A stretch of DNA of 64,000 bases from positions 1 through 64,000 of the forward strand of contig DATNQN010000091.1 of assembly GCA_036703985.1 (NCBI GenBank), in the 5' to 3' direction. Positions within the stretch are counted from its first letter, which is position 1. Each line of letters opens with the position of its first letter. Below are positions 1 to 64,000 of this stretch, in pieces. Under the pieces are notes generated by a model. That model was not told the origin of the DNA. It saw only the letters and a list, made by a program, of their open reading frames with translations, and did no database searches. The position numbers and the translations under genes are program-made. The stretch is from Leptolyngbyaceae cyanobacterium. Its GTDB lineage: Bacteria; Cyanobacteriota; Cyanobacteriia; Cyanobacteriales; Aerosakkonemataceae.

Positions 1-50
1 CCCCCTGCTCCCCTGCTCCCCTGCCCCCTGCTCCCTAGCCCCTAGCCCCT
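1..50. repeat. CTGCTCCC-type low-complexity repeat
   Basis: Degenerate tandem copies of a C-rich heptamer/octamer (CTGCTCCC, CTAGCCC) fill the start of the window up to and slightly past the folD stop codon. The same C-rich unit recurs at 19238-19270, 22672-22710 (other strand), 41105-41150 and 45740-45772. Short tandem repeats of this kind are typical of gaps between genes in filamentous cyanobacteria. No gene is seen here. Confidence 0.6.
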
Positions 51-919
51 AACCTCTTCTCATAACTCAATACAGTATTTTGCAACAGCATGGCAACGGT
101 CATGGGGCCAACTCCTCCCGGTACGGGGGTGAGATAAGCGGCGACTTTTTTTACTTCATCAAAGTTCACATCTCCCACTAGGCGAGAGTTCCCGGCTTCA
201 TCGGTGACGCGGTTGATGCCCACATCGACAACTACTGCACCTGGTTTGACCATATCACCGTGAATTAGGTTCGGTCGCCCGGTGGCTGCGATTACAATAT
301 CACCATTGCGGGTAATGGCGGCTAAGTTTTCGGTGCGGGAATGAGCGATCGTAACTGTAGCATCAGCTTCTAGCAGCATCAAAACTTGTGGTTTGCCGAC
401 TAAAATGCTACGTCCTACCACGACGGCGTGTTTGCCTCTGAGGTTAATCTGATATTCCTCTAACAGGCGCATTACCCCTGCTGGGGTACAACTGCGTAGT
501 CCCGCTTCTCCCCGCACTAAGCGTCCCAAGTTAACCGGGTGCAGTCCATCGGCGTCTTTGTCGGGATCGATTTCGTGTAGTAGCTTAACTGCGTCTAAGT
601 GGTCAGGTAGAGGTAGCTGTACTAAAATGCCATCAACTCGTCGATCTTGGTTAAGTGAGTGAATCACTTTTTCTAGTTCTGCTTGGCTTGTTTCGGCGGG
701 GAAATGTTTGCCAAATGATGCGATACCTACTTTTTCGCAGGCGCGTTCTTTGTTTCGCACGTAGGCGGCGCTGGCAGGGTTATCTCCCACCATCAGTACT
801 GCTAATCCTGGCGATCGCCCAATTTTACCTTGTAATTCCTGAATGCGCTCTTTTAGTTGAGCATGAATTTTTTGTGCTAGGGCTTTCCCATCTAAATTTA
901 AGGCTAATTTGTCTTCCAT
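35..919 (-). CDS. folD: Bifunctional methylenetetrahydrofolate dehydrogenase/cyclohydrolase
   Basis: Cytosolic enzyme that interconverts 5,10-methylene-THF and 10-formyl-THF through methenyl-THF using NADP, supplying one-carbon units for purine and formyl-Met synthesis. The 294-residue protein has the usual family length. Visible motifs are the YxxxK catalytic pair (Y53, K57), [11 protein letters not shown], the dinucleotide-binding segment GRSILVGKP and the C-terminal [10 protein letters not shown]. The reading frame is open to a TTG at 949, but the ATG at 919 starts the family-typical sequence and has GAGAGG about 15 bases upstream. In GRSILVGKP, Leu replaces the commoner Ile before VG, which is conservative. 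The assignment is secure. Confidence 0.97.
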
Positions 920-1107
920 AGGTTTTTTTAGTGGCCTCTCAGGAGGCAATCCGCTTTCCTAGTTTGCCAGATTTGGTTTGCCTTTGACTGGGTTTTAGCG
1001 TTATAACCTCGAAGAGGAGATTACTAGTAACTTTTCTGGAGAGAATTTTTCTTTCTCAAAGTTCCGTAATCTGCTTTTTTCTTTGGTGATTATTTTAGGA
1101 GAATGAA

Positions 1108-1479
1108 ATGAAGTTAACTAAAAGTTACGTGTTGCGAATTAGCGCGATCGCATTATTCCTGGGAGGAATGACTAGTTTGGCAGTTGGTTTTCTTTCGGCT
1201 GGCAGCGTTACCGTTACCAACATTAGCGAAGTGCAAACTCAGCGCGATGACGATGCTAGGGTTTATGTAAAAGGTAAAGTGGTGAATCAAGTTCCCTTAC
1301 TGGAGTTACGAGCTTATCAGTTGCAAGATTCTACAGGTACTATCTTGGTGGTAACTAAAGATAAATTTCCTCCTAAAGATAAGGAACTTTTAATCAAGGG
1401 CAAGGTTGAATATCAGAGCATTCCTTTAGGTGGGCAGGAGTTAGGAGAAGTTTATCTAAAAGAAGAAAAGAGGCTTTAG
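1108..1479 (+). CDS. Membrane-anchored OB-fold-like protein, function unknown
   Basis: 123-residue protein of unknown role. Residues 9-30 form one hydrophobic segment (signal anchor), followed by a small beta-rich domain with the pattern VYVKGKVVNQVPLLE...YQLQDSTGTILVVTKD, which resembles an OB-fold of the type found in short exported bacterial proteins. AGGAGA at 1097-1102 is well placed before the ATG. It stands alone between folD (divergent) and the Nudix gene. The OB-fold assignment rests on pattern only. Export is inferred from the N-terminus, which has no clear signal-peptidase site, so a membrane anchor is more likely. Confidence 0.75.
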   Translation: MKLTKSYVLRISAIALFLGGMTSLAVGFLSAGSVTVTNISEVQTQRDDDARVYVKGKVVNQVPLLELRAYQLQDSTGTILVVTKDKFPPKDKELLIKGKVEYQSIPLGGQELGEVYLKEEKRL

Positions 1480-1609
1480 TATCGTGGTTTTTTATTGTTG
1501 TATTATCGATAATTTTTTGATTACTCTTAGCTATTATCATGAATAAATAAAGACGCGAATCATACATTAATATAGAACCCGAACCAACAGTAAACAACTT
1601 GACAATTGT

Positions 1610-2047
1610 ATGGCTAAACAACCAGTTCACGTCGCGATCGCAATTCTCTATCGTGACGGCAAGTTTTTGATGCAACTGAGAGATAATATTCCGAATATTG
1701 TCTATCCCGGTTATTGGGCATTTTTTGGTGGACATATCGAAGCTAATGAGACACCAGAGGAAGCATTAAAGCGAGAATTGGTCGAGGAAATTGGTTATGT
1801 TCCTCCTGTTTTGAAACATTTTCGTAATTATTCAGATGGGGAAGTAGTTCGTCATGTTTTTTATGGTGATTTAACTGTAGAAATGAAAGATTTAGTCTTA
1901 GGAGAAGGTTGGGATATGGGGCTAGTATCTACCCAAGAAATCCGCCAAGGCGAACGTTATTCGGAAAATGCGGGACAGGTGCGACCATTAGGCGATCGAC
2001 ATCAACGAATTTTGTTGGATTTCATAGAGAAGGTTTTTAATAGTTAG
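1610..2047 (+). CDS. Nudix hydrolase
   Basis: 145-residue Nudix-fold pyrophosphohydrolase acting on nucleoside diphosphates linked to another moiety; the exact substrate cannot be read from sequence. The Nudix box is complete: GG at the start, then HIEANE, followed by REL-VEEIGY, with all metal-binding Glu residues kept. The N-terminus (HVAIAILYRDGKFLMQLRD) is the typical first beta strand. No strong ribosome-binding site precedes the ATG at 1610. The gene is convergent with the CHAT gene, and its stop codon lies inside the left arm of a 20-bp inverted repeat. Confidence 0.9.
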   Translation: MAKQPVHVAIAILYRDGKFLMQLRDNIPNIVYPGYWAFFGGHIEANETPEEALKRELVEEIGYVPPVLKHFRNYSDGEVVRHVFYGDLTVEMKDLVLGEGWDMGLVSTQEIRQGERYSENAGQVRPLGDRHQRILLDFIEKVFNS

Positions 2048-2167
2048 AATTCAGGAGTCAGAAACGCCTCGTTACCAGGTTCTACCTGGTAACGAGCAAT
2101 TATCAATTCATTCACCCACCGTACTTATATTCATTGTGAATTCTGAATTCTGACTCCTGAATTCTAA
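2044..2167. terminator. Nested inverted repeats between convergent genes, probable bidirectional terminator
   Basis: A perfect 20-bp inverted repeat has arms at 2044-2063 and 2148-2167. Inside it is a perfect 12-bp hairpin (2068-2079 and 2085-2096, loop TTCTA) of the cyanobacterial CTCGTTACCAGG palindrome type. The outer arms contain the stop codons of both flanking convergent genes (Nudix at 2045-2047, CHAT at 2164-2166). The arms are built from the GAATTCAGGAGTCAG repeat that also occurs at 15498, 18498, 22740 and 36222. A role in ending transcription on both strands is inferred. Confidence 0.55.
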
Positions 2168-4551
2168 AAAGAAGGTAATCTACCAGATGGTCGCATTCTT
2201 TCAAGCCTGACAAAAACTTGCATTAAATTGGGATCGAAACCATTGGCTTGAATTACCACATTTCGGCGGTTAGTTGCATCTACAAATACCAGTTGAAAAC
2301 CATTCGATCGAATATTGCTGAGGCGATCGTTTTCCGGCAAACCCCTATTTTGGAATTCTTGACGATAAAATTTAACTAATTCTTCTACACTGAGATTAGT
2401 TTTAAAAGAAATATCGATTTGACCTTCGATTTGTTGTGAAGGTAACTCAAAATAATTACTCACGTTATCGGGAACGGGAAGTGCTGTATGATAATTTCTG
2501 ACAGCCGCTTGAGTGCTTACGCTTGCATCGCCTTTGGCTGCTTGTAATTGAGGAGAAGAATTTGCTTCACCTACTAAAGTAAATGCCGCCCAATTGACGG
2601 GGGCTGGGTAACTTTTCATTGTTTTTAACATGGCTTGGCGGAGGGCTTGGGCTTTATCTGCACCGCGTTTAATTTCTGTATAAAAGTTAGTCATTAAGGC
2701 GGCGGTGGGTGCATCGGGAACCGCCCACAGAGAAACGATTACGCTGGGTACGCCAGCCGCTAAAAAAGAACGAGATAATCCTAAAATGCCATCTCCATTT
2801 ATTTTACCTCGACCTGTATTGCAAGCACTTAAAACAACTAATTCAGCGTTCATTTTTAAGCTGATAATTTCTCGCGCTTTGAAGAATCCGTTATCTCGAT
2901 CGGTAGGTGCTAAAGCGAGGGAACTAAATGCACCGAAAACATCATCTAATAATCCGTGAGTGGCAAAATGAATGATTCGGGCTGTAGATAAACGTTGCAA
3001 TACAGCGGCTTTGGTAGCTTGATCGCCAATTAAAGGTTGAGCGTTAAATAGTTGCGCGATCGCATTTGCTTCTTTTTCCGATCCTGGTAATTTTGGTAAC
3101 GATTGAGGCATAGTAGGATTACCGATAATCAGCACGCCATCAACGGAATTAGGAATTTGTTGTTGTTCCTTACGAGTTATATCTAATACTTGAATGGAAG
3201 GAGATAAAACTACTGTATGTTGAGAAATTAAATAATTCCCTTTCGCATCTTTCAGGGCGGCAAATGGTACTAAAAAGAGAAAATCTTGGGGAATGAAAAC
3301 TACGCGATCGTTTGGATTTGTTGGTAATAAATCAGCAATTGGTTGAATTAACAATTGATGAAGTTGGCGTAAATAATCGATCGAACGTTGAGGTGTAGCT
3401 GATGGAGTTGGTTCGACTCTGGCTACTACAGTTAAACCCCTGACACCAATAGCTTCTCGCGCTTGGCGTACTAGATCGGGAAGAGGGATTTTTTGTCCGT
3501 TGAGAGGTTGGCGGCGAAATATAATTTGACCTGTTGGTTTAATCACCCAAATGAATAGATTGTTCGCCCGAAGTTGTTCTTCGTTAGTATAGGTTAATTG
3601 CCACGCTGTATTGTAGTCATAAGTAACGGTGTATTGTACTATAGTAGCGTTTTTAGTTTTGGCAATTTGCTTGATTTGTTCCAGATTGGGCGCATCAATT
3701 GGTTGTTGATTTGTTGAATTAAAGTTTAAACGGTTAGCGAGTAACCCAACAAATTCACGGGCGCGATTTTGTTCGGCTAATTCTAAAGCTTCGTTGGTGC
3801 GATTTTGGCCGATTAAAATTTGTTGTAACCAGCGTTTTAGTTCGATTTCAAATTCATATTGTTGACCGACTGCCCAAGCTAATGTTTTTGCTTGTCGAGC
3901 ATTTTCAAATGTTTGGGCAGCATTTAATAAGTTAATTTCTCCATCTTTCACATTGCCACTAAGAAAGAGATTGATTCCCAATTCTTTTAAAACAGTAGCC
4001 ATCACTGCTGAAGTATTGGGAGAGTTGAGCTTCTGCTCGATCGCGATCGCTTCTCTGAGTAATTCGATCGCTTTGGGATAATTTTTTTGAAGTGTATAGA
4101 CTTTACTTAAATAAATTAAATTTTGGGTGACTTGGCTAAAAGGTCTGGTTTCAAAATATCCGGAATTTTGCCGAACAAATGCTAAATTTTGTTGGTGTAG
4201 TGCTAAAGCTTTCGGCAAATCCCCAGAGTCTTTATAAGTTTCGGCTAAATCATTTCGCGCCCACCATTCGGCATCTAAATCTTTTGCTTGTTGCGCTAGT
4301 TGTAAAACTTGTTCCATAAGTGCGATCGCACGTCTGAAATTTCTCTCTTTGCGAGCAACAAAACTTTGTTCCCGCAGAGAATAAATTTGCTGCCGCACAT
4401 CCGTTTGAGCAATTTTGAGGAGAGAACAGTTAGGATTTGATATTACACATTGATTAGTGCGATCGATATTTTCCGATTTAACCGATCGTGTAGATAAGGA
4501 AATGACACAAAGTGATAAAATGGGATAAATAATTTTGTTAATTTTAGCCAT
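2164..4551 (-). CDS. Exported TPR-CHAT (caspase-like) protein with extra C-terminal domain
   Basis: 795-residue protein. An N-terminal hydrophobic stretch (residues 7-21) suggests export or membrane anchoring. Residues about 55-265 are TPR-like helical repeats (for example YKDSGDLPKALALHQ and YTLQKNYPKAIELLREA). A CHAT peptidase domain of the separase/caspase clan spans about 300-662, with the expected catalytic dyad: H532 in HFATHG and C577 in SACNTG. About 110 residues follow (690-790, mixed alpha/beta, from NYFELPSQQ to VFVRLERM) that are not part of CHAT. CHAT proteins cut partner proteins in signalling or defence; no partner can be named. The next gene is divergent and encodes an ATPase. 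CHAT assignment secure, function unknown. Confidence 0.93.
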   Translation of the reverse strand: MAKINKIIYPILSLCVISLSTRSVKSENIDRTNQCVISNPNCSLLKIAQTDVRQQIYSLREQSFVARKERNFRRAIALMEQVLQLAQQAKDLDAEWWARNDLAETYKDSGDLPKALALHQQNLAFVRQNSGYFETRPFSQVTQNLIYLSKVYTLQKNYPKAIELLREAIAIEQKLNSPNTSAVMATVLKELGINLFLSGNVKDGEINLLNAAQTFENARQAKTLAWAVGQQYEFEIELKRWLQQILIGQNRTNEALELAEQNRAREFVGLLANRLNFNSTNQQPIDAPNLEQIKQIAKTKNATIVQYTVTYDYNTAWQLTYTNEEQLRANNLFIWVIKPTGQIIFRRQPLNGQKIPLPDLVRQAREAIGVRGLTVVARVEPTPSATPQRSIDYLRQLHQLLIQPIADLLPTNPNDRVVFIPQDFLFLVPFAALKDAKGNYLISQHTVVLSPSIQVLDITRKEQQQIPNSVDGVLIIGNPTMPQSLPKLPGSEKEANAIAQLFNAQPLIGDQATKAAVLQRLSTARIIHFATHGLLDDVFGAFSSLALAPTDRDNGFFKAREIISLKMNAELVVLSACNTGRGKINGDGILGLSRSFLAAGVPSVIVSLWAVPDAPTAALMTNFYTEIKRGADKAQALRQAMLKTMKSYPAPVNWAAFTLVGEANSSPQLQAAKGDASVSTQAAVRNYHTALPVPDNVSNYFELPSQQIEGQIDISFKTNLSVEELVKFYRQEFQNRGLPENDRLSNIRSNGFQLVFVDATNRRNVVIQANGFDPNLMQVFVRLERMRPSGRLPSF

Positions 4552-4629
4552 AAGTAGTTGTTTGACTCGTGGTTGTTAGTTGTCTTCGATTTTACATCTC
4601 ATCTATTGTGATTAGCTTTGGAGTTTGCA

Positions 4630-5895
4630 ATGCTTAAGCAAATTGTACTTGAGAAATGGAAGAGTTTTCGCTATGCGGTGCTTCCCATTGACCCACTGAC
4701 GATTCTGATCGGTGCAAACGCTAGTGGTAAATCAAATCTATTAGAAGCTTTGGAATTTCTGAAAAGAACTACTCTAGGTAAGGAAATACAAGCTGCTTTG
4801 GCAGGAGATTCAACCCTTACCTCCATTCGTGGAGGTGTAGAGTGGGCTGCACTTAAATCAGAACCTGACTTCAAATTGGAAGTTTTAGTTCAGGGAGAAG
4901 ATGAGCACACAGATTATCTCTACACTCTCATGGTAAGAACTGCTCATATTACAGAGGTATGGTCTGAATCTATTAAAAAAATAATCCAAAATGGTGAAAA
5001 TGAAAAAGCGAAAGAATTCACTATATTTCAAACAGAAGAAATAACGACTAATAAAGCTGGTATTATTGTTGAGATTTCTAGCCTTGCTCCTTATAGCAAA
5101 GAAGGGAAAATTTACCAAGAATTTAGACGAAATAGTTCGATTTTGAGTCAAATTAATGTGGTTTACGGGCTTCCTTTATCCCAAGAAGCTGTTGACGGAA
5201 TAAAGTTAGTTTCTGAAACATTACAAAATATTTTTATCCTAGATCCTATTCCTTCTAGAATGCGAGCTTATTCACCGCTTTCTGAAAGCCTTCAAAGTGA
5301 TGCTTCAAATATTGCTGGTGTTTTAGCAGCATTGCCCGCTCGAAAGAAAGCTGAGGTGGAATCAACCCTATCTGCCTACATCAAGAATTTGCCAGAACGA
5401 GATATTCAGAAAGTATGGGCAGAATCTGTTGGTAGATTTAAAAGCGATGCAATGATCTATTGTGAAGAACTATGGGTACCAGGTGAACAACCCACAGAAA
5501 TAGATGCACGAAGTATGTCAGATGGAACTCTCAGATTTTTAGCAATTCTTACCGCTCTTTTGACACGACCAGAAAAGAGCCAAATGATAATAGAGGAAGT
5601 CGATAATGGGCTACATCCATCTCGTTCAAACTTGCTGGTAAAAATGCTTCGAGAAATCGGGCAAGAAAGACAAATTGATATATTAGTTACTACTCATAAT
5701 CCAGCTTTACTTGATGCTTTGGGGCCAGAGATAGTTCCTTTTGTAGCGGTGGCACATCGAGATTATGAGACAGGTGAAAGTAAGCTTACTCTTCTAGAAG
5801 AGATTGACAATCTTCCCAAGTTAATGGCATCTGGAACGTTAGGCAAACTCACAACTAAGGGTGCTATTGAAAAGAGCCTTTCCGGTAAAAGGTAG
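4630..5895 (+). CDS. ABC/SMC-type AAA ATPase (AAA_21-like)
   Basis: 421-residue soluble P-loop ATPase of the RecF/OLD-like AAA_21 group. It has Walker A GANASGKS (residues 28-35), an ABC-signature-like segment MSDGTLRFLA, Walker B MIIEEVDNGLHP and an H-loop TTHNP, with a variable middle region. There is no TOPRIM nuclease domain, unlike true OLD proteins. An in-frame TTG lies at 4618, but ATG 4630 has GGAG at 4620-4623 and begins MLKQIVLEKWKSF, typical of the family. The stop lies 8 bases before a PIN-like nuclease gene, so the two form an operon. ATPase-nuclease pairs of this shape are common in phage defence (PARIS and Septu, for example); that role is inferred. Confidence 0.92.
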   Translation: MLKQIVLEKWKSFRYAVLPIDPLTILIGANASGKSNLLEALEFLKRTTLGKEIQAALAGDSTLTSIRGGVEWAALKSEPDFKLEVLVQGEDEHTDYLYTLMVRTAHITEVWSESIKKIIQNGENEKAKEFTIFQTEEITTNKAGIIVEISSLAPYSKEGKIYQEFRRNSSILSQINVVYGLPLSQEAVDGIKLVSETLQNIFILDPIPSRMRAYSPLSESLQSDASNIAGVLAALPARKKAEVESTLSAYIKNLPERDIQKVWAESVGRFKSDAMIYCEELWVPGEQPTEIDARSMSDGTLRFLAILTALLTRPEKSQMIIEEVDNGLHPSRSNLLVKMLREIGQERQIDILVTTHNPALLDALGPEIVPFVAVAHRDYETGESKLTLLEEIDNLPKLMASGTLGKLTTKGAIEKSLSGKR

Positions 5896-5903
5896 ATCTA
5901 AAC

Positions 5904-6413
5904 ATGAAAAAGGTTCTCATTATAGATACATCAATTCTCTGCGTTTGGTTAAAAATTGATAAAATGGATACTTGTGGAAGTGATAATGATAAGTGGGATT
6001 TTACTCGAATTGATAAACTTATTAAAGAAGAAGAAGCTAAAAATACAACATTGGTACTTCCTTTAGCTACTATCCTAGAAACAGGAAATCATATTGCTCA
6101 AGCAGCATTAAGGCGTTATGAAACGGCTCAAGCCTTAGCAAAAATCATCACAGCAGCAGCAGATGGGACAACACCTTGGGCTGCTTTCACTCAGCAGTCA
6201 GTTCTTTGGGAAACAGAAGATCTTAAGAAGTTAGCTAATGAATGGCCACCTTTAGCAGCACAACAGATTTCGATCGGCGATGCAACTATCAAAACCGTAG
6301 CTGAATATTATGCCAAAATGGGTTATCAGGTAGAGATTCTCACGGCTGATGCCGGACTGAAGTCATACCAGCCACCCACTCCCGTACAAACTCCCAGACG
6401 TAGGAAAAAATGA
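5904..6413 (+). CDS. PIN-like nuclease, partner of the ATPase
   Basis: 169-residue protein with the spaced acidic residues of a PIN-fold RNase: D8 in LIIDTSIL, E59 in ILETGNH, D126 in SIGDATI and D149 in ILTADAGLK. The C-terminus ends in a basic tail (PRRRKK). It starts 8 bases after the ATPase stop, and the two genes share base composition. No antitoxin-like gene precedes it, so it is unlikely to be a plain VapC. The ATPase may control the nuclease, as in other two-gene defence systems, but that is inference. The PIN fold is assigned from residue pattern only and was not checked by structure. Confidence 0.72.
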   Translation: MKKVLIIDTSILCVWLKIDKMDTCGSDNDKWDFTRIDKLIKEEEAKNTTLVLPLATILETGNHIAQAALRRYETAQALAKIITAAADGTTPWAAFTQQSVLWETEDLKKLANEWPPLAAQQISIGDATIKTVAEYYAKMGYQVEILTADAGLKSYQPPTPVQTPRRRKK

Positions 6414-6651
6414 ATGGAGGTACGATCGCAGACAGATCTATAGTAAATTTAGAGAATACCCCCAAATTTGGCGATTAACCATTCTTAGCTTTTCCTTTTA
6501 TTGTCTATATCTTTACTAGAAGAAGCATTACAACACAGTCTGCAACTAGACAATAGCCAAGTCGATGCCAAGTTTTTAGCAAAACTTCAACACCAAACCT
6601 CAAACCTTGCGGTAAAGTCAATAAAGGTGCTTACCAATTGCCAGTGTTCCC
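6414..6651 (+). other. Gap before mutS with a possible degraded coding stretch
   Basis: No complete gene is supported here. One frame from 6501 (TTG) stays open into the start of mutS and reads as 63 plausible helical residues (SLLEEALQHSLQLDN, then KFLAKLQHQ), but it has no ATG and no ribosome-binding site and overlaps mutS. It may be a decayed coding fragment or chance. A mutS promoter could lie here but no convincing boxes were seen. Confidence 0.3.
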
Positions 6652-9348
6652 ATGACTTATTCCGCGTCTACCCCTACCAACTCCAACGGTAAAAATGTTC
6701 GCGAATCCAACAATATTCCGAATGCTGATTACCGAGTATTAGATAGAAATAAACTCAGCAAAATGTATCATCATTATGCTGAAGTAAAAGATAAATATCC
6801 TCATGCTTTGTTGCTATATCGGGTAGGAGATTTCTTTGAAACATTTTTCCAAGATGCTATTACCATATCGAGAGAATTAGAACTAGTTCTTACTAGCAAA
6901 CACGGTGGGGAAGTTGGTAGAGTACCGATGACTGGCGTACCCCATCATGCTTGGGAACGTTACACCACCCAACTAGTAGAAAAAGGATATGCAGTTGTTA
7001 TTTGCGATCAAGTAGAAGATGCGGCGGAAGCTGTTGGTTTGGTGAAGCGGGAAGTAACTCGCATTCTCACACCGGGAACCTTGTTAGAAGAGGGAATGTT
7101 AAATGCGCGACGCAATAATTTTCTAGCAGCAGTTGTCATTGCTAATACTCACTGGGGTTTAGCTTACGCGGATATTTCCACAGGGGAATTCTTCACTACT
7201 CAATCGAGCAATTTAGATAATTTAACCCAAGAATTGATGCGGTTGCAACCAGCAGAAGTTCTCGTACCAACGAATGCACCGGACTTAGGTAGTTTATTGC
7301 GTCCCGGTGAAAAATCAGAGCATTTACCTGAATGTTTGCCTCCATCCTTTTGTTATGCTTTGCGTTCGCAAATTCCCTTCACTTTGAGCGAAGCCAAACA
7401 GAGATTAGTGCAGAAATTCAAAGTAAAATCTTTAGAAGGTTTGGGTTGCGAACATCTTCCTCTAGCGGTTCGTGCTGCGGGTGGTTTGCTGCAATATATA
7501 GAAGAAACTCAAAAAAGTAATCCCGTTTCTCTACAACTACTACGTACCTACGCCCATACTGATTTCTTAATAATAGATAATCAAACTCGCCGCAACTTAG
7601 AAATTACTCAAACCGTGCGAGATTGTACTTTTCTCGGTTCGTTGTTGTGGGCGCTGGATAAGACTTGCACTGCAATGGGCGGACGTGCTTTGCGCCGTTG
7701 GCTATTGCAACCTTTGTTAGATATTAAAGGTATTAACGCTAGATTAGATACAATTGAAGAATTAATTAAAAATGGGAATTTGCGGCAAGAATTACGCCAA
7801 TTACTTCGCCAAATATACGATTTAGAAAGACTCACGGGACGGGCGGCTTCCGGAACAGCCAGTGCTAAAGATTTAGTAGCCTTAGCTGATTCTCTTTCTC
7901 GCTTACCAGAATTAGCAAATATTGTTTCCAATGCTGGTTCTCCTTATTTAAAAGCTTTACAAAAAGAACAACCAATTTTAGAACAATTGGCAGATAAATT
8001 ACATACTTATTTAGTAGAATCGCCACCAATTCATATTACGGAAGGTGGTTTGATTCGCCAGGGAGTCGATACCCAACTAGATGAAATGCGTCTATTGGCA
8101 AAAGATGATGAAGAGTGGTTGAAAAATTTAGAAAAAATTGAAAAAGAACGCACGGGTATTGCTAATTTAAAAGTAGGATATACCAAAGCTTTTGGTTATT
8201 ACATTAGCATTTCTCGCTCTAAAGCAGACCAAGTTCCGAGTAATTATATTCGCAAACAAACTCTCACGAATGAAGAGAGATATATTACGCCGGAATTGAA
8301 GGAACGAGAAAATAGAATTTTGACTGCTAGAAGTGATTTGAATCGTTTGGAATATGAAGTTTTTGTGAGGTTAAGGGAGGAAGTGGCGACGCAAGCAGAA
8401 TTAATTCGCCATATTTCTCGTGCTGTTGCTGCTGCTGATGTGTTGTGCGGTTTAGCAGAAGTGGCGGTTTATCAAGGTTATTGTCGTCCGAATATAGTGG
8501 AAAGTCGGGAAGTGACAATTATTGATGGGCGTCATCCAGTGGTGGAACAGTCTTTACCGCCTGGATTTTTCGTACCGAATTCCACACAATTGGGTAAAGA
8601 TTCTTTAGGAAAAGATGGCGAAATCTCCACCAATGGCAATGGACAAATCACCGCTGACCGCCCCGATTTAATCATTTTAACCGGGCCGAATGCGAGTGGC
8701 AAGAGTTGTTATTTGCGGCAGGTGGGATTGATTCAGTTGATGGCGCAGGTGGGGAGTTTTGTTCCGGCGAAGTCGGCGACGTTGGGAGTTTGCGATCGCA
8801 TTTTCACTCGCGTAGGTGCAGTAGACGATTTGGCAACGGGTCAATCTACTTTTATGGTAGAAATGAACGAGACTGCAAATATTCTCAATCACGCCACCGC
8901 CAAATCTTTAGTTTTGTTAGATGAAATCGGTCGAGGTACGGCAACTTTTGATGGACTTTCGATCGCTTGGGCGGTAGCAGAATATATCGCAACGGATATC
9001 CAAGCGAGAACAATTTTTGCTACTCACTATCATGAATTGAATGAGTTAGCTTCTCTGCTAGATAACGTGGCAAATTATCAAGTGACGGTGAAAGAAATGC
9101 CAGACCAAATTATCTTTTTGCACCAAGTTAAACCGGGTGGCGCTGATAAATCTTATGGCATTGAAGCGGGAAGATTGGCCGGTTTACCGACGGTGGTGAT
9201 TCAGAGAGCAAAACAGGTGATGACTCAGATAGAAAAACACAGTAAAATTGCCGTTGGATTGCGTAAGGGCGTGGAGAGCGATCGCACCACTAAGCGAAAG
9301 AAAAAAGCTACCGATGTCGCTATTTGTGAAGAAGATTTGTTGGAATAA
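6652..9348 (+). CDS. mutS: DNA mismatch repair protein MutS
   Basis: 898-residue mismatch-recognition ATPase of the MutS1 type. The mismatch-reading Phe-X-Glu is F61-F62-E63 in GDFFETF. The connector, lever, clamp and ATPase domains follow in order: Walker A GPNASGKS near residue 678, Walker [12 protein letters not shown], and the signature segment [11 protein letters not shown]. Length agrees with other cyanobacterial MutS proteins, with an insertion rich in Gly and Asn before the ATPase core (around 8590-8660) and a basic C-terminal tail (TTKRKKK). The ATG at 6652 opens a poorly conserved extension; M39 in SKMYHHY is another in-frame Met but too far inside domain I. mutL is not in the window. 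Confidence 0.97.
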
Positions 9349-9364
9349 TCAGAGAATAAATGAA

Positions 9365-9552
9365 AGGCAATCAATTGTTGCTCAAATGCGAGAACCCCTA
9401 CTCAAAATCCTAGCAGTATTGGATTTAGGCTTTGTAGGGAGTCTCGCATTTAGACGAAAAATTTAGGCATTGGCGCGTTCGCGTAGCGTGCCGTAGGCAA
9501 TCGATTGTCGCCCGAATGCGAGAGCGTCTACCCAAAACCCGAGCCGTATTGA
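9365..9552. repeat. Two 58-bp imperfect direct repeats, 130 bp apart
   Basis: Copies at 9365-9422 and 9495-9552 both read AGGCAATC-ATTGT, then AATGCGAGA, then a run ending in GTATTG; they begin exactly 130 bp apart. Between them, 9473-9497 carries the GCGTTCGCGTAGCGTGCC palindromic motif common in cyanobacterial gaps between genes. The rest of the 9349-9681 gap is AT-rich and contains the promoter region of the RiPP operon. No gene is seen. Confidence 0.5.
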
Positions 9553-9681
9553 GGTTTGTATTTACTAAAACTTTATTATTGAGTGGATAAAATTTATCAA
9601 TTTCTTATAATAATTCCTCTATCTTAAGGTAGATTTATTAAAAGAAGCGAATTAATCGGCTGTAAAAACGAGGAAAAGCTA

Positions 9682-9966
9682 GTGGTGTCAAAGGTTTGTG
9701 AATCTTCTGTCATCGTTGCAGGCAAAGAACAAGTTTCTTCGGATCTTGCTGGTGAAGCTGTGATCCTAAACCTGAAAAATGGTGGATATTATAGCCTGAA
9801 TACTGTAGGGCTTCGTATTTGGGAACTAATTCAAGAGCCAAAAACTGTCACTGAAATCCGCGACACTATTCTGGCAGAGTACGACGTTGAGCCAGAGGAA
9901 TGCAACAGCCATATCTTTGAATTGCTCGAAAAGCTAGCAGCAGAAGAACTAATCGAGGTCAAATAA
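9682..9966 (+). CDS. PqqD-like RiPP recognition protein (lasso B1-like)
   Basis: 94-residue PqqD-fold protein (RiPP recognition element) that binds the leader of a precursor peptide and hands it to the processing enzymes. Family features: EAVILNLKNGGYYSLNTVG followed by IWELIQEPKTVTEI and a helical C-terminus ending LAAEELIEV. The start is GTG at 9682 (a second GTG follows directly), with GAGGAAA at 9670-9676. Its stop overlaps the next start by one base (TAATG), coupling it to the B2 protease gene. In lasso clusters this protein is called B1. Assignment to the family is secure; that its ligand is the pair of precursors downstream is inferred from position. Confidence 0.92.
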   Translation: MVSKVCESSVIVAGKEQVSSDLAGEAVILNLKNGGYYSLNTVGLRIWELIQEPKTVTEIRDTILAEYDVEPEECNSHIFELLEKLAAEELIEVK

Positions 9967-10400
9967 TGAAATTGCTGCTGAAGTTCTTGGGCCTTGCACC
10001 GAGCGATCGCTTTCTTCTCCTTATTACCTTTTTTCTATTATTAGCCATCCGACTGGGATTGTGGCTACTACCTTTTAAAGTGTTGTTGCGAGGACTGGGC
10101 AAAATCTCCCACACTTCTCCTCAAATGCAGCCAGCTTCCTCAGACAACCTAGATAAAGTTTCTTGGGCAGTAAATCAGGCTAGCCGCTTTATGCCCAAAG
10201 TCAAGTGTCTTGCTCGCGCGTTGACTGCACAAGTGCTACTGAGTTGGCGCGGTTGTTGTGCTGACCTTCGCATCGGTGTCGCCAAAAGCGAGTCTGGCAA
10301 ATTAGAAGCCCACGCTTGGGTAGAAAGTCAGGGACGGATTATTGTTGGTGGTTTAGCAGACCTTTCTCGCTATACTCCACTACCATCTCTGGAAGTATAA
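9966..10400 (+). CDS. Lasso peptide B2-type leader protease
   Basis: 144-residue transglutaminase-like cysteine protease of the lasso B2 family, which removes the leader peptide. Residues 15-40 are hydrophobic (probable membrane association). The catalytic Cys is C81 in VKCLARALTAQVLL, the His is H116 in EAHAWVE, and an Asp (D132) follows the strand GRIIVGGLAD. The ATG overlaps the PqqD-like stop by one base. Two short precursor genes follow 53 bases after the stop. All expected catalytic residues are present, so it is probably active. Confidence 0.92.
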   Translation: MKLLLKFLGLAPSDRFLLLITFFLLLAIRLGLWLLPFKVLLRGLGKISHTSPQMQPASSDNLDKVSWAVNQASRFMPKVKCLARALTAQVLLSWRGCCADLRIGVAKSESGKLEAHAWVESQGRIIVGGLADLSRYTPLPSLEV

Positions 10401-10453
10401 CTACCCCAATTATCAATCAACAGCTAATCATCTATTTAATGGAGTTCAAACCA

Positions 10454-10582
10454 ATGCAAAATACAACCAAAACCAACATCACCAAAAAACCCTATGTTAA
10501 GCCAGAAGTTACCGTACATGGTGCGGTAGAGGATGTCACGCAAATGCCGATGCAAATAGCGGCTTCCCAAATGCCTCGCTAA
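10454..10582 (+). CDS. RiPP precursor peptide 1 (lasso-type leader)
   Basis: 42-residue peptide. The leader MQNTTKTNITKKPYVKPEVT carries the YxxPxV recognition motif (Y14, P17) and continues HGAVEDVT, matching the lasso leader layout YxxPx(L/V)...G...T in which Thr sits two before the core. The putative core is MPMQIAASQMPR (after Q30), which lacks the Asp or Glu at position 7-9 needed for a lasso ring. The frame is open upstream, and an ATG also occurs at 10439, but unit 2 of the duplication has no ATG there and both share GGAG followed by ATG at this site. Precursor status is strongly supported by the neighbours; the product is unknown. Confidence 0.8.
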   Translation: MQNTTKTNITKKPYVKPEVTVHGAVEDVTQMPMQIAASQMPR

Positions 10583-10671
10583 TAGTTAACCATCTTAATG
10601 GCGGGACTCAAACTTTATAAAGTTCCCCACTCCACAAATTAATTTTCAGGCAATAACAGGAGTTCAAACCA

Positions 10672-10788
10672 ATGCAAAATACAACCAAAACCAACATCAC
10701 CAAAAAACCCTACGTCAAGCCAGAAGTTACCCTACATGGTGCGGTAGAAGAAGTCACGCTAGCGCTTTCTCAAGTGGTAGATAATTAA
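10672..10788 (+). CDS. RiPP precursor peptide 2 (lasso-type leader)
   Basis: 38-residue paralogue of precursor 1. The first 20 residues are identical, then LHGAVEEVTL, then a putative core ALSQVVDN. The core could begin with Ala and has an Asp at position 7, but at eight residues it is too short to thread a lasso tail. AGGAG at 10658-10662 precedes the ATG. A Ser-Gln pair is kept in both cores (AASQ, LSQ); Ser is the residue type modified by the HPr-kinase-like enzymes of lasso clusters. Absent from most automatic gene calls because of its size; supported by the duplication and by leader conservation. Confidence 0.78.
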   Translation: MQNTTKTNITKKPYVKPEVTLHGAVEEVTLALSQVVDN

Positions 10789-10796
10789 CCATCTTA

Positions 10797-11765
10797 ATGG
10801 CGGGATTCAAACCCTATAAATTCCCGCCACCTAATGCAGAAATCTGTTTAATATATCAAAAAATGTTTGATTACACAGCCTATAATTTGGGCATTTACTC
10901 CGAGTTGCCGCTATTTGAATTGATGCCAAAATCCACAACAAGGGATGTGGTAGTTCGGAGAGGAAAAGTAGATCGAACTGCATCAGAAATTGCTAATCCA
11001 AAAAGCCTTTTACTTCGTGCTAATAGCCAAGAAACTTGCTTTTACGTGCCAAAAGTAGCAGCTTGTTTAGTGCGAGGCACAGATGAAATAATTGTTGATG
11101 AAGATGAGGGTGTGCAACCTAGTTTATTGTCCCATTTCATCGTCGGATTACCTCTGGCGATGCTCCTGCACCTGCGAGGGATAATCGTCCTTCATGCCAG
11201 TGCGGTGGTGATGAATGGGGCAGTAGTAGCCTTTTTGGGCAAATCGGGCGAAGGCAAATCAACGATCGCAGCTACTCTACATAAGCGCAATCATCCTCTT
11301 GTCACAGATGATATCTTAGCGATCGACATTAACAACACTACTGGTGCTACTGTACTTCCAAGTTATCCTCAACTCAGACTTTGGCCACAATCAGTTACCT
11401 CGATAGGAGAAGTAGCGGAAAATTTACCCCGCATTTTTCCCCACTTGGAGAAACGGTCAAAATTAGTAACAGATCAATTCCAACAAACACCCCTCCCCCT
11501 AAAGCGGATTTACGTATTGGGTGAAGGTACGCATCTGGAAATTGCACCCATCAATCCCCAGTCAGCTTTTTTAGAAATTACGCGCCAATCTTATCCAGAT
11601 TTGGAATTATTAAAAGCGATCGGTACACCTGATGCAAAATTTCACCGTTGCATCAAACTAGCGAATCTCGTCCCTACTTATCAAATTAAAAGACCTCGCG
11701 ATATATCCTTACTATCAGAATTAGCTCAATTAATAGAAGCAGATGTTGCTAGAATCACCTGTTAA
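10797..11765 (+). CDS. HPr kinase-like kinase of RiPP cluster
   Basis: 322-residue kinase of the HprK-related group found in lasso clusters, where homologues phosphorylate a C-terminal Ser of the peptide. Walker A is GKSGEGKS (148-155), preceded by the conserved VLHASAV (H133) and followed by VTDDILAID (D171, D172). The N-terminal YTAYNLGIYSELPLFEL is typical of this group. ATG 10797 has no clear ribosome-binding site; ATG 10863 (MFDYTAY) is an alternative start nearer the conserved part. It begins 8 bases after precursor 2 and overlaps the nucleotidyltransferase gene by 23 bases. Family secure, substrate inferred from context. Confidence 0.87.
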   Translation: MAGFKPYKFPPPNAEICLIYQKMFDYTAYNLGIYSELPLFELMPKSTTRDVVVRRGKVDRTASEIANPKSLLLRANSQETCFYVPKVAACLVRGTDEIIVDEDEGVQPSLLSHFIVGLPLAMLLHLRGIIVLHASAVVMNGAVVAFLGKSGEGKSTIAATLHKRNHPLVTDDILAIDINNTTGATVLPSYPQLRLWPQSVTSIGEVAENLPRIFPHLEKRSKLVTDQFQQTPLPLKRIYVLGEGTHLEIAPINPQSAFLEITRQSYPDLELLKAIGTPDAKFHRCIKLANLVPTYQIKRPRDISLLSELAQLIEADVARITC

Positions 11766-12987
11766 ATTTTTATCGGTTAACTCTTCTCCAGAAATTGAAG
11801 TGTTGCTAATCTGCGCCTGCACTTCTATGGAATCGGAAAAAGCTAATCGCCTGAAAGCTTTGCTGCAAGCAGGGATAGAATGGGAAAAATTGATCCAGAT
11901 GGCGACTCAACATAAAGTGATCCCGCTTTTGTATTGGAATTTAAACACCATCTGCCCAGAAGCAGTTCCCCAAAATATCTTCGATCGGTTACAAAAAAAT
12001 TACTATACTGATGCTCGTCGTAATTTATTTTTAAGTGGGGAATTGGTCAGACTTTTGGATCTTTTTGAGTCGCAAGGAATCCAAGCTTTACCTTTCAAAG
12101 GGCCGATTTTAGCTGCTTCTGCTTATGGGAATTTGTCTTTGCGCCAGTTCTGTGATTTAGATATTTTGATTCGCGAGAAAGATATCGAAAAGGCAAAGAT
12201 GCTGTTCCTTTCTGAAGGATATGAAATGAAAATTGAGCGCATAGAAGTAACTCCAGAACAGGAAGCTGCTTTTGTGCGATCGCCAAATATCCATCACTTT
12301 GTCCGCGAAGCTGCTTATCCATTCATACACGAACAGAAGAAAATATTGGCGGAACTCCACTGGGGAATAGTCCCAAAATATTTTTCTTTCCCGCTGGATT
12401 CTGAACAATTGTGGGAAAATATCGAACAAGTTTCCATTGCTGGTAAGAGTGTCCCCAATCTTTCCCCAGAAAATGCCTTGCTGATGATTTGCGGACATGG
12501 AACTAAAGACTGCTGGAGACAATTAGCGAGGATTTGCGATGTAGCTGAAATAATCCGTAGCCATCCGCAATTAGATTGGACAAAATTAATGGAGCGGGCT
12601 ACAATTCTGGGCGGTAAACGAATGCTATGTCTTGGTATTTTCCTAGCTAAAAATCTCCTGGGAACTACTTTACCAGATTCAGTTTGCCAAAAAATACAGG
12701 CCGATCCAGAAGTAGAAATATTGGCAACTCAGGTATTCGATGGGCTTTTCTCTAATACTAATAAATCGTCTAAAGATGGTAATGTTACCAGTTTTCATCT
12801 CCGCGCCAAAGAAAACTTAACTGACAAATTACAATACTTTCTGCTTATAACGATAACGCCGACTACTACTGACTGGCTACTTCTACCTTTAGCTAAATTT
12901 CCTACTTTCATTTACTATCTGTTGCGTCCAATTAGGTTAATAGGAGAGCAAGCATTGAAAGTATTTAAGAGTATGGTTGCTATGTAG
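11743..12987 (+). CDS. Nucleotidyltransferase family protein of RiPP cluster
   Basis: 414-residue protein of the NTP_transf_5 type (uncharacterised nucleotidyltransferase). The core reads LPFKGPILAASAYG (K119) followed by FCDLDILI (D138, D140), the metal-binding Asp pair of the fold. Such genes accompany lasso kinases; in the pseudomycoidin cluster a homologue decorates the phosphorylated peptide with sugar. The start overlaps the kinase gene, so the two are translationally coupled. The C-terminal 60 residues are hydrophobic and basic (LLLPLAKFPTFIYYLLRPIR) and may touch the membrane. The operon seems to end here: no cyclase, transporter or peptidase follows. Confidence 0.85.
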   Translation: MLLESPVKFLSVNSSPEIEVLLICACTSMESEKANRLKALLQAGIEWEKLIQMATQHKVIPLLYWNLNTICPEAVPQNIFDRLQKNYYTDARRNLFLSGELVRLLDLFESQGIQALPFKGPILAASAYGNLSLRQFCDLDILIREKDIEKAKMLFLSEGYEMKIERIEVTPEQEAAFVRSPNIHHFVREAAYPFIHEQKKILAELHWGIVPKYFSFPLDSEQLWENIEQVSIAGKSVPNLSPENALLMICGHGTKDCWRQLARICDVAEIIRSHPQLDWTKLMERATILGGKRMLCLGIFLAKNLLGTTLPDSVCQKIQADPEVEILATQVFDGLFSNTNKSSKDGNVTSFHLRAKENLTDKLQYFLLITITPTTTDWLLLPLAKFPTFIYYLLRPIRLIGEQALKVFKSMVAM

Positions 12988-13001
12988 ACAACTCATTTTA
13001 T

Positions 13002-13176
13002 TCATAAATCATCACGAATTTTTTCAACATACGCGATCGCATCCGGGAAAAATGTCAAAAAATCTAGCTCAATTTCTGCATAATTAGCAATCAGTTCATC
13101 TAAAGCTGTTGCTAAATTATTTTCTCTCTTTAAACGTCTAGCGATGCGTCCAAAAGTTAAACCAACGCCAGATAGT
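13002..13176 (-). pseudogene. C-terminal remnant of an unidentified gene
   Basis: The minus strand reads about 58 codons without a stop (GLTFGRIARRLKREN, then LDELIANYAEIELDF and a C-terminal YVEKIRDDL), ending in TGA at 13002-13004. It looks like real coding sequence, with HIP1 in frame, but has no start codon and is cut by a stop near 13177. I do not recognise the family. The rest of 13177-13355 holds a weak hairpin (AAAGGGTAA and TTACCCCTTT, about 13314-13346) that could end gatC transcription. Confidence 0.4.
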
Positions 13177-13355
13177 TATATTCAGTGCTGTTCTAGTTAA
13201 AGATATAACTAAGTAGGAAAAATCAGTTGTGGCAAACCGAAACAAAAACTTTTTTGAACTACTTAGGTCTTTTATGGGGTGGGAAGAGGTTTCTGCTCAT
13301 TTCAATAACATCCAAAAGGGTAAGAACAAAAGTTCATTACCCCTTTAGGTCATTT

Positions 13356-13649
13356 TTATTCTTCTCCACCTAAAATTTGCGGTACTTTAAAGAAATCTCC
13401 ATCTTGTTCGGGGGCGCCATTTAGGATAGCTTCCCGATCTTGGCAGGTAATTTGATCGTCTGGACGAGTTATATTACTAACATCAATTGCCCTAGTTGTT
13501 GGTTGTACGTTACTGACATCTAGTTCGCTCAATTGTTCAAAATAATCGAGAATACTGCCTAACTGAGTAGTAAATTTCTCTTCTTCTTCCGACGTTAATT
13601 CCAAACGGGCAAGCAGTGCAACTTTGTGAACTTGTTCGCGATCGAGCAT
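13356..13649 (-). CDS. gatC: Asp/Glu-tRNA amidotransferase subunit C
   Basis: 97-residue GatC, the small belt-like subunit of the GatCAB complex that converts Glu-tRNA(Gln), and in some bacteria Asp-tRNA(Asn), to the amidated form. Hallmarks: the N-terminal [32 protein letters not shown], the VQPTTRA motif and a C-terminal [15 protein letters not shown]. Length is typical. Cyanobacteria use this route for Gln-tRNA. gatA and gatB are not adjacent. Heptamer repeats (13659-13745) separate it from ycf3 upstream. Confidence 0.97.
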
Positions 13650-13658
13650 AATATTTGA

Positions 13659-13745
13659 AATGGGAAATAGGGAATGGGGAATGGGAAATGGAAAATGAGG
13701 AATGGGAAATGGAAAATGAGGAATGAGAAATAGACATTTCTACTA
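13659..13745. repeat. Heptamer repeats GGGAAAT/GGAAAAT/GAGGAAT
   Basis: About twelve degenerate tandem heptamers lie between gatC and ycf3, followed by three copies of CTACCCA/CTACCCG at 13740-13765. They read as non-coding. A Ser-rich open frame through them ([12 protein letters not shown] type) is a by-product of the period of seven. Confidence 0.6.
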
Positions 13746-13767
13746 CCCACTACCCACTACCCGCTAC

Positions 13768-14289
13768 CTAAAAGAATACATCCATACCAGATCGGCCAGT
13801 GGTTTTCAGCCAGTTTTGGGCTTCGATGTAGTTGTTAGGAGCGAGACGAATAGCCTGTCTCCAATATTCGGCAGCCTTATCGTACCAAGAGTCTGCCTCT
13901 TCCGTTTTGCCAGCTTCTTTAGCTTTTTCGCCAAAATAATGATAAATTACCGCGATATTATTCAGTGCTTGAGGTAAACGAGGATTTAGTTCAAGGGCTT
14001 GATGATAGTGTTCTAAAGCTTTTTCATGTTCGCCGTTGCTGGCATAAATCAGCCCCATATTGTAGAGGATATAACCGCGATCGTAAGGGTCTTCCTCTAG
14101 TTTGAGAGCTTCGTTATAATTTTCCAAAGCTTCTGCATATTCTCCTTCCGATTGAGCAGACATCCCATCACGGTAGTAGACAAAAGCTTCTTTTGCTTTT
14201 TTGTTAGCTGGCAGAACTTTCAGAATCATATCTGCCATTACAGTAAAGGTTTTATCGATAAAGTTGTCGTTGCGCTGAGTTCTCGGCAT
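13768..14289 (-). CDS. ycf3: Photosystem I assembly protein Ycf3
   Basis: 173-residue TPR protein needed for photosystem I assembly, acting as a chaperone for PsaA/PsaB at the thylakoid. The N-terminus [27 protein letters not shown] is highly characteristic. Three TPRs follow: [40 protein letters not shown] and [14 protein letters not shown]. The C-terminus [16 protein letters not shown] is also family-typical. Length matches cyanobacterial and plastid Ycf3. This gene is strong evidence for an oxygenic phototroph. Confidence 0.98.
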
Positions 14290-14347
14290 GATGGCTTCTC
14301 GCGTGCGGGCTAATTATTAATTATCGTTCTACCAGTGACCATTTTAG

Positions 14348-14394
14348 GTTAGGAAGGCTGAAGTCTGAAGGCTGAAGTCTGAAGGCTGAAGGCA
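14348..14394. repeat. Heptamer repeats GGCTGAA/GTCTGAA
   Basis: Six to seven tandem copies of a TGAAG-containing heptamer lie upstream of ycf3, followed by their complement (CATCCTTTATCCTTCATCC) at 14415-14445. Facing copies of this kind could fold into a stem. No coding sequence. Confidence 0.6.
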
Positions 14395-14448
14395 AAATTA
14401 ATTTCTTTACTTCATCCTTCATCCTTTATCCTTCATCCTTTCCTTCCC

Positions 14449-15183
14449 CTAGCCCTTAACCAAAACTCCAGGTTCGCGCTGGATGGGTAATACATCAAGG
14501 CTATCGATTTGAACGCAGTATTTTAAATCTTCGTGACAGTTTAAGCGCAGCAGGCGTTTGCCGTGACTGGCGTGGTGCATTAAGTCTAATAGTTTCTCTT
14601 TCCACTGGAGATAAAGGGCTATAGCACCGATTACTTCATCATTTCCAGCTAGTTCATCTTGTGTTATGCCCAATTCTGCCATTAAGCTATAAGCGATCGC
14701 ACCTGCACAAGCAGTATCTTCCAAAGAAAAACTACCTTCCCAACCAGAACCAACAATCCATAATGTTTCTGGTTGTTGAGCCAGGACATATTTTACGATC
14801 GCTTTGCGATTGACAAATGACGCCGCCAATACCGTTTTGGCATTTTGGATGCGCTCTAAGGCGCGAGTACCATTAGTAGTGGTGATAAACAAGCGGCGTC
14901 CCTCTACGCGATCGCTGGTACAATCCAAAGGAGAATTGCCCATATCGCAACCAGCTACTTGCGCCCCACCCCGTTCACCTGCCCGAATACGTTTTTCCGG
15001 AGGCCAAGCTTCGCTGACAGACATTAATTTTTCTAAATCGCTAAATACTTGGACAGCCTCCGCTCCCGCCGCCAAAGCTGTCGCCATCGTGGTTGTAGCT
15101 CTTAAAACGTCGATCGCGATCGCGCAATCGGGGCTACTATCAGAGGGAGTGAGTTCCGGGGTATGGTAAATAAATAATTTCAC
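14449..15183 (-). CDS. comB: 2-phosphosulfolactate phosphatase family protein
   Basis: 244-residue ComB-family phosphatase. In methanogens ComB dephosphorylates 2-phosphosulfolactate on the route to coenzyme M; the cyanobacterial substrate is not known. Family features: [58 protein letters not shown] and [14 protein letters not shown]. The frame is open to a TTG at 15252, but the GTG at 15183 begins the conserved sequence [11 protein letters not shown] directly and gives the normal family length. A terminator-like hairpin lies upstream at 15401-15449 and belongs to the preceding gene. Confidence 0.92.
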
Positions 15184-15400
15184 AAGTTTGCCGTACCTGC
15201 TATTAAAACTGTCGAGAATCAAATTATAAAAAATGATGGTATCGTTGTCCAAAACTTGTAGCTAAGGACTAGGGACTGGGTACTAGGGAAAAAGAGGCCA
15301 GAAATATAGTATTTCAGCGATTAAGAACATCTTACCTAATTTACATCGATTGCTAGTAACAACAACTTTCTGAATAATTTATTTATTTACTTACTTACTT

Positions 15401-15449
15401 AAAAATCCCTGATATTTTTCGATGGTAAACATCGAAAAATATCAGGGAT
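15401..15449 (-). terminator. Perfect 20-bp hairpin with T-run
   Basis: Arms 15405-15424 and 15430-15449 are perfect complements with the 5-base loop GTAAA. Read on the minus strand the stem is followed by TTTTT (15401-15405), the layout of a Rho-independent terminator for the DUF928 gene that ends at 15573. The stem is AT-rich, so strength is uncertain. Confidence 0.6.
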
Positions 15450-15520
15450 GAAGTCTGAAGTCTGAAGGATAAAGGATGAAGTCTGAAGGATGAAGTTAGG
15501 AGTCAGAATTCAGAATTCAG
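15450..15520. repeat. TGAAGTC/TGAAGGA heptamers and CAGAATT repeats
   Basis: Tandem heptamers (GAAGTCT, GAAGGAT) run into GTCAGAATTCAGAATTCAG. A run of CCCATCTC units follows at 15539-15570. Same families as at 18440-18530, 41050-41090 and 41496-41690. Confidence 0.6.
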
Positions 15521-15572
15521 AAAACCAATTTTACTTTTCCCCCATCTCCCCATCTCCCCATCCCCCATCTTC

Positions 15573-16463
15573 TTACCTCTGGGACGGGCTATCAGTAGGT
15601 ACTATTGGTTCTTGGGTAATGTTATCCAGCTGGATGGACTTGAGCATTTCTCGCCAGTCAGCTTCCAATTGAGGATTGTTGGGATTAGCGCGACGCAGTT
15701 CGGCTAGGGTAGAAAGAGCATCGTACCAGATACCCTTCCTAGCATAGGCAAGGAAGCGTTCCCGTGGAGAAGCTTCTTTTAACTGCATTTGTAAACTAGC
15801 CTCAGGATTAACGCGCTTAATAGAACCCAAACCAGAAATTTTAATAGAGTTATCACTGGGATCTGCTTTATAAGTCTCTGCATCGCAAATTAACGAAACA
15901 GACCAGACATAATTTTTACCGACCTCTAAAGTGGGAGAATTTTCATAGGTGGGCAGACTGATGCTGACAATACCAGCAGAAGCAGGAACGGTAAAAGTAG
16001 CTCTATAAATTTCCTTATTCTCTTCTTGTTGTTGCAGCAAAAATTCTACTTGACGGCTTTTTGAGAGTTCCTCCGCAGAAGAGTTTTCTTGCTCTGATAA
16101 AGGCACGTAAGCAGGCGGGACATAGGCAAAGAAAGTAGGGGATGCCTCGAAAGTCGTCCCATAAGCCAATTGTTTTCCCTGAAATTTAACTAAGGGGATG
16201 AGGGCTGTAACGGTGATAGAACCCTTAAAACAGGGGTTTCTAGTTCCACCCCCTTCTCGCCGTCCCGGTTTTCCAATACTAGAATCGGGTTCGTAAGCTC
16301 CCCAGTTAGTAACTAGCGGTTGGCTGCTGCTGGAGGGCTGTGACTGTGCTTGTACCCTAACTACCCCTGACAAGATTAGCTGTGTAGTTCCAGTCATAAC
16401 CAGTGCTAGAGGTAGGGCAAATAAAAGCTTAGATAAGTTTAAGGAGGATTTGATAACAGTCAT
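15573..16463 (-). CDS. DUF928 domain protein, exported
   Basis: 296-residue cyanobacterial protein of the DUF928 family, function unknown. A signal peptide is visible at residues 1-40 (LSKLLFALPLALVMTGTTQLI, then an Ala-rich end VRVQAQ). The middle is a beta-rich domain (PGRREGGGTRNPCF, ITVTALIPLVK, TFFAYVPP, then FTVPASAGIVSISLP), followed by a helical C-terminal part (ASPRERFLAYARKGIWYDALSTLAEL) that is typical of the family. DUF928 genes often lie near CHAT or CHASE2 genes; here the CHAT gene is 11 kb away. AAGGAGGAT at 16441-16449 reads on the plus strand and is not its ribosome-binding site. Confidence 0.9.
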   Translation of the reverse strand: MTVIKSSLNLSKLLFALPLALVMTGTTQLILSGVVRVQAQSQPSSSSQPLVTNWGAYEPDSSIGKPGRREGGGTRNPCFKGSITVTALIPLVKFQGKQLAYGTTFEASPTFFAYVPPAYVPLSEQENSSAEELSKSRQVEFLLQQQEENKEIYRATFTVPASAGIVSISLPTYENSPTLEVGKNYVWSVSLICDAETYKADPSDNSIKISGLGSIKRVNPEASLQMQLKEASPRERFLAYARKGIWYDALSTLAELRRANPNNPQLEADWREMLKSIQLDNITQEPIVPTDSPSQR

Positions 16464-16759
16464 GGTATAACAGCAGCGTAGATAATAAGTGTATAAATTT
16501 TAAGACGACTCATCTGAGTAGGGGTTTCTGCTAATCGGAACAGAAAGCCAAATTTTGTTCGTTTCCTTTCGTTACTCAATCCTCAGATGGTGTTTCTTCT
16601 AGAGCAAATCTATCAGCATATAAAATGGCTTTACTTAAGTTAGTGTCTTTGCTAGCAGTTCCATAGCCACAAATCTGTTTAGTCTGATTAAATAAAGCAC
16701 GTTTTTAGCTCAATAGAGCTTTTTTACCGTACTACTATATATTTTCACCCGATCTAGAT

Positions 16760-18436
16760 ATGATTTCAGAAACTAAGGCTCCACCACCACCAACAGCAGA
16801 TGCCCAACTCAGGATCGTCCAACCGATCGGGGCTTACGCACTACACGGGCTTACTTTTGTTGGTTCCAGGCCGATCGCATTAGATTCGGCCACCGGCTAT
16901 CTGCTCCAACTGGATCTCAACAGCGACGATACTACTATTTTAAACCCAGATGGGGTAACGCCATTTATCGGTGCCACTGGTTTAGCCTTTGGGGAAGATA
17001 CTCTTTGGTTTACCAGAGATGAAGATGTTTACTTTTGTAATTTAACGGATTTTCAACCCCAACATTTTGTCAGTTTGCCTTACGAAGCGAATGGGGTAGC
17101 AGTTTGGGGAACGACGGTTTACGTTTCTTGCCAGAAAGCTGGCTATATTTTCATTTATAACCGCACTAACGGTCGGCAAATTACCCAGTTTTACGCGCCG
17201 GGAATTGGGGAGGAACACCTGACGGTAAGGGGAGAAGAACTTTGGGTTTCTGATGATATCGAACAAACGGTATATTGTTTGGAACGGGCAACAGGTCAAA
17301 TTGTATTTAGCGTTCTCACTCCGTTTGAAAATCCAACCGGGTTAGCATTTTACAACGATGCGGAAACAGGCCGGGATACTTTATATGTTGCTTATACTTC
17401 TAAAGAGGCATATATCAGAGACGATCCGAACTCCGATCCTTCTCATCAGTTAGATTATCGCGATCGCACTTTTATTCATCGCCTCAAATTCCACTACCAC
17501 CAGGAAGGGCGCTACGCTTTATCTACTGGCTTTTTAATCGAAATGTCTTATGTGGAAGAACTTCTGCCATTAGTAGACGTAAACTTAGAAAACGTCGAAT
17601 GGCGCATCGCCCTACCCTCTGACACGCCTCGCCAAAAAGTCCGACAAGTTTCTGCCGTTGGTTTGCCTTTTACAGAAGAAATTCAGGAAGGACAACGGGT
17701 AGCAGTGTTTAAGTTCGATAACATCAACACCGAAAAACGTCATTTATTTGGTTGGAAAGCACTGGTGGAAGTGTACGGAATTAAGTATCGCATCACCCCG
17801 CGAGATGTCGAAAATATACCCGATCTTTCCCCAGAATTTAAAGCCCGCTATCTGGTAGATAATGAAGATTTGGCGATGGATAACCCGGTAATTCGGGCAG
17901 CAGCAGCAGAAGCGATCGGCACTGAAACCAATCTGTTGCGTAAAATGTATAAAATTCGCAACTACGTTTACGACAAGCTTTCCTACGGAATCAAACCTTA
18001 CATCGATACGCCAGATGTTGCTTTAGAACGAGGGATCGGTTCCTGCGGCGAATATGTAGGTATTTTACTAGCACTGACTCGCTTAAACGGGATCGCCACT
18101 CGTACTATCGGACGCTATAAATGTCCTCCCTACGCCGAGAAATTGGGTATACCCTTGCAACCAGATTACAATCACGTTTGGATGGAATTCTACATACCCG
18201 GATTTGGTTGGGTGCCGATGGAATCTAATCCCGATGACATAATTGAAAGAGGCCCATATCCGGCTAGATTCTTTATGGGATTAGCTTGGTATCACATTGA
18301 AATTGGCAAAGGAATTTCTTTTGAAAAAATGAAGAGTAATGGAGAATTCGTTGATAAGGAAGAACTTTCTCTCGGAGATTTAGCCATCAATCATATCCGC
18401 TTTACTATTTTGGATGAACTATCTCCTGGTGAGTGA
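16760..18436 (+). CDS. Beta-propeller plus transglutaminase-like domain protein
   Basis: 558-residue soluble protein. The first 230 residues contain repeated beta-propeller-like blades (GLTFVGSRPIALDSATGYL, GLAFGEDTLWFTRDEDVY, GVAVWGTTVYVSCQKAGYIFIY, then ELWVSDDIEQTVYCL). A linker domain follows, and a transglutaminase-like domain occupies about 380-510. Its triad is complete: C429 in GIGSCGEYVG, H472 in YNHVWMEFY, and an N/D partner in ESNPDD (N490). The N-terminus has no signal peptide, so it is probably cytosolic. Transglutaminase-like folds in bacteria are mostly proteases or amidases; no substrate can be named. A promoter is not obvious in the 300-base gap upstream (16464-16759). Confidence 0.85.
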   Translation: MISETKAPPPPTADAQLRIVQPIGAYALHGLTFVGSRPIALDSATGYLLQLDLNSDDTTILNPDGVTPFIGATGLAFGEDTLWFTRDEDVYFCNLTDFQPQHFVSLPYEANGVAVWGTTVYVSCQKAGYIFIYNRTNGRQITQFYAPGIGEEHLTVRGEELWVSDDIEQTVYCLERATGQIVFSVLTPFENPTGLAFYNDAETGRDTLYVAYTSKEAYIRDDPNSDPSHQLDYRDRTFIHRLKFHYHQEGRYALSTGFLIEMSYVEELLPLVDVNLENVEWRIALPSDTPRQKVRQVSAVGLPFTEEIQEGQRVAVFKFDNINTEKRHLFGWKALVEVYGIKYRITPRDVENIPDLSPEFKARYLVDNEDLAMDNPVIRAAAAEAIGTETNLLRKMYKIRNYVYDKLSYGIKPYIDTPDVALERGIGSCGEYVGILLALTRLNGIATRTIGRYKCPPYAEKLGIPLQPDYNHVWMEFYIPGFGWVPMESNPDDIIERGPYPARFFMGLAWYHIEIGKGISFEKMKSNGEFVDKEELSLGDLAINHIRFTILDELSPGE

Positions 18437-18545
18437 AGGGATGGAGTAAGGAGGAAAGAAGGAAAAGGAAGGGGGAAAGGGAAAATTTGTTAACTCTAAC
18501 TTCTGACTCCTGAATTCTCACTTCATCCTTCATCCTTCCTACTTG

Positions 18546-19178
18546 TTAGAACTGACAAAAAGTAGTAATTTCCTGCCAAATTTCTGGTAAAACATTGCCC
18601 AAAGCGTGATCGCTATCCAATTCGATAAGTTTCACCCAAGGACGTGATGTGGAGAAATTTCGACTAGCTTGGATGGGGATAACTTCGTCGTGGATACCGT
18701 GCAGAATGAGAGTAGGGATGGGGCGCTGGAGTTGTTCGTCGCGGTATTGGCTGGCGTCTTTGATGAATTGGTAACTTAAAGGAAGCGATCGCATTTCCCC
18801 GTAATGATAAACCGGATAATATCCCTCTTGTTCCCATCGTTGCAAAGTTTCTGCCCCCAAGCGAGGTAACCAATGAGAGAGAAATTGAAAAGCTGGCGCT
18901 AACAATATCAGTTTTTCACATTGTAGATGTTGTTCTCCCAACCAAGCCGACGCCCAACCGCCAAAACTGGAACCGATTAAAGTAACTGGGGTGGGTGGGG
19001 GTGGAAATTCAGCGGCGGTTTGACGAAGTTGGCGCGTCATGGTGAGGTGAAAAAAGTCACCCTGATTGAGATCCGGTATTGTCAGAGGGATATTGAGGGA
19101 AGAAAAGCGATCGCGCAAATAAACAGCTTTAGCAGATAATGGACTAGATGCGAACCCATGTAAGTAAATGTAATTCAT
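18546..19178 (-). CDS. YqiA/YcfP-like alpha/beta hydrolase
   Basis: 210-residue alpha/beta hydrolase, probable esterase. The N-terminal YLHGFASSPLSAKA is the oxyanion-hole region, the nucleophile elbow is GSSFGG (S71), the acid is in HGIHDEVIP and the His in DSDHALG. The size matches the short YqiA-type enzymes lacking a cap domain. The substrate is unknown. The ATG at 19178 is the only sensible start. STRR-type repeats flank the gene on both sides. Confidence 0.88.
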   Translation of the reverse strand: MNYIYLHGFASSPLSAKAVYLRDRFSSLNIPLTIPDLNQGDFFHLTMTRQLRQTAAEFPPPPTPVTLIGSSFGGWASAWLGEQHLQCEKLILLAPAFQFLSHWLPRLGAETLQRWEQEGYYPVYHYGEMRSLPLSYQFIKDASQYRDEQLQRPIPTLILHGIHDEVIPIQASRNFSTSRPWVKLIELDSDHALGNVLPEIWQEITTFCQF

Positions 19179-19237
19179 AAGGATGAAGTTTGAAGGCTAA
19201 AGGATGAAGGATGAAAATTTATTATATTTATCTCCCT

Positions 19238-19270
19238 CTCTCTCCTGCTCCCCTGCTCCCCTGCTCCTCA
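19238..19270. repeat. CTGCTCCC tandem repeat
   Basis: CTCCTGCTCCCCTGCTCCCCTGCTCC followed by ATCTCCTC units, in the gap between the hydrolase and the Spy-like gene. Same C-rich family as at 1-50 and 41105-41150. Confidence 0.6.
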
Positions 19271-19286
19271 TCTCCTCATCTCCTCA

Positions 19287-19769
19287 TTATTTCTCATTTA
19301 TACTCATAGAATTGTTTGCCTTTTTAATAAAAGTTTGCTGCATTCGTTGCATTTGTTCGGCAAATAAGCGGCGTTGTCCGGGTGTTAATATCTCTCGGAC
19401 ACTCATCATAATTTCAAATCTCAATTGGCCCAGATGTTGTCTCAACCTTTGCACTTGCCTTTGTTTATCACGAATTTGTTGTTGGTTAGCCGTACCTACT
19501 ATCATATTTTGTAATTCTTGTTGAGCTTGTTGTAAAGCCCTTTGACTTTCCGTAATTTGCTCTTTATACTTATTTTGAATTACCAATATCTGCTGGGTTT
19601 GCTCTCTAGTTAGATTGAGTTGCCGAATCCATCTAGGTTTAAGTGAATTAGAAGAATTGGCATCTTGAGCAATACTTTGAGCAAGCCAAGAATTTGGGTA
19701 GAGCATGGCTATACCGCCCCCTACGGATAGGGTTAAAGCTGCTAGGGCAGAAGCCCGATTGAAAAACAT
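19287..19769 (-). CDS. Spy/CpxP-like periplasmic LTxxQ protein
   Basis: 160-residue exported protein with a hydrophobic N-terminus (residues 6-30) and an all-helical, Gln-rich body. It carries two copies of the LTxxQ-type motif (LNLTREQTQQILVIQ and REILTPGQRRLFAEQM), the mark of the Spy/CpxP/CnrX fold. The family includes ATP-independent periplasmic chaperones and envelope stress sensors. It is the third gene of a sigma/anti-sigma operon, 6 bases after the anti-sigma stop, so it may be an inhibitor, sensor or target in that circuit. It has few His residues, so CnrX-like metal sensing is not supported by sequence. Confidence 0.85.
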   Translation of the reverse strand: MFFNRASALAALTLSVGGGIAMLYPNSWLAQSIAQDANSSNSLKPRWIRQLNLTREQTQQILVIQNKYKEQITESQRALQQAQQELQNMIVGTANQQQIRDKQRQVQRLRQHLGQLRFEIMMSVREILTPGQRRLFAEQMQRMQQTFIKKANNSMSINEK

Positions 19770-19775
19770 AAAAAC

Positions 19776-20234
19776 TTATTTCCTTGCAGTCTTTTTATAA
19801 ATCGATCGATTAAATGTTTGAGATGGGAAATTAGTAGATAGTAACCAATCGGTTTCTCTAGTTGTAAATTGCTGTGATGGCTGGTTATGAGTAACTACAT
19901 CATGCCAACTATTTTCTAAAAATTCTTCCAAACTTACCAACTCAGCATCATTTGGGTTAGTTGTTGCCAACGTAGTACCCCAAATACTGCTAGTGCGGAA
20001 CGAATCGCTTGCTATTGCAAACATCATACCAACAGCGATCGCAGGGGGAAATAACCACAGTCGCTTACATTTAGCAGGATGATGTGAAAAAAAATGGCTC
20101 TCGCATGAGGGAGTTTCTAACTCTACCGCTTGCAAAATTCGTTCTTCCAAATCTGATGCGGCGGGGGGAACGTTTGGGCGATTAGCCTTCAGAAAATTGA
20201 CTAGGCGATCGTCATCTGTTGGTAGCTTTGTCAT
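19776..20234 (-). CDS. Probable membrane anti-sigma factor
   Basis: 152-residue protein with a cytosolic N-terminal helix region (ERILQAVELE), one membrane segment (residues 59-76) and an extracytoplasmic tail. Just before the membrane helix is a cluster C44, H47, H51, H52, C56 that could bind metal, but its spacing is not the classical HxxxCxxC zinc anti-sigma motif. Its ATG overlaps the stop of the ECF sigma gene by four bases (ATGA), the usual arrangement for a sigma and its inhibitor. Function is inferred from position and topology rather than from sequence similarity. Confidence 0.7.
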   Translation of the reverse strand: MTKLPTDDDRLVNFLKANRPNVPPAASDLEERILQAVELETPSCESHFFSHHPAKCKRLWLFPPAIAVGMMFAIASDSFRTSSIWGTTLATTNPNDAELVSLEEFLENSWHDVVTHNQPSQQFTTRETDWLLSTNFPSQTFNRSIYKKTARK

Positions 20235-20806
20235 AACTGAACTCCTTGTTGTTGCAGAAATTGCCGCATAGCAGAACGGGCATGAAATAGACGAGATTTG
20301 ACAGTCCCGACGGGAATACCTAAAATTTCGGCTACTTCTTTTTGAGGAACTTCTTCCAAATCGTGCAGCACTATCACGGCGCGATGTTCTAAACTCAGTT
20401 GAGCTAGTCCGCGCTGTACCAAATCTTGATAGTGTAGCTGCATCAAGTCGGGGGCAGCAAATTGTTCTGAGTTTTGGGATTGGAGTTTAGTATTAAATGT
20501 GCGTTCTTGGGCAAATTGCCGCCGTCGATCGCAAGCTACGTTCCAACAGATACGATAAAGCCAAGTGGAAAATTGTGATGGCTTTCGCAGTTGGGGCAGT
20601 CCTTTCCACGCCCGCAAAAATACTTCTTGGACTAAATCATCAAGGGAGGATTGTCCACACAGTTGGTAGAGTGTAGACCTCACTTTTTGGTGATAGCGAT
20701 GGTAAAGTTGCCGAAAGCGTTGCTGGTCACCCAATATACTCTGTTCGGCTAAGTACGAGTCTGATAACTCGCTGTCTGGCACGTTCACCCCTGGGACAAG
20801 ATACAC
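20231..20806 (-). CDS. ECF-type RNA polymerase sigma factor
   Basis: 191-residue sigma-70 family protein with regions 2 and 4 only. Region 2 reads FRQLYHRYHQKVRSTLYQL...DDLVQEVFLRAWKGLPQLR...FSTWLYRICWNVACDRRR; region 4 reads LSLEHRAVIVLHDLEEVPQKEVAEILGIPVGTVKSRLFHAR. The start is a GTG at 20806, with a short GAGAG directly upstream. It is likely co-transcribed with the anti-sigma and Spy-like genes. Promoters it controls are not identified; such sigmas often drive their own operon, so the 20807-21316 gap is the place to look. Confidence 0.93.
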   Translation of the reverse strand: MYLVPGVNVPDSELSDSYLAEQSILGDQQRFRQLYHRYHQKVRSTLYQLCGQSSLDDLVQEVFLRAWKGLPQLRKPSQFSTWLYRICWNVACDRRRQFAQERTFNTKLQSQNSEQFAAPDLMQLHYQDLVQRGLAQLSLEHRAVIVLHDLEEVPQKEVAEILGIPVGTVKSRLFHARSAMRQFLQQQGVQL

Positions 20807-21316
20807 CTCTCGTGTCTCCCTTAATGGCTTGGTTTGCTTTGTTTAGACTGGGGTGGTGGGAGAAAGGTTCATTGCGAGGGAAAAGGGGAAAAAGTAGAGA
20901 ATTTTGTTGTCTTTATTGTTTGGTGGGCAAAGTTATTATATTAATGACGATAATTTAAGGTAAAATTAATTATTATGAAAAGGGTAATAACAAAAATACG
21001 GAATTTACTTAACTTCATAGTAGAAGATAGTAAAATAACAGAAAAACATCAATTTTATTAGTAAGGTTAGGTAGAAAAGAAAACAGCCATTTGTCTATTT
21101 ATTAGTAAATAACATTTATCGTCTGTATCAAAATATAAAATATTTGATTTAGTTAAAATCTACCGATCGAAAGCAGAGAAGCGATTTAGCAAGCTTTTTA
21201 CTTTATAGATATTGAAATTTAAGTTAAAAATTCAATTGAAGAGAGGAGAAAACACAAAAATTAAGTAACTCTTGTGGGAATTACTAATTTTTCACTTTTC
21301 TCCCCTACTTCGTTAT
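20807..21316. other. AT-rich gap upstream of the sigma operon
   Basis: 510 bases, strongly AT-rich from 20930 to 21260. It should contain the promoter of the sigma operon on the minus strand and the 3' end of the 338-residue gene. A 28-codon frame (20975-21061, plus) starts with ATG but has no ribosome-binding site. No convincing RNA gene or repeat was seen. Confidence 0.3.
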
Positions 21317-22333
21317 TTATTTAGGTGCATCGCCACTTGGTTGTTGACGTTTGATTGGTTTAGGTGCTGGCTTATCAGAGATTGGCTGACCTGTGGGAGG
21401 GCCGCCCGGACGTTTAGATTGGTTTGGCTTCCAAGGTTTTCTGCCTTTAGGTCCGCCGCCTTTTCCTCCTTTGAAACCGGGCTTTCTGGGTTTCTTGGGA
21501 CGAGTCGGCCCGATTTCGGTTGCCTCTTTAATTAAGAGGTCGTTACCCGCTCGCTGAATTTGGAAATCCCAAAAGTAACCCACAGCTTTTTTTTCCAAAA
21601 TACCTTTGAGCGTCAATTTGAAATATTTAGGTTTTTCTTCATCTTGGCGGGGTGACTGTTTGATTTTGACGATCAGCTTTTGGTCGTCTTGCATTTGAAA
21701 AACCACTTCACCGCGAATGGAAAAATAACCATCTTCCACCGGGGGAGAAGGATTTGCAGGTTCTAAAGTTTCGGCATTTGATGGCTCAGTTGCTTCATCT
21801 GCTGCTTCATCTGTAGAAGTTTTGTCAAGTTTTTCTGGTTCCCAAACGCCTACAATTTGGACGTGGAGGTCACCGTCTTGTTGTCTTGTCCGTGGATAAA
21901 CTACCCATAGATGATCGGTGGCTAAATCTAGGTGATTTTTCACCAGACTCATTACCCGCCCTAATAATACGGCATCGATCGGCGTTTCATCGGTGGCTAC
22001 TAAAGTACCCCGTGTAAATTGCTCTTCGCTGGGAGTGTATTTACCCCGCACCAAGCCGATGGCCCGATATTGCATCGGTTCGCTCGGTGGCGGAATCGGT
22101 TGTTGTCGTCGATCGAAATCTCGATCGGATAATTTTGCTTCACCAACCACACTCTCAGTACTAGCATTGCTACTCGCGGGAGTGGGAGCGGTAGCTGCTG
22201 GTGGGGGAGGGGGGGTAGGTGCTGGCAAAGGAGCGGGTTTGGGTGGATTAGGACGACGAATTACCCGCTCGCTAGTCTGAGCTTGGTCAGAATTGTTAGA
22301 AGACTGGGGGAACTGATTCGGAGAGGGACTCAT
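21317..22333 (-). CDS. Pro-rich protein with basic Gly/Lys/Pro C-terminus, unknown function
   Basis: 338-residue protein. Order of parts: a low-complexity Pro/Ala-rich N-terminus (PPKPAPLPAPTPPPPPAA), a folded middle (about 85-290; YRAIGLVRGKYTPSEEQFTRGTLVA, then DHLWVVYPRTRQQDGDLHVQIVGVW, then GYFSIRGEVVFQMQDDQKLIVKIKQS) and a basic tail rich in KPRKPGFKGGKGGG and KGRKPWKP. The tail is compatible with RNA or DNA binding. The frame is open to 22453, but ATG 22333 has AAGGAG eight bases upstream, a strong start signal. I do not recognise a named family; it looks like a conserved cyanobacterial protein. Confidence 0.75.
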   Translation of the reverse strand: MSPSPNQFPQSSNNSDQAQTSERVIRRPNPPKPAPLPAPTPPPPPAATAPTPASSNASTESVVGEAKLSDRDFDRRQQPIPPPSEPMQYRAIGLVRGKYTPSEEQFTRGTLVATDETPIDAVLLGRVMSLVKNHLDLATDHLWVVYPRTRQQDGDLHVQIVGVWEPEKLDKTSTDEAADEATEPSNAETLEPANPSPPVEDGYFSIRGEVVFQMQDDQKLIVKIKQSPRQDEEKPKYFKLTLKGILEKKAVGYFWDFQIQRAGNDLLIKEATEIGPTRPKKPRKPGFKGGKGGGPKGRKPWKPNQSKRPGGPPTGQPISDKPAPKPIKRQQPSGDAPK

Positions 22334-22671
22334 AAGAACTCCTTGCAGCGGAGACACATTTTTCTGGCTTCTCGTAAGAGATAAGTACTTGCCTGGATTT
22401 GTATAAATATCCCTGATGAAAAGGGCTATTTGAAAATGGGCGGTACCAGCCAAAAGCCAAAACCTGTATCTTCTACTCTATTCGCTCTGGCGTTCACTCT
22501 GGAGTTCACAGGGCGTTGTTAAAGCCGACATCGACTGTCGCCGCTAGGTGCACTGCCGTTGGTGATTGCATCGCAGCTGATATTTAAATCAGCCTGCCTA
22601 TTTTACTCAATGCAATGAAATAACGCTCTCATCCGCCAAGTTTCTCAAGATTGTAGGGCTGGGGAAGAGGC

Positions 22672-22710
22672 AGGGGGCAGGGGAGCAGGGGGCAGGGGAG
22701 CAGGGGGAAA
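22672..22710. repeat. GGGGGCAGGGGAGCA tandem repeat
   Basis: Tandem G-rich units on the plus strand, the complement of the CTGCTCCC family, followed by GAATTCGGAATTCGGAATTCTG at 22740-22762. The rest of the 22334-22788 gap, between divergent genes, holds no recognisable gene; it should contain both promoters. Confidence 0.55.
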
Positions 22711-22788
22711 GGGAAAATTTTGTGACTCCTGAAGGGCGAGAATTCGGAATTCGGAATTCTGACTGATAATACGATCAGAGTTCAAAAT

Positions 22789-23430
22789 ATGAATGTGTCT
22801 CAAAAGCGCGGTCGCTGGTTGATTAATGCAGTATTAATCATGGCAGTTTTTGCCTTTGTTGGTTTTTCCTTCATTCCGGTGTTGAGTGAAGTTTTTAACC
22901 AAAACCCATCTTCTGCTAACAGACCTGGGGCATCTCCCGAGGCGGCAGCAACGAATCTGGAAGAGCAACTGCAAGCTAGGGCGAAGAGTTATGAGATTGT
23001 TTTGCAGCGAGAGCCAGAGAATGCCACGGTTTTGAATGAATACGTGACTATTCAGTTGACTTTGGGCCAGGTTTATGCACAGCAGCAGAAGTTTCCGGAG
23101 GCGATCGCAGTTTACGATCGCGCGAGCGAAGTCAACAAAAAAGATTTTCGCCCAGTCTTAGCAAAAGGCATTGTCCTGCAATTGCAAGGAAAAACAGACG
23201 AAGCAAAAGCTCTCTACGCTTCTGCTACCGAGTTGGCACCACCGGAGTTGAAGGAAGAAATCAAAGCGCAAGTCCAACAATTTGAAACTAAAGCCGCAGC
23301 GCCAACTAGTTCTTCTACTGAATCTCCAGCTAACAAAACCGAAGCCAAGCCTGCTACTACTACGCCAGAATCTTCTGACACCAGTCAGCCTGCTGTGATT
23401 CCTCCCGAAGCACCAGCTAATCAAAACTAG
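22789..23430 (+). CDS. Membrane-anchored TPR protein (short paralogue)
   Basis: 213-residue protein with one N-terminal membrane helix (residues 11-33), a TPR region (about 58-160, with QVYAQQQKFPEAIAVYDRASEVN) and a disordered Ala/Pro/Thr/Ser-rich tail. It is a paralogue of the next gene: its TPR part matches residues 73-95 and then 215-290 of that protein, so about 115 residues of middle TPRs are missing. The upstream bases (GAGTTCAAA) are also shared between the two. No partner can be named. Confidence 0.8.
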   Translation: MNVSQKRGRWLINAVLIMAVFAFVGFSFIPVLSEVFNQNPSSANRPGASPEAAATNLEEQLQARAKSYEIVLQREPENATVLNEYVTIQLTLGQVYAQQQKFPEAIAVYDRASEVNKKDFRPVLAKGIVLQLQGKTDEAKALYASATELAPPELKEEIKAQVQQFETKAAAPTSSSTESPANKTEAKPATTTPESSDTSQPAVIPPEAPANQN

Positions 23431-23487
23431 CCTGCTTGCTTTAATTTCCACAAAGTTGATAATGTCTGTAGAGTTCAAACCTGTCTC

Positions 23488-24441
23488 GTGTCCCAAAAGC
23501 GCATTCGCAGAGCTTCTAAAAAAACTAACCGTCGCTGGTTATTTAGTGGAGTGTTACTCCTGGTACTAATTGCCGTGGGAGGATTTTTTCTGGGTAGGTC
23601 TTCCCTAATTCCTATGGTGAGTAACGCTCTCAAGCAAGCGCAACCTTCTGTTAACACTCAGCCGACACCAACTGCTCAAGCGGTGGTAGCCAAGCAAACA
23701 GAATTGGAATCTCAGGCGAAAGGTTACGAATTGGTTTTGCAGCGCAAACCAGACGATCGCACGGCATTGGAAGGATTGATTCAAACTAAGCTGGAACTGG
23801 CTAGGCTGGGGGCGGGTTCGATTAAGGATACGCTAGAACCGATGGAAAAGTTAGCCCAGCAGAATCCCAAGGAAACTAAGTACACTATTCTCCTGGCTCA
23901 AACCAAGCAATATATAGGGGATTTGGAAGGAGCGGCGACGGCTTATCGCTCGATTTTAGAATCGAATCCGGGAGATGTAAACGCTTTGGATGGTTTGGTG
24001 AGTTTGTTGCTGGATCAAAAACGCCCGGAAGCCGCGATCGGATTACTTCAAGATACTCTGGATAATGCTTCTAAGCTGAACCAAATTAAGTACGGGACGG
24101 TTGATGAGGTGTCCGTACATATCATGTTGGGACGAGTTTACGCGGAACAGGAACGCTATTCGGATGCGATCGCGGCTTACGATAAAGCGATGAAGGCTAA
24201 TAAGGAAGATTTCCGTCCTTTGTTAGCGAAGGCGATCGTCCTGCAAAAGCAAGGTAAAAATGAAGAGGCTCAACCGCTTTTTTCTTCCTCTGCTTCTTTA
24301 GCTCCTTCTCAGTATAAAGACCAAATCATTCAGCTAGCATCTGCTTCTCCTTCTCCCCAAGCGGCGGAAACTCCTAACAGTACCCCCCAAGCTGATGGAG
24401 AAGAAAATCCAGATGCTAATGATTCCCAGGCGGTGAATTAA
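23488..24441 (+). CDS. Membrane-anchored TPR protein (long paralogue)
   Basis: 317-residue protein with a basic N-terminus, one membrane helix (17-37) and about five TPRs (GYELVLQRKPDDRTALEGLIQ; AATAYRSILESNPGDVNALDGL; GRVYAEQERYSDAIAAYDKAMKAN and others). It starts with GTG at 23488, 57 bases after the previous paralogue, and that GTG aligns with an internal GTG of the first gene. It probably gave rise to the shorter copy or derives from a common tandem duplication. Its stop overlaps the end of the convergent Gdt1 gene by four bases. Confidence 0.82.
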   Translation: MSQKRIRRASKKTNRRWLFSGVLLLVLIAVGGFFLGRSSLIPMVSNALKQAQPSVNTQPTPTAQAVVAKQTELESQAKGYELVLQRKPDDRTALEGLIQTKLELARLGAGSIKDTLEPMEKLAQQNPKETKYTILLAQTKQYIGDLEGAATAYRSILESNPGDVNALDGLVSLLLDQKRPEAAIGLLQDTLDNASKLNQIKYGTVDEVSVHIMLGRVYAEQERYSDAIAAYDKAMKANKEDFRPLLAKAIVLQKQGKNEEAQPLFSSSASLAPSQYKDQIIQLASASPSPQAAETPNSTPQADGEENPDANDSQAVN

Positions 24442-25055
24442 ACTCCTTCGATCCAGGAAACTAAAGCGAAAATCAAAAACAACAGTCCTCCCAACGCTGT
24501 CATCGCACGTTCGGAAATGCGTTTGGCGATCGAGCGTCCGCACGCAACTGCGATCGCCGCACAAATTCCATGCCCTAAAATGGCTCCAATGGTGACTCCG
24601 GCTGGGTTGTAGCCAGCAGCTAAACTAATTGTGGCAAATTGGGTGCGATCGCCCCATTCTGCCACAAAGGTCATCATAAAAGTTTTCAGTAATATGGTGA
24701 GCGGGTTATCTTTATAAGGCATTTTTGCTTCTGCCTCTTTTACCGTTTCTAATGCTTCTTTTGCTTCATCGCAATCGCCCTTGGCTGGCATTTTGCTAGC
24801 TTCATATAATAATTTAAGTCCAAAAGCCAAAAACAACACTATTTCTGCGTAGTAAACATACAATTTCGGTAACGAAGACGCCGCTTGTCCTACTAAAACA
24901 GATAAAATGGTCATTGCCGCTAAAGCTGCGATCGCACCTGCAAATACCAACCGCCGCGAATGGCGCATCGCCAGAATAGCCGCAATAAAGAAAGTTTTAT
25001 CCCCTAATTCGGAAACGGTAATTAGTAATAAACCAGCCGTAAAAGCAGTTAGCAT
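24438..25055 (-). CDS. TMEM165/Gdt1-family manganese (cation) exporter
   Basis: 205-residue membrane protein with two homologous halves, each carrying the family motif: ELGDKTFF (residues 16-23) and EWGDRTQF (about 134-141). About six membrane helices are visible, with a central charged loop (KGDCDEAKEALETVKEAEAK). The Synechocystis homologue (Mnx) exports manganese and protects against its excess. A manganese riboswitch upstream (25145-25333) supports the same role here. AAGAGGAGC lies about 12 bases before the ATG. Confidence 0.94.
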   Translation of the reverse strand: MLTAFTAGLLLITVSELGDKTFFIAAILAMRHSRRLVFAGAIAALAAMTILSVLVGQAASSLPKLYVYYAEIVLFLAFGLKLLYEASKMPAKGDCDEAKEALETVKEAEAKMPYKDNPLTILLKTFMMTFVAEWGDRTQFATISLAAGYNPAGVTIGAILGHGICAAIAVACGRSIAKRISERAMTALGGLLFLIFALVSWIEGV

Positions 25056-25144
25056 TTTCTCAAGCTCCTCTTGTTTTCTCTCTCTTTCTGAGTGAAGCTT
25101 GATGAATGCAAAAACACTTCACCAAGCTCACGTCAGATGTGAAC

Positions 25145-25333
25145 TCAGTGAAGGTCTCGCTTGCAAATTTCTGTCATTCCTGATTAATCATTTGCTTTTC
25201 ACAAATAACTAATCGAAAGAGCTAAACTTGTCATCTGAACCAGGCCGATCGCCAGTATGTTGATTCAGATGGGCTAGCAAAATTCGTCAGGTGCAACTAT
25301 AGAGATTTGCTAGCAGCTACTCCCCTTCTTATA
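25145..25333 (-). promoter_or_regulatory. yybP-ykoY manganese riboswitch
   Basis: Read on the minus strand the element begins GAAGGGGAGTAGC and ends GCGAGACCTTC, both matching the ends of the yybP-ykoY aptamer consensus. P1 pairs GAAGG (25324-25328) with CCTTC (25150-25154). A P2 stem pairs GCTAGCAAA with TTTGCTAGC, and a P3 stem pairs ATCTGAA with TTCAGAT and encloses the conserved CATACT loop. The class senses Mn2+ and switches on exporter genes. Downstream (25083-25126), the segments AGCTTGGTGAA and TTCATCAAGCT can form a hairpin near the start codon, a likely expression platform. Confidence 0.85.
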
Positions 25334-25339
25334 TAAGTA

Positions 25340-25369
25340 ATTATACATCTATCTTGTGGGTGAGGGCAA
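25340..25369 (-). promoter_or_regulatory. Candidate promoter of riboswitch-exporter transcript
   Basis: On the minus strand, TTGCCC (25364-25369) and TATAAT (25340-25345) are separated by 18 bases. The -10 box matches the consensus perfectly, and transcription would start at about 25333, exactly where the riboswitch begins. The match is by eye only. Confidence 0.55.
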
Positions 25370-25617
25370 GGGGTATTTTTTTCATTATTGATTCATTTTT
25401 TACAGGAATAATGCAGTTATAGCTTAGTGACGACTGCTGGGGACTAGGTGCGATCGGCCCAACCCAGTTGTTAAAAAATATTGATAAGCTATGGAGTGAG
25501 GCAGTAGATAAGCGGATAATTGCTTATCCAGTATAAATGCGATCGATGTGATGATAGCGGATATTTTATCAATTCCAAAAGATAATTGTGATTTGCTGTA
25601 GCAAGTTACCCAGATTT

Positions 25618-25652
25618 GCAATTTGTGCAACAAGCTGCTGCACAAATTTTTT
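25618..25652 (+). terminator. Hairpin GCAATTTGTGCA...TGCACAAATT with T-run
   Basis: Arms AATTTGTGCA (25620-25629) and TGCACAAATT (25639-25648) are perfect complements, followed by a run of six T (25647-25652). The same GCAATTTGTGCAA core recurs in a longer palindrome at 29473-29509, at the other end of the restriction enzyme locus. It may be a terminator, or an end sequence of the accessory island. The rest of 25370-25723 has no gene. Confidence 0.5.
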
Positions 25653-25723
25653 ACACATCAGTAGCATCATTTTTAACTAAAACTTAATAATTTTGAAAAC
25701 CCTACAACCTGGAACCTGATTTA

Positions 25724-27577
25724 ATGCCATTTATCTCTTTTGAGACTTATCTCAAATCGATTCAAAGAAATCTACAAAAAGGCAGTGAGCGAAGTCATTA
25801 TCCAGCCTTAAAAGATTTACTTGACGATCCCGGTAAAGGGATTGATGCAGTGATTGAAGAAAAGGGAAATAAGGCAGGAATACCAGATTTTACAGTAAAG
25901 CGACGGGAGTTACTGGTAGGTTATGTAGAAGCTAAGGATGTTGGGCTAGATTTGGATGGGATTGAAAAAACGGAGCAGCTAAAACGCTACTTAGAGGCGT
26001 TTCCTAATCTAATATTAACTAATTATCTAGAGTTCCGTTGGTATGTAAATGGAAAGCGCAGGCAGAAAGAAATTTTAGCAGATCTGAATGGGGATAAACT
26101 TCAGATAAAAAATACCGATAAGATTGCTGCACTGTTGGAGCAATTTCTCAACTATACAGGCGAAATTATCAGCAGTCCTGAAGATTTGGCTCAACAGATG
26201 GCGAGGTTAACAAAAGCAATTCGGTTAGCCATAGAAACTGCGCTGAGTTTAGAAGCGAATGATGGTGAATTGCATCAATTGAGACAGGGATTTAGTGAGG
26301 TATTACTACCAGATATTAATGATTCTGACTTTGCCGATATGTATGCCCAAACTATATCTTATGGTTTGTTTACAGCTAGAGTCGGTCATGCTCAAAATCC
26401 AGGGAACGAACAATTTACTCGTCGCACTGCTGGTACTTATATTCCGGCAACTAATCCATTTTTGAAGCGATTATTTAATACAATCGTTGAAACGGATGCC
26501 ATTAGCCAGATTGATTGGGCAATTGATGATTTAGTGCAATTATTGTCTCAGGTAGACATGGGCAATATTCTGGAAAACTTTGGGCGGCGTACCCGTCAAG
26601 AAGATCCAGTTGTGCATTTTTATGAGACATTTTTGGCGGCGTATAATGCGGCATTAAGGAAAAGTCGAGGCGTGTATTATACACCGGAACCAGTGGTATC
26701 ATTTATCGTGCGATCGATCGATGCAATTCTCAAAGATCGGTTTGATTTGCCGTTGGGATTGGCAGATAATGCTAAAGATCCGGTGACGCAAAAGCCGCGA
26801 GTCCAAATTCTCGATCCCGCAACGGGAACGGGTACATTTTTATATGAAGTAATCAAGCAAATTTATCGCAATTTAGAAGAAATTGGCATGGCGAATCAGT
26901 GGGATAGCTATGTACGAGAAAATTTGCTAAATAGGTTATTTGGTTTTGAGTTATTGATGGCTCCTTATGCTATTGCTCACCTCAAATTGGGTTTGCAACT
27001 GCAAGAACTTGGTTATCAATTTACAGGAAAACAGAGGTTAGGGATTTATCTTACTAATACGTTGGATGAAGCATTGAAAAAATCGGAAATTTTGTTTGGT
27101 CAATTTGTAGCAGAGGAGGCTAATCAAGCTTCGACAATTAAAAGGGATGTCCCTGTAATGGTAGTATTAGGTAATCCACCATATTCGGGACATTCTGCAA
27201 ATAAAAGCGAATGGATTGCTGGTTTAGTGCAAGATTATTATTATGTGGATGGTTTGCCATTGGGAGAACGTAATCCTAAATGGTTACAAGATGACTATGT
27301 AAAATTTATCCGGTTTGGACAGTGGCGAATAGACAAAACGGGTTCCGGTATTTTGGCATTTATTACTAATCATGGATATCTCGATAATCCAACTTTTAGA
27401 GGTATGCGCCAGAGTCTTGAGAAGACTTTTGATGAAATTTATGTAATGGATTTACATGGAAATAGTAAGAAAAAAGAAGTTACTCCCGATGGTTCACCTG
27501 ATAAAAATGTGTTTGATATTCAGCAAGGTGTAGCAGTTGCTATTATGGTTAAATATCCCCAGGAGAAAGTAACATGA
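25724..27577 (+). CDS. Type ISP/IIG restriction-modification enzyme, N-terminal half (nuclease + methylase)
   Basis: 617-residue N-terminal part of a single-chain restriction-methylation enzyme. An Mrr-like nuclease domain comes first (D55 in GIPDF, then E69 and K71 in EAKD, the PD-ExK pattern). A helical linker follows, then an N6-adenine methyltransferase with motif I DPATGTG (from residue 364) and motif IV NPPY (from 484). The protein stops just after QQGVAVAIMVK, where intact family members continue into the target-recognition domain. That domain is found in the gene at 28227-29474; together the parts total 1032 residues, the normal length. The TGA overlaps the hicB start (ATGA). No helicase domain is seen, so IIG-like is also acceptable. 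Confidence 0.9.
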   Translation: MPFISFETYLKSIQRNLQKGSERSHYPALKDLLDDPGKGIDAVIEEKGNKAGIPDFTVKRRELLVGYVEAKDVGLDLDGIEKTEQLKRYLEAFPNLILTNYLEFRWYVNGKRRQKEILADLNGDKLQIKNTDKIAALLEQFLNYTGEIISSPEDLAQQMARLTKAIRLAIETALSLEANDGELHQLRQGFSEVLLPDINDSDFADMYAQTISYGLFTARVGHAQNPGNEQFTRRTAGTYIPATNPFLKRLFNTIVETDAISQIDWAIDDLVQLLSQVDMGNILENFGRRTRQEDPVVHFYETFLAAYNAALRKSRGVYYTPEPVVSFIVRSIDAILKDRFDLPLGLADNAKDPVTQKPRVQILDPATGTGTFLYEVIKQIYRNLEEIGMANQWDSYVRENLLNRLFGFELLMAPYAIAHLKLGLQLQELGYQFTGKQRLGIYLTNTLDEALKKSEILFGQFVAEEANQASTIKRDVPVMVVLGNPPYSGHSANKSEWIAGLVQDYYYVDGLPLGERNPKWLQDDYVKFIRFGQWRIDKTGSGILAFITNHGYLDNPTFRGMRQSLEKTFDEIYVMDLHGNSKKKEVTPDGSPDKNVFDIQQGVAVAIMVKYPQEKVT

Positions 27578-27777
27578 AATGGCGTGTTATTCTTGAACCC
27601 GATCGAGAAACGGGTGATTGGGCAGTTTGGTGTCCAGAGTTACCTGGTTGCGTTTCAGCAGGAGAAACAGAAGAAGAAGCTTTAGAAAATATCCGTGAGG
27701 CGATCGCACTTTATCTTGAACCCGATCCGATCGTATTAAAAGAAGGAACAATTTTGCGGGAGGTTTCAGTTAAATGA
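27574..27777 (+). CDS. hicB: HicB-like antitoxin 1
   Basis: 67-residue HicB-family antitoxin with the partial RNase H-like fold: MKWRVILEPDRETGDWAVWCPELPG, then the classic CVSAGETEEEALENIREAI. It would bind and inhibit the HicA toxin encoded next. The start overlaps the stop of the restriction enzyme half (ATGA), with AGGAG at 27561-27565 as ribosome-binding site. The order hicB-hicA (antitoxin first) is common. It has no added DNA-binding domain, so autoregulation would need another protein. Confidence 0.9.
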   Translation: MKWRVILEPDRETGDWAVWCPELPGCVSAGETEEEALENIREAIALYLEPDPIVLKEGTILREVSVK

Positions 27778-27998
27778 CTCGTACCCGACGCATGAACGCA
27801 GATGAAGTTGAACGTATTTTGGAGCGTTATGGGTTTGAGTTAGTTTCGCAAAAAGGGAGTCATCGTAAGTGGCGAAATCTCGATCGTCAGATCCAAGCGA
27901 TCGTCCCTTATCACAAAGGGCGGGATCTACCAATAGGAACGCTACGCAATATTATGGTAAGTGCCGACATTCCAGAAACTGAATGGAAAACTGAGTAA
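27774..27998 (+). CDS. hicA: HicA-like toxin 1 (mRNA interferase)
   Basis: 74-residue HicA family toxin with a double-stranded RNA-binding-like fold that cuts mRNA. The catalytic His is in KGSHRKWRN, and the end IPYHKGRDLPIGTLRNI-type segment (here IVPYHKGRDLPIGTL) is diagnostic. The start overlaps the hicB stop (ATGA), so antitoxin and toxin are coupled. It sits between the two halves of the restriction enzyme. No inactivating change is visible. Confidence 0.92.
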   Translation: MTRTRRMNADEVERILERYGFELVSQKGSHRKWRNLDRQIQAIVPYHKGRDLPIGTLRNIMVSADIPETEWKTE

Positions 27999-28023
27999 AA
28001 TAATATCCCAAAGAGAAAGCAGT

Positions 28024-28227
28024 ATGATACGAACCCAAAAATTTACAGCAATTATTGAGCGTGAAGGCGATGGTTATGTAGCTTTATGTCCAGAACTAGA
28101 TATTGTTAGCCAAGGTGATTCTAGGGAAGAAGCAAGAAATAATTTAATTGAAGCTTTAGAATTATTTTTTGAAGTTGCTGATTTTTCAGAAGTACTAAAG
28201 CGCTGTTATATTTTTGAGGTGATCTAA
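28024..28227 (+). CDS. Orphan HicB-like protein
   Basis: 67-residue HicB-family domain: MIRTQKFTAIIEREGDGYVALCPEL, then QGDSREEARNNLIEAL. No HicA partner follows; instead its stop overlaps the start of the restriction enzyme C-terminal half (TAATG). The frame is open upstream to 27961, but ATG 28024 starts the conserved fold. It could be a spare antitoxin for either HicA or may have lost its toxin when the locus was rearranged. Confidence 0.85.
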   Translation: MIRTQKFTAIIEREGDGYVALCPELDIVSQGDSREEARNNLIEALELFFEVADFSEVLKRCYIFEVI

Positions 28228-29474
28228 TGGCAAAAATTTATCACGCTCATCTCTGGGGTTCGCGGGAAGATAAGTATCACTATCTTCAAGAACATGATAT
28301 AAATTCGGTTGAATGGACAGAAATTTTTCCCAATTCGCCGTTTTATCTTTTTATTCCTCAAAGTACTGATTGCAGAGCAGAGTATGAACAGGGATGGAAA
28401 ATTACTGATATTATGCCTGTTAATTCAACAGGAGTCAAAACTCATCGCGATCATTTTGTTTTTGATTTTGATTTATCAGAACTACGCAAACGTATAGAAA
28501 AATTTAGAGACTTAAGCATTACAGATGAAGAAATTAGCAATATTTATGAAATTCAGGATACAAGAGATTGGAAATTAAGCCAAAAGCGACGTTCTCTTAA
28601 GTCAAATAAAGATTGGGAAAAATATTTTACACAATGTCTTTATCGTCCGTTTGATTGGAGAGCTTATTATCACCATGAGGATGTAGTTGAACTTCCAAGA
28701 AATGAAGTCATGAGAAATTTTTTACAAACCAATAATTTAGGGTTCATTACATCTCGTAATGTTGAAATAGAAAGAATCTACGACCAAGTATTATGTACAT
28801 CTAATTTAATTAATAATCATACTTTATGTCTTAAAGAAGTTAATTATGTTTTTCCTCTTTACCTTTATCCGGATCTTGATAATCCACAGGGTTCTCTCTT
28901 TGCAAGCGGTAAAATTGAAATAAATATATCTCAAAAATTTATCAATTCAATTCAACAAAAATTAGAATACATACCCACACCAGAAGCAATTTTTTACTAC
29001 ATCTACGCCATATTCCACAGTCCCACTTATCGTCAACGCTACGCCGAATTTCTCAAAATAGATTTTCCTCGTGTACCTCTCACTAGCAACGATAAACTAT
29101 TCAAAGACTTAGGCGAAAAAGGTCAGGAATTAGTAGAACTGCACTTGATGAAATCGAAAAAACTCAACAAGCTAATTACTAAAGTAGGCGGTGATGGCGA
29201 TAATACCGTTACCGAAGTTACCTACAAACTAACAGAACAGCGAGTTTATATCAATAAAAACCGTTATTTTGAAGGAATTGCACCAGAAGTTTGGGAATTC
29301 AAGATTGGCGGTTATCAGGTTTTAGACAAATGGCTAAAAGACCGCAAAAAAGCTAACCGAAGTTTATCTTTTGATGATGTGCTGCACTATCAAAAAGTAG
29401 TAGTTGCCTTGAAAGAAACCATGCAACTGATGACAGAGATCGATCGCATCATTCCCGGTTTTCCAATTGAATAA
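28227..29474 (+). CDS. Type ISP/IIG restriction-modification enzyme, C-terminal half (target recognition)
   Basis: 415-residue protein that matches the C-terminal part of type ISP/IIG enzymes: an entry segment (KIYHAHLWGSREDKYHYLQ, then PNSPFYLFIP) that normally follows the methylase domain without a break, then a target-recognition region ending with APEVWEFKIGGYQVLDKWLKDR and a helical end. It has its own strong ribosome-binding site, GAGGTGAT (28216-28223). Its ATG overlaps the orphan hicB stop. It may pair with the N-terminal half to give a working enzyme in two chains. It contains no nuclease or methylase motif of its own. Confidence 0.88.
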   Translation: MAKIYHAHLWGSREDKYHYLQEHDINSVEWTEIFPNSPFYLFIPQSTDCRAEYEQGWKITDIMPVNSTGVKTHRDHFVFDFDLSELRKRIEKFRDLSITDEEISNIYEIQDTRDWKLSQKRRSLKSNKDWEKYFTQCLYRPFDWRAYYHHEDVVELPRNEVMRNFLQTNNLGFITSRNVEIERIYDQVLCTSNLINNHTLCLKEVNYVFPLYLYPDLDNPQGSLFASGKIEINISQKFINSIQQKLEYIPTPEAIFYYIYAIFHSPTYRQRYAEFLKIDFPRVPLTSNDKLFKDLGEKGQELVELHLMKSKKLNKLITKVGGDGDNTVTEVTYKLTEQRVYINKNRYFEGIAPEVWEFKIGGYQVLDKWLKDRKKANRSLSFDDVLHYQKVVVALKETMQLMTEIDRIIPGFPIE

Positions 29475-29509
29475 GCAATTTGTGCAAGCACTTCTTGCAC
29501 AAATTGCTT
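29473..29509. repeat. Perfect 16-bp palindrome at the end of the restriction enzyme locus
   Basis: Arms AAGCAATTTGTGCAAG (29473-29488) and its complement (29494-29509) with a 5-base loop. It begins within the stop codon of the restriction enzyme C-half. The core GCAATTTGTGCAA also occurs in the hairpin at 25618-25652 on the other side of the locus. No T-run follows on the plus strand, so it may stabilise or end the mRNA only weakly. Confidence 0.6.
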
Positions 29510-29577
29510 AGCTTCTAAATTGATAATGATGATAACCAAATTTAATCGTGCTGTTTTTTGTAAAAAAGATTAAGTAA

Positions 29578-29817
29578 ATGCAAACGCTAATTAGGCTCAA
29601 AATTGAAAAATTTATTGAAGATGGACAAGTATATTTTGTGGCTACCAGTGATGATTTACAAGGTTTAGTCGCTGAAGGAAAAACAGTACAGGAAGCCATA
29701 GAAATTGCTGAAGATGTAGCTAAAGTTCTGCTAGATTTAGAAAAAGAAAATAATCAAGACTTTCAATTACAAGATTTGCCTTCTCAGTTTGAATATCCTC
29801 TAATTATGGAGGTATAA
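29578..29817 (+). CDS. HicB-like antitoxin 2 (DUF1902-like)
   Basis: 79-residue HicB-type protein: IRLKIEKFIEDGQVYFVATSDDLQGLVAEGKTVQEAIEIAEDVAKVLL. The pattern matches the DUF1902 variant of the HicB fold. Its TAA overlaps the next ATG by one base (TAATG), coupling it to a HicA-type toxin. It forms a second, separate toxin-antitoxin pair 104 bases after the restriction enzyme locus. Confidence 0.85.
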   Translation: MQTLIRLKIEKFIEDGQVYFVATSDDLQGLVAEGKTVQEAIEIAEDVAKVLLDLEKENNQDFQLQDLPSQFEYPLIMEV

Positions 29818-30038
29818 TGGGAAGATTAGCAGGATTTTCTTATCGAGAAGTCACTCATAAGCTAGGAAAACTAGGTTTTGTATTCTATCGTGCAGCAAAA
29901 GGAGATCACGAAATTTGGTTTAATCCAGTAACAAATCTAAAAACAACTATTCCTCATCATCGTGAAATCAAGGAAGGAACACTTAGAAATATTTTAAAGC
30001 AAGCCCAAGTTGATGTTGATGTTTTTATTGATGTTTAA
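29817..30038 (+). CDS. HicA-like toxin 2
   Basis: 73-residue HicA-family toxin. The catalytic His is in KGDHEIWFN, followed by TTIPHHREIKEGTLRNILKQA, the standard C-terminal motif. Start coupled to antitoxin 2. It differs strongly in sequence from HicA 1 (27774-27998), so the two modules were probably acquired separately rather than by local duplication. Confidence 0.88.
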   Translation: MGRLAGFSYREVTHKLGKLGFVFYRAAKGDHEIWFNPVTNLKTTIPHHREIKEGTLRNILKQAQVDVDVFIDV

Positions 30039-30083
30039 TTCTTTTAACTTGATTAGACAGTCGATATATCTAACTAGTAGTTC

Positions 30084-30135
30084 TTCAGAAGCCAGAATCA
30101 TTTTGCTACCCGACTAGGAGATTCTGACTTCTGAA
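30084..30135. terminator. Inverted repeat between convergent genes
   Basis: Arms 30084-30099 (TTCAGAAGCCAGAATC) and 30120-30135 pair at 15 of 16 positions. It lies between hicA 2 and the convergent PPC gene and belongs to the same TCAGAATTC repeat family as the structure at 2044-2167. Probable terminator for one or both genes, inferred. Confidence 0.4.
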
Positions 30136-30153
30136 TACACCCTTATAGAAACC

Positions 30154-30891
30154 TTATGATAGCGCGATTAGGCTTAGGTTATAGGATGTACTGCCACTGT
30201 ATTGAAAAACTTGTATGAAGTAATCCCCAGCATCCAAAGTAGTATTTATCTGTTCCGGAGAAGTTCCACTTAAAGCAGAACTGGCAATTCGTTCGCCTGC
30301 ATCAACTACACCATTGCCGTTGAAATCTCTAATTAGCCGGATATCAGCATCAGCACTTAAACCAGTCAAGGATGCGGTAAAAGCAACATCGTCAGTATTT
30401 AAGTTAAATTTGTAGGTATCAACAGTGTCTTGGTTGCTTATATAATCAGTAAAAGTTGCGTAAGCTTGAGAATTTAGATTACCAACGTTTATTTCTGTTG
30501 GCAGCAAATTACTAGGTGAACCTGCTCCGGTGGCTGATAAACTTATTTTGTAATCAACTAAACTCCCAGCACCATAAGTTACTTTGGCAAAGTAAGTACC
30601 CGCTGCTTGAGAGCGATAATTAATCAAGGCATCATCTTCGATATCTCCGCCACTATCGAAGGTTCCTACTATTCTTTGATCGGTTGAATCTAATACACCA
30701 TTATTATTGGTATCCCTAAACAGGGAAAGCGCAGCTTGTTCGGTTCCCGTGATACCAGTGAGAGCTATGTTAATGTTTCTCGTGCTGCCTAAAGTAAATT
30801 GGAAGATATCTGTATTATTTACACCACTGCTTACCGTATCTGTGCGAGTTTGGGGAGTAGTACCTAAAGAACCGAGATTGTAGGTTGTCAT
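30154..30891 (-). CDS. PPC-repeat extracellular protein with calcium-type loops
   Basis: 245-residue protein made of two PPC-like (bacterial pre-peptidase C-terminal) beta-sandwich repeats. The first is about residues 15-120 (DIFQFTLGSTRNINIALTG, ending AGTYFAKVTYG), the second about 133-245 (DTYKFNLNTDDVAFTASLTGL, ending AGDYFIQVFQYSGSTSYNLSL). Each repeat holds an Asp/Asn-rich loop: DTNNNGVLDSTD and DFNGNGVVDAGE, similar to dockerin or EF-hand calcium loops. No N-terminal signal peptide is present; export by a type I system is possible but no signal is clear. No catalytic domain is attached, which is unusual since PPC domains normally accompany peptidases. Confidence 0.82.
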   Translation of the reverse strand: MTTYNLGSLGTTPQTRTDTVSSGVNNTDIFQFTLGSTRNINIALTGITGTEQAALSLFRDTNNNGVLDSTDQRIVGTFDSGGDIEDDALINYRSQAAGTYFAKVTYGAGSLVDYKISLSATGAGSPSNLLPTEINVGNLNSQAYATFTDYISNQDTVDTYKFNLNTDDVAFTASLTGLSADADIRLIRDFNGNGVVDAGERIASSALSGTSPEQINTTLDAGDYFIQVFQYSGSTSYNLSLIALS

Positions 30892-31083
30892 TGCTTGATT
30901 CCTTTATGGGTTTATACGTGGAATGAATAAATGCCCCGATCGGATACTTAAGTAATTGCTTATGTATGCTCTTCCCTTCTAGACCGAGATATTACCTAAT
31001 TCTTTTACAAAAGTTTATATTTAATAGGTTTTTGGTACAGAAAGACCGTAATTAAAGCGGTTTGCAACCCTTGTAAGGTACAC

Positions 31084-31116
31084 AGAAACCCGGTTTCTTC
31101 AAGAAACCGGGTTTCT
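31084..31116 (-). terminator. GAAACCCGG hairpin (33-bp palindrome) after sdhA
   Basis: AGAAACCCGGTTTCTT (31084-31099) and its perfect complement (31101-31116) leave a one-base centre. It sits 40 bases after the sdhA stop. Nearly identical or covarying copies occur at 34411-34441, 37431-37465 and 63316-63348. It is a mobile or spreading intergenic hairpin family that may serve as a terminator. Confidence 0.65.
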
Positions 31117-31155
31117 CACCCACTCTAATAAATGCTCAAAATTAATGAAGTTCGA

Positions 31156-32883
31156 TCAATACTTCCTTTCTTTTGGCTCGAACATGGTAATTGCTACGGG
31201 TTTATACTGAAGGTCAATGCCGGCAGGAGAATAGTAAGCGAGGGTGTGCTTGAGGAAATTGTCATCATCTCGATCGCTATAATCTTCTCGGTAATGTGCG
31301 CCGCGACTTTCTTGGCGATTAAGGGCAGAAGTGAGAATTAACTGACCGACAATCATTAAACTACGCAGTTCGATCGCTTCGATGATTTCCGTATTCCAAA
31401 GTTTACCTTTATCATCTAAATAGATATTTTCGTACTGCTTTTGTAGTTGTTGCAATTTGACTAATCCTTCTCGCACGATCGCGTCAGTGCGAAAAACGCC
31501 ACAGTGTTGAGTCATGCAGTCTTGGAAGTTTTGTCGCAGTTGTCCGATGCGAATTTCTCCTTTTTGGTCTAATAAAGATTGAATTTGGGTTTTTGCATCC
31601 TTGATATACCGTTGTTCGTCGATTTCCGGTAGTTTGCGATTTTGGACGTATTGCGCGATCGCAGCCCCGGTGATTTTCCCGTATACTACACATTCCAAGA
31701 GGGAATTACTCCCCAAACGGTTAGCGCCGTGAACGGACACGCAAGCAGCTTCCCCAGCGGCAAAGAAACCTTCCACCAAACCATCTGGGCCACTCCGCAC
31801 TTGACCGCTAGTATTGACGGGAATGCCACCCATTGAATAGTGAACGGTGGGGCGGACGGGCATCGGTTGATGTACGGCATCGATACCGACTAACCTGTGA
31901 CATTCTTCCCACGCGAAGGGAACTCGACTCATGATTTTTTCTTTACCCATGTGGCGCAAGTCGAGGTAAACGAACGGGCCACCAGCAGAACCGTCGGGAT
32001 GTATGCCCCGTCCGGCTTGAATTTCCCGCGTAATCGCTCTTGAGGTAATGTCGCGAGGGGCTAGTTCCATTCTACTGGGGGCGTAGTTCGCCATAAAGCG
32101 ATCGCCTTCACTATTAATTAGATACGCACCCTCACCCCGCACCGCTTCCGAAATCAATACCCCCACCGGATACAATCCAGTGGGATGGAATTGTACGAAT
32201 TCCATATCTTCCAGGGGTACGCCTGCTAAAGCAGACATCGCCAAACCGTCACCAGTCGAGGCGTAATCATTAGAAGTAGTATTGTAAACTCGACCGTAAC
32301 CGCCAGTGGCAAACATTATCGCTTTGGCGCGAACTACTTCCATTTCCCCGTCGAGGATGCGGTACATCAGCACCCCCTTAGCTTGACCATCTTCTAAAAT
32401 CAGTTGCATCACGTACCACTCATCGTAGATGTGGACGCCGTAACGCCGGAGATTATTCACTAGTTCGTGGAGAATGGCGTGACCGGTTTTGTCGGCGGCG
32501 TAACAAGTGCGACGATGGGAATGTCCGCCAAACGCACGTTGGGCAATGCGACCATCGGGCAGGCGGGAGAACAACACTCCCATGTGTTCTAAGTCGATGA
32601 TGACTTGCGGTGCTTCGCGGGTGAGAATTTCTACCGCATCTTGGTCTGCCAAATAATCGGAACCTTTGACGGTATCGAAGGCATGGGCTTGCCAGGTATC
32701 TTCCGGATCGACATTGTTCAGGGTAGCTGCCATTCCTCCTTGGGCGGCGACCGAGTGCGATCGAATCGGGTGAGTTTTTGCTACTACTGCTACACTCAAT
32801 TTCGGGTCAGTGCGAGCAATCTCCACCGCAGCGCGACACCCTGCTAATCCACCACCAACTATAATTACATCGTGTTCTAACAT
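31156..32883 (-). CDS. sdhA: Succinate dehydrogenase/fumarate reductase flavoprotein subunit
   Basis: 575-residue FAD-containing subunit that oxidises succinate in the thylakoid or plasma membrane respiratory chain. FAD-binding [10 protein letters not shown] is at residues 10-19, the His for covalent flavin attachment is in [12 protein letters not shown], and substrate residues appear in [18 protein letters not shown] and in [12 protein letters not shown]. The C-terminal [16 protein letters not shown] is family-typical. The iron-sulphur subunit gene (sdhB) is not adjacent, as is usual in cyanobacteria. Length and motifs are normal. Confidence 0.97.
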
Positions 32884-32925
32884 ATTGAATTCGATATCCT
32901 TATTCCTTTATCTATGCTCTCCCAA

Positions 32926-32962
32926 ATAAAAACTCCCCCAGCCAAAAATGGGGAAGTTTTTT
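32926..32962 (-). terminator. Hairpin with T-run between the small membrane gene and sdhA
   Basis: AAACTCCCC and GGGGAAGTTT flank a loop (AGCCAAAAAT); A- and T-runs on either side make it terminator-like on both strands. It lies downstream of the gene at 33075-33386 and just upstream of sdhA. Confidence 0.5.
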
Positions 32963-32969
32963 ACAAATC

Positions 32970-33072
32970 TGTCATTTGTGATTGGTCATTGGTCACTGGT
33001 CATTAGTCATTAGTCATTGGTCTTTGGTCAACTGCGGAATTACAAATGACAAATGACGAATCACAAATGACG
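32970..33072. repeat. CATTGGT/CATTTGT and AAATGAC octamer repeats
   Basis: Tandem units of the ATTGGTC and CAAATGA type, partly facing each other (GTCATTTGTGATTGG at 32971 versus ACAAATGACAAATGA at 33042), so a stem is possible. The same family lies upstream of the gene at 43401-44903 (44927-44970). Confidence 0.55.
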
Positions 33073-33074
33073 GA

Positions 33075-33386
33075 TCAAATACTTGCTTGGGCAGTTTCTT
33101 GATTGGGTACGCCAACTGGACTGGTGCGCGTGGTTTCTTCTTGTCCCAAAGGTACAAATTCAATATGGTTCAGTAGGGTAGTAACGAAGGCAAACAGCAA
33201 GAATGGCAGGGATAGGACGAGAATGAGTCCCACCGTAACTAAGGCGTAGATTTGGCGAACGGTACTCCACAGGGCAAGGGCGGAAGCCAAACTCAAGAAA
33301 ATGACGATTAACCAAATGACGATTTGACCGTAGATATCGCCAAAGGTGAGAGTGCATACCATCCGATATCTCTGTAGTTTATCCAT
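33075..33386 (-). CDS. Small membrane protein with two helices, unknown function
   Basis: 103-residue protein. After an N-terminal MDKLQRYRMVCTLTFGDIYGQ come two hydrophobic segments (about 22-42 and 48-72) and a polar tail containing the segment HIEFVPLGQEE. I do not recognise the family; it looks like a conserved cyanobacterial membrane protein. It is read in the same direction as sdhA, but a terminator-like hairpin and repeats lie between them, so co-transcription is doubtful. Confidence 0.7.
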   Translation of the reverse strand: MDKLQRYRMVCTLTFGDIYGQIVIWLIVIFLSLASALALWSTVRQIYALVTVGLILVLSLPFLLFAFVTTLLNHIEFVPLGQEETTRTSPVGVPNQETAQASI

Positions 33387-33777
33387 GATGTTTTCCTAGC
33401 AACATTCCTATAAATTTCTACGTTAAGGTTCCGATCGGGTTTTGGCAGGTTTTTAAATATTTTTTAAAACCTTTGCAATATAACTTTACAATTTGTTTAT
33501 ATAGATTAAGTAAATTGCTGAGTTATTAACATCGATCGATTAGTATTCTGGAATACTAAATAGAGCATAAATTGGCAATTTTCGATTACCATTTTTTTGC
33601 AAAGTAGAGCCTGCTATTAGATAGAATTTTTACCTATTTACCTTTTAGCTATACTCGGATATATGTTTGCGATCGCGTAAACATAACGATTTCATTTAGG
33701 CTGATTCTCAATTGTGATGTAATTTTTAGAACATCCGGATGTATGATACATAAATCGCAAATAGCTTTTCCCTGAGT
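33387..33777. other. Gap between divergent genes
   Basis: 391 AT-rich bases between the small membrane protein gene and the cyanobacteriochrome GAF gene; it should hold both promoters. One HIP1-like site (GCGATCGCG at 33670) is present. No gene, hairpin or RNA element was recognised. Confidence 0.3.
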
Positions 33778-34332
33778 ATGAGTTTTCATTCAGCACCAAG
33801 TAACTTACCCAGAAACTCCGATCGTACAAATATGAGCAAAGGCGATCCTCACCTCAGAAAGTTTGTTGACCGTCTCAGTAAAAAAATGGAACGGGATGCT
33901 TTAATCCAAAAGACTACGGATGAGCTTAGAGAATTTCTACAGGTCGATCGGGTAGTTTTATACTATTTTTATAGCGAATGGCAAGGACAAGTTACCTTTG
34001 AGTCTTTAAGTGCTAAAAAATTGTCTATTTTAGGCTCAACTGGCCCTGATGAGTGTTTCAATGGAGAATATGCTGCTATGTACTTAGCAGGAAGAGTACG
34101 AGCAATTCCAAATATTGAAGCAGAATCAATTCATGAATGTCATCGAAACTCTCTCAGGTATCTGGGAGTTAAAGCTAATTTAGTAGTACCTATTTTAACT
34201 TCTGCTAAGTTGTGGGGTTTACTAATTGCTCATCATTGCCAAGATGTCCGTCCTTGGTTGAATTCCGATATTGAAATGATGCAAAAAGGTGCAAATGCGA
34301 TCGCTAATTCCCCAGCAGTTCGAGATAGTTAA
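33778..34332 (+). CDS. Single-GAF cyanobacteriochrome, DXCF type
   Basis: 184-residue protein consisting of one GAF domain. It carries the canonical bilin-linking Cys-His pair (C121, H122, in HECHRNSLRYLGVKANLVVPIL) and the DXCF second-Cys motif (D91-E92-C93-F94), followed by EYAAMYLAGRVRAI and LWGLLIAHHCQDVRPW, all typical of blue/green or blue/teal DXCF cyanobacteriochromes such as TePixJ. No kinase, GGDEF or methyl-accepting domain is attached; the protein ends soon after the GAF domain. It may signal through a partner, or be a broken-off sensor. Photochemistry is inferred from motifs. Confidence 0.82.
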   Translation: MSFHSAPSNLPRNSDRTNMSKGDPHLRKFVDRLSKKMERDALIQKTTDELREFLQVDRVVLYYFYSEWQGQVTFESLSAKKLSILGSTGPDECFNGEYAAMYLAGRVRAIPNIEAESIHECHRNSLRYLGVKANLVVPILTSAKLWGLLIAHHCQDVRPWLNSDIEMMQKGANAIANSPAVRDS

Positions 34333-34338
34333 TATTTA

Positions 34339-34397
34339 AAAGGATGAAGTTTAAAGGATGAAGTTTAAAGGATGAAGGATGAAGGATGAAGGAAAAA
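34339..34397. repeat. AAGGATG-heptamer repeats
   Basis: Tandem AAGGATGAAGTTTAA and AAGGATG units directly after the GAF-gene stop codon. Non-coding; same family as at 41050 and 41496. Confidence 0.6.
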
Positions 34398-34410
34398 GGC
34401 ACAAACTAAA

Positions 34411-34441
34411 AAAACCCGGCTTTTGAAAGAAACCGGGTTTT
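34411..34441. repeat. GAAACCCGG-family hairpin
   Basis: AAAACCCGGCTTTT...AAAGAAACCGGGTTTT forms a hairpin related to the 31084-31116 element, with a larger loop and one mismatch (C-A). It lies between the convergent GAF and purQ genes, suited to terminating either. Confidence 0.55.
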
Positions 34442-34542
34442 GCCCTTAACTTACCAATTCACTTGATAAGAGTGTTACAAATCTTTCCCCCTGCCCCCTG
34501 CCAAAATTAAAAGTGACACCGATCCAAGTGAAGTGGTAACTA

Positions 34543-35220
34543 CTAAGCGATCGCACCCACTGCCACCTTTAACAATCCTTCAAATAATTTCATGCCATCC
34601 GTTCCCCCTAACATGGGGTCTGATGCGCGTTCCGGGTGAGGCATCATTCCTACCACGTTTCCTTTAATATTGCAAATACCAGCAATATTATTTAAAGAAC
34701 CGTTAGGATTTTCTCCTTCGTAGCGAAATAGCACTTGCTGGTTATCTTCCAACTGTGCCAATGTATCGGCATCGGCATAGTAATTACCCTCACCGTGGGC
34801 AATTGGTAGAGTGATTACCTGTCCCGCTTGATAAAGCTGAGTCCAAGGTAAATCGGTGCGTTCTACTCGTAAGGGAACGCGATCGCAAATAAAATGCAAA
34901 TCCCGATTTCGTACCAACGCCCCAGGTAACAAACCCGCCTCGGTTAGCACCTGGAAACCATTGCAAATGCCCAGCACCAGCTTACCTTTATTTGCGTGTT
35001 CCACAGTAGCTTTCATCACCGGAGAGAAACGGGCGATCGCGCCGCAGCGCAAATAATCCCCGTAGCTGAAACCACCCGGAACCACGATTACATCTAGATC
35101 GGAAATATCAGTTTCCTCGTGCCAAACCATACGAGTCGGCTGCTTGAGGAGATCGCGAGTAACGTAAACCACATCGCGATCGCAATTAGAACCCGGAAAA
35201 ACCAATACCCCAAACTTCAT
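34543..35220 (-). CDS. purQ: Phosphoribosylformylglycinamidine synthase, glutaminase subunit
   Basis: 225-residue class I glutamine amidotransferase that supplies ammonia for the fourth step of purine synthesis within the PurLQS complex. The nucleophile Cys is in [11 protein letters not shown], and the His-Glu pair is in [10 protein letters not shown]. The N-terminus [16 protein letters not shown] is diagnostic. Its ATG overlaps the purS stop by four bases. purL is not in the window. Confidence 0.97.
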
Positions 35221-35501
35221 ACTTTTGTCCCCGCTTCCGCTGGTACAGACACCGCATTTAACTCAAAACGATAATTTTCGATTACTGGATTTGCCAACAG
35301 GCGATCGCAGATAATATCCAGTTGTTGCCGCGCCGCCTCTTCCGATTCCGCATTCAACGTCACTTCGACATACTTGCCAATTCTCACCTGTTCCACATTT
35401 TCATAACCCATATGCTTAAGTCCCGACTGTACCGCCACACCAGCCGGATCTAAAACCGAAGGGCGTAAAGTAACATAGATGCGAGCGTTAAACTTTAACA
35501 C
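35217..35501 (-). CDS. purS: Phosphoribosylformylglycinamidine synthase subunit PurS
   Basis: 94-residue PurS, the small bridging subunit of the PurLQS complex. Features: [44 protein letters not shown] and a C-terminal [14 protein letters not shown]. Translationally coupled to purQ. A 270-base gap upstream (35502-35773) separates it from the divergent Fur-type gene and holds no gene; a possible CCCTAGC repeat lies at 35636-35660. Confidence 0.97.
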
Positions 35502-35773
35502 AACTATTTCCCCATCAAAAATACATTTAGCTTCCAGCCTCCCTATTGTAAGTTGCTAGTTATAGGATTTAGGCTGGTAGTAAAGTGAAAAGATGATTCA
35601 AAACGGAAAACTTTTTTCGACTATTTAATTCTAGTCCCTTCTTTCCCTAGCCCCTAGCAAGAGAGCCCCTCTCTACGTCAATTGTTATAACTAGCAACTT
35701 AAGCTATGTAGCAGGCACCAACTGAGCTAGCTTATAAAAAGGCACGGGCTCTCACCATAAACAAAATTTCAGG

Positions 35774-36166
35774 ATGAAAGGACAACACACTCGCAGTCAG
35801 AGACGCATTTTAAATTTGTTAATGCAGCAACACCAAGCTATTTCGGCACAAAATATCTATCTGGAACTGCGTAAACAAAACCAAGGCATCGGTTTAGCAA
35901 CAGTTTACCGTGCCTTAGAAGCTTTAAAACTCGAAGGCGCAGTTCAAGTGCGAATGTTACCCAACGGGGAATCTCTTTATAGTTCGGTACACGAAGACAA
36001 ACACCACCTAACTTGTTTAGAGTGTGGCAAATCTATTTCCTTGGACAAATGTCCAGTCCAAGAATTAGAAACGCAATTGCACCAATCACACGAGTTCAAA
36101 ATTTTCTATCATACCCTGGAATTTTTTGGACTTTGTAACCAATGTCAAACAGCAGAACAAGAATAA
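35774..36166 (+). CDS. Fur-family metal-responsive repressor (Zur/FurB-like)
   Basis: 130-residue Fur-fold regulator. The winged helix is TRSQRRILNLLMQQHQAISAQNIYLELRKQNQGIGLATVYRALEAL; the metal part has HEDKHHLTCLECGKSISLDKCP and a final CNQC, giving a structural Cys4 zinc site. The short N-terminus and the ECGK...CP spacing resemble FurB/Zur of Anabaena more than FurA or PerR, but the subtype is not certain. CAGG lies just before the ATG. Targets not identified. Confidence 0.85.
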   Translation: MKGQHTRSQRRILNLLMQQHQAISAQNIYLELRKQNQGIGLATVYRALEALKLEGAVQVRMLPNGESLYSSVHEDKHHLTCLECGKSISLDKCPVQELETQLHQSHEFKIFYHTLEFFGLCNQCQTAEQE

Positions 36167-36305
36167 CGGATGGGGGGATGGGGAGATGGGGAGATAGGGC
36201 GATGGGGCGATGAATTAATTGTCTGAATCCTGACTCGTGACACCTAACTTTAGCCTTCAGACTTCATCCTTTAATCCTTAAATATACTCTTGTTATTGAG
36301 CGAAC

Positions 36306-36347
36306 AAAAAACCACACCTATCGTTAACCCGCTAACAATAAGTGTGG
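36306..36347 (-). terminator. Rho-independent terminator of hspA
   Basis: CCACAC (36312-36317) and GTGTGG (36342-36347) form the base of a longer imperfect stem (TATCGTTA / TAACAATA). On the minus strand it is followed by TTTTTT (36306-36311). It lies 49 bases after the hspA stop. Confidence 0.7.
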
Positions 36348-36395
36348 CTTAAATTAGTCTAGTTTCGAGCTAATTAATAGGCGGCAATGATTTTA

Positions 36396-36878
36396 TTACT
36401 TAGCTTCAGTTTGTGCTGTTTCTCCAGTAGGAGTAGTTTCAGAGCCACCTAAATTAAGCTTGACTACGCGATTTTTTGCTGTTTCCTTCTTTGGCAGAGT
36501 GAGAGTTAGAATACCGTTAGCAAAATTGGCTTCTACCTTATCGTTCTGAACTTCTACGGGCAACCCGATCGCTCTTTCAAACTTGCCGTAACGGAACTCG
36601 GAATGGAAGAAACCTTTATTTTCGGTTTGATTTTCGTAATGTTTCTCACCGCGAATGACTACAGCATTGCGAGTTACGCTGATATCTAACTCCTTACCTT
36701 CAATTCCAGGAAGTTCAGCTTTTAATGTCAAATTGTCACCATTATCTTGTAGCTCAACTGCTGGCTTCCAAACATTATTAAACGATGGAGAAAATGCCGT
36801 TGCATCATCAAACATTTTATCGAATTGACGACGGATGCTTTCGATTTCGCTGTAAGGATTCCATCTAATAATAGCCAT
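36396..36878 (-). CDS. hspA: Small heat shock protein Hsp20/HspA
   Basis: 160-residue alpha-crystallin-type chaperone that holds unfolding proteins. The crystallin domain spans about 38-140 (VWKPAVELQDNGDNLTLKAELPGI, GFFHSEFRYGKFERAIGLP, and the diagnostic ANFANGILTLTLPKKE). The N-terminus MAIIRWNPYSEIESIRRQF is typical of cyanobacterial HspA. GAGGTAG precedes the ATG. No CIRCE element (TTAGCACTC) was found upstream, so HrcA control is not supported. Confidence 0.95.
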   Translation of the reverse strand: MAIIRWNPYSEIESIRRQFDKMFDDATAFSPSFNNVWKPAVELQDNGDNLTLKAELPGIEGKELDISVTRNAVVIRGEKHYENQTENKGFFHSEFRYGKFERAIGLPVEVQNDKVEANFANGILTLTLPKKETAKNRVVKLNLGGSETTPTGETAQTEAK

Positions 36879-37038
36879 ACTCGATCTACCTCGTTTCTAC
36901 CCTTGCTTGGCTGTTCGATAAGTGATTTGCTTCACATCTTTATAATCGCTCGTTATTCTAATAACTACTATGGGGAAAAACCGAAAAACAGATAGGAGCA
37001 AAACCGATCTGGATTAAAGGATGAAGGATGAAGTCTAA

Positions 37039-37419
37039 ATGATGAAGGATCAACTCAAGATGAACAACAACGAACCACCACAAAACTTACCTACGATTCC
37101 GTTGAAGGAGTCTTTACTCAGATTATCGGTATCTCCAGTCAAAGCAGACAGAGATGCGATCGCGCGTTTGGAACGAGAAACCGGTAGAGACATCCAAAAA
37201 ATTATTGCTGAGTTAGACAGTACTGACATTACCCTCAAAGCTTTAGAGGAAAAGCCCGCAGTTTCTCACAACAAGCTATTGGCGCGTTTGAGATGGGGGT
37301 TCTTCTTTAGCGCTTTGGTAGGGATTTTGGGGCTGTTCCTGCTTTCTCAAGATCGTTTAACAGTCGCTATAGCCTTGGGTTTTGCGCTGGGTGTTTCTTT
37401 TCCTTTTTCCCGACGATAA
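37039..37419 (+). CDS. Small two-helix membrane protein, unknown function
   Basis: 126-residue protein (119 if the ATG at 37060 is used). The N-terminal half is polar and helical (LARLERETGRDIQKIIAELDSTDITLKALEE), then two membrane helices follow (about 90-106 and 110-122). The start region lies in heptamer repeats (AAGGATGAAGGATG), so the first residues may not be real; AAGGA inside the repeat at 37045 sits 10 bases before ATG 37060. No family recognised. Confidence 0.65.
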   Translation: MMKDQLKMNNNEPPQNLPTIPLKESLLRLSVSPVKADRDAIARLERETGRDIQKIIAELDSTDITLKALEEKPAVSHNKLLARLRWGFFFSALVGILGLFLLSQDRLTVAIALGFALGVSFPFSRR

Positions 37420-37430
37420 AGCGATCGCAA

Positions 37431-37465
37431 AAGAAAGCCGGTTTCTTCAAAAAACCGGCTTTCTC
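37431..37465. repeat. GAAAGCCGG-variant hairpin with compensatory change
   Basis: AGAAAGCCGGTTT and AAACCGGCTTTCT pair perfectly. Compared with the 31084 and 63316 copies, one C:G pair of the stem is swapped to G:C on both arms. It lies between the convergent genes at 37419 and 37484 and could terminate both. Confidence 0.6.
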
Positions 37466-37483
37466 AGAGCTTCCACAAAGAAT

Positions 37484-38455
37484 CTATTGATTATTACTTT
37501 GACCGATATCTCCCACGATCGATCGCATTCCCTCCAGAGTAGCGGGGATGCTGCGGGGGTCCATAAACATCACCTTGCTGCTATCGCTGCTGCCGATTTT
37601 TTGACCCATATCCAGATAATGTTGCGCCAGTAAGAATTGGAGAGCTTCGCGGGCGTGGGCGTCTGTTTGGAGAATTTTGGCAATGATTTGCAGCGCTTCA
37701 GCAGTGGCTTGAGCTTGAAGAACTTGCTGTTGGCGTTCTGCTTGGGCGCGGAGTACGATCGCCTTTTGTTGAGCTTCTGCTTCCAGAATCGCCGCTTTTT
37801 GGCGTGCTTCTGCTTCTAATACTTGTGCTTCCGCCTTACCTCGCGCAGAGTTAACCGCCGATTCCCTTTCCCCTTCCGAAGTCAGAATTGCCGCCCGTTT
37901 TTTCCGTTCCGCAGACATTTGCAATTCCATCGACTCTTGGACTGCTCTGGAAGGAACGATATCGCGCAATTCCACCCGCGTTACCTTAACTCCCCAAGGA
38001 TCGGTAGATTCATCTAGTTCTCGCAACAGAATTTCATTAATTTCCGAACGGGCAGTAAAAGTTTGATCCAACTCCAATTTACCCATTTCAGCGCGAATTT
38101 GAGTCAGTACCAAATTCACCATAGCTGCCTGGAGATTTTCCACTTTATAGTATGCTTTCTCCAGATCGAGAATGCGCCAGTAAACTACCGCGTCAACCGT
38201 AATCGAAACGTTATCGCGAGTGATACATTGTTGGGGAGGAATATCTAAAACCCTTTCCCGAATCGTTTGTTGGTAAGCGATTCTTTGATAAACGGGAACA
38301 ACATAGTTGAGACCGGGAGTGAGCTTTTTACCGTTATATCTACCCAAAGTTTCTACTAAAGCTTCTTCTCCTTGTTTGATAATCCTGATCCCCGTCAATC
38401 CGGGTACGCCTAACACTACAAAAATGGTTACTAGTAAACTAAATAAATCTCCCAT
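37484..38455 (-). CDS. SPFH/band-7 (stomatin-like, QmcA-type) membrane protein
   Basis: 323-residue protein with one N-terminal membrane helix (residues 4-22), an SPFH/PHB domain (about 23-190; [19 protein letters not shown], then [44 protein letters not shown]) and a long Ala/Glu/Gln-rich coiled coil (190-265). Such scaffold proteins form oligomers in membrane microdomains. It is in one operon with the nfeD gene upstream (33-base gap), the standard NfeD-stomatin pairing. Confidence 0.94.
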
Positions 38456-38488
38456 ATGAAATCTCCTAATTTTCGATAAATTTAATGT

Positions 38489-38992
38489 TTATGAATCTAA
38501 AAGCTGTTCTGGCATCACGATTAAAGTAGTGCCTTCTCGTCCTACCACGTAAACTTTTTGGTTAGGAATTAAGCGAATTTTGTCATCTGCACAACGCGCC
38601 CGCCAAGAGTTACCTTCGTAGAGTACCCGTCCTGTCTGCCCAGGTAAAATTTCGCCCATCGTTTGCGCTTGGGTAGCACCCTCGATCGATCGCGCTTTTC
38701 CCTTGGGTAAGAAACGACGGGAGAGAAAAATGGCAGCGGTGGAAAGTGCCAGCCAAATCAACACTTGTAATTGAGGGTAAGGTAATACCGTGGCAATCGC
38801 AGCTACCAACAGGGCGCTCAATCCCATCACGAATGCGATAAAAGCAGTCGGCAGAAGTAGTTCTACCGAACAAAGCACTACCCCCAGAGCTAACCAAAAT
38901 AGGGTGGGACTCAATCCAAACAGAACGGATGCGGTAGAAACTTTACCGATCGTCCCTTTTGGCAACCAGATTATCGAAGAACTTAATGACAT
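38489..38992 (-). CDS. NfeD-family membrane protein
   Basis: 167-residue protein of the short NfeD (YbbK-like) type: two to three membrane helices (about 27-95) and a C-terminal OB-fold (GQTGRVLYEGNSWRARCADDKIRLIPNQKVYVVGREGTTLIV). It works with the stomatin-like protein encoded just downstream. The first 20 residues (MSLSSSIIWLPKGTIGKVS) are variable and the start could be later. Confidence 0.92.
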   Translation of the reverse strand: MSLSSSIIWLPKGTIGKVSTASVLFGLSPTLFWLALGVVLCSVELLLPTAFIAFVMGLSALLVAAIATVLPYPQLQVLIWLALSTAAIFLSRRFLPKGKARSIEGATQAQTMGEILPGQTGRVLYEGNSWRARCADDKIRLIPNQKVYVVGREGTTLIVMPEQLLDS

Positions 38993-39176
38993 CTTGATAT
39001 TTGGGTCGGTAGATTTATAAACAAATGATGAACTACTCCACTTTATCCAGGTACGATTAAGGGTGTCTTCCCTTATTTGCTTTACTACAACAGTTAACTG
39101 CTAAATTTCCCTGGTTGTAACATCAATGTTTACCTTCTCGCTCTGATTTAATATTTTTCGATCGATTTTTACCGTC

Positions 39177-41036
39177 ATGAGCAGTTCCGAGCCACCAATT
39201 AATCGCTATCTTTGGGTAGCTGACCCCATAGTAGTACCGTTCCCCGCTGGAGAATTAATCCAGGGCAGATATCAGGTTGTTGCACCGCAAATTTGGCTGG
39301 ATACGCAACCGGAACTGCCGTCCTACGTTCCCCAAGAGTTACCCGACCAAATTCTTCCTTATCTGCACTTGTTCCCTTTCCGTCTCCATATTCCCGAAGT
39401 TTATGGTTTGGCTGTTTTAGATAACGAGTCAGACACGGAGACTCCTGAGGTAATCCTGCTAGAAAACGTGCCAATAGATAAAGATGGCAACCTTTATCCT
39501 TCTATGCTAGAAGCTTGGAGCCAAGCCAAGCCGGTGCGATGGGTATATTGGTTGTGGCAAATTCTCCAATTGTGGACGCCTTTGTTAGAAATGGGAGTGG
39601 CATCCAGCTTGTTGATCGCAGAGAACTTGCGAGTTCAAGGATGGCGGGTGTGGCTGTTGGAACTGTACCAAGATGCCTCGGAATTGCAGAAAGAGCCTTC
39701 TCTACAGGAATTGGGCGAGTGTTGGCTGGATTGGATTTCAGCTAGTGGAGAACATCCCGCGATCGCGCGCTTGCAAGAAATTTGTCAGCAAATGGTGCGT
39801 GGGGTGGAATTGCAGGCGATCGCGACTCAACTCAACCAGCTATTGTTAGAACAGGCGGCTCGACTCCCCTTACGCTTGCAAGTGGCTGGGGAAACCGATA
39901 CCGGGCCAAAACGCCAAAGCAATGAAGATACTTGTTATCCGACGGCGGCGGATATGTACGATCGCTATGAGGAACCTAACGATCTGCTAATTCCTCATTT
40001 AAGTTTGGTTTGCGATGGAATAGGCGGTCATGAAGGGGGCGAAGTAGCTAGCTCATTGGCTTTGCAAACTCTTAAGCTTCAGCTAAGGGCGTTGCTGGTA
40101 GAAGTAGCCGAACAAAATGATATCGTTCCTCCCGAACTGATCGTCGAACAACTGACCGCAATTATTCGGGTGGTCAATAACATGATTTCTACCCAGAATG
40201 ATGCTCAAGGGCGAGAAATGCGCCAAAGAATGGGGACGACTTTGGTGATGGGACTCCAGTTACCCCAAAAGATTAAAACGCCTGATGGGGAGGTGTTGGG
40301 AAATGCCCACGAACTCTACATTGCTAGCGTGGGTGATAGCCGGGTTTACTGGATTACAGAGGAATACTGCTTGAATTTGACTGTAGATGACGATGTAGCT
40401 AGCCGGGAAGTGCGAATGGGACGCAGCCTTTATCGCGAGGCGCTGCGGCGCGTTGATGGGGGTGCGCTGACTCAAGCGTTGGGAACGCGGGATGCGGAAT
40501 TGCTTCGTCCTTCGGTGCAGCGATTGATTATTGAAGAGGATGGATTGCTGCTGTTATGTTCTGATGGTTTGAGCGATCGCGGCGTGGTAGAAAGTACTTG
40601 GCAGGATTTTGCCAAACCCGTTCTCAAAGGTAGGCTTCCCTTGGAATCGGCAGTTCGATCTTGGGTAGAAGTGGCGAATCAGAGAAATGGCCATGATAAT
40701 ACTTCGATCGTACTCACCTGCTGTCTGCTTTCTCCAGAACCGCCGATGCTGTTCGATCCCAAAAAAGCGGAGATGGAGGAAGAAACCAGACCTTTCGATA
40801 CTAATCCGGTGGAGTTGGAAATGACCGCAGCTTCGAGAGCTTTGTTATACGATCGACCACCAGAATATGAGGAAGAATCGGTTGAGGAGAACGAGCGATC
40901 GAGTTCTAGGTTGCCGCTCATACTGGGAATGTTGACTGCATTAGCGCTCGTCAGTCTAGCTGGATACGGTGTTTGGCGATCGCGCACGCCCGAAAATACC
41001 TCCCCACCACCAACATCGATCGAATCCCCCAATTAG
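39177..41036 (+). CDS. PP2C-type protein phosphatase with N-terminal domain and membrane anchor
   Basis: 619-residue Ser/Thr phosphatase. The first 230 residues look like a degraded protein-kinase-like or cyanobacteria-specific domain (RYQVVAPQIWLDTQPELP, LLEMGVASSLLIAENLRVQGWRVWLL). The PP2C domain spans about 235-515, with all metal-binding motifs: KRQSNEDT, VCDGIGGHEGG, GDSRVYW, LLCSDGLSD and GHDNTS. A single membrane helix (about 580-600) lies near the C-terminus, so the catalytic part faces the cytosol. No kinase gene is adjacent. Metal-site residues are intact, so it is probably active. Confidence 0.92.
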   Translation: MSSSEPPINRYLWVADPIVVPFPAGELIQGRYQVVAPQIWLDTQPELPSYVPQELPDQILPYLHLFPFRLHIPEVYGLAVLDNESDTETPEVILLENVPIDKDGNLYPSMLEAWSQAKPVRWVYWLWQILQLWTPLLEMGVASSLLIAENLRVQGWRVWLLELYQDASELQKEPSLQELGECWLDWISASGEHPAIARLQEICQQMVRGVELQAIATQLNQLLLEQAARLPLRLQVAGETDTGPKRQSNEDTCYPTAADMYDRYEEPNDLLIPHLSLVCDGIGGHEGGEVASSLALQTLKLQLRALLVEVAEQNDIVPPELIVEQLTAIIRVVNNMISTQNDAQGREMRQRMGTTLVMGLQLPQKIKTPDGEVLGNAHELYIASVGDSRVYWITEEYCLNLTVDDDVASREVRMGRSLYREALRRVDGGALTQALGTRDAELLRPSVQRLIIEEDGLLLLCSDGLSDRGVVESTWQDFAKPVLKGRLPLESAVRSWVEVANQRNGHDNTSIVLTCCLLSPEPPMLFDPKKAEMEEETRPFDTNPVELEMTAASRALLYDRPPEYEEESVEENERSSSRLPLILGMLTALALVSLAGYGVWRSRTPENTSPPPTSIESPN

Positions 41037-41104
41037 GATCGGGATTTTCAGGATTGAAGGATGAAGTCTGAAGGATGAAGGATAAAAATTACTAATTTTC
41101 TTTT

Positions 41105-41150
41105 TCTCCCCTGCTCCCCTGCTCCCCTGCTCCCCTGCTCCTCTGCTCCC
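41105..41150. repeat. CTGCTCCC tandem repeat
   Basis: Five copies of CCCCTGCT in tandem, preceded by GGATGAAG heptamers at 41050-41086. The gap between the phosphatase gene and ftrV has no gene. Confidence 0.65.
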
Positions 41151-41274
41151 CATCCGAGCCCATCTCAGCATTAATTGACAAATCCGAGGAAAAACCGTGC
41201 CTGTTCTATGCAAAGATTAAAAAGTTGTCTGGGGCCGTGTAAAGCGGAACTCTCAAAAGGAAACTTTGGAAGTT

Positions 41275-41496
41275 ATGAAAGTTGGCGATCGAGTACGGGT
41301 CAAAGAGTCTGTAGTTGTTTACCATCATCCCGAACATCGCGGTCAACCCTTTGATATCAAGGGTTTAGAAGGAGATGTCGTGGCGATTATTAGTGAGTGG
41401 CAAGGTAGACCTGTCAGCGCTAACCTTCCCATACAGGTCAAATTTGACAAAAAATTCAAAGGCCACTTCCGGGAAAATGAGCTAGAAGCGATTTGA
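41275..41496 (+). CDS. ftrV: Ferredoxin-thioredoxin reductase, variable chain
   Basis: 73-residue SH3-like variable subunit of ferredoxin-thioredoxin reductase, which passes photosynthetic electrons from ferredoxin to thioredoxin. Features: VGDRVRVKESVVVYHHPEHRG, then FDIKGLEGDVVAII and the end FKGHFRENELEAI. ATG 41275 is preferred to the in-frame TTG at 41266: GGAAG sits before it, and the protein then begins MKVGDRVRV as in homologues. The catalytic chain gene (ftrC) is not nearby. Confidence 0.95.
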   Translation: MKVGDRVRVKESVVVYHHPEHRGQPFDIKGLEGDVVAIISEWQGRPVSANLPIQVKFDKKFKGHFRENELEAI

Positions 41497-41690
41497 AGGA
41501 TGAAGTGTAAAGGATGAAGGATAAAGTAAACATTCAGAATAAACCCCAGTAATTCAGCATTTTGACCAATTAATGAGGGATAAAACCGAACAAAGGGGGG
41601 AAAGGAGAAAATTTAGTGGATTTTTATTCTTCATCCTTCATCCTTGATCCTTCATCCTTTATCTTTTACACTTCATCCTTTAATCGTCAG
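41496..41690. repeat. GATGAAGG/CATCCTTT facing heptamer repeats
   Basis: AAGGATGAAG units (41496-41525) are followed 100 bases later by their complement, CTTCATCCTTCATCCTTGATCCTTCATCC (41629-41690). The facing blocks could pair into a stem between the convergent genes ftrV and the 79-residue gene. Non-coding. Confidence 0.5.
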
Positions 41691-41919
41691 ATCTTTGTTG
41701 ATGGCGACGAAAGCAACCAAGAATATTAATATCGCTTTGCATTTTTTTAAGCTCTTGTCGGTGGTGTTCTGCTGTGGTGTAATACCACTGACAGTAACGC
41801 TCGAATTCTTGACGGTAGGTTATTTCCCGGTAAAACTGGTTAGTCGCTTGATAGGCAGCAAACATTTCATCTGCTGCCTGTGGCGGCATTGGTATAATTT
41901 GTCTTAATTCTTCTGACAT
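41680..41919 (-). CDS. Small conserved protein, unknown function
   Basis: 79-residue soluble protein: MSEELRQIIPMPPQAADEMFAAYQATNQFYREITYRQEFERYCQWY, then a basic His/Arg-rich end. The frame is open upstream to 42138, but residues there come from the GAATTCAGAATTC repeat and from antisense of the YdcF gene, so ATG 41919 is chosen. No family recognised; the Tyr/Phe-rich helical pattern suggests a small cyanobacterial protein. Confidence in coding is moderate. Confidence 0.6.
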   Translation of the reverse strand: MSEELRQIIPMPPQAADEMFAAYQATNQFYREITYRQEFERYCQWYYTTAEHHRQELKKMQSDINILGCFRRHQQRSDD

Positions 41920-42023
41920 GACTTTTGGGCAGGGGGCAGGGATTTGTAACTCTGGAATTCTGAATTCTGAGTTCTGAATTCTGACTTCTGAATTGTTTCT
42001 CCAATTCTTCAATCTAAAATTTC

Positions 42024-42815
42024 TTAGAGCCAACCTCTCAGGCGATAGACAACTAATCCAATATATTCTTTTAAAGAGCGGGTCGTGTGCTGCAATCTCT
42101 CTGCATCGGGTAGTAAATTCAGTAAAGTTCCTTGCCAAGTTTTTTGTTCTTGTTCTTGAGACTGGATGTAGGCAAAATCTGTAGGTGCTGCTATGGTATC
42201 TATTCCTTGACGCTTAAAGATGGCAAGGGAACGGGGCATATGGGTAGCCGAGGTGACTAATAAGACTCTTCGTTGAATGGCTTTTTCGTCTAAGATTTTC
42301 CGGACGTTGACGGCATTTTGATATGTGTTGAGGGAAGTGGGGTCTTGCAGGATCGCGGAAGCGGGGACGCCCATGAGTTGTGCTATTTCTGCCATATCTT
42401 GAGATTCTGGCGGGCCACCTTTTTTCCAGTCGATGCGACCACCGCTGAGAATTAAAAATGGTGCTTTGCCTTCCCGATATAATTTTGCACCGTAAAGAAC
42501 GCGATCGCCATTGTCAGAGACTTCTACCCAAGGACGCGGGGGGACTTTCGGTAAAACTCCTCCTCCCAATACTACGATCGCAGGAGCTTGTGGAAGTTCG
42601 CCATTGGGGATATTTTGCCATTCGAGCGATCGCACTAACGCACCAGATACCCAACCATTACTTGCTAATAGTAAAACGAATAGCGCTAAACCGATTGCTC
42701 CTGCTGCCCACTTCGGCTTTTTCCAAATCAGCACTAACGCTACGATCATCAACAAACAAGTCAACCCCAAAGGATAAAAGAAAGTTGGCAGTAATTTTGA
42801 TAAAAATAAAAACAT
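42024..42815 (-). CDS. YdcF/SanA-type DUF218 membrane protein
   Basis: 263-residue protein of the YdcF/ElyC/SanA family, linked to cell envelope metabolism in other bacteria. Two N-terminal membrane helices (about 10-52) are followed by a DUF218 domain: AIVVLGGGVLPK, GAKLYREGKAPFLILSGGR, then DPTSLNTYQNAVNVRKIL and LLVTSATHMPRSLAIFKRQG. All family motifs present. The biochemical activity of the family is not settled. Confidence 0.92.
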   Translation of the reverse strand: MFLFLSKLLPTFFYPLGLTCLLMIVALVLIWKKPKWAAGAIGLALFVLLLASNGWVSGALVRSLEWQNIPNGELPQAPAIVVLGGGVLPKVPPRPWVEVSDNGDRVLYGAKLYREGKAPFLILSGGRIDWKKGGPPESQDMAEIAQLMGVPASAILQDPTSLNTYQNAVNVRKILDEKAIQRRVLLVTSATHMPRSLAIFKRQGIDTIAAPTDFAYIQSQEQEQKTWQGTLLNLLPDAERLQHTTRSLKEYIGLVVYRLRGWL

Positions 42816-42866
42816 CTGTCAATCGATTTTAGATTTTGGATTTTAGATTTTAGATTTTTTTTCAAA

Positions 42867-43190
42867 TTAACGACGTGATTTAGATTTACGGGGGCGGGGA
42901 TTTTTCCAGAAAAATATACTGGGACGTTTTTGGCTAATTTTTTTCTTTGCTTGTTCCTTCGCCCCTTTCCTTGTCAGGGTAAAAAACCCTTTTTTTTCGA
43001 TTTGGGAAGTTGTTTTTTCAGCAATTTTGGGTGGTTCTGTATTGTGCCATTGAGCAAATATCCAACCACCCGATATACCCCCTAAGATAGCTAACAAAAA
43101 GCTCAATTGGGGTGACAATCTCAGCAATAGAAAGCTTAGCAAAAAGAATATCGCTAATTTCAATCCAGCTGAGATGTTTTCCGATCGCAT
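42867..43190 (-). CDS. Small membrane protein with basic tail, unknown function
   Basis: 107-residue protein. Residues 9-46 are hydrophobic (two short helices, ending ILGGISGGWIFAQW), and the remainder is rich in Lys and Arg (KKISQKRPSIFFWKNPRPRKSKSRR). It resembles a conserved cyanobacterial protein whose basic tail could contact nucleic acid or lipid head groups. Same direction as the YdcF gene, 51 bases upstream of it. No family named. Confidence 0.65.
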   Translation of the reverse strand: MRSENISAGLKLAIFFLLSFLLLRLSPQLSFLLAILGGISGGWIFAQWHNTEPPKIAEKTTSQIEKKGFFTLTRKGAKEQAKKKISQKRPSIFFWKNPRPRKSKSRR

Positions 43191-43203
43191 TTGCGCTTAC
43201 CTA

Positions 43204-43310
43204 TACAGCGGTTTTCTCTGTTATGAGGTACAGTCAGAATTTACCAAACTTATTTTTTACAGTCGCTACCACTATATTTGGTGTACCTCACTACTGCGGG
43301 AACCGCTGTA
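43204..43310. mobile_element. MITE-like element, 107 bp with terminal inverted repeats
   Basis: Terminal repeats TACAGCGGTT (43204-43213) and AACCGCTGTA (43301-43310) are perfect. An inner inverted pair, TGAGGTACA (43224-43232) and TGTACCTCA (43282-43290), extends the fold. Length, lack of coding sequence and two nested inverted repeats fit a miniature inverted-repeat element or a large RNA hairpin. A clear target-site duplication was not seen (possibly TA), and no related transposase lies in the window. Confidence 0.5.
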
Positions 43311-43349
43311 AGTAGGGTAGGGGAATGGGGGATCTACAAAATAAGTTAA

Positions 43350-43400
43350 TTTCCATCCTTTATCCTTCATCCTTTATCCTTTATCCTTTATCCTTCATCC
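43350..43400. repeat. CATCCTTTATCCTT heptamer repeats
   Basis: Seven tandem heptamers (CATCCTT, TATCCTT) directly after the stop codon of the kinase fusion gene at 43401. Same family as 41629-41690. Confidence 0.65.
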
Positions 43401-44903
43401 TTAAATCCCGATCGTTTTTACAAAAGGTTGTTCTTCCTCAGTAAAAGGTTCTGCTGATGCGAGTTGGCTACTTAGTAATTCGGCAGTAGCATCAGAGACA
43501 TCACCAGTACGGGAAGAAAGACGATCGCGCAACACTTCTTCCGGTGCAGTGCAATATAAAATTTCCAAAGGCAAATGATGTTTTTCTGCGGCGTTAATCA
43601 CTTCTTTTCGCAAAGCTACTCGATCGTATTTCGCATCCAAAATCACGGGATAACCAGCCGATGCGAGAGTAATTCCCAACTCCAAAAGACGCCCGTAAGT
43701 TTTTTGGGTCATTTCTGCCGAATACAAATTTTGTCCGCCTTTTTCATGCAAGGGGATACCAGCCAAATGTTTTCTGGCTGCATCGGAACGAATGTGAATT
43801 GCACCGATTTCTCGCGCTAATTTTTTCGCTACCGTACTCTTACCAGAACCGGATACGCCCGACATCATAATTAGTTTACCTTGGCGTGGTTTAGTATATT
43901 GCCAAGCTAATTTGTAATAGTGGGTAGCGGTTTCTAGAGCTTTTTCTTTTTCGGCGGCTGGAATACCGGGATCGTCCAATAAAAAGGAAGTTACTTTTGC
44001 TCTGACGTAAGATTGACGACTTAAATATAAAGGCAAAACCTGCAAACCTTCCCAGTCGCCTGTTTGTTCGACGTAAGTATTTAGATACGCATTGCTGAGT
44101 TCGGGATTTTGCCAACCTTCCAATTCCATGACGGCATAAGCAATGTCGAACATTACATCGACAAACCGGAATGGCTCGTTAAATTCAATGCAGTCAAATA
44201 GCATCAGTTTGCCATTCCACAAACAGATATTTCTCAGGTGCAAATCACCGTGGCATTCGCGAATCCAGTTATTTTTAATGCGGCTATCAAATAATTCTTT
44301 TCTGTCGGCAAAGAAGGTATCTGTAAATTGTTTTGTTTCGTCAAATTGCTCTTGGGTTTGAGCTTTTCCAATGTATTTTTCAGTTTGTTGATAATTTTCG
44401 TCGATCGCTTGACGAATTTGCTCGACTTCTCCAAAACTACGGATGTAATCATTGATGGGTGCTTTGGCGTGGAAGTCAGCGACTACCCGCCCCAAATCTT
44501 CCATGATTTCCTCTGTGAGTTCTCCCCGTTCAAAGAGTTTTAACAATAAGCTATCTTGGGGGAATTGGCGCATTTTTAAGGTGTATTCTACTGGTTCACC
44601 TGCGCCGCCGAGTTGAAATTTGTCTGCTGTTTGAGTAATCGGTAAAACTTCGAGGTAAATTTCGGGTGCGCCTCGTTTGTTCATCCGAAATTCTTCATTA
44701 CAAAAGTGTTGCCGGAGTTCTAGGGTTGAGAAGTTTAAAAAGCCAAAGTTGACGGCTTTTTTTAGTTTGTAAGCATAGTCGCCCGTGAGCAATACGTAAG
44801 AAACGTGGGTTTGAATTAATTGAATTGGTTCTTGCACCGGATGGGGATAAAAGTCCGGTTTCATCATTTGTTGGATGAAGGAAGGAAGATTAGTTTCAGC
44901 CAT
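43401..44903 (-). CDS. APH-like phosphotransferase fused to P-loop kinase
   Basis: 500-residue fusion. Residues about 30-330 form an aminoglycoside-phosphotransferase-like (protein-kinase-fold) domain: AYKLKKAVNFGFLNF, HGDLHLRN (catalytic Asp) and FDCIEFN (metal Asp). Residues about 340-490 form an AAA/zeta-toxin-like small-molecule kinase: Walker A SGVSGSGKST, then HIRSDAARKHLAG and VILDAKYDRVALRKE. This two-domain layout is widespread and found as one gene in many bacteria; its substrate is unknown. It is not evidence of antibiotic resistance. Octamer repeats lie upstream (44927-44970). Confidence 0.9.
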   Translation of the reverse strand: MAETNLPSFIQQMMKPDFYPHPVQEPIQLIQTHVSYVLLTGDYAYKLKKAVNFGFLNFSTLELRQHFCNEEFRMNKRGAPEIYLEVLPITQTADKFQLGGAGEPVEYTLKMRQFPQDSLLLKLFERGELTEEIMEDLGRVVADFHAKAPINDYIRSFGEVEQIRQAIDENYQQTEKYIGKAQTQEQFDETKQFTDTFFADRKELFDSRIKNNWIRECHGDLHLRNICLWNGKLMLFDCIEFNEPFRFVDVMFDIAYAVMELEGWQNPELSNAYLNTYVEQTGDWEGLQVLPLYLSRQSYVRAKVTSFLLDDPGIPAAEKEKALETATHYYKLAWQYTKPRQGKLIMMSGVSGSGKSTVAKKLAREIGAIHIRSDAARKHLAGIPLHEKGGQNLYSAEMTQKTYGRLLELGITLASAGYPVILDAKYDRVALRKEVINAAEKHHLPLEILYCTAPEEVLRDRLSSRTGDVSDATAELLSSQLASAEPFTEEEQPFVKTIGI

Positions 44904-44926
44904 GACGATCGCTTTTAGATAATAAA

Positions 44927-44970
44927 TGACAAATGACCAATGACAAATGATAAATGACTAATGACAAATT
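44927..44970. repeat. AAATGAC octamer repeats
   Basis: Six tandem units of the type AAATGACA/CAATGACA between the kinase fusion gene and rplY. Same family as 32970-33072. Confidence 0.6.
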
Positions 44971-44974
44971 TTGC

Positions 44975-45000
44975 AAAAAAACCAGGGATAATACCCTGGT
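44975..45000 (-). terminator. Rho-independent terminator of rplY
   Basis: ACCAGGG and CCCTGGT (44981-44987, 44994-45000) form a hairpin; on the minus strand it is followed by seven T (44975-44981). It lies 38 bases after the rplY stop. Confidence 0.8.
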
Positions 45001-45038
45001 TTTGTCAATAATTAACTCATCACTTTATTTTAATGAGA

Positions 45039-45626
45039 TTAAGATGCTGCTTCTGCACCTGTACCGCCACCTTGGGAGCCGAGAACGCTAACTAATACTT
45101 CATTAGTAGTAGCTAGGGCTGTAACTCCTGCGGGTAAATTTAATTCGTTGAGATGGATAGCATCGCCAATGCCCAAGTTGCTTACGTCAACTTCGATGTG
45201 TTCTGGAATGCTGTCGGGTAAACATTTGACAGCTAGTGCCGTAATTACGGTATCTAACATTCCGCCGTTGAGTTTGACACCCTTTGCTTCTCCGACAAAG
45301 TGCAAAGGAATTTCTACTTCAATAGCACCGTGAGCAGATACGGAGAAAAAGCTCAAGTGATAAGGATATCCTTTGGTGGGATGGCTTTGTACTTCCCGGA
45401 GGATGGTTTTTCCGTTCCAAGAAATTTCGGGAACGTTGAGATTGATGATGGTGTTGTTGACCGAGGCTTTTTTGAGCAGCTGTTCGGCTGTTTTTGCTGG
45501 AATGGTCAGGCTAACTGACTCGGTACCTTTGTGCCCGTATAAAACTGCTGGTATTAAACCGGTGCGACGCAGGGTATTGGGATTAGTTTTTTCTGCTCGC
45601 TTTTGACATTCAACTGTAAGTTCCAT
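45039..45626 (-). CDS. rplY: 50S ribosomal protein L25/general stress protein Ctc
   Basis: 195-residue L25 of the long (CTC/TL5) type, which binds 5S rRNA. N-terminal L25 domain about 3-92 (KRAEKTNPNTLRRTGLIPAVLYGHKGTESVSL), C-terminal beta domain about 93-185 (AHGAIEVEIPLHFVGEAKGVKLNGGMLD, then LPDSIPEHIEVDVSNLGIGDAIHLNEL) and a Gly/Ala tail. Located between the kinase fusion and purA genes; 150 bases of repeats separate it from purA. Confidence 0.96.
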   Translation of the reverse strand: MELTVECQKRAEKTNPNTLRRTGLIPAVLYGHKGTESVSLTIPAKTAEQLLKKASVNNTIINLNVPEISWNGKTILREVQSHPTKGYPYHLSFFSVSAHGAIEVEIPLHFVGEAKGVKLNGGMLDTVITALAVKCLPDSIPEHIEVDVSNLGIGDAIHLNELNLPAGVTALATTNEVLVSVLGSQGGGTGAEAAS

Positions 45627-45776
45627 AGTTTATTTTGTGGAGGAATTGAACTGCAACAAATTTTGATTATGCCGAGAATTGGCTAATTAAGGGAAAGAAA
45701 AAAGGCAAAAAAAGGCGAAGAACCGTAAATAATATATTCTCCCCTGCCCCCTGCTCCCCTGCCCCCTGCCTTTGCT

Positions 45777-47174
<1,398 letters not shown>

Positions 47175-47300
47175 TCAAGCTCTAGTTCGGGGGAATTGTG
47201 ATGGTGCGATCGCAATTTTCCCGTGAGGGGGAATAGGGAACAGGGAAAGGGAAAGAGAGAGGGCGTACAAAGCAGAGAATTATTGTTTTGTATTCTGCCT

Positions 47301-49583
47301 TCAGACTCGATCTTTCAACATTACTTCCAATGCTTCGAGAATCTTATGATATTCAAAGTTATCAATATAAAATTGCAGCGCGTTAATTAAATTTTTCTGT
47401 TCGCTAGGAATTTGTTTCAGTAGAGTACAAAGCCTTTCTTCATCTACTTCTAAAGCCGCTTGCTCTAACTCAAACAACCAATAGCTTGGCATAGCCTGTA
47501 AGCCGGATATATCCAGAACCTTTTTAGATTCGCTTAAATCTGTATGAGAATTCTCCTCATAAATAAAACGTACTCCTAAATGCTCGGTAAGTTTATCAAA
47601 AATCACCGATTCTTGAAAAGGTTTGTAGACAATATCATCGCAACCTGCCGATAAGATAATTGCTTTTTGTTCTTCAAAAGCACTAGCAGTAAGGGCGATA
47701 ATTGCTGTAGCTTGACCTTTCAACGTAGATTTAATTTTTTGAGTAGCTTGATAGCCATCCATCACTGGCATTCGCATATCCATCCAAATTAAGTGGGGGT
47801 CGAACTCTTCCCAAACTCGGATCGCTTCCTCCCCATTACTTGCTTCTCGCACTTCAAAACCAACTGGAATAAGTAACTTATTCAATAATTGGCGATTAGT
47901 AAATTTATCATCAACTATTAAAATACGATAGGCTGGTTGATTGGGAGCGATAGCCAGTACGCGGCTGGTTTTTTGTTGGGGTTTAATGCTAGTTCCTGCC
48001 ACCGGAGTAACTTTTACATCAAAATAGAAAGTGGTGCCTTGTCCGACTTGAGAATTTACCGTAATATCTCCGCCTAAAAGCTCGACGTATTTGCGGCTGA
48101 TTGCTAATCCCAAACCAGTTCCTTGATGAGAAGCAATCCCCGCTTTAGTTTGGACGAAAGGATTGAATAAATGTTCTAAATCTTCCGGGTCTATTCCTAC
48201 TCCGGTATCTTGAATAGCAAAATTAATTATAGATGGCAAATAATCTACTGGAAAGTCAGGGGCATCTGCTTTATTTCCTATTCGATCGGTAATTGCTATT
48301 GCTTTCTTTTTTACCTGCATAATTATATTTCCTTTGTAAGTGAATTTAACAGCATTTCCCAATAAATTAATTAATATTTGACGCAATTTGAGTCGATCGC
48401 TTTTAACAAAATTAGGTAGTTCCGGATCGAGGATAAATTCTAATTGTAAGCCTTTCTCTTGGGCTTTTAATCGAAACATTTCTTTGAGTTCCGATATCAT
48501 TTCTACTAAGTCGAAATCTGTTTCTTCTATAACTATTCTACCAGCTTCAATTTTAGACAAATCTAAAACATCATTAATTAAACTGAGTAGATGTTCGCCG
48601 CTGCGGTTAATAATAGTAATATTTTCTTTTTGCTGCACGGACAAATTAGCATCGTAACTGAGTAGTTGAGAAAACCCTATAATTGCATTTAAAGGCGTGC
48701 GTAATTCGTGACTCATATTAGCTAAAAAAAGGCTTTTAGCTCGGTTAGCAGCTTCAGCGGTTTCTTTGGCTTTCCGCAATTCTTGTTCGGCTTTTTTCAG
48801 TTCCGTGATATCTTGAATTTGACCGATCAAGTAAAGAGGTTGATTTTGATTGTCTCTCAAGATGGAAACGCTGATTAATCCCCAAATAATACTGCCATTT
48901 TTGTGAATGTACCGCTTTTCTCTGCGAAAATAGAGAATATCGCCTTGGATTAATTTTTGCAAATAAATTAAATCTTCATCAAAGTCATCGGGGTGGGTGA
49001 TTGACTGAATATTTTTTAACAGGATTTCCGATTCCGAATAGCCAAAAACTTGGCACATAGTCGGATTGACTTGTAAAAATTGACCTTCTAAAGAAACTAA
49101 ACACATTGCCACCGCTGCAGTGTCAAAAGCGCTGCGAAAACGTTGTTCGCTTTCTCGTAGTTGCTGATTTTGTTGTTCTAGTTGTTTTTTCAGATTTTGA
49201 TTAAACAACCTCACCTCAATTCTGGCTAGCACTTCTTCTGGCTGAAATGGTTTAGTAATGTAGTCGGCTGCTCCTTCTTTAAAAGCTTGTAAAAGATGTT
49301 CTTTTTCATTACTAGCTGTTAAGAAAACAATTGGGATTTCCCGAAAATGAGGATTGGCTTTCAGTTTTTGGCAGACTTCTAGCCCGCTCATTCCCGGCAT
49401 CATCAAGTCGAGTAAAATTAAATCCGGTATAGCATTTGGGATACGTTCTAAAGCTTGCTGACCGCTGGTTGCAAAGGTTGTATCGTAGCCGACTTTTTCC
49501 AGCATTTCTCCAATTACTTGCAGATTTTGGATAATGTCGTCTACTACTAAAATCAGGAAGTCCTGCGGGTTAAACTGTTTCAT
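47301..49583 (-). CDS. Hybrid histidine kinase: REC-PAS-HisKA-HATPase-REC
   Basis: 760-residue signalling protein. Order: REC (about 9-125, phosphoacceptor Asp in [12 protein letters not shown]), PAS (about 150-265), HisKA ([15 protein letters not shown], about residue 305), HATPase ([18 protein letters not shown]), a second REC ([13 protein letters not shown]) and a helical tail. The ATG 49583 overlaps the stop of the phytochrome-type kinase gene (ATGA), so the N-terminal REC probably receives phosphate from that kinase. The frame is open to 49640, but that start lies inside the upstream gene. Its first 60 residues are nearly the same as those of the REC-GGDEF protein. Confidence 0.92.
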
Positions 49584-52500
49584 ATGAGACTTCGCCACAC
49601 TTGGGGATATTGTTCTACTGTCTTTGGTAAGTGTTCCCAATCAAACGCAGCAAGTTGCATTTCTAAGGTTGTTACGTAGTTTAGCAAGGTTGTACATTGG
49701 TATTCAGCGGCTATAAGGCGTAAATTTCCAGCAAAATTTTGAATTTCTCGTTTTTTCATGGTTCCTAGCAGGTTTTTCCAGCTATTTTCTTCTTCATAAC
49801 GCAGTTTTTCGATTAAGTATGGATTTGTTTGGGAATTTTCTAAGTGTGTTGGTGGTAAATGGGTATCTTTTACAACAATGTTATGACGATCGCTACTATA
49901 TGAGTAATTTTGGTTACGCGGCAATATTTTGGTCAACTGGCAGACCAGTTGAGAACGACTAACGGGTTTATGTAAAATACCCTCACATAGAGATTGTAAG
50001 TCTTCGAGATCCTCTCCCATCGCGGAAGCAGTCAAAATAATAATTGGGATATGTTTAGTGAGGTCGTTTTGTTTTAAGTAACGAGCAGCCGCACGACCAT
50101 CCATTTTAGGCATTCGCAAATCGAGTAAAATTACATCCGGGCGATAAATTTCTGCCATTTCAATTGCTTTTAACCCATCATTAGCAAACAGCAATTGGTG
50201 TTGGGTTTCATCAAAATAACTTTGAATTAAATGACGGTTAGATTCTACATCGTCTACTACTAGTAAAGTAGCCGGACAAAACTGGCTCAAATTTTCATTT
50301 AATTGGGGAAGTTGAGGGGTTGCAGTTTCTACATTAGTCAGGGTAACTTCTGGAAAAACGAAGGTAAAGGTGCTTCCTTTACTTAATTGACTTTGTACTA
50401 ATAAGGTTCCTCCTAGCATGGTTGTCAGTCGGCGGGTAATTGCTAAACCCAAGCCGGTACCGCCATATTTGCGGGTACTTTGTCCTTCACTTTGTACGAA
50501 AGCTTCAAATATTCGATGTTGTTGGTCTGATGCAATACCGATTCCGGTATCCCGAACGGAAATTTCTAACCAAACTTTGTTGTTTTCTTTAATGGAATAA
50601 GTTTGGCATTGCAGGATGATTTTGACAAATCCTTGTTCGGTAAATTTCAGAGCGTTCCCCACAACGTTAAATAAAATTTGCCGCAGGCGTACCTCATCAA
50701 AGCTAATTCCCGTCGGTAGGTTGGGGTCTATTTCTACGAGTAATAAGAGATTTTTTTCCAGGGCTTTTTGAGAAAAAATTTGGGCGATATCCTGGATCAA
50801 TAATTGCAAGTTTAATGGTTCGTAGTGCAGTTCTAATTTTCCCGCTTCAATTTTTGATAAGTCGAGTATATCGTTAATTAGAGATAGGAGCGATTTGCTG
50901 CTAACCATGATGGCGTCGAGATAGGAACGCTGTCTGGAATCGCTGACAACTCCTTGCAGTAAATTGCAAAAGCCCAAAATTGCATTCATGGGGGTGCGAA
51001 TTTCGTGACTCATGTTGGCGAGAAATTCGCTTTTGGCACGACTGGCGGCTTCGGCGCGTTTGGCGGCTTGTTCTAGGGCTGTTTGGGAAAATTCCAATAC
51101 TGCTACCATTAAGATGTTTCTCAGTTCTAAAGCTGCTTCTATTTCTAGTTTATGCCAAGGTAATGATTTGCATCTGACTGTTTCTTTCCATAATTCAAAT
51201 GATTTGCGCGGAGATAAACGCAAGGCTTGACCTTCTTCTATAATGACTGGTTGATGGGGATTTCCTCCCCAATTAACTGTTTGAATTACTTCTGGTCTAA
51301 ACCAGACAATTTGATAGTAAGTGTGATTGATAAAAATAGAAATTGCTAATAACCCACTTACTTGTTCTTTATATGCTTGGGCGTTCGGGTACAGTTGGCA
51401 CAAGTGGTCTGTATGAAATATTTCTTCTCGATGCTCCCGATGAAGCCAATTTAGTAGGTCTTGGATGATTTGTCGATCGGGAGTGTTACCGAGGGTAACG
51501 ATTTGGTCGGGAAACGCGATCGCAGCACCTCGAGCGTTAATTAATTCTAGTAATTGATTGGCATCATCCTGACTGATTTGTTCGATAAATTCTTTATCAT
51601 TGCTAAATAAAATCTTAAATTTTTGATGGAATAATTTTACTTTGTTTTGATATATTTCCCAGTCTTTTTGTTGTTTTTTAAATAATTCTACAGACATAAA
51701 ATGGCCTAAGAATTCGCAGGCTTTACGAGTTTCATAATCTACATATTTGGGTTGACCGTGATGGCAAACAATTAATCCCCATAATTTTTTTTCATCGATG
51801 AGGGAAATGCAAAGCGATGCCGCTACGCCCATATTTTGCAGATATTCGATGTGAATGGGAGAAACGCTTCTTAGCGCGGAATGGCTTAAATCTAAGGGGG
51901 CATTAGTGACTGGGTTTTCGGCGGGAATGATTTTGACGGGTTGATAGTTAACGTCAACAATAATTCTTAATCTGTTTTGATAATATAACTGACGGGCTGG
52001 TTTGGGAATATCGGAAGCTGGATAGTGCAATCCTAAATAAGGCTCTAGTTCTGCTTTTTTATCTTCGGCAATGACTACTCCACTATCATCGGGTTCAAAG
52101 CGGTAAATCATTACTCGATCGTATCCGGTAATTTGCCGCAATTCCCGGACAAGGATATCTACTGATTCTCGGAAAATGGCTGCACTGGCAATTTTGGCAA
52201 TGCTAGCTTTAATGAGATGATAGTAGCTGATGGGATGAGTTTCTTTTTCTGATTGTTTGGGTTCTAATTCTAAAATTAAGACGCCTTCCGAACGATTAAG
52301 TAAGCCTTCAAATTCCCAAGTTTTTTGATGAACTATCGTATTTAATTTAATGGGGTTAAAATCTTCTACTCTTTCCTGTAAAATAACGGCTTTTAAAAAT
52401 TTAATTTGCTCTGGCTCGAATAAGGTAGTTATTTCTTTGCCAAGTAAAGACGTGGCGGCAATTCCCAAAAGTTGTTCGCTATTTTCACTTGCTTGTAAAA

Positions 52501-52636
52501 TCTGCAAGTTTCGTTCGTCTAGCACTAGGAGTACTCCATGTGGCTGAACGTGGCCGGGAGCTTGAATCGCTTCGCGATCGCAATTGCTTAAATTTATCAA
52601 TTCGGATGTAACAAATTCAATATTTTCGTCTGGCAT
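49580..52636 (-). CDS. Bacteriophytochrome-type hybrid histidine kinase
   Basis: 1018-residue red/far-red photoreceptor kinase. N-terminal PAS (about 20-125), GAF (about 150-310) and PHY (about 330-510) domains are followed by HisKA ([19 protein letters not shown]), HATPase ([18 protein letters not shown]), REC ([13 protein letters not shown]) and a helical Hpt-like tail. The chromophore Cys is at the BphP position (C19, in [17 protein letters not shown]), whereas the Cph1/plant position has Ile (I261, in [10 protein letters not shown]). PASDIP (206-211) is intact. This points to biliverdin as chromophore. It is coupled to the REC-PAS kinase downstream. Confidence 0.93.
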
Positions 52637-52711
52637 GGAATTAAATTACAGTTTTAATTATCTACTAATACTACATTTATTAAAACCTCAATCATCAATA
52701 AATGATATTTT

Positions 52712-53677
52712 TTAGTGAGGTTCGCTTTCATAAGCAATTACCCGATCGCGGCCTTGTTTTTTAGCTTGATAAAGTGCTTTATCGGCGCGTTGAAGGATAG
52801 CGTCAACTGTTTCATGTTTATTGCCTAATATATAGTTAGAAACTCCTATACAAGCTGTTATTTGTAAGACTGCATCTCCGGTATTAAATACTAAATTAGC
52901 AATTTGCTGTCGAATCCTTTCGGCTACGTTAACTGCTAGTAAAATATCGGTTTCTGGCAACAATATGGCAAATTCTTCTCCTCCCATTCTACCGAAACAA
53001 TCTACTTTACGTAATAATTTTAATATATTTTTAGTGACGTCGATCAGTACTTCATCGCCCAAGGCATGACCGTATAAATCATTAATTTGTTTAAACTTAT
53101 CTAGGTCTATTGTCAACACCGAAAAGGGTGATTGATAGCGAATTGCGCGGTCGAGTTCGTATTCGGCTTTACTTAATAGATAACGGCGATTCCAAATGCC
53201 AGTTAAGGGATCGGTAGTAGCTAATTTTTCTAATTTTTCAATTAATCGGGATTGTTCGTAAAGAGCGGCTTTTAATTCTTCTCTGGTTTTTTTTAGTTCT
53301 AGGTGAGTGCGTACTCTCGCCAGTAACTCTGGTGCATTAAATGGTTTAGTAACATAATCAACTGCTCCTTTATCAAAAGCTGCTAATAAGTGTTCTTTTT
53401 CATTACTAGCAGTAAGAAAAATAATCGGTACTTCTTCAAATTTCGGGTTGTTTTTTAACTGTTGACAAACTTCTAAACCATTGATTCCCGGCATCATTAA
53501 ATCAAGTAAAATCAAGTCGGGCTGAGCAGCTTGAACTCGTTCTAAAGCTTGTTCTCCGCTGGTAGCAAAAGTGGTGTCATAGCCAATTTTTTCGAGTATT
53601 TCGCCAATTACTTGGAGATTTTGGTTGATATCATCTACGACTAAGATGAGAAAATCCTCAGGATTAAACTGTTTCAT
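52712..53677 (-). CDS. Response regulator with diguanylate cyclase output (REC-GGDEF)
   Basis: 321-residue REC-GGDEF protein that would make c-di-GMP when phosphorylated. REC domain about 5-125 (Asp in [13 protein letters not shown]), then a short coiled linker and a GGDEF domain (TDPLTGIWNRRYL, active site GGEEF) with an intact product-inhibition site RKVD five residues before GGEEF. ATG 53677 overlaps the stop of the large hybrid kinase gene (ATGA), giving a coupled kinase-regulator pair; an in-frame ATG at 53692 is less likely. Active-site residues are complete. Confidence 0.94.
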   Translation of the reverse strand: MKQFNPEDFLILVVDDINQNLQVIGEILEKIGYDTTFATSGEQALERVQAAQPDLILLDLMMPGINGLEVCQQLKNNPKFEEVPIIFLTASNEKEHLLAAFDKGAVDYVTKPFNAPELLARVRTHLELKKTREELKAALYEQSRLIEKLEKLATTDPLTGIWNRRYLLSKAEYELDRAIRYQSPFSVLTIDLDKFKQINDLYGHALGDEVLIDVTKNILKLLRKVDCFGRMGGEEFAILLPETDILLAVNVAERIRQQIANLVFNTGDAVLQITACIGVSNYILGNKHETVDAILQRADKALYQAKKQGRDRVIAYESEPH

Positions 53678-56600
53678 AGTAGAGATTGCCATACTTGGGG
53701 GTATTCTTCTATTGTTTTGGGTAAGCTTTCCCAGTCAAAAGCAACTAGTTGAGCTTCCAAAGTTTGAGCGTAGTTTAATAGTGGTTGATATTGGTATTCT
53801 ACCGCCCATTCTCGTAAGCGTTGAGCGAAAGCTTGCACGTCTCGACGTTTCATAGTTTGGCGCAGTTGTTCCCAGGAGTATTCTTGTTCCTCGCGGAGTT
53901 TATCGCGTAATTCCGGTAATCTGGCGAGAACTCGGGCGTCGCATATCCAGTTGTTGGTATTAGCTGCTGCTAAAGGCTCATCATTAGTGGAGGAATAATT
54001 TTCTTTAACTGGCAAGATTTTTTTCAATTCTAAAACTAATTCGCTGCGACTGACGGGTTTGCGTAGAAAGCCGTTTGCCAAATTTTTGAGTAAAACTTCA
54101 TCTTGAGGGCGAGAAGAAGCAGTGATAAATAGGATAGGAATATTTTGGGTTTCTGGTTGCTTTTTGAGATATTCTGCGGCGGCTAATCCGTTTAAGATCG
54201 GCATCCACAAATCCATTAAAATTAAGTCTGGATGGTGTTTTTCGGTTTTCGCGATCGCTTCTTGTCCGTTCTGAGCAAATAGCAGTTTGTGTTGGCTTTC
54301 GGCAAAATATCCCTTCATTAAATCGAGATTCGATCGTACATCATCAACGATCAAAATCGTGATAGCTTGAAACTGATTGAGGTCGTTGTCTAAGGAATTT
54401 TCACAAATTGGTTCTAAGGGTATATCAGCAACTTCTACGTTAGGAAATATAAAAGTAAAAGTACTGCCTTTACCAAGTTCGCTATGTAATTGAATTTTCC
54501 CCCCTAACATTTCAGTCAATCGCTTAGTAATCGCTAATCCCAAACCAGTACCACCATACTTGCGGGTACTTTGTCCTTCACTTTGAACGAAGGCATCAAA
54601 AATCCGTTCTTGTTGTTCTAAAGCGATACCGATGCCTGTATCTTCCACAATAATGGTGATTGAAGATAGGTGGTCGATTGCGGATATTTTTACATAACCT
54701 CGTTCGGTAAATTTTAAAGCATTACCAACTACATTGAAGAGAATTTGCCGCAAGCGAACTTCATCGATCAGGATTCCGGTTGGTACTGTATCTGCTATTT
54801 CCGTTAAAAACTGGATATTTTTTTCTCGCGCTTTGAGAGAGAAAATTTGGTGAATTTCTTTAATTAACGCTCGTAAATTAACTGGTTCAAATTGAAGGGT
54901 AAGTTTACCGGCTTCAATTTTAGAAAGGTCGAGGATATCGTTAATTAAAGCGAGGAGAGTTTTGCCACTAGTAGCTATAGCATTGAGGAAAGAATTTTGT
55001 TGGGTTTCGTTTACCATTCCTTGCAACAAATCGCAAAAACCGAGAATAGCATTCATGGGAGTGCGAATTTCATGGCTCATATTAGCTAAAAATTCACTTT
55101 TCGCTCGGTTCGCAGCATCGGCTAATTCTTTGGCTTGGCGTAGTTGTTCTTCCACTAATACTTGGTGGGTAATGTCTTCGGCAATTCCCACAAATCGGTA
55201 AGATTGTTGGTGGGGAACGGGGAAAGAACGGGCGCGAATCCAGCGAATTTCTCCATCGGATCGCACAATGCGATATGTTCGATCGAAATCCGTACTTTCG
55301 CTGATTTGGTGCGTTAGGGCGATCGCAATTTCTGGTCTTTCTTCTGGGTGAACTGATTCCAACCAATCACGGGGGTTTTGGTGCAAACTTTCACAACTGC
55401 GTCCCCAAACTTGTTCGTAAGCGGGGCTAATGTAAAGGATTTGCCCGGTTTCGGAAAGGATGAAAAAGACTTCCCGGATATTTTCTGCCAATTGACGGAA
55501 TTTTTCTTCACTTTCTCGTAATTCTAGGTCGGCGATTTTGCGATCGGTAATATCTTGTACGGTGCCGACCAACTTAATTACTCGTCCCGTTCGATCGCAA
55601 ACCGCTTGCCCCTTACCCCAGGTATAACGCATCGAACCATCCGGTTTGTAAATGCGAATTTCGTGTTCGTAAGATTTACCTTCCGCGATCGCAGTTTGAA
55701 CGTTTTGCTGGAATTTTTCTAAATCTTCTGGGTGAATTATGGCTAACAATTGTTCGTAAGTCGGCGGTGATTGCGTGGGGTCGAGTCCGTGAATTCGGAA
55801 ACTTTCCTCAGACCAGAATATCTCTTGAGTAATTAAATCAAAATACCAGCTTCCTAAATGGGCAATTTTTTGGGCTTCTGCCAGTTCTTGTTGGCTTTTT
55901 CGCAGTGCTTCTTCGGTATTTTTGATATCTGTAATATCAATTTCAATCCCATCCCAAATTGTTCGCCCATCTGGTGTCCGTCGAGGAGCAGAACGAAGGT
56001 CTGACCAGCGAATTTCCCCTTGATAAGTTCGCTGGCGCATCTGTATTTGATAAATCGAGAGGTTACACCTTGATTCTTCGGTCAATTCTTGGTTGCGTAA
56101 ACGGTCTTCCTCGACAATTTGTTGATGGAGCAAACTGGCATCCCGAATTACTGCTTCTGGGCCAGCTTCGACAAATCTTTTAACGCCAGCACTAATGTAG
56201 GAAAAATGATAGGTTCCATCTGCTTCTGCTACCAGTTGATAAATCATACCGTTAGGCAAATTATCACCAATAGAACGCAGCATGGTTTCTCGTTCTTGTA
56301 ATGCTAATTCTGCTTGTTTGCGATTGGTGGCATCTTCCACTATGTATGAAAATCTCGGTCGTCCGTTCGGACTGATTTCGATCGGGCAAACAGTAGCAGA
56401 TAACCATTTTTCACCTTGAGATGTTTGGTGATAATATTCAAATTTTACAGGTGCTTGCCTGCGTTCTGCTTCGCGATAATAACTTATCCAAAGTGCGAGG
56501 TTCGAGCTTTCAATTCCCATATCGCTAGCAAAACGATTTTCCATTTCTTCCGTTGTAGTACCAAAAAACTGAGCCGTAGCGATGTTATCGGAAATATGCA

Positions 56601-58392
56601 GGATATCGTTATCGTAAAGTTCAACGATACCCATCATCATCGAACCACTATTGAAGAAACTCCGCAGAATTGATTCGCTTTGTCTTAAGGATGCTTCTAT
56701 TCGTTGCCGTTCTGTAATATCGATCGCTACTCCCGCAATTAAGTACTCTTGAAAACGGTCGGTAATGGGAAATTTATACACTAAAAAATTGCCGGGAGAA
56801 CCATCTTTTCGCATTGCGAATTCAACGGTTTCCAGAACTTGCCCGGTTTGCCAAACATTCTGGTTATTCTGCAAATATTGCCGTGCTACTTCTGCTGGAA
56901 ATAATTCAAAAAAGTTTTTGCCAACTACTTCTTCTACAGGTAGTTTTAAGCTACGCAGGTAACCTTCGTTTGCATATACCATATTACCTTGTAAATCGGC
57001 AATCCAAGCAGCAAAAGGAGTGTGTTTCATAAATATCTCGAACCGTTCTTGGCTCTCTCGGAGAGCTTCTTCGGTTTGTTTGATCGCACTCAAATTGCGA
57101 ACGCTGACGATAATTCCCGAAACTGAATTGTTAGGAGCGAAATAGGGGGTATATGTCAAACCAATATATTTTTTCCCAGAGATCGGAAAATCTACCCACA
57201 GTTCATCGTGAACTTCTTCTCCATTTAGGCATCTATCTAAACGCGGCTTCAACAAATTTTCAAATATTTCTACGCCCAAAACTTCTTTAACTGTATGACC
57301 GATTACTTCGTCTACAGTTTTCTCTATCAGTGTTAGGTAAGCGGGATTAGATAACTGATAAGTATAGTTGCGATCGAGCAAGCAGATCCCATCCCCAGTC
57401 ATCGAAAAAATTCTTTCGTACTTGCGTAAATTTTCTTCGGCTGATTGGCGAATATTGATTTCTTTTTGTAATAATTGGTTCTGTTCTTCCCATTGTTGCC
57501 GCAATCTTTGGTTAGCTAGATGAGTATCGATTCTGGCTATAATTTCTTCTGGGTTAAATGGCTTGGTAACGTAATCTACGCCTCCCGCTTCAAAAGCTTT
57601 CACTTTTTCTGCGGTTTGATGGGAAGCACTCACAAAAATAACGGGAACAGTCTGTGTTTTTGGGTCTAACTTTAATATTTTACAGACTTCAAAACCATCA
57701 ATGTCTGGCAGCTTGACATCTAATAAAATTAAATCCGGAGGAGTAGATTTAGCAGAACAAATTGCTAATTTTCCACTGAGAGAAGCTCTAATTTTATATT
57801 TATTTTTAGGTAAAATATCGCGGACAACTTGCAAATCATATGGATTATCGTCAACAACCAATACACTACTGATTTTTTCATAATTAGATTTTTTTTTGAA
57901 ACGCTGAAGCTCTTGATAAGAACGCAATCCTAAAACAATAGTAGTAATTAATTTCGGTGCAGTTAATTCTAGTTTGGTTTTATAATCGTTAATATCGTAG
58001 TTTAAAATAATCGAGACTTCTGGCGCTTCTGCTGGTTGACCAGTGCGTAAAATAATGCGGACAAATTGGTTTTTAAGATTTTCTCTAATATATTTGACTA
58101 CATCTAAACCTGCCTCCTTAGTTTCCATCACTAAATCTAACAAAACGAGAGCAATATCAGGATGATTCGCTATGAGTTCCTTGGCTTCTTGACCGGAGTA
58201 AGCCGACAGAATATTTAAAGGTTTTTCATCAAATGTAAAACCATCTAAAGCTAATTTAGTTGTTTCGTGAACAATTAAATCATCGTCTACAATAGCGATT
58301 TTCCAAACGTCGCTTTGTTGGGTAGAAAGATGTTTGGTCAATAGTAAGCGATCGCGCTCTTCATCATTAAACATCAATTGTTTTCTATTCAT
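53674..58392 (-). CDS. Large hybrid histidine kinase: REC-REC-six PAS-HisKA-HATPase-REC
   Basis: 1572-residue cytosolic sensor kinase with no membrane helices. Two N-terminal REC domains (the first of the type with RIILRTGQPAEAPE and NYDINDYKTK; the second with LILLDVKLPDIDG), about six PAS/PAC units, HisKA ([19 protein letters not shown]), HATPase ([18 protein letters not shown]), a C-terminal REC (LILMDLWMPILNG) and a helical Hpt-like tail ending YPQVWQSLL. The tail is closely similar to that of the phytochrome-type kinase. It is probably the first gene of the cluster. Signal unknown; PAS domains could bind haem, flavin or nothing. Confidence 0.93.
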   Translation of the reverse strand: MNRKQLMFNDEERDRLLLTKHLSTQQSDVWKIAIVDDDLIVHETTKLALDGFTFDEKPLNILSAYSGQEAKELIANHPDIALVLLDLVMETKEAGLDVVKYIRENLKNQFVRIILRTGQPAEAPEVSIILNYDINDYKTKLELTAPKLITTIVLGLRSYQELQRFKKKSNYEKISSVLVVDDNPYDLQVVRDILPKNKYKIRASLSGKLAICSAKSTPPDLILLDVKLPDIDGFEVCKILKLDPKTQTVPVIFVSASHQTAEKVKAFEAGGVDYVTKPFNPEEIIARIDTHLANQRLRQQWEEQNQLLQKEINIRQSAEENLRKYERIFSMTGDGICLLDRNYTYQLSNPAYLTLIEKTVDEVIGHTVKEVLGVEIFENLLKPRLDRCLNGEEVHDELWVDFPISGKKYIGLTYTPYFAPNNSVSGIIVSVRNLSAIKQTEEALRESQERFEIFMKHTPFAAWIADLQGNMVYANEGYLRSLKLPVEEVVGKNFFELFPAEVARQYLQNNQNVWQTGQVLETVEFAMRKDGSPGNFLVYKFPITDRFQEYLIAGVAIDITERQRIEASLRQSESILRSFFNSGSMMMGIVELYDNDILHISDNIATAQFFGTTTEEMENRFASDMGIESSNLALWISYYREAERRQAPVKFEYYHQTSQGEKWLSATVCPIEISPNGRPRFSYIVEDATNRKQAELALQERETMLRSIGDNLPNGMIYQLVAEADGTYHFSYISAGVKRFVEAGPEAVIRDASLLHQQIVEEDRLRNQELTEESRCNLSIYQIQMRQRTYQGEIRWSDLRSAPRRTPDGRTIWDGIEIDITDIKNTEEALRKSQQELAEAQKIAHLGSWYFDLITQEIFWSEESFRIHGLDPTQSPPTYEQLLAIIHPEDLEKFQQNVQTAIAEGKSYEHEIRIYKPDGSMRYTWGKGQAVCDRTGRVIKLVGTVQDITDRKIADLELRESEEKFRQLAENIREVFFILSETGQILYISPAYEQVWGRSCESLHQNPRDWLESVHPEERPEIAIALTHQISESTDFDRTYRIVRSDGEIRWIRARSFPVPHQQSYRFVGIAEDITHQVLVEEQLRQAKELADAANRAKSEFLANMSHEIRTPMNAILGFCDLLQGMVNETQQNSFLNAIATSGKTLLALINDILDLSKIEAGKLTLQFEPVNLRALIKEIHQIFSLKAREKNIQFLTEIADTVPTGILIDEVRLRQILFNVVGNALKFTERGYVKISAIDHLSSITIIVEDTGIGIALEQQERIFDAFVQSEGQSTRKYGGTGLGLAITKRLTEMLGGKIQLHSELGKGSTFTFIFPNVEVADIPLEPICENSLDNDLNQFQAITILIVDDVRSNLDLMKGYFAESQHKLLFAQNGQEAIAKTEKHHPDLILMDLWMPILNGLAAAEYLKKQPETQNIPILFITASSRPQDEVLLKNLANGFLRKPVSRSELVLELKKILPVKENYSSTNDEPLAAANTNNWICDARVLARLPELRDKLREEQEYSWEQLRQTMKRRDVQAFAQRLREWAVEYQYQPLLNYAQTLEAQLVAFDWESLPKTIEEYPQVWQSLL

Positions 58393-58555
58393 ATTATTTT
58401 ATGTTTCAATTAAATTATATAAAAAAAAGTAAAGGGAAATTGGTAATCGGTAATCGTCAATAGATTAGTCAAATTTATAGTATCAAAAACTACTTGTCAT
58501 ACCATTTTCCCTTTTCCCTTCGACTTTATTTCCGCCGATAAGTACCAGCTTAACT

Positions 58556-58909
58556 CTAGTTATCCCGTTCCAAATCGTAAATTACCTTTTCCCAATACCA
58601 ATCCTCGGAACGACCGGGGAAATTGCTTCTTACTTGCGTCAGTAGTCGTTCTGCTAGTTCCCAATCGCCTTTCACTAGCACGAACAGCCTCTGACGCAGT
58701 TCTTCTCTAGGTCTGGCAGAAAAATTTCCTTGTTCGCTTAACCATTCATTATATTTAGCCTCTCCCTCTCTCATCATTTCTTCTATCAAAATTTCGGCTT
58801 GTTTTCCCACTTCTTGCAGCGTTTGACAAGTTCGCTCAAAACCAAGGGTAACTCCCCCAATCATTAGGTAAAAAGCTTTTTTGGTCAAATTTTCTAATTC
58901 ATCCATCAT
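58556..58909 (-). CDS. Small helical (phasin-like) protein, unknown function
   Basis: 117-residue soluble, mostly helical protein: MMDELENLTKKAFYLMIGGVTLGFERTCQTLQEVGKQAEILIEEMMREGE, then a charged second half (LLTQVRSNFPGRSEDWYWEKVIYDLERDN). The first half resembles the amphipathic helices of phasin-like proteins found next to granule or stress genes. A second ATG directly follows the first. The function is unknown; confidence is for coding only. Confidence 0.72.
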   Translation of the reverse strand: MMDELENLTKKAFYLMIGGVTLGFERTCQTLQEVGKQAEILIEEMMREGEAKYNEWLSEQGNFSARPREELRQRLFVLVKGDWELAERLLTQVRSNFPGRSEDWYWEKVIYDLERDN

Positions 58910-59114
58910 TTTTCACCCAAAAAGTAAAGCTGCTTTTTAGTTTACTCTGATGGTCGGGCGATGGGGAAAGGGAAGTGATAGGGAAAATAATTATTTTATG
59001 TATAAAAGTTAAATGCGATGTCTCTACAATATACTCTGCACGGATAAGCTACTACGCATTTAATTTGAATATTTAGGCTGATGGGGAGGTGGGGAGGTGG
59101 GGGGATGGGGGAGG

Positions 59115-59228
59115 ATTGACGGTTTTATCGCCCAATTAGAGACATACAAATTAGATGCGATGCAAGCTTATAAACCGTTGAGCGAACATCTCCAGAAATT
59201 AAAGGTGCGTTACGTGGAACCATTGTAG
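59115..59228 (+). pseudogene. C-terminal remnant of an unidentified gene
   Basis: A 37-codon stretch in one frame reads IDGFIAQLETYKLDAM then QAYKPLSEHLQKL and KVRYVEPL before a TAG. It looks like true protein sequence, but nothing upstream continues it: G-rich repeats (GGTGGGGAGGTGGGGGGATG, 59087-59112) abut directly. The parent family is not recognised. The 58910-59269 gap holds nothing else except the repeats and the hairpin that follows. Confidence 0.4.
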
Positions 59229-59254
59229 AGACGTTGCATACAAAGTCTCTACAA
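59223..59254. repeat. TTGTAGAGAC palindrome
   Basis: TTGTAGAGAC (59223-59232) and GTCTCTACAA (59245-59254) form a hairpin with a 12-base loop, an intergenic palindrome type widespread in cyanobacteria (GTAGAGACGTTGCATGCAACG). It lies between the remnant and the 3' end of the Hsp70-like gene. Confidence 0.6.
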
Positions 59255-59269
59255 GATTTTTGGAGAGGT

Positions 59270-61192
59270 TTATTGAATCAAAATCACTGCTTCTTGCACT
59301 TTGGTGGAAAGAGCTTTTTGCATACCTTTTTCGACCTTAGCAATTAATTCCTCAAAAGCGGCTTGATTAGCAGTTAATTGTTCTGCCAGAACTTTTTCTA
59401 ATTCGGGTTTTACTTTATGGCAAATTTCGCCAATTTTACTATCGTTCAAAACATTAGAACGCATCCAACCGGGAATATCCAAATTTGTCTTAATGACATC
59501 TTTGACACCTTTTCGATTTAACTCCATCCCGGCGGCTAAAACGGAGGCACCGTACACGAGCGCGATCGGCCAGGTAAAATGTCCGGTTAAGATCAGAGTG
59601 ACGATACTTGCCAAAGTCCCGCCACCAATCACCACATTGACGATAAAACCGACGGTATCGGCTAAAATAGCATCGCCAATTCTTAACTCTGGATTAACAA
59701 AAGTCGGATCGATTCCTTCCTCAAATCGCAAGCTGCTTCTAGGAATGTGGAACTGCTGACAAATCGGGTCGGTTTGAGAAGCTAATTCTGGTTGAATTTT
59801 GCTATTAAACCAACTAACGCATTTTTGATTAATTACTACTTGAGCTTGCTGACTATTCAGCCAATTTTCGGCCAGTTTCTTCATAGCCAATTCTAAATCT
59901 GCTAAAGTGCGAACTTTGTTGTTTTGCCAATCTTTCAAGCCAACTTTTACGGCATTTTCAATTAAACCATCAGCCAGGGGCTTAATCAACAAATTGATTA
60001 ATTCGGGAATGTGTTTGGTAACTAATTGTTGAAGTTGATTTGATTCTAATAGTTGATTCACTTCTTTTTTAAATTCAGCAGCACGCAAATCCCATCTACC
60101 TACCCGTGCTAATCCTAATGCAATGCAGCGTTCTGGTTCCGGATCTGGGCGCACTTGGGTAGCGGGTTCGGGGAAGATTTCCTGGCAAATCTCGCGGGTA
60201 AAACTCATGCGGGATGCACCGCCAGTCATTAACACCACTTTCGGTACGATGCCTTGTTTGTCGAGTCTTTCTTTGGCTTCTAAAACTGCCGCCCGAAAAG
60301 ATGCTTTCCAACTTTTATCCGATAGTTCCGATAAAGGATGATTTAAGATTTCATCCATCATTTCTTTATTTACTTTGGGAATAAAGTAAATTTGTTCGTT
60401 GATCGATTCAAAGCCACGGGCAAATGTAGCAGAATTGCTATATACTTTTTCGTTAGAAAAGTAATCTTCTTTGGCTTTTCGACAAGCAAGTTCGCAACGT
60501 GCTTGATGATGGGGATAATCATCAAACACCATTTCTAATAATTCTCGGTCTTCGTGATTGGCAACAGTGCGGGCAAAAATGGCTTTATCGATTAAGGAAG
60601 CGCCCAAAGCGTTGCTGCCAAAATCGATCGGAACTTCTGATAAACTTTTAACTAAGGTAAAGTCGGTAGTGGATGAACCAATATCAACAATTAGGACGGA
60701 AGAAAGTAGTTTTTCATATTCTAATTTACCGGCTTCTTTGGCTTGCATAAAAGCTGCCCGTGACTCTGGAATCACGGTAATCAAAGGTATGCCAGATTCT
60801 TGGAGTAATTTTTGATATGCTTCTCTTTCTTCGATTGCCCACCCAGAAGGACAACCAACATAAAAATAGCTGTTTTCTCCCGCTTCAATTTGTTTGGTTT
60901 CTTTGAGAATGCGATAGTAAGTTTCTAAAAAAGCTGAGATGGTTTCTCGATAATTTGGATCGTTGGTTGGTTTTTGTTTGAAGGTGATTTTTAGTTTGGT
61001 AACGCCAGCTTGAATTAATGCTTGTTCTCCTACTAAATAACCGAGATCGGGATGCCAACCTAAGGCGGTGATTTGAATTTTTTTATGATTGATTTCCAGC
61101 ATTTCCGGTGGTTCGATGCTTTCTACGATCGCTTTGGCAACGGCGGTTTCCCCGTGTCCTAAATCAAATCCAATTGTTTCTAGAATTTCCAT
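59270..61192 (-). CDS. Membrane-anchored Hsp70-like ATPase
   Basis: 640-residue protein with an actin/Hsp70-fold ATPase domain (residues 1-370): phosphate-1 loop GFDLGHGET, phosphate-2 VDIGSSTTDFTL (169-180) and adenosine motif LMTGGASRM (321-329). Instead of an Hsp70 peptide-binding domain, a helical region (370-510) follows, then two hydrophobic segments (about 515-558) and a soluble helical end. It is therefore probably membrane-bound. The next gene on the same strand encodes another two-helix membrane protein (113-base gap upstream), its likely partner. Substrate and role are unknown. Confidence 0.86.
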   Translation of the reverse strand: MEILETIGFDLGHGETAVAKAIVESIEPPEMLEINHKKIQITALGWHPDLGYLVGEQALIQAGVTKLKITFKQKPTNDPNYRETISAFLETYYRILKETKQIEAGENSYFYVGCPSGWAIEEREAYQKLLQESGIPLITVIPESRAAFMQAKEAGKLEYEKLLSSVLIVDIGSSTTDFTLVKSLSEVPIDFGSNALGASLIDKAIFARTVANHEDRELLEMVFDDYPHHQARCELACRKAKEDYFSNEKVYSNSATFARGFESINEQIYFIPKVNKEMMDEILNHPLSELSDKSWKASFRAAVLEAKERLDKQGIVPKVVLMTGGASRMSFTREICQEIFPEPATQVRPDPEPERCIALGLARVGRWDLRAAEFKKEVNQLLESNQLQQLVTKHIPELINLLIKPLADGLIENAVKVGLKDWQNNKVRTLADLELAMKKLAENWLNSQQAQVVINQKCVSWFNSKIQPELASQTDPICQQFHIPRSSLRFEEGIDPTFVNPELRIGDAILADTVGFIVNVVIGGGTLASIVTLILTGHFTWPIALVYGASVLAAGMELNRKGVKDVIKTNLDIPGWMRSNVLNDSKIGEICHKVKPELEKVLAEQLTANQAAFEELIAKVEKGMQKALSTKVQEAVILIQ

Positions 61193-61247
61193 TACTTTAT
61201 TTGCTGGGAAAATATTTTTTGTTGAGGTTTAAGTTTGTTTATTTTTA

Positions 61248-61278
61248 ACCGCAGATGAATGCAGATTAACGCAGATGA
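61248..61278. repeat. CGCAGATGAA/CGCAGATTAA repeat, left copy
   Basis: ACCGCAGATGAATGCAGATTAACGCAGATGAA, three copies of a decamer unit. The inverted counterpart (TTATCTGCGTTTATCTGCG) is at 62437-62477, on the other side of the 302-residue gene. Confidence 0.6.
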
Positions 61279-61304
61279 AGATTGATTTTGATGTCCGATC
61301 GATG

Positions 61305-62213
61305 TTATTCCCCCTTTTGGGAGTAAGCGGGTTCAACTACTCTGCCTCGTCTGAGGAGGCGATCGCCTTTTAGCAAAGCGGGGACGATCGTGACGTGTTC
61401 TTTGGCGTTGCGATCGATACTTGGTTCAAAGTCGAAATATTCTCGATGATTGCGTTCCTCGTTCGGTTGATAAATTAAGGCGCGAATACCTTGTTCCATT
61501 AATACTTGTGGCAAAAGTCTGGCTAATTCCAATGCCATTTGGGGTTTTTCCAAAACTGACGCACCCCACAATCTTTGAATCAAACTCAACAATTCTGGTA
61601 ATTCTTCGATTCCCGCCGCATCAAGGGGTTTGTTGGTATCTGAAATGCGGGGAACTGCTAAATCAATGGTGTTTAAAGCATCAGCTAGGTTATCTAAAAA
61701 TAGGGTGCTATCAACTTTTAAAATTGGTGGAGGTGCTGGGGGAAGTAAAGGAGGATTAGCATTATTTCCAGATTTAGTTTTATCTAGTTGCAGTACTACT
61801 TCTAATCCTAGCAAAATAGATGTGAGCAAGATTGCCATCCACGCACCTGGGGCGATGCGAGAGATGGAAAATAAGGAACTTAAAATGCCAACGGAGATCA
61901 GTCCTTGTAGGGATTTAAGGATTAATTTATTAGGAGAAACTTTGGTAATTGGGTTAAAGTTTTCTTTTTCATCGGGAAGCGGAACTAGCATTGGCGTAGC
62001 TGCCAAAAGAGTGGCGATCGACTGTCTGAGAGTGTCGAGGAAAAAAGACGCCAAACGTACTTGCGCGACATTTAATTCGCTAATGTAATTTTTCTCTAAA
62101 CGATCGAGTCGATTCTGCACCAACTTAACTACTTGTTCGATGGCGGTTGCTTTGTCGATCTCTGCCTGAAGAGAGGCGCGTTCTTGATTAAAAAGAGATA
62201 ATAGGGTTTTCAT
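61305..62213 (-). CDS. Membrane partner of the Hsp70-like ATPase, unknown family
   Basis: 302-residue protein. A helical, coiled-coil-like N-terminus (LLSLFNQERASLQAEIDKATAIEQVVKLVQNRLDRLEKNY), two hydrophobic segments (about 107-145; LISVGILSSLFSISRIAPGAWMAILLTSILLGLEVVLQL) and a soluble C-terminal half with the closing segment VTIVPALLKGDRLLRRGRVVEPA, reminiscent of a GrpE-like charged end. ATG 62213 has GAGGG just upstream and is preferred to the GTG at 62222. It precedes the Hsp70-like gene in the same direction. By position it could be a nucleotide-exchange or membrane-recruitment factor; this is inference. Confidence 0.75.
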   Translation of the reverse strand: MKTLLSLFNQERASLQAEIDKATAIEQVVKLVQNRLDRLEKNYISELNVAQVRLASFFLDTLRQSIATLLAATPMLVPLPDEKENFNPITKVSPNKLILKSLQGLISVGILSSLFSISRIAPGAWMAILLTSILLGLEVVLQLDKTKSGNNANPPLLPPAPPPILKVDSTLFLDNLADALNTIDLAVPRISDTNKPLDAAGIEELPELLSLIQRLWGASVLEKPQMALELARLLPQVLMEQGIRALIYQPNEERNHREYFDFEPSIDRNAKEHVTIVPALLKGDRLLRRGRVVEPAYSQKGE

Positions 62214-62436
62214 CGCCCTCACTATGACTGTAAATGCAAGTTATTTCAGTAAAGTATAAAAGTGAAGCGAGGAGAGCAAATTTAATCTAAATTTAGTTTT
62301 GTCAACCGCGATCGCTTCCTCACCAACCCTCTTCTATCATTGCACATTTTCTCACCGATTGCTTAGTTATTAGCCAACTCACATCGCAAATTACCAATCA
62401 GATCATCTCCGTTAGATTCCTTAAAACATCCCTCTC

Positions 62437-62477
62437 TTATCTGCGTTTATCTGCGTTCATCTGTTTTTATCTGCGGT
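62437..62477. repeat. TTATCTGCGT repeat, right (inverted) copy
   Basis: Four copies of the CGCAGAT-type unit in inverse orientation to the copy at 61248-61278. It lies in the 62214-62632 gap between the divergent 302-residue and DUF4126 genes; no gene or clear promoter is otherwise recognised there. Confidence 0.6.
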
Positions 62478-62632
62478 AAAAATTTTACCTGCAATTCCCA
62501 CAGATCATTCCCGAAATCACTCTTACCATTATGACAAACGATCGTATTAACTCCTTCGATAGTTAGAGGTAGATAGGGTATGAAATTTGCCAAATTAGGT
62601 AATAGGGGATAAAGTTCGATCGATAAAGTGAA

Positions 62633-63217
62633 ATGGATATTTTCTTGGGAATTTGCATAGGAATTAGTTTAAGTGCTGCCTGTGGTTTGCGGGTATTTGT
62701 ACCGCCTTTGGTAATGAGTATTGCCGCACTTTCCGGACATTTAACATTATCGCCGGGGTTTGAGTGGATCGGTAGTTATGAGGCGCTGACGGCATTTGCG
62801 ATCGCAACTGGCATCGAAGTATTGGGATACTACATTCCTTGGGTGGATCATCTATTAGATATGCTAGCTACACCAATTGCGATCGCAACTGGTACTACCA
62901 TCACTGCCGCTTTCTTTTCCCATAGCGATCCCTTACTTCAGTGGACTGTAGCGGTAATTGCAGGCGGCGGTTCTGCTGGCATCGTGGAAGGTTTAACTAA
63001 TATCACGCGACTGATTTCTACTGGCACAACTGGGGGAATTGCCAATCCAGTTTTAGCAACAATTGAATTAGTAAGTTCGATTATTTTATCAATTTTGGGC
63101 ATAATTGTACCGATATTTACAGTTGTTTTGGTGGCGGTTTTGTTGGGGTTTGGAGTAACGAGGTTTTGGGTGTTGCGGGGGAGAGGGAGTGCTTCTGCGA
63201 TCGCGCCGACAGAGTAA
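62633..63217 (+). CDS. DUF4126 membrane protein
   Basis: 194-residue protein of the DUF4126 family with about five to six membrane helices. Family features: GISLSAACGLRVFVPPLVMSIAALSGHL at the start, EVLGYYIPWVDHLLDMLATPIAIATGT in the middle, and GGGSAGIVEGLTNITRLISTGTTGG. The role is unknown; the Gly-rich membrane segments hint at a transporter or scaffold. Length normal. Confidence 0.9.
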   Translation: MDIFLGICIGISLSAACGLRVFVPPLVMSIAALSGHLTLSPGFEWIGSYEALTAFAIATGIEVLGYYIPWVDHLLDMLATPIAIATGTTITAAFFSHSDPLLQWTVAVIAGGGSAGIVEGLTNITRLISTGTTGGIANPVLATIELVSSIILSILGIIVPIFTVVLVAVLLGFGVTRFWVLRGRGSASAIAPTE

Positions 63218-63315
63218 AATTTGTCGCTATAAGAACGAAGTCGCGCAGACTTTTGAAACCGTATAGTCACGGGCAAAAGTAATGGCAATTTAATTATGCC
63301 GTAATTTCACATCTC

Positions 63316-63348
63316 AGAAACCCGGTTTCTTAAAGAAACCGGGTTTCT
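63316..63348. repeat. GAAACCCGG hairpin, second perfect copy
   Basis: AGAAACCCGGTTTCTT (63316-63331) and its exact complement (63333-63348) with a one-base centre (A; C in the 31084-31116 copy). It lies 99 bases after the DUF4126 stop and 65 bases before the Uma2 gene, suited to ending DUF4126 transcription. Confidence 0.65.
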
Positions 63349-63412
63349 CTTCAAACATAACCGATACTCTAAATCTGATATACTAAAAGTAATTAGATAT
63401 TTAAATAAGGTT

Positions 63413-64000
63413 ATGGACTCCCCTACAATTGCTTTACCTCCTACCCTCAAATTGAAAATCGATTTAACTGACGAACAGTATTTCCAAATGTGTCAAAACA
63501 ACCGCGATTTAAAATTTGAGCGCACAGCCAAAGGAGTATTACTAATTATGCCACCCACCGGAGGAGAAACTGGCAACCGGAATGCCGATTTAACTTTTCA
63601 AGTTCAAGGCTGGAGTCGTCAGAATAATCTAGGTAAAGCCTTCGATTCTAATACTGGGTTTAAACTTCCCAATGGAGCCGATCGATCTCCCGATGCTTCT
63701 TGGGTAAAAATCGCTCGATGGAATGCTTTAACTCCCGAACAACGAGAAAAATTTATTCCTCTTTGTCCTGATTTTGTAGTCGAGTTACGCTCTCCTAGCG
63801 ATAGTCTAACAGAATTGCGAGAAAAGATGCAAGAATATATCGAAAATGGTGCGAAATTGGGTTGGTTAATCGATCGAAAAAATCAGCGCGTAGAAATTTA
63901 TCGCCCAAATCAAGAAGTAGAAATAATCGAAAATCCTGTTACTCTTTCTGGTGAAGATGTGTTACCTGGTTTTGTTTTGGATCTCAATCCAATTATGTTG
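63413..64000 (+). CDS. Uma2-family (DUF820) putative restriction endonuclease, partial
   Basis: 196 codons are visible, without a stop before the window ends, so the 3' end is missing (probably only a few residues, as LPGFVLDLNPIML is close to the usual C-terminus). It is a Uma2 PD-(D/E)xK nuclease: the metal-site Asp is in RSPDASWV, followed by PDFVVELRSPSD and ENGAKLGWLID. Uma2 genes occur in tens of copies in cyanobacterial genomes; their role is not settled. AAGG at 63407 is at best a weak ribosome-binding site before the ATG. Confidence 0.9.
   Translation, partial: MDSPTIALPPTLKLKIDLTDEQYFQMCQNNRDLKFERTAKGVLLIMPPTGGETGNRNADLTFQVQGWSRQNNLGKAFDSNTGFKLPNGADRSPDASWVKIARWNALTPEQREKFIPLCPDFVVELRSPSDSLTELREKMQEYIENGAKLGWLIDRKNQRVEIYRPNQEVEIIENPVTLSGEDVLPGFVLDLNPIML

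Follow-up and report, generated by a model that had tools for sequence, protein, structure and literature searches.

A restriction-modification gene of the cyanobacterium analysed here is divided, between its methylase and recognition domains, into two ORFs with small Hic-type toxin–antitoxin (TA) genes between them. Is this a gene in decay, an enzyme guarded by a toxin, or an enzyme of two subunits? We compared the locus in the window (the whole stretch of 64,000 nt that was analysed) with its relatives. From sequence comparison, we consider it probable that the locus encodes a two-subunit type IIG-like enzyme with an exchangeable recognition subunit, and that TA genes have repeatedly colonized the junction by recombination at the tail of the N-terminal gene and the start of the C-terminal gene.

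The two halves and the break between them

The N-half (25724..27577, plus strand; 617 aa) was identified by ORF, Pfam and homology as a nuclease and adenine methyltransferase, with a Pfam match to N6_Mtase (PF02384, 1.1e-12). Column conservation among N-halves revealed a nuclease-like PD...EAK motif (25886..25936, plus strand), which we take to be PD-(D/E)XK; in the ten N-halves aligned, D55 is invariant, and E69, A70 and K71 are each at least 90% conserved. DPATGTGTFL (residues 364–373; 26813..26842, plus strand) is invariant or nearly so across N-halves and NPPY (residues 484–487; 27173..27184, plus strand) is invariant; these are presumably methyltransferase motifs I and IV, respectively. 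The Pfam scan gave no helicase match, the mark of the SF2 motor of type ISP enzymes, in the 617 aa of the N-half. The N-half dN/dS was 0.03–0.08 against seven relatives, with dS saturated in four, such that the values for distant pairs depend on saturated dS; judged by these ratios, strong purifying selection acts on the N-half.

The C-half (28227..29474, plus strand; 415 aa) is a predicted type ISP-like target-recognition subunit by homology and by its match to Type_ISP_C (PF18135, 3.2e-96), the only family detected in its Pfam scan. It is a gene of its own, with its own start and its own ribosome site, the Shine–Dalgarno-like GAGGTGAT (28216..28223, plus strand) that the first-pass annotation had picked out, lying within the tail of the former gene hicA' (see below). 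The features of a type IIG enzyme are thus predicted from sequence: a nuclease, a gamma-type adenine methylase and a recognition domain, with no ATP-dependent motor.

The two ORFs are separated by 649 bp, and their arrangement is conserved. The proposal that they add up to a whole enzyme was borne out by alignment to 36 intact homologues of 997–1142 aa (36 of 40 intact controls; L162–L165 were left out as distant). At the position of the break these proteins have a linker of 3–20 residues and, as the break falls inside it, no residues are missing. The PADLOC IIG model PDLC03610 (1096 positions) is covered from 3 to 495 by the N-half and from 658 to 1075 by the C-half, and the fused enzyme of a close relative (L172) is 87% identical to the window in N and 65% in C. 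AlphaFold predictions of the lone halves had mean pLDDT values of 59.9 and 48.8, yielding no confident model and no information on assembly, and the count of promoter-like and terminator-like sites in 25300–30200 was not above that of shuffled sequence. An assembly artefact was excluded, since independent assemblies, for example those of Argonema antarcticum A004/B2 (L170) and Planktothricoides sp. SR001 (L173), show N, gap and C in this order with Hic genes between the halves. The split or intact state changes at least 8–11 times across the N-half tree, the break falling repeatedly at the linker in many lineages.

Gap genes, a scar and fossils in the window

The ORFs and junctions were as first described, with ATGA, ATGA and TAATG overlaps and a single 25-base gap. 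The 67 aa antitoxin gene hicB1 (27574..27777, plus strand; HicB_lk_antitox, PF15919, 2.1e-10) shares ATGA with the N-half, and the 74 aa toxin gene hicA1 (27774..27998, plus strand; HicA_toxin, PF07927, 4.8e-18) shares ATGA with hicB1. A HicA-family toxin therefore adjoins a HicB-family antitoxin, both above the Pfam cut-off, and toxin activity is predicted. The dN/dS of hicB1 was 0.13–0.15 between the window and four relatives, and that of hicA1, with saturated dS, was 0.035 against L046 and 0.061 against L097. In L043 and L044, hicA1 is interrupted by an in-frame stop, and these comparisons were left out because such stops shift the codon mapping.

Three Hic-type genes had been described in the gap; the hicB-hicA pair is intact, whereas the third, hicB' (28024..28227, plus strand), proved to be a deletion scar. 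Its Pfam matches are weak, all under the cut-off, and its mechanical ORF start is at 27961, with the ATG at 28024 fitting the family. Window positions 28004–28204 are 84% identical to hicB2 of a relative (G009), followed by a 241-bp jump, which places the deletion point at about 28204/28205. By this alignment, hicB' is a truncated hicB2, the remnant of a second hicBA pair after deletion of its toxin gene hicA', and was rejected as a working third gene. Its junction with the C-half is the TAATG overlap. The window and G009 show reciprocal loss, one whole Hic pair being left in each gap.

The 25-base gap before hicB' is a copy of the end of the N-half. Searching for N-tails across loci placed this fossil at 28002..28027 (plus strand), ending in ATGA and matching the N end of L045 at 23 of 24 bases. 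Such copies occur in the gaps of 8 of 51 loci and a control piece of N in none of the 51; fossils of the C start are present in gaps too, and none were found with control pieces. The fossils lead us to propose that some TAs entered through recombination at the two edges of the gap, the end of N and the start of C.

Just 3' of the C-half lie a further Hic-type antitoxin gene, hicB3 (29578..29817, plus strand; DUF1902, 8.6e-6), and a further Hic toxin gene, hicA3 (29817..30038, plus strand; PF07927, 6.4e-17). In three relatives hicB3 is located upstream of N, at the same chromosomal site.

The junction across cyanobacteria

The layout had been thought unique, but a search of cyanobacterial genomes placed the N-TA-C order as one among many variants. 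The survey set comprised 52 split loci, nearly all cut at the linker. Among the matches listed, there were at least 40 separate-frame C candidates, 37 of 40 with an N-half upstream, in some a fragment; short-frame matches (e.g. G193, G285:C46) and partial matches were excluded, and three candidates were dropped, L098 and L101 as contig ends and L112 because it is not split. By our cut-offs, 19 of the 52 loci are without a full-length one-frame N or C, some at contig ends and others broken (e.g. L048, L056, L057, L116, L121). An N-based scan of named genomes found a split in only 4 of the 31 cyanobacterial loci kept.

A TA-type ORF lies inside the gap in 49 of the 52 loci, and a toxin-family ORF, from at least seven families, in 45; because related strains have TAs in common, the 52 loci are not independent. 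Some gaps hold MNT/HEPN pairs, and in relatives of the window the gap carries TAs of other families. The junction TA pairs are oriented with the operon and mostly coupled through short overlaps: the distance from the N stop to the start of the first gap ORF is at most 20 bp in 46 of 50 loci, that from the end of the last gap ORF to the C start is at most 20 bp in 32 of 50, and eight loci have a 10-bp overlap between VapC and C. None of the 119 minus-strand gap ORFs was TA-like. TA genes are absent from the gap in L174, L108, L050 and L242, and L128/L129 have an antitoxin-like ORF only. The suggestion that hicB-hicA-hicB' is a designed unit did not survive the finding of the scar and of other TA families, or none, in relatives; since other families use the same gap, a specific partnership between HicBA and the enzyme was likewise rejected.

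Gap ORFs were taken from the plus strand (≥38 aa) and flank ORFs from both strands (≥45 aa, within 1.5 kb), with sufficient upstream sequence in 45 and downstream sequence in 48 of the 52 loci. Thirty sequences, drawn from 26 of the 28 gap clusters, were scanned with Pfam; the 12 ORFs of clusters 6, 9 and 27 gave no match and were counted as TA by context. The TA models were built on gap ORFs, so that the gap count is partly circular and the flank counts are lower bounds. Upstream, the models alone gave TAs in 3 of 45 loci (L045, L058, L092); inspection by eye and Pfam added HicB-type ORFs (L043, L044), PIN pairs (L054, L055) and a TacA-acetyltransferase pair (L128), raising the count to at least 8 of 45. 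Toxin-family ORFs were found in this 1.5 kb in about 5 of 45 (L045, L054, L055, L058, L128), and L100 has a HEPN match under the cut-off. By the models alone, and again as lower bounds, TAs lie downstream of the C-half in 18 of 48 loci, and downstream and upstream of intact genes in 12 and 7 of 36, respectively. The gap is therefore the strongest, but not the sole, TA site.

The recognition half as a probable exchangeable subunit

Identity in 30-column windows delimited a single hypervariable block in the centre of the C-half, about residues 60–240 (28404..28946, plus strand). In swapped pairs, the centre is mostly 7–46% identical and the ends mostly 86–100%. This divergence is seen between strains with N-halves 95–98% identical, and also between two C genes within one genome. 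By these comparisons, the C-half keeps its ends and has its centre swapped among close strains, in the manner of an HsdS specificity subunit. Some loci (L047, for example) have one N with two C genes, which points to the use of C in trans; Planktothricoides sp. SR001 likewise has two C genes and one N.

These results are consistent with a mechanism in which the N-half would cut and methylate DNA, the C-half would be a separately translated target-recognition subunit, and both, expressed from one operon, would assemble in trans. Being separate from N, the C-half would be replaceable, either whole and along with TA genes or in its centre alone through the conserved ends; the sequences show such exchange, and specificity would then change with the catalytic half untouched. 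Insertion at the junction would leave both subunits whole. TAs arriving there would probably persist by addiction, and a TA could lose its toxin once a second TA made the first redundant, and then be replaced. TAs may stabilize the locus, and the halves can persist without them.

Alternative explanations for the junction TAs

A guarding role for the junction TA is possible. If the operon were turned off, deleted or displaced by an incoming allele, the labile antitoxin would disappear and the toxin would kill or arrest the cell, making N-TA-C hard to lose or swap. The recurrent placement, the short overlaps that mark both junctions, the comparable planctomycete locus, the conservation of hicA1 among the window, L046 and L097, and the sparing of one whole Hic pair by reciprocal loss would fit such a role. 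However, the interrupted hicA1 of L043/L044 (where other pairs remain), the lone antitoxin-like ORF of L128/L129 and the loci that keep both halves without a TA argue against it, and on the N tree TA type changes at least 19–20 times among 45 split loci, which argues against a specific partnership. We hold the guard explanation as tentative; the sequence evidence for exchange of the recognition half is more direct than that for punished loss.

Equally tentative is the proposal that TA-plus-recognition cassettes are a dedicated means to change specificity, whereby an [N-tail]-TA-C unit would be gained beside the resident N by N-tail recombination and the older C or TA later deleted, the TA hindering reversal until the new sites have been methylated. 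Traces expected of such cassettes are surplus C genes, fossils of the C start and the N tail, the VapC-C overlap and the planctomycete case, and the proposal is slightly strengthened by the N-tail fossils.

We think it rather unlikely that the junction is simply a neutral landing site, in which common mobile TAs survive because insertion is harmless and the split, as a mere side effect, plays no part in specificity change. The many unrelated TA families, their frequent decay and turnover, and the TAs beside intact genes would be expected of such a site. Yet the stretch just upstream has far fewer toxin-family ORFs than the gap, the split clades have persisted for long with a low N dN/dS, and some loci (L047, for example) pair two C genes with one N.

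The toxin families of the gap are, we assume, mostly known or presumed RNases, which would suit a second line of defence. By analogy with PrrC and PrrI, for which this has been proposed (PMC3710099), toxins would be released when a phage neutralized the restriction enzyme. The diversity of at least seven toxin families opposes specific contact with the enzyme and some loci have no TA at all, making this improbable. Finally, a dead enzyme whose split reflects breakdown under way, as relatives such as L048, L056 and L057 might suggest, is very improbable for the window, in which both halves are full length with intact motifs and dN/dS is low (N as above; C 0.11–0.34), and whose linker break and layout recur across many lineages. 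The split of the first-pass annotation stands as real, old and maintained, given full-length halves, a constrained N and recurrent N-TA-C.

Comparison with known systems and distribution

A type IIG enzyme is a single polypeptide, whereas the window enzyme is two ORFs. A close parallel to its separate specificity subunit is the BcgI-like type IIG/IIB enzyme, in which a fused nuclease-methylase and a separate S subunit are both required for activity (PMC3874165). BcgI S is type I-like with tandem recognition domains, unlike the type ISP-like PF18135 C-half, and the available text of that source mentions no TA in the operon. The methylase and recognition domains of the single-chain type IIG/ISP enzymes (LlaBIII, LlaGI, PDB 7lo5) are homologous to those of the window and follow the same order; LlaGI (1406 residues) and LlaBIII (1578) are type ISP with an ATP-dependent motor (PMC6158711), whereas the window has two genes and no helicase match. 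In Helicobacter pylori, the S genes of type I and type IIG systems resemble the C-half in their conserved flanks and swapped recognition centre (PMC3077401), but are type I-like with two domains, and the word 'toxin' does not appear in the text. PrrC/PrrI and HEPN proteins provide examples of toxin genes within restriction-modification operons, as described in PMC3710099; there, whole subunits flank the toxin, whereas TAs in window-type loci separate the halves of what is elsewhere one chain. The possible guard role has in common with CreTA the idea of a TA that punishes loss of a defence system. CreTA, which guards CRISPR-Cas, is RNA-based and Cas-regulated.

Beyond cyanobacteria, at least one planctomycete locus follows the same plan, L201 having the order N-HicBA-MNT-C. 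Few separate C frames were listed when PF18135 was surveyed in Planctomycetota (294 genomes), Pseudomonadota (398) and Chloroflexota (251), and a universal layout was rejected. Among 12 regions inspected, seven were at contig ends (L308, L309, L310, L312, L313, L315, L317), two looked frameshifted (L307, L316), one had its methylase broken internally by another ORF (L314) and one had a C domain without N (L311); the remaining region, L318 (identical to locus L242), is truly split, its halves 150 bp apart with no TA between them.

Significance

In this family, many lineages have a large restriction enzyme that is divided at one and the same linker and whose recognition part appears to be a swappable subunit. 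Halves of this kind are easily mistaken for broken genes in annotation. The evolution of specificity would be readable from genomes and testable by methylation calling. In cyanobacteria, and in at least one planctomycete, TA modules of several toxin families converge on a single place within a defence operon, and may allow a direct test of whether such modules are guards of defence genes or mere users of safe sites.

Splitting of the enzyme at its interdomain linker

Re-deriving the ORFs from the sequence bore out the coordinates and junctions that the first-pass annotation had given for the N-half, the C-half and the three Hic-type ORFs of the window locus. The N-half (25724–27577, + strand, 617 aa) matches N6_Mtase and MmeI_Mtase in Pfam, and the C-half (28227–29474, + strand, 415 aa) matches Type_ISP_C (PF18135, 3.2e-96). 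Between them lie a HicB_lk_antitox gene and a HicA_toxin gene (hicB1-hicA1, 27574–27998) and an ORF weakly HicB-like by Pfam (hicB', 28024–28227). The PADLOC type IIG model PDLC03610 (1096 positions) is matched at 3–495 by the N-half and at 658–1075 by the C-half, and relatives with a solved structure are LlaBIII, LlaGI and 7lo5 (an adenine methyltransferase of 1029 residues). Because a Pfam scan found no helicase domain in the window locus proteins, the enzyme is best classed as IIG-like rather than true type ISP. Among ten aligned N-halves, D55 and E69-A70-K71, which we take to be the PD...EAK nuclease motif, and the residues of DPATGTGT and NPPY, presumably the methylase motifs, are invariant or nearly so. 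The genome from which the window comes carries a second, distant split system (G000:C131; L053 6347–10332; N 590 aa, C 446 aa), whose 872 bp gap holds a HicB-like ORF, a RelB-like ORF and a RelE-like fragment.

The initial reading of no obvious loss at the break was upheld by 36 intact homologues, in which a linker of 3–20 residues joins the methylase and recognition domains at the window's break point. The window N-half ends in ...GVAVAIMVKYPQEKVT and the C-half starts with MAKIYHAHLWG; a fused protein (L138) reads AIGIFIKYQNSQQDVATVYHADLWG across the junction. A close relative from Microcoleus sp. CAN_BIN18 (L172) is fused through a 5-residue linker, with N and C parts 87 and 65% identical to those of the window; in its region 3801–5265 the intact gene is followed, 20 bp on, by two tandem DUF433/DUF5615-type pairs. 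Most N-halves of the 52 split loci collected here stop near model position 621–625 and most C-halves begin near model position 1–2, in the linker in both cases, with exceptions that include L102 and L106.

Split loci are widespread in cyanobacteria

The search began with 60 related genomes, against which both halves were compared. Across the class, PF18135 is matched in 89 of 290 genomes, often by a separate frame of 400–490 aa, and an N-half (a fragment in a few cases) lies upstream in 37 of the 40 separate-frame candidates fetched, the other three being two contig ends and one locus that is not split. With 14 loci from the relatives and the window itself, these make 52 N-gap-C loci among cyanobacteria, with toxin–antitoxin (TA)-type clusters in 49 of the gaps, so that the layout, at first taken to have no described counterpart, is a recurrent one. 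Gap length has a median of 720 bp (range 9–2138). By our cut-offs, both halves are full length in one frame in 33 of the 52 loci; the other 19 are contig ends, fragments or broken.

One 4.8-Mb genome (G015) holds 32 C-domain matching pieces, and its region L052 1–20000 carries, within 20 kb, a split N-TA-C locus together with several further pairs that look like TAs, a fused gene and an additional C. At L048 9186–15061 (G025), inserted ORFs break the N-half, and two ORFs have the same C-terminus, as would copies of a repeated mobile element.

The gap is occupied by diverse TA genes

The 146 plus-strand gap ORFs fell into 28 clusters, and Pfam was applied to 30 sequences from 26 of them. The families found were DUF2281 with PIN, HicA, DUF433 with DUF5615, ParE, DUF4258 with a sub-threshold MqsA match, DUF6883 with DUF4926, nucleotidyltransferase (MNT) with HepT, PemK, and XisH/XisI; we take DUF2281, DUF433, DUF5615, DUF4258, DUF4926, DUF6883 and XisHI to be TA components. 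A toxin-family ORF (HicA, PIN, DUF5615, ParE, DUF4258, HepT or PemK; fragments included) was present in 45/52 gaps, and none of 119 minus-strand gap ORFs matched a TA model. With the same models, TA ORFs were found within 1.5 kb upstream of the N-half in 3/45 loci, downstream of the C-half in 18/48, and upstream and downstream of intact genes in 7/36 and 12/36; these flank figures are lower bounds, because the models were built from gap ORFs. Pfam and site comparison brought the count upstream of N to at least 8/45 TA-type loci (5/45 toxin-family), still far below the gap.

In 46 of 50 loci the first gap ORF starts no more than 20 bp from the N stop, with an overlap in 21 cases (by four bases in 14). 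At the other end of the gap, the last ORF stops no more than 20 bp from the C start in 32 of 50 loci, and 21 overlap it. XisH/XisI-type ORFs lie in or beside L090 (5431–6149), L092 (upstream) and L094 (downstream), like other TA pairs.

Not every gap holds a TA pair. The N and C genes of L174 (Chrysosporum bergii; 7842–7857) are adjacent, 14 bp apart, without a TA, the gaps of L108 and L050 are near-empty (9 and 179 bp), and those of L128 and L129 hold only an antitoxin-like ORF. In these five loci, therefore, both halves have been kept with no working TA to separate them.

Scars and turnover in the gap

The window gap had been read as a hicB-hicA-hicB' cassette; its ORFs and junctions are present, but hicB' is a scar. 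Window 28004–28204 aligns with hicB2 of G009 (L045) at 84% aligned identity, and the alignment jumps 241 bp after 28204, resuming 36 bp before and at the C-half start (89%). The toxin hicA' is retained at that place in G009 and G025 (L048), and G009 has lost hicA1, of which at least 24 bp of the end are still present. With hicA' missing from the window and hicA1 from G009, the two loci have lost reciprocal toxins, each keeping one whole Hic pair in its gap. The 25-base gap ahead of hicB' (28002–28027) repeats the final bases of the N-half through ATGA, so that hicB2, like hicB1 today, at one time overlapped an N stop; in L122, hicB2 still sits directly after N. An in-frame stop interrupts hicA1 in G003 and G007 (L043 and L044), where other TA pairs persist in the gaps. 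The window hicA1 is intact, with dN/dS of 0.035 against L046 and 0.061 against L097 (dS saturated). A further Hic pair, hicB3A3 (29578–30038), lies downstream of the C-half in the window; it, or its hicB part, is upstream of N in G003, G007 and G009, the chromosomal site being common to all four.

Copies of a locus's own N tail were found in 8 of 51 gaps (window, L043, L044, L045, L055, L057, L122 and, weakly, L047) and copies of the C start in two of 51 (L055 and L125), whilst internal control pieces of N and of C gave 0/51 each. Translated searches revealed additional N tails, in L090, L100 and L106, and a C tail in L092; in L148 they showed VapBC and then a C-start remnant behind an intact gene. 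The C-start fossil of L055 precedes an N-tail fossil, as if a deletion had joined two N-TA-C units.

On a tree built from 83 N domains (45 from split and 38 from intact loci) by a quick and hence approximate method, the label switches between split and intact 11 times or more, and starred branches force at least eight of these changes. Gap TA type changes at least 19–20 times over the 45 split loci. As this is fewer than in shuffles (averages of 27.6 and 26.4), a TA is passed on for some time before another takes its place. At the level of sequence, the loci document TA families lying in the gap in operon direction, the loss of toxins, the turnover of TAs and fossils of the N tail.

Constraint on the N-half and exchange of the C-half centre

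The N-half gave dN/dS of 0.03–0.08 between the window and seven relatives (dS saturated for four). The ends of the C-half are mostly 86–100% identical in 30-column windows. Its centre, at about residues 60–240, is mostly 7–46% identical in three comparisons: L044 with L045 (98.4% identity of the N-halves), L043 with L044 (95% for N) and the two C genes of G045 with each other. The window and L043 have a common centre and C-halves 91% identical overall. Conserved ends with a divergent centre are the pattern of the recognition-domain exchange described for S genes (PMC3077401). Comparison of the genes thus documents a linker split, constraint on N and exchange of the C centre.

Two C genes accompany one N in L047 and in L048, which is broken, and an extra C lies beside a fused gene in L051 and L052. 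In L047 (Planktothricoides sp. SR001, G045:C112), two full C-halves with different centres flank one N-half, making this locus a natural candidate for two specificities.

Split loci outside cyanobacteria

When named genomes were scanned with the N alignment, the best 80 loci comprised 31 cyanobacterial loci, four of them split (L170, L171, L173 and L174), and 49 others. Linker splits occur in four of the seven Planctomycetota loci among these 80: L201 has the order N-HicB-HicA-MNT-C; L217 has N, DUF2281-like, ParE-like, MNT and HepT-like genes and then a contig end before any C; L193 has N, an overlapping small unmatched ORF, other ORFs and the start of C where the contig ends; and L242 has a 150 bp gap with no TA. 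L230 (Acidobacteriota) is broken near the linker, and the remaining non-cyanobacterial loci of the 80 are intact, run off a contig or are interrupted at another place. No further split with TAs was found in 12 regions fetched from surveys of three more phylum samples.

Plasmid homologues compared by coordinates (Agrobacterium, Borrelia, Pseudomonas and others) are all contiguous except NZ_CP121114.1 (Roseinatronobacter sp. S2), where a C-type match several kb upstream of the N-type match may represent another separate arrangement of N and C. In the Chloroflexota sample, a 410-aa ORF, possibly a transposase, breaks a homologue inside the methylase part, not at the linker (L314 3693–8897), and a C-type domain at L311 6530–7732 has no N-half upstream, the preceding gene looking unrelated.

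Known parallels and interpretation

A full-text literature search, mainly of open-access papers, returned no description of N-TA-C splitting, which is weak evidence that the arrangement is new. Toxins inside R-M operons are known (PMC3710099), and the BcgI group demonstrates that an RM subunit can work with a separate S subunit (PMC3874165), although the BcgI S subunit is type I-like, unlike the C-half here. We propose that the gap TAs entered by recombination and may act through addiction, that the N- and C-halves would assemble in trans, and that exchange of the C-half centre would change the DNA specificity of the enzyme.
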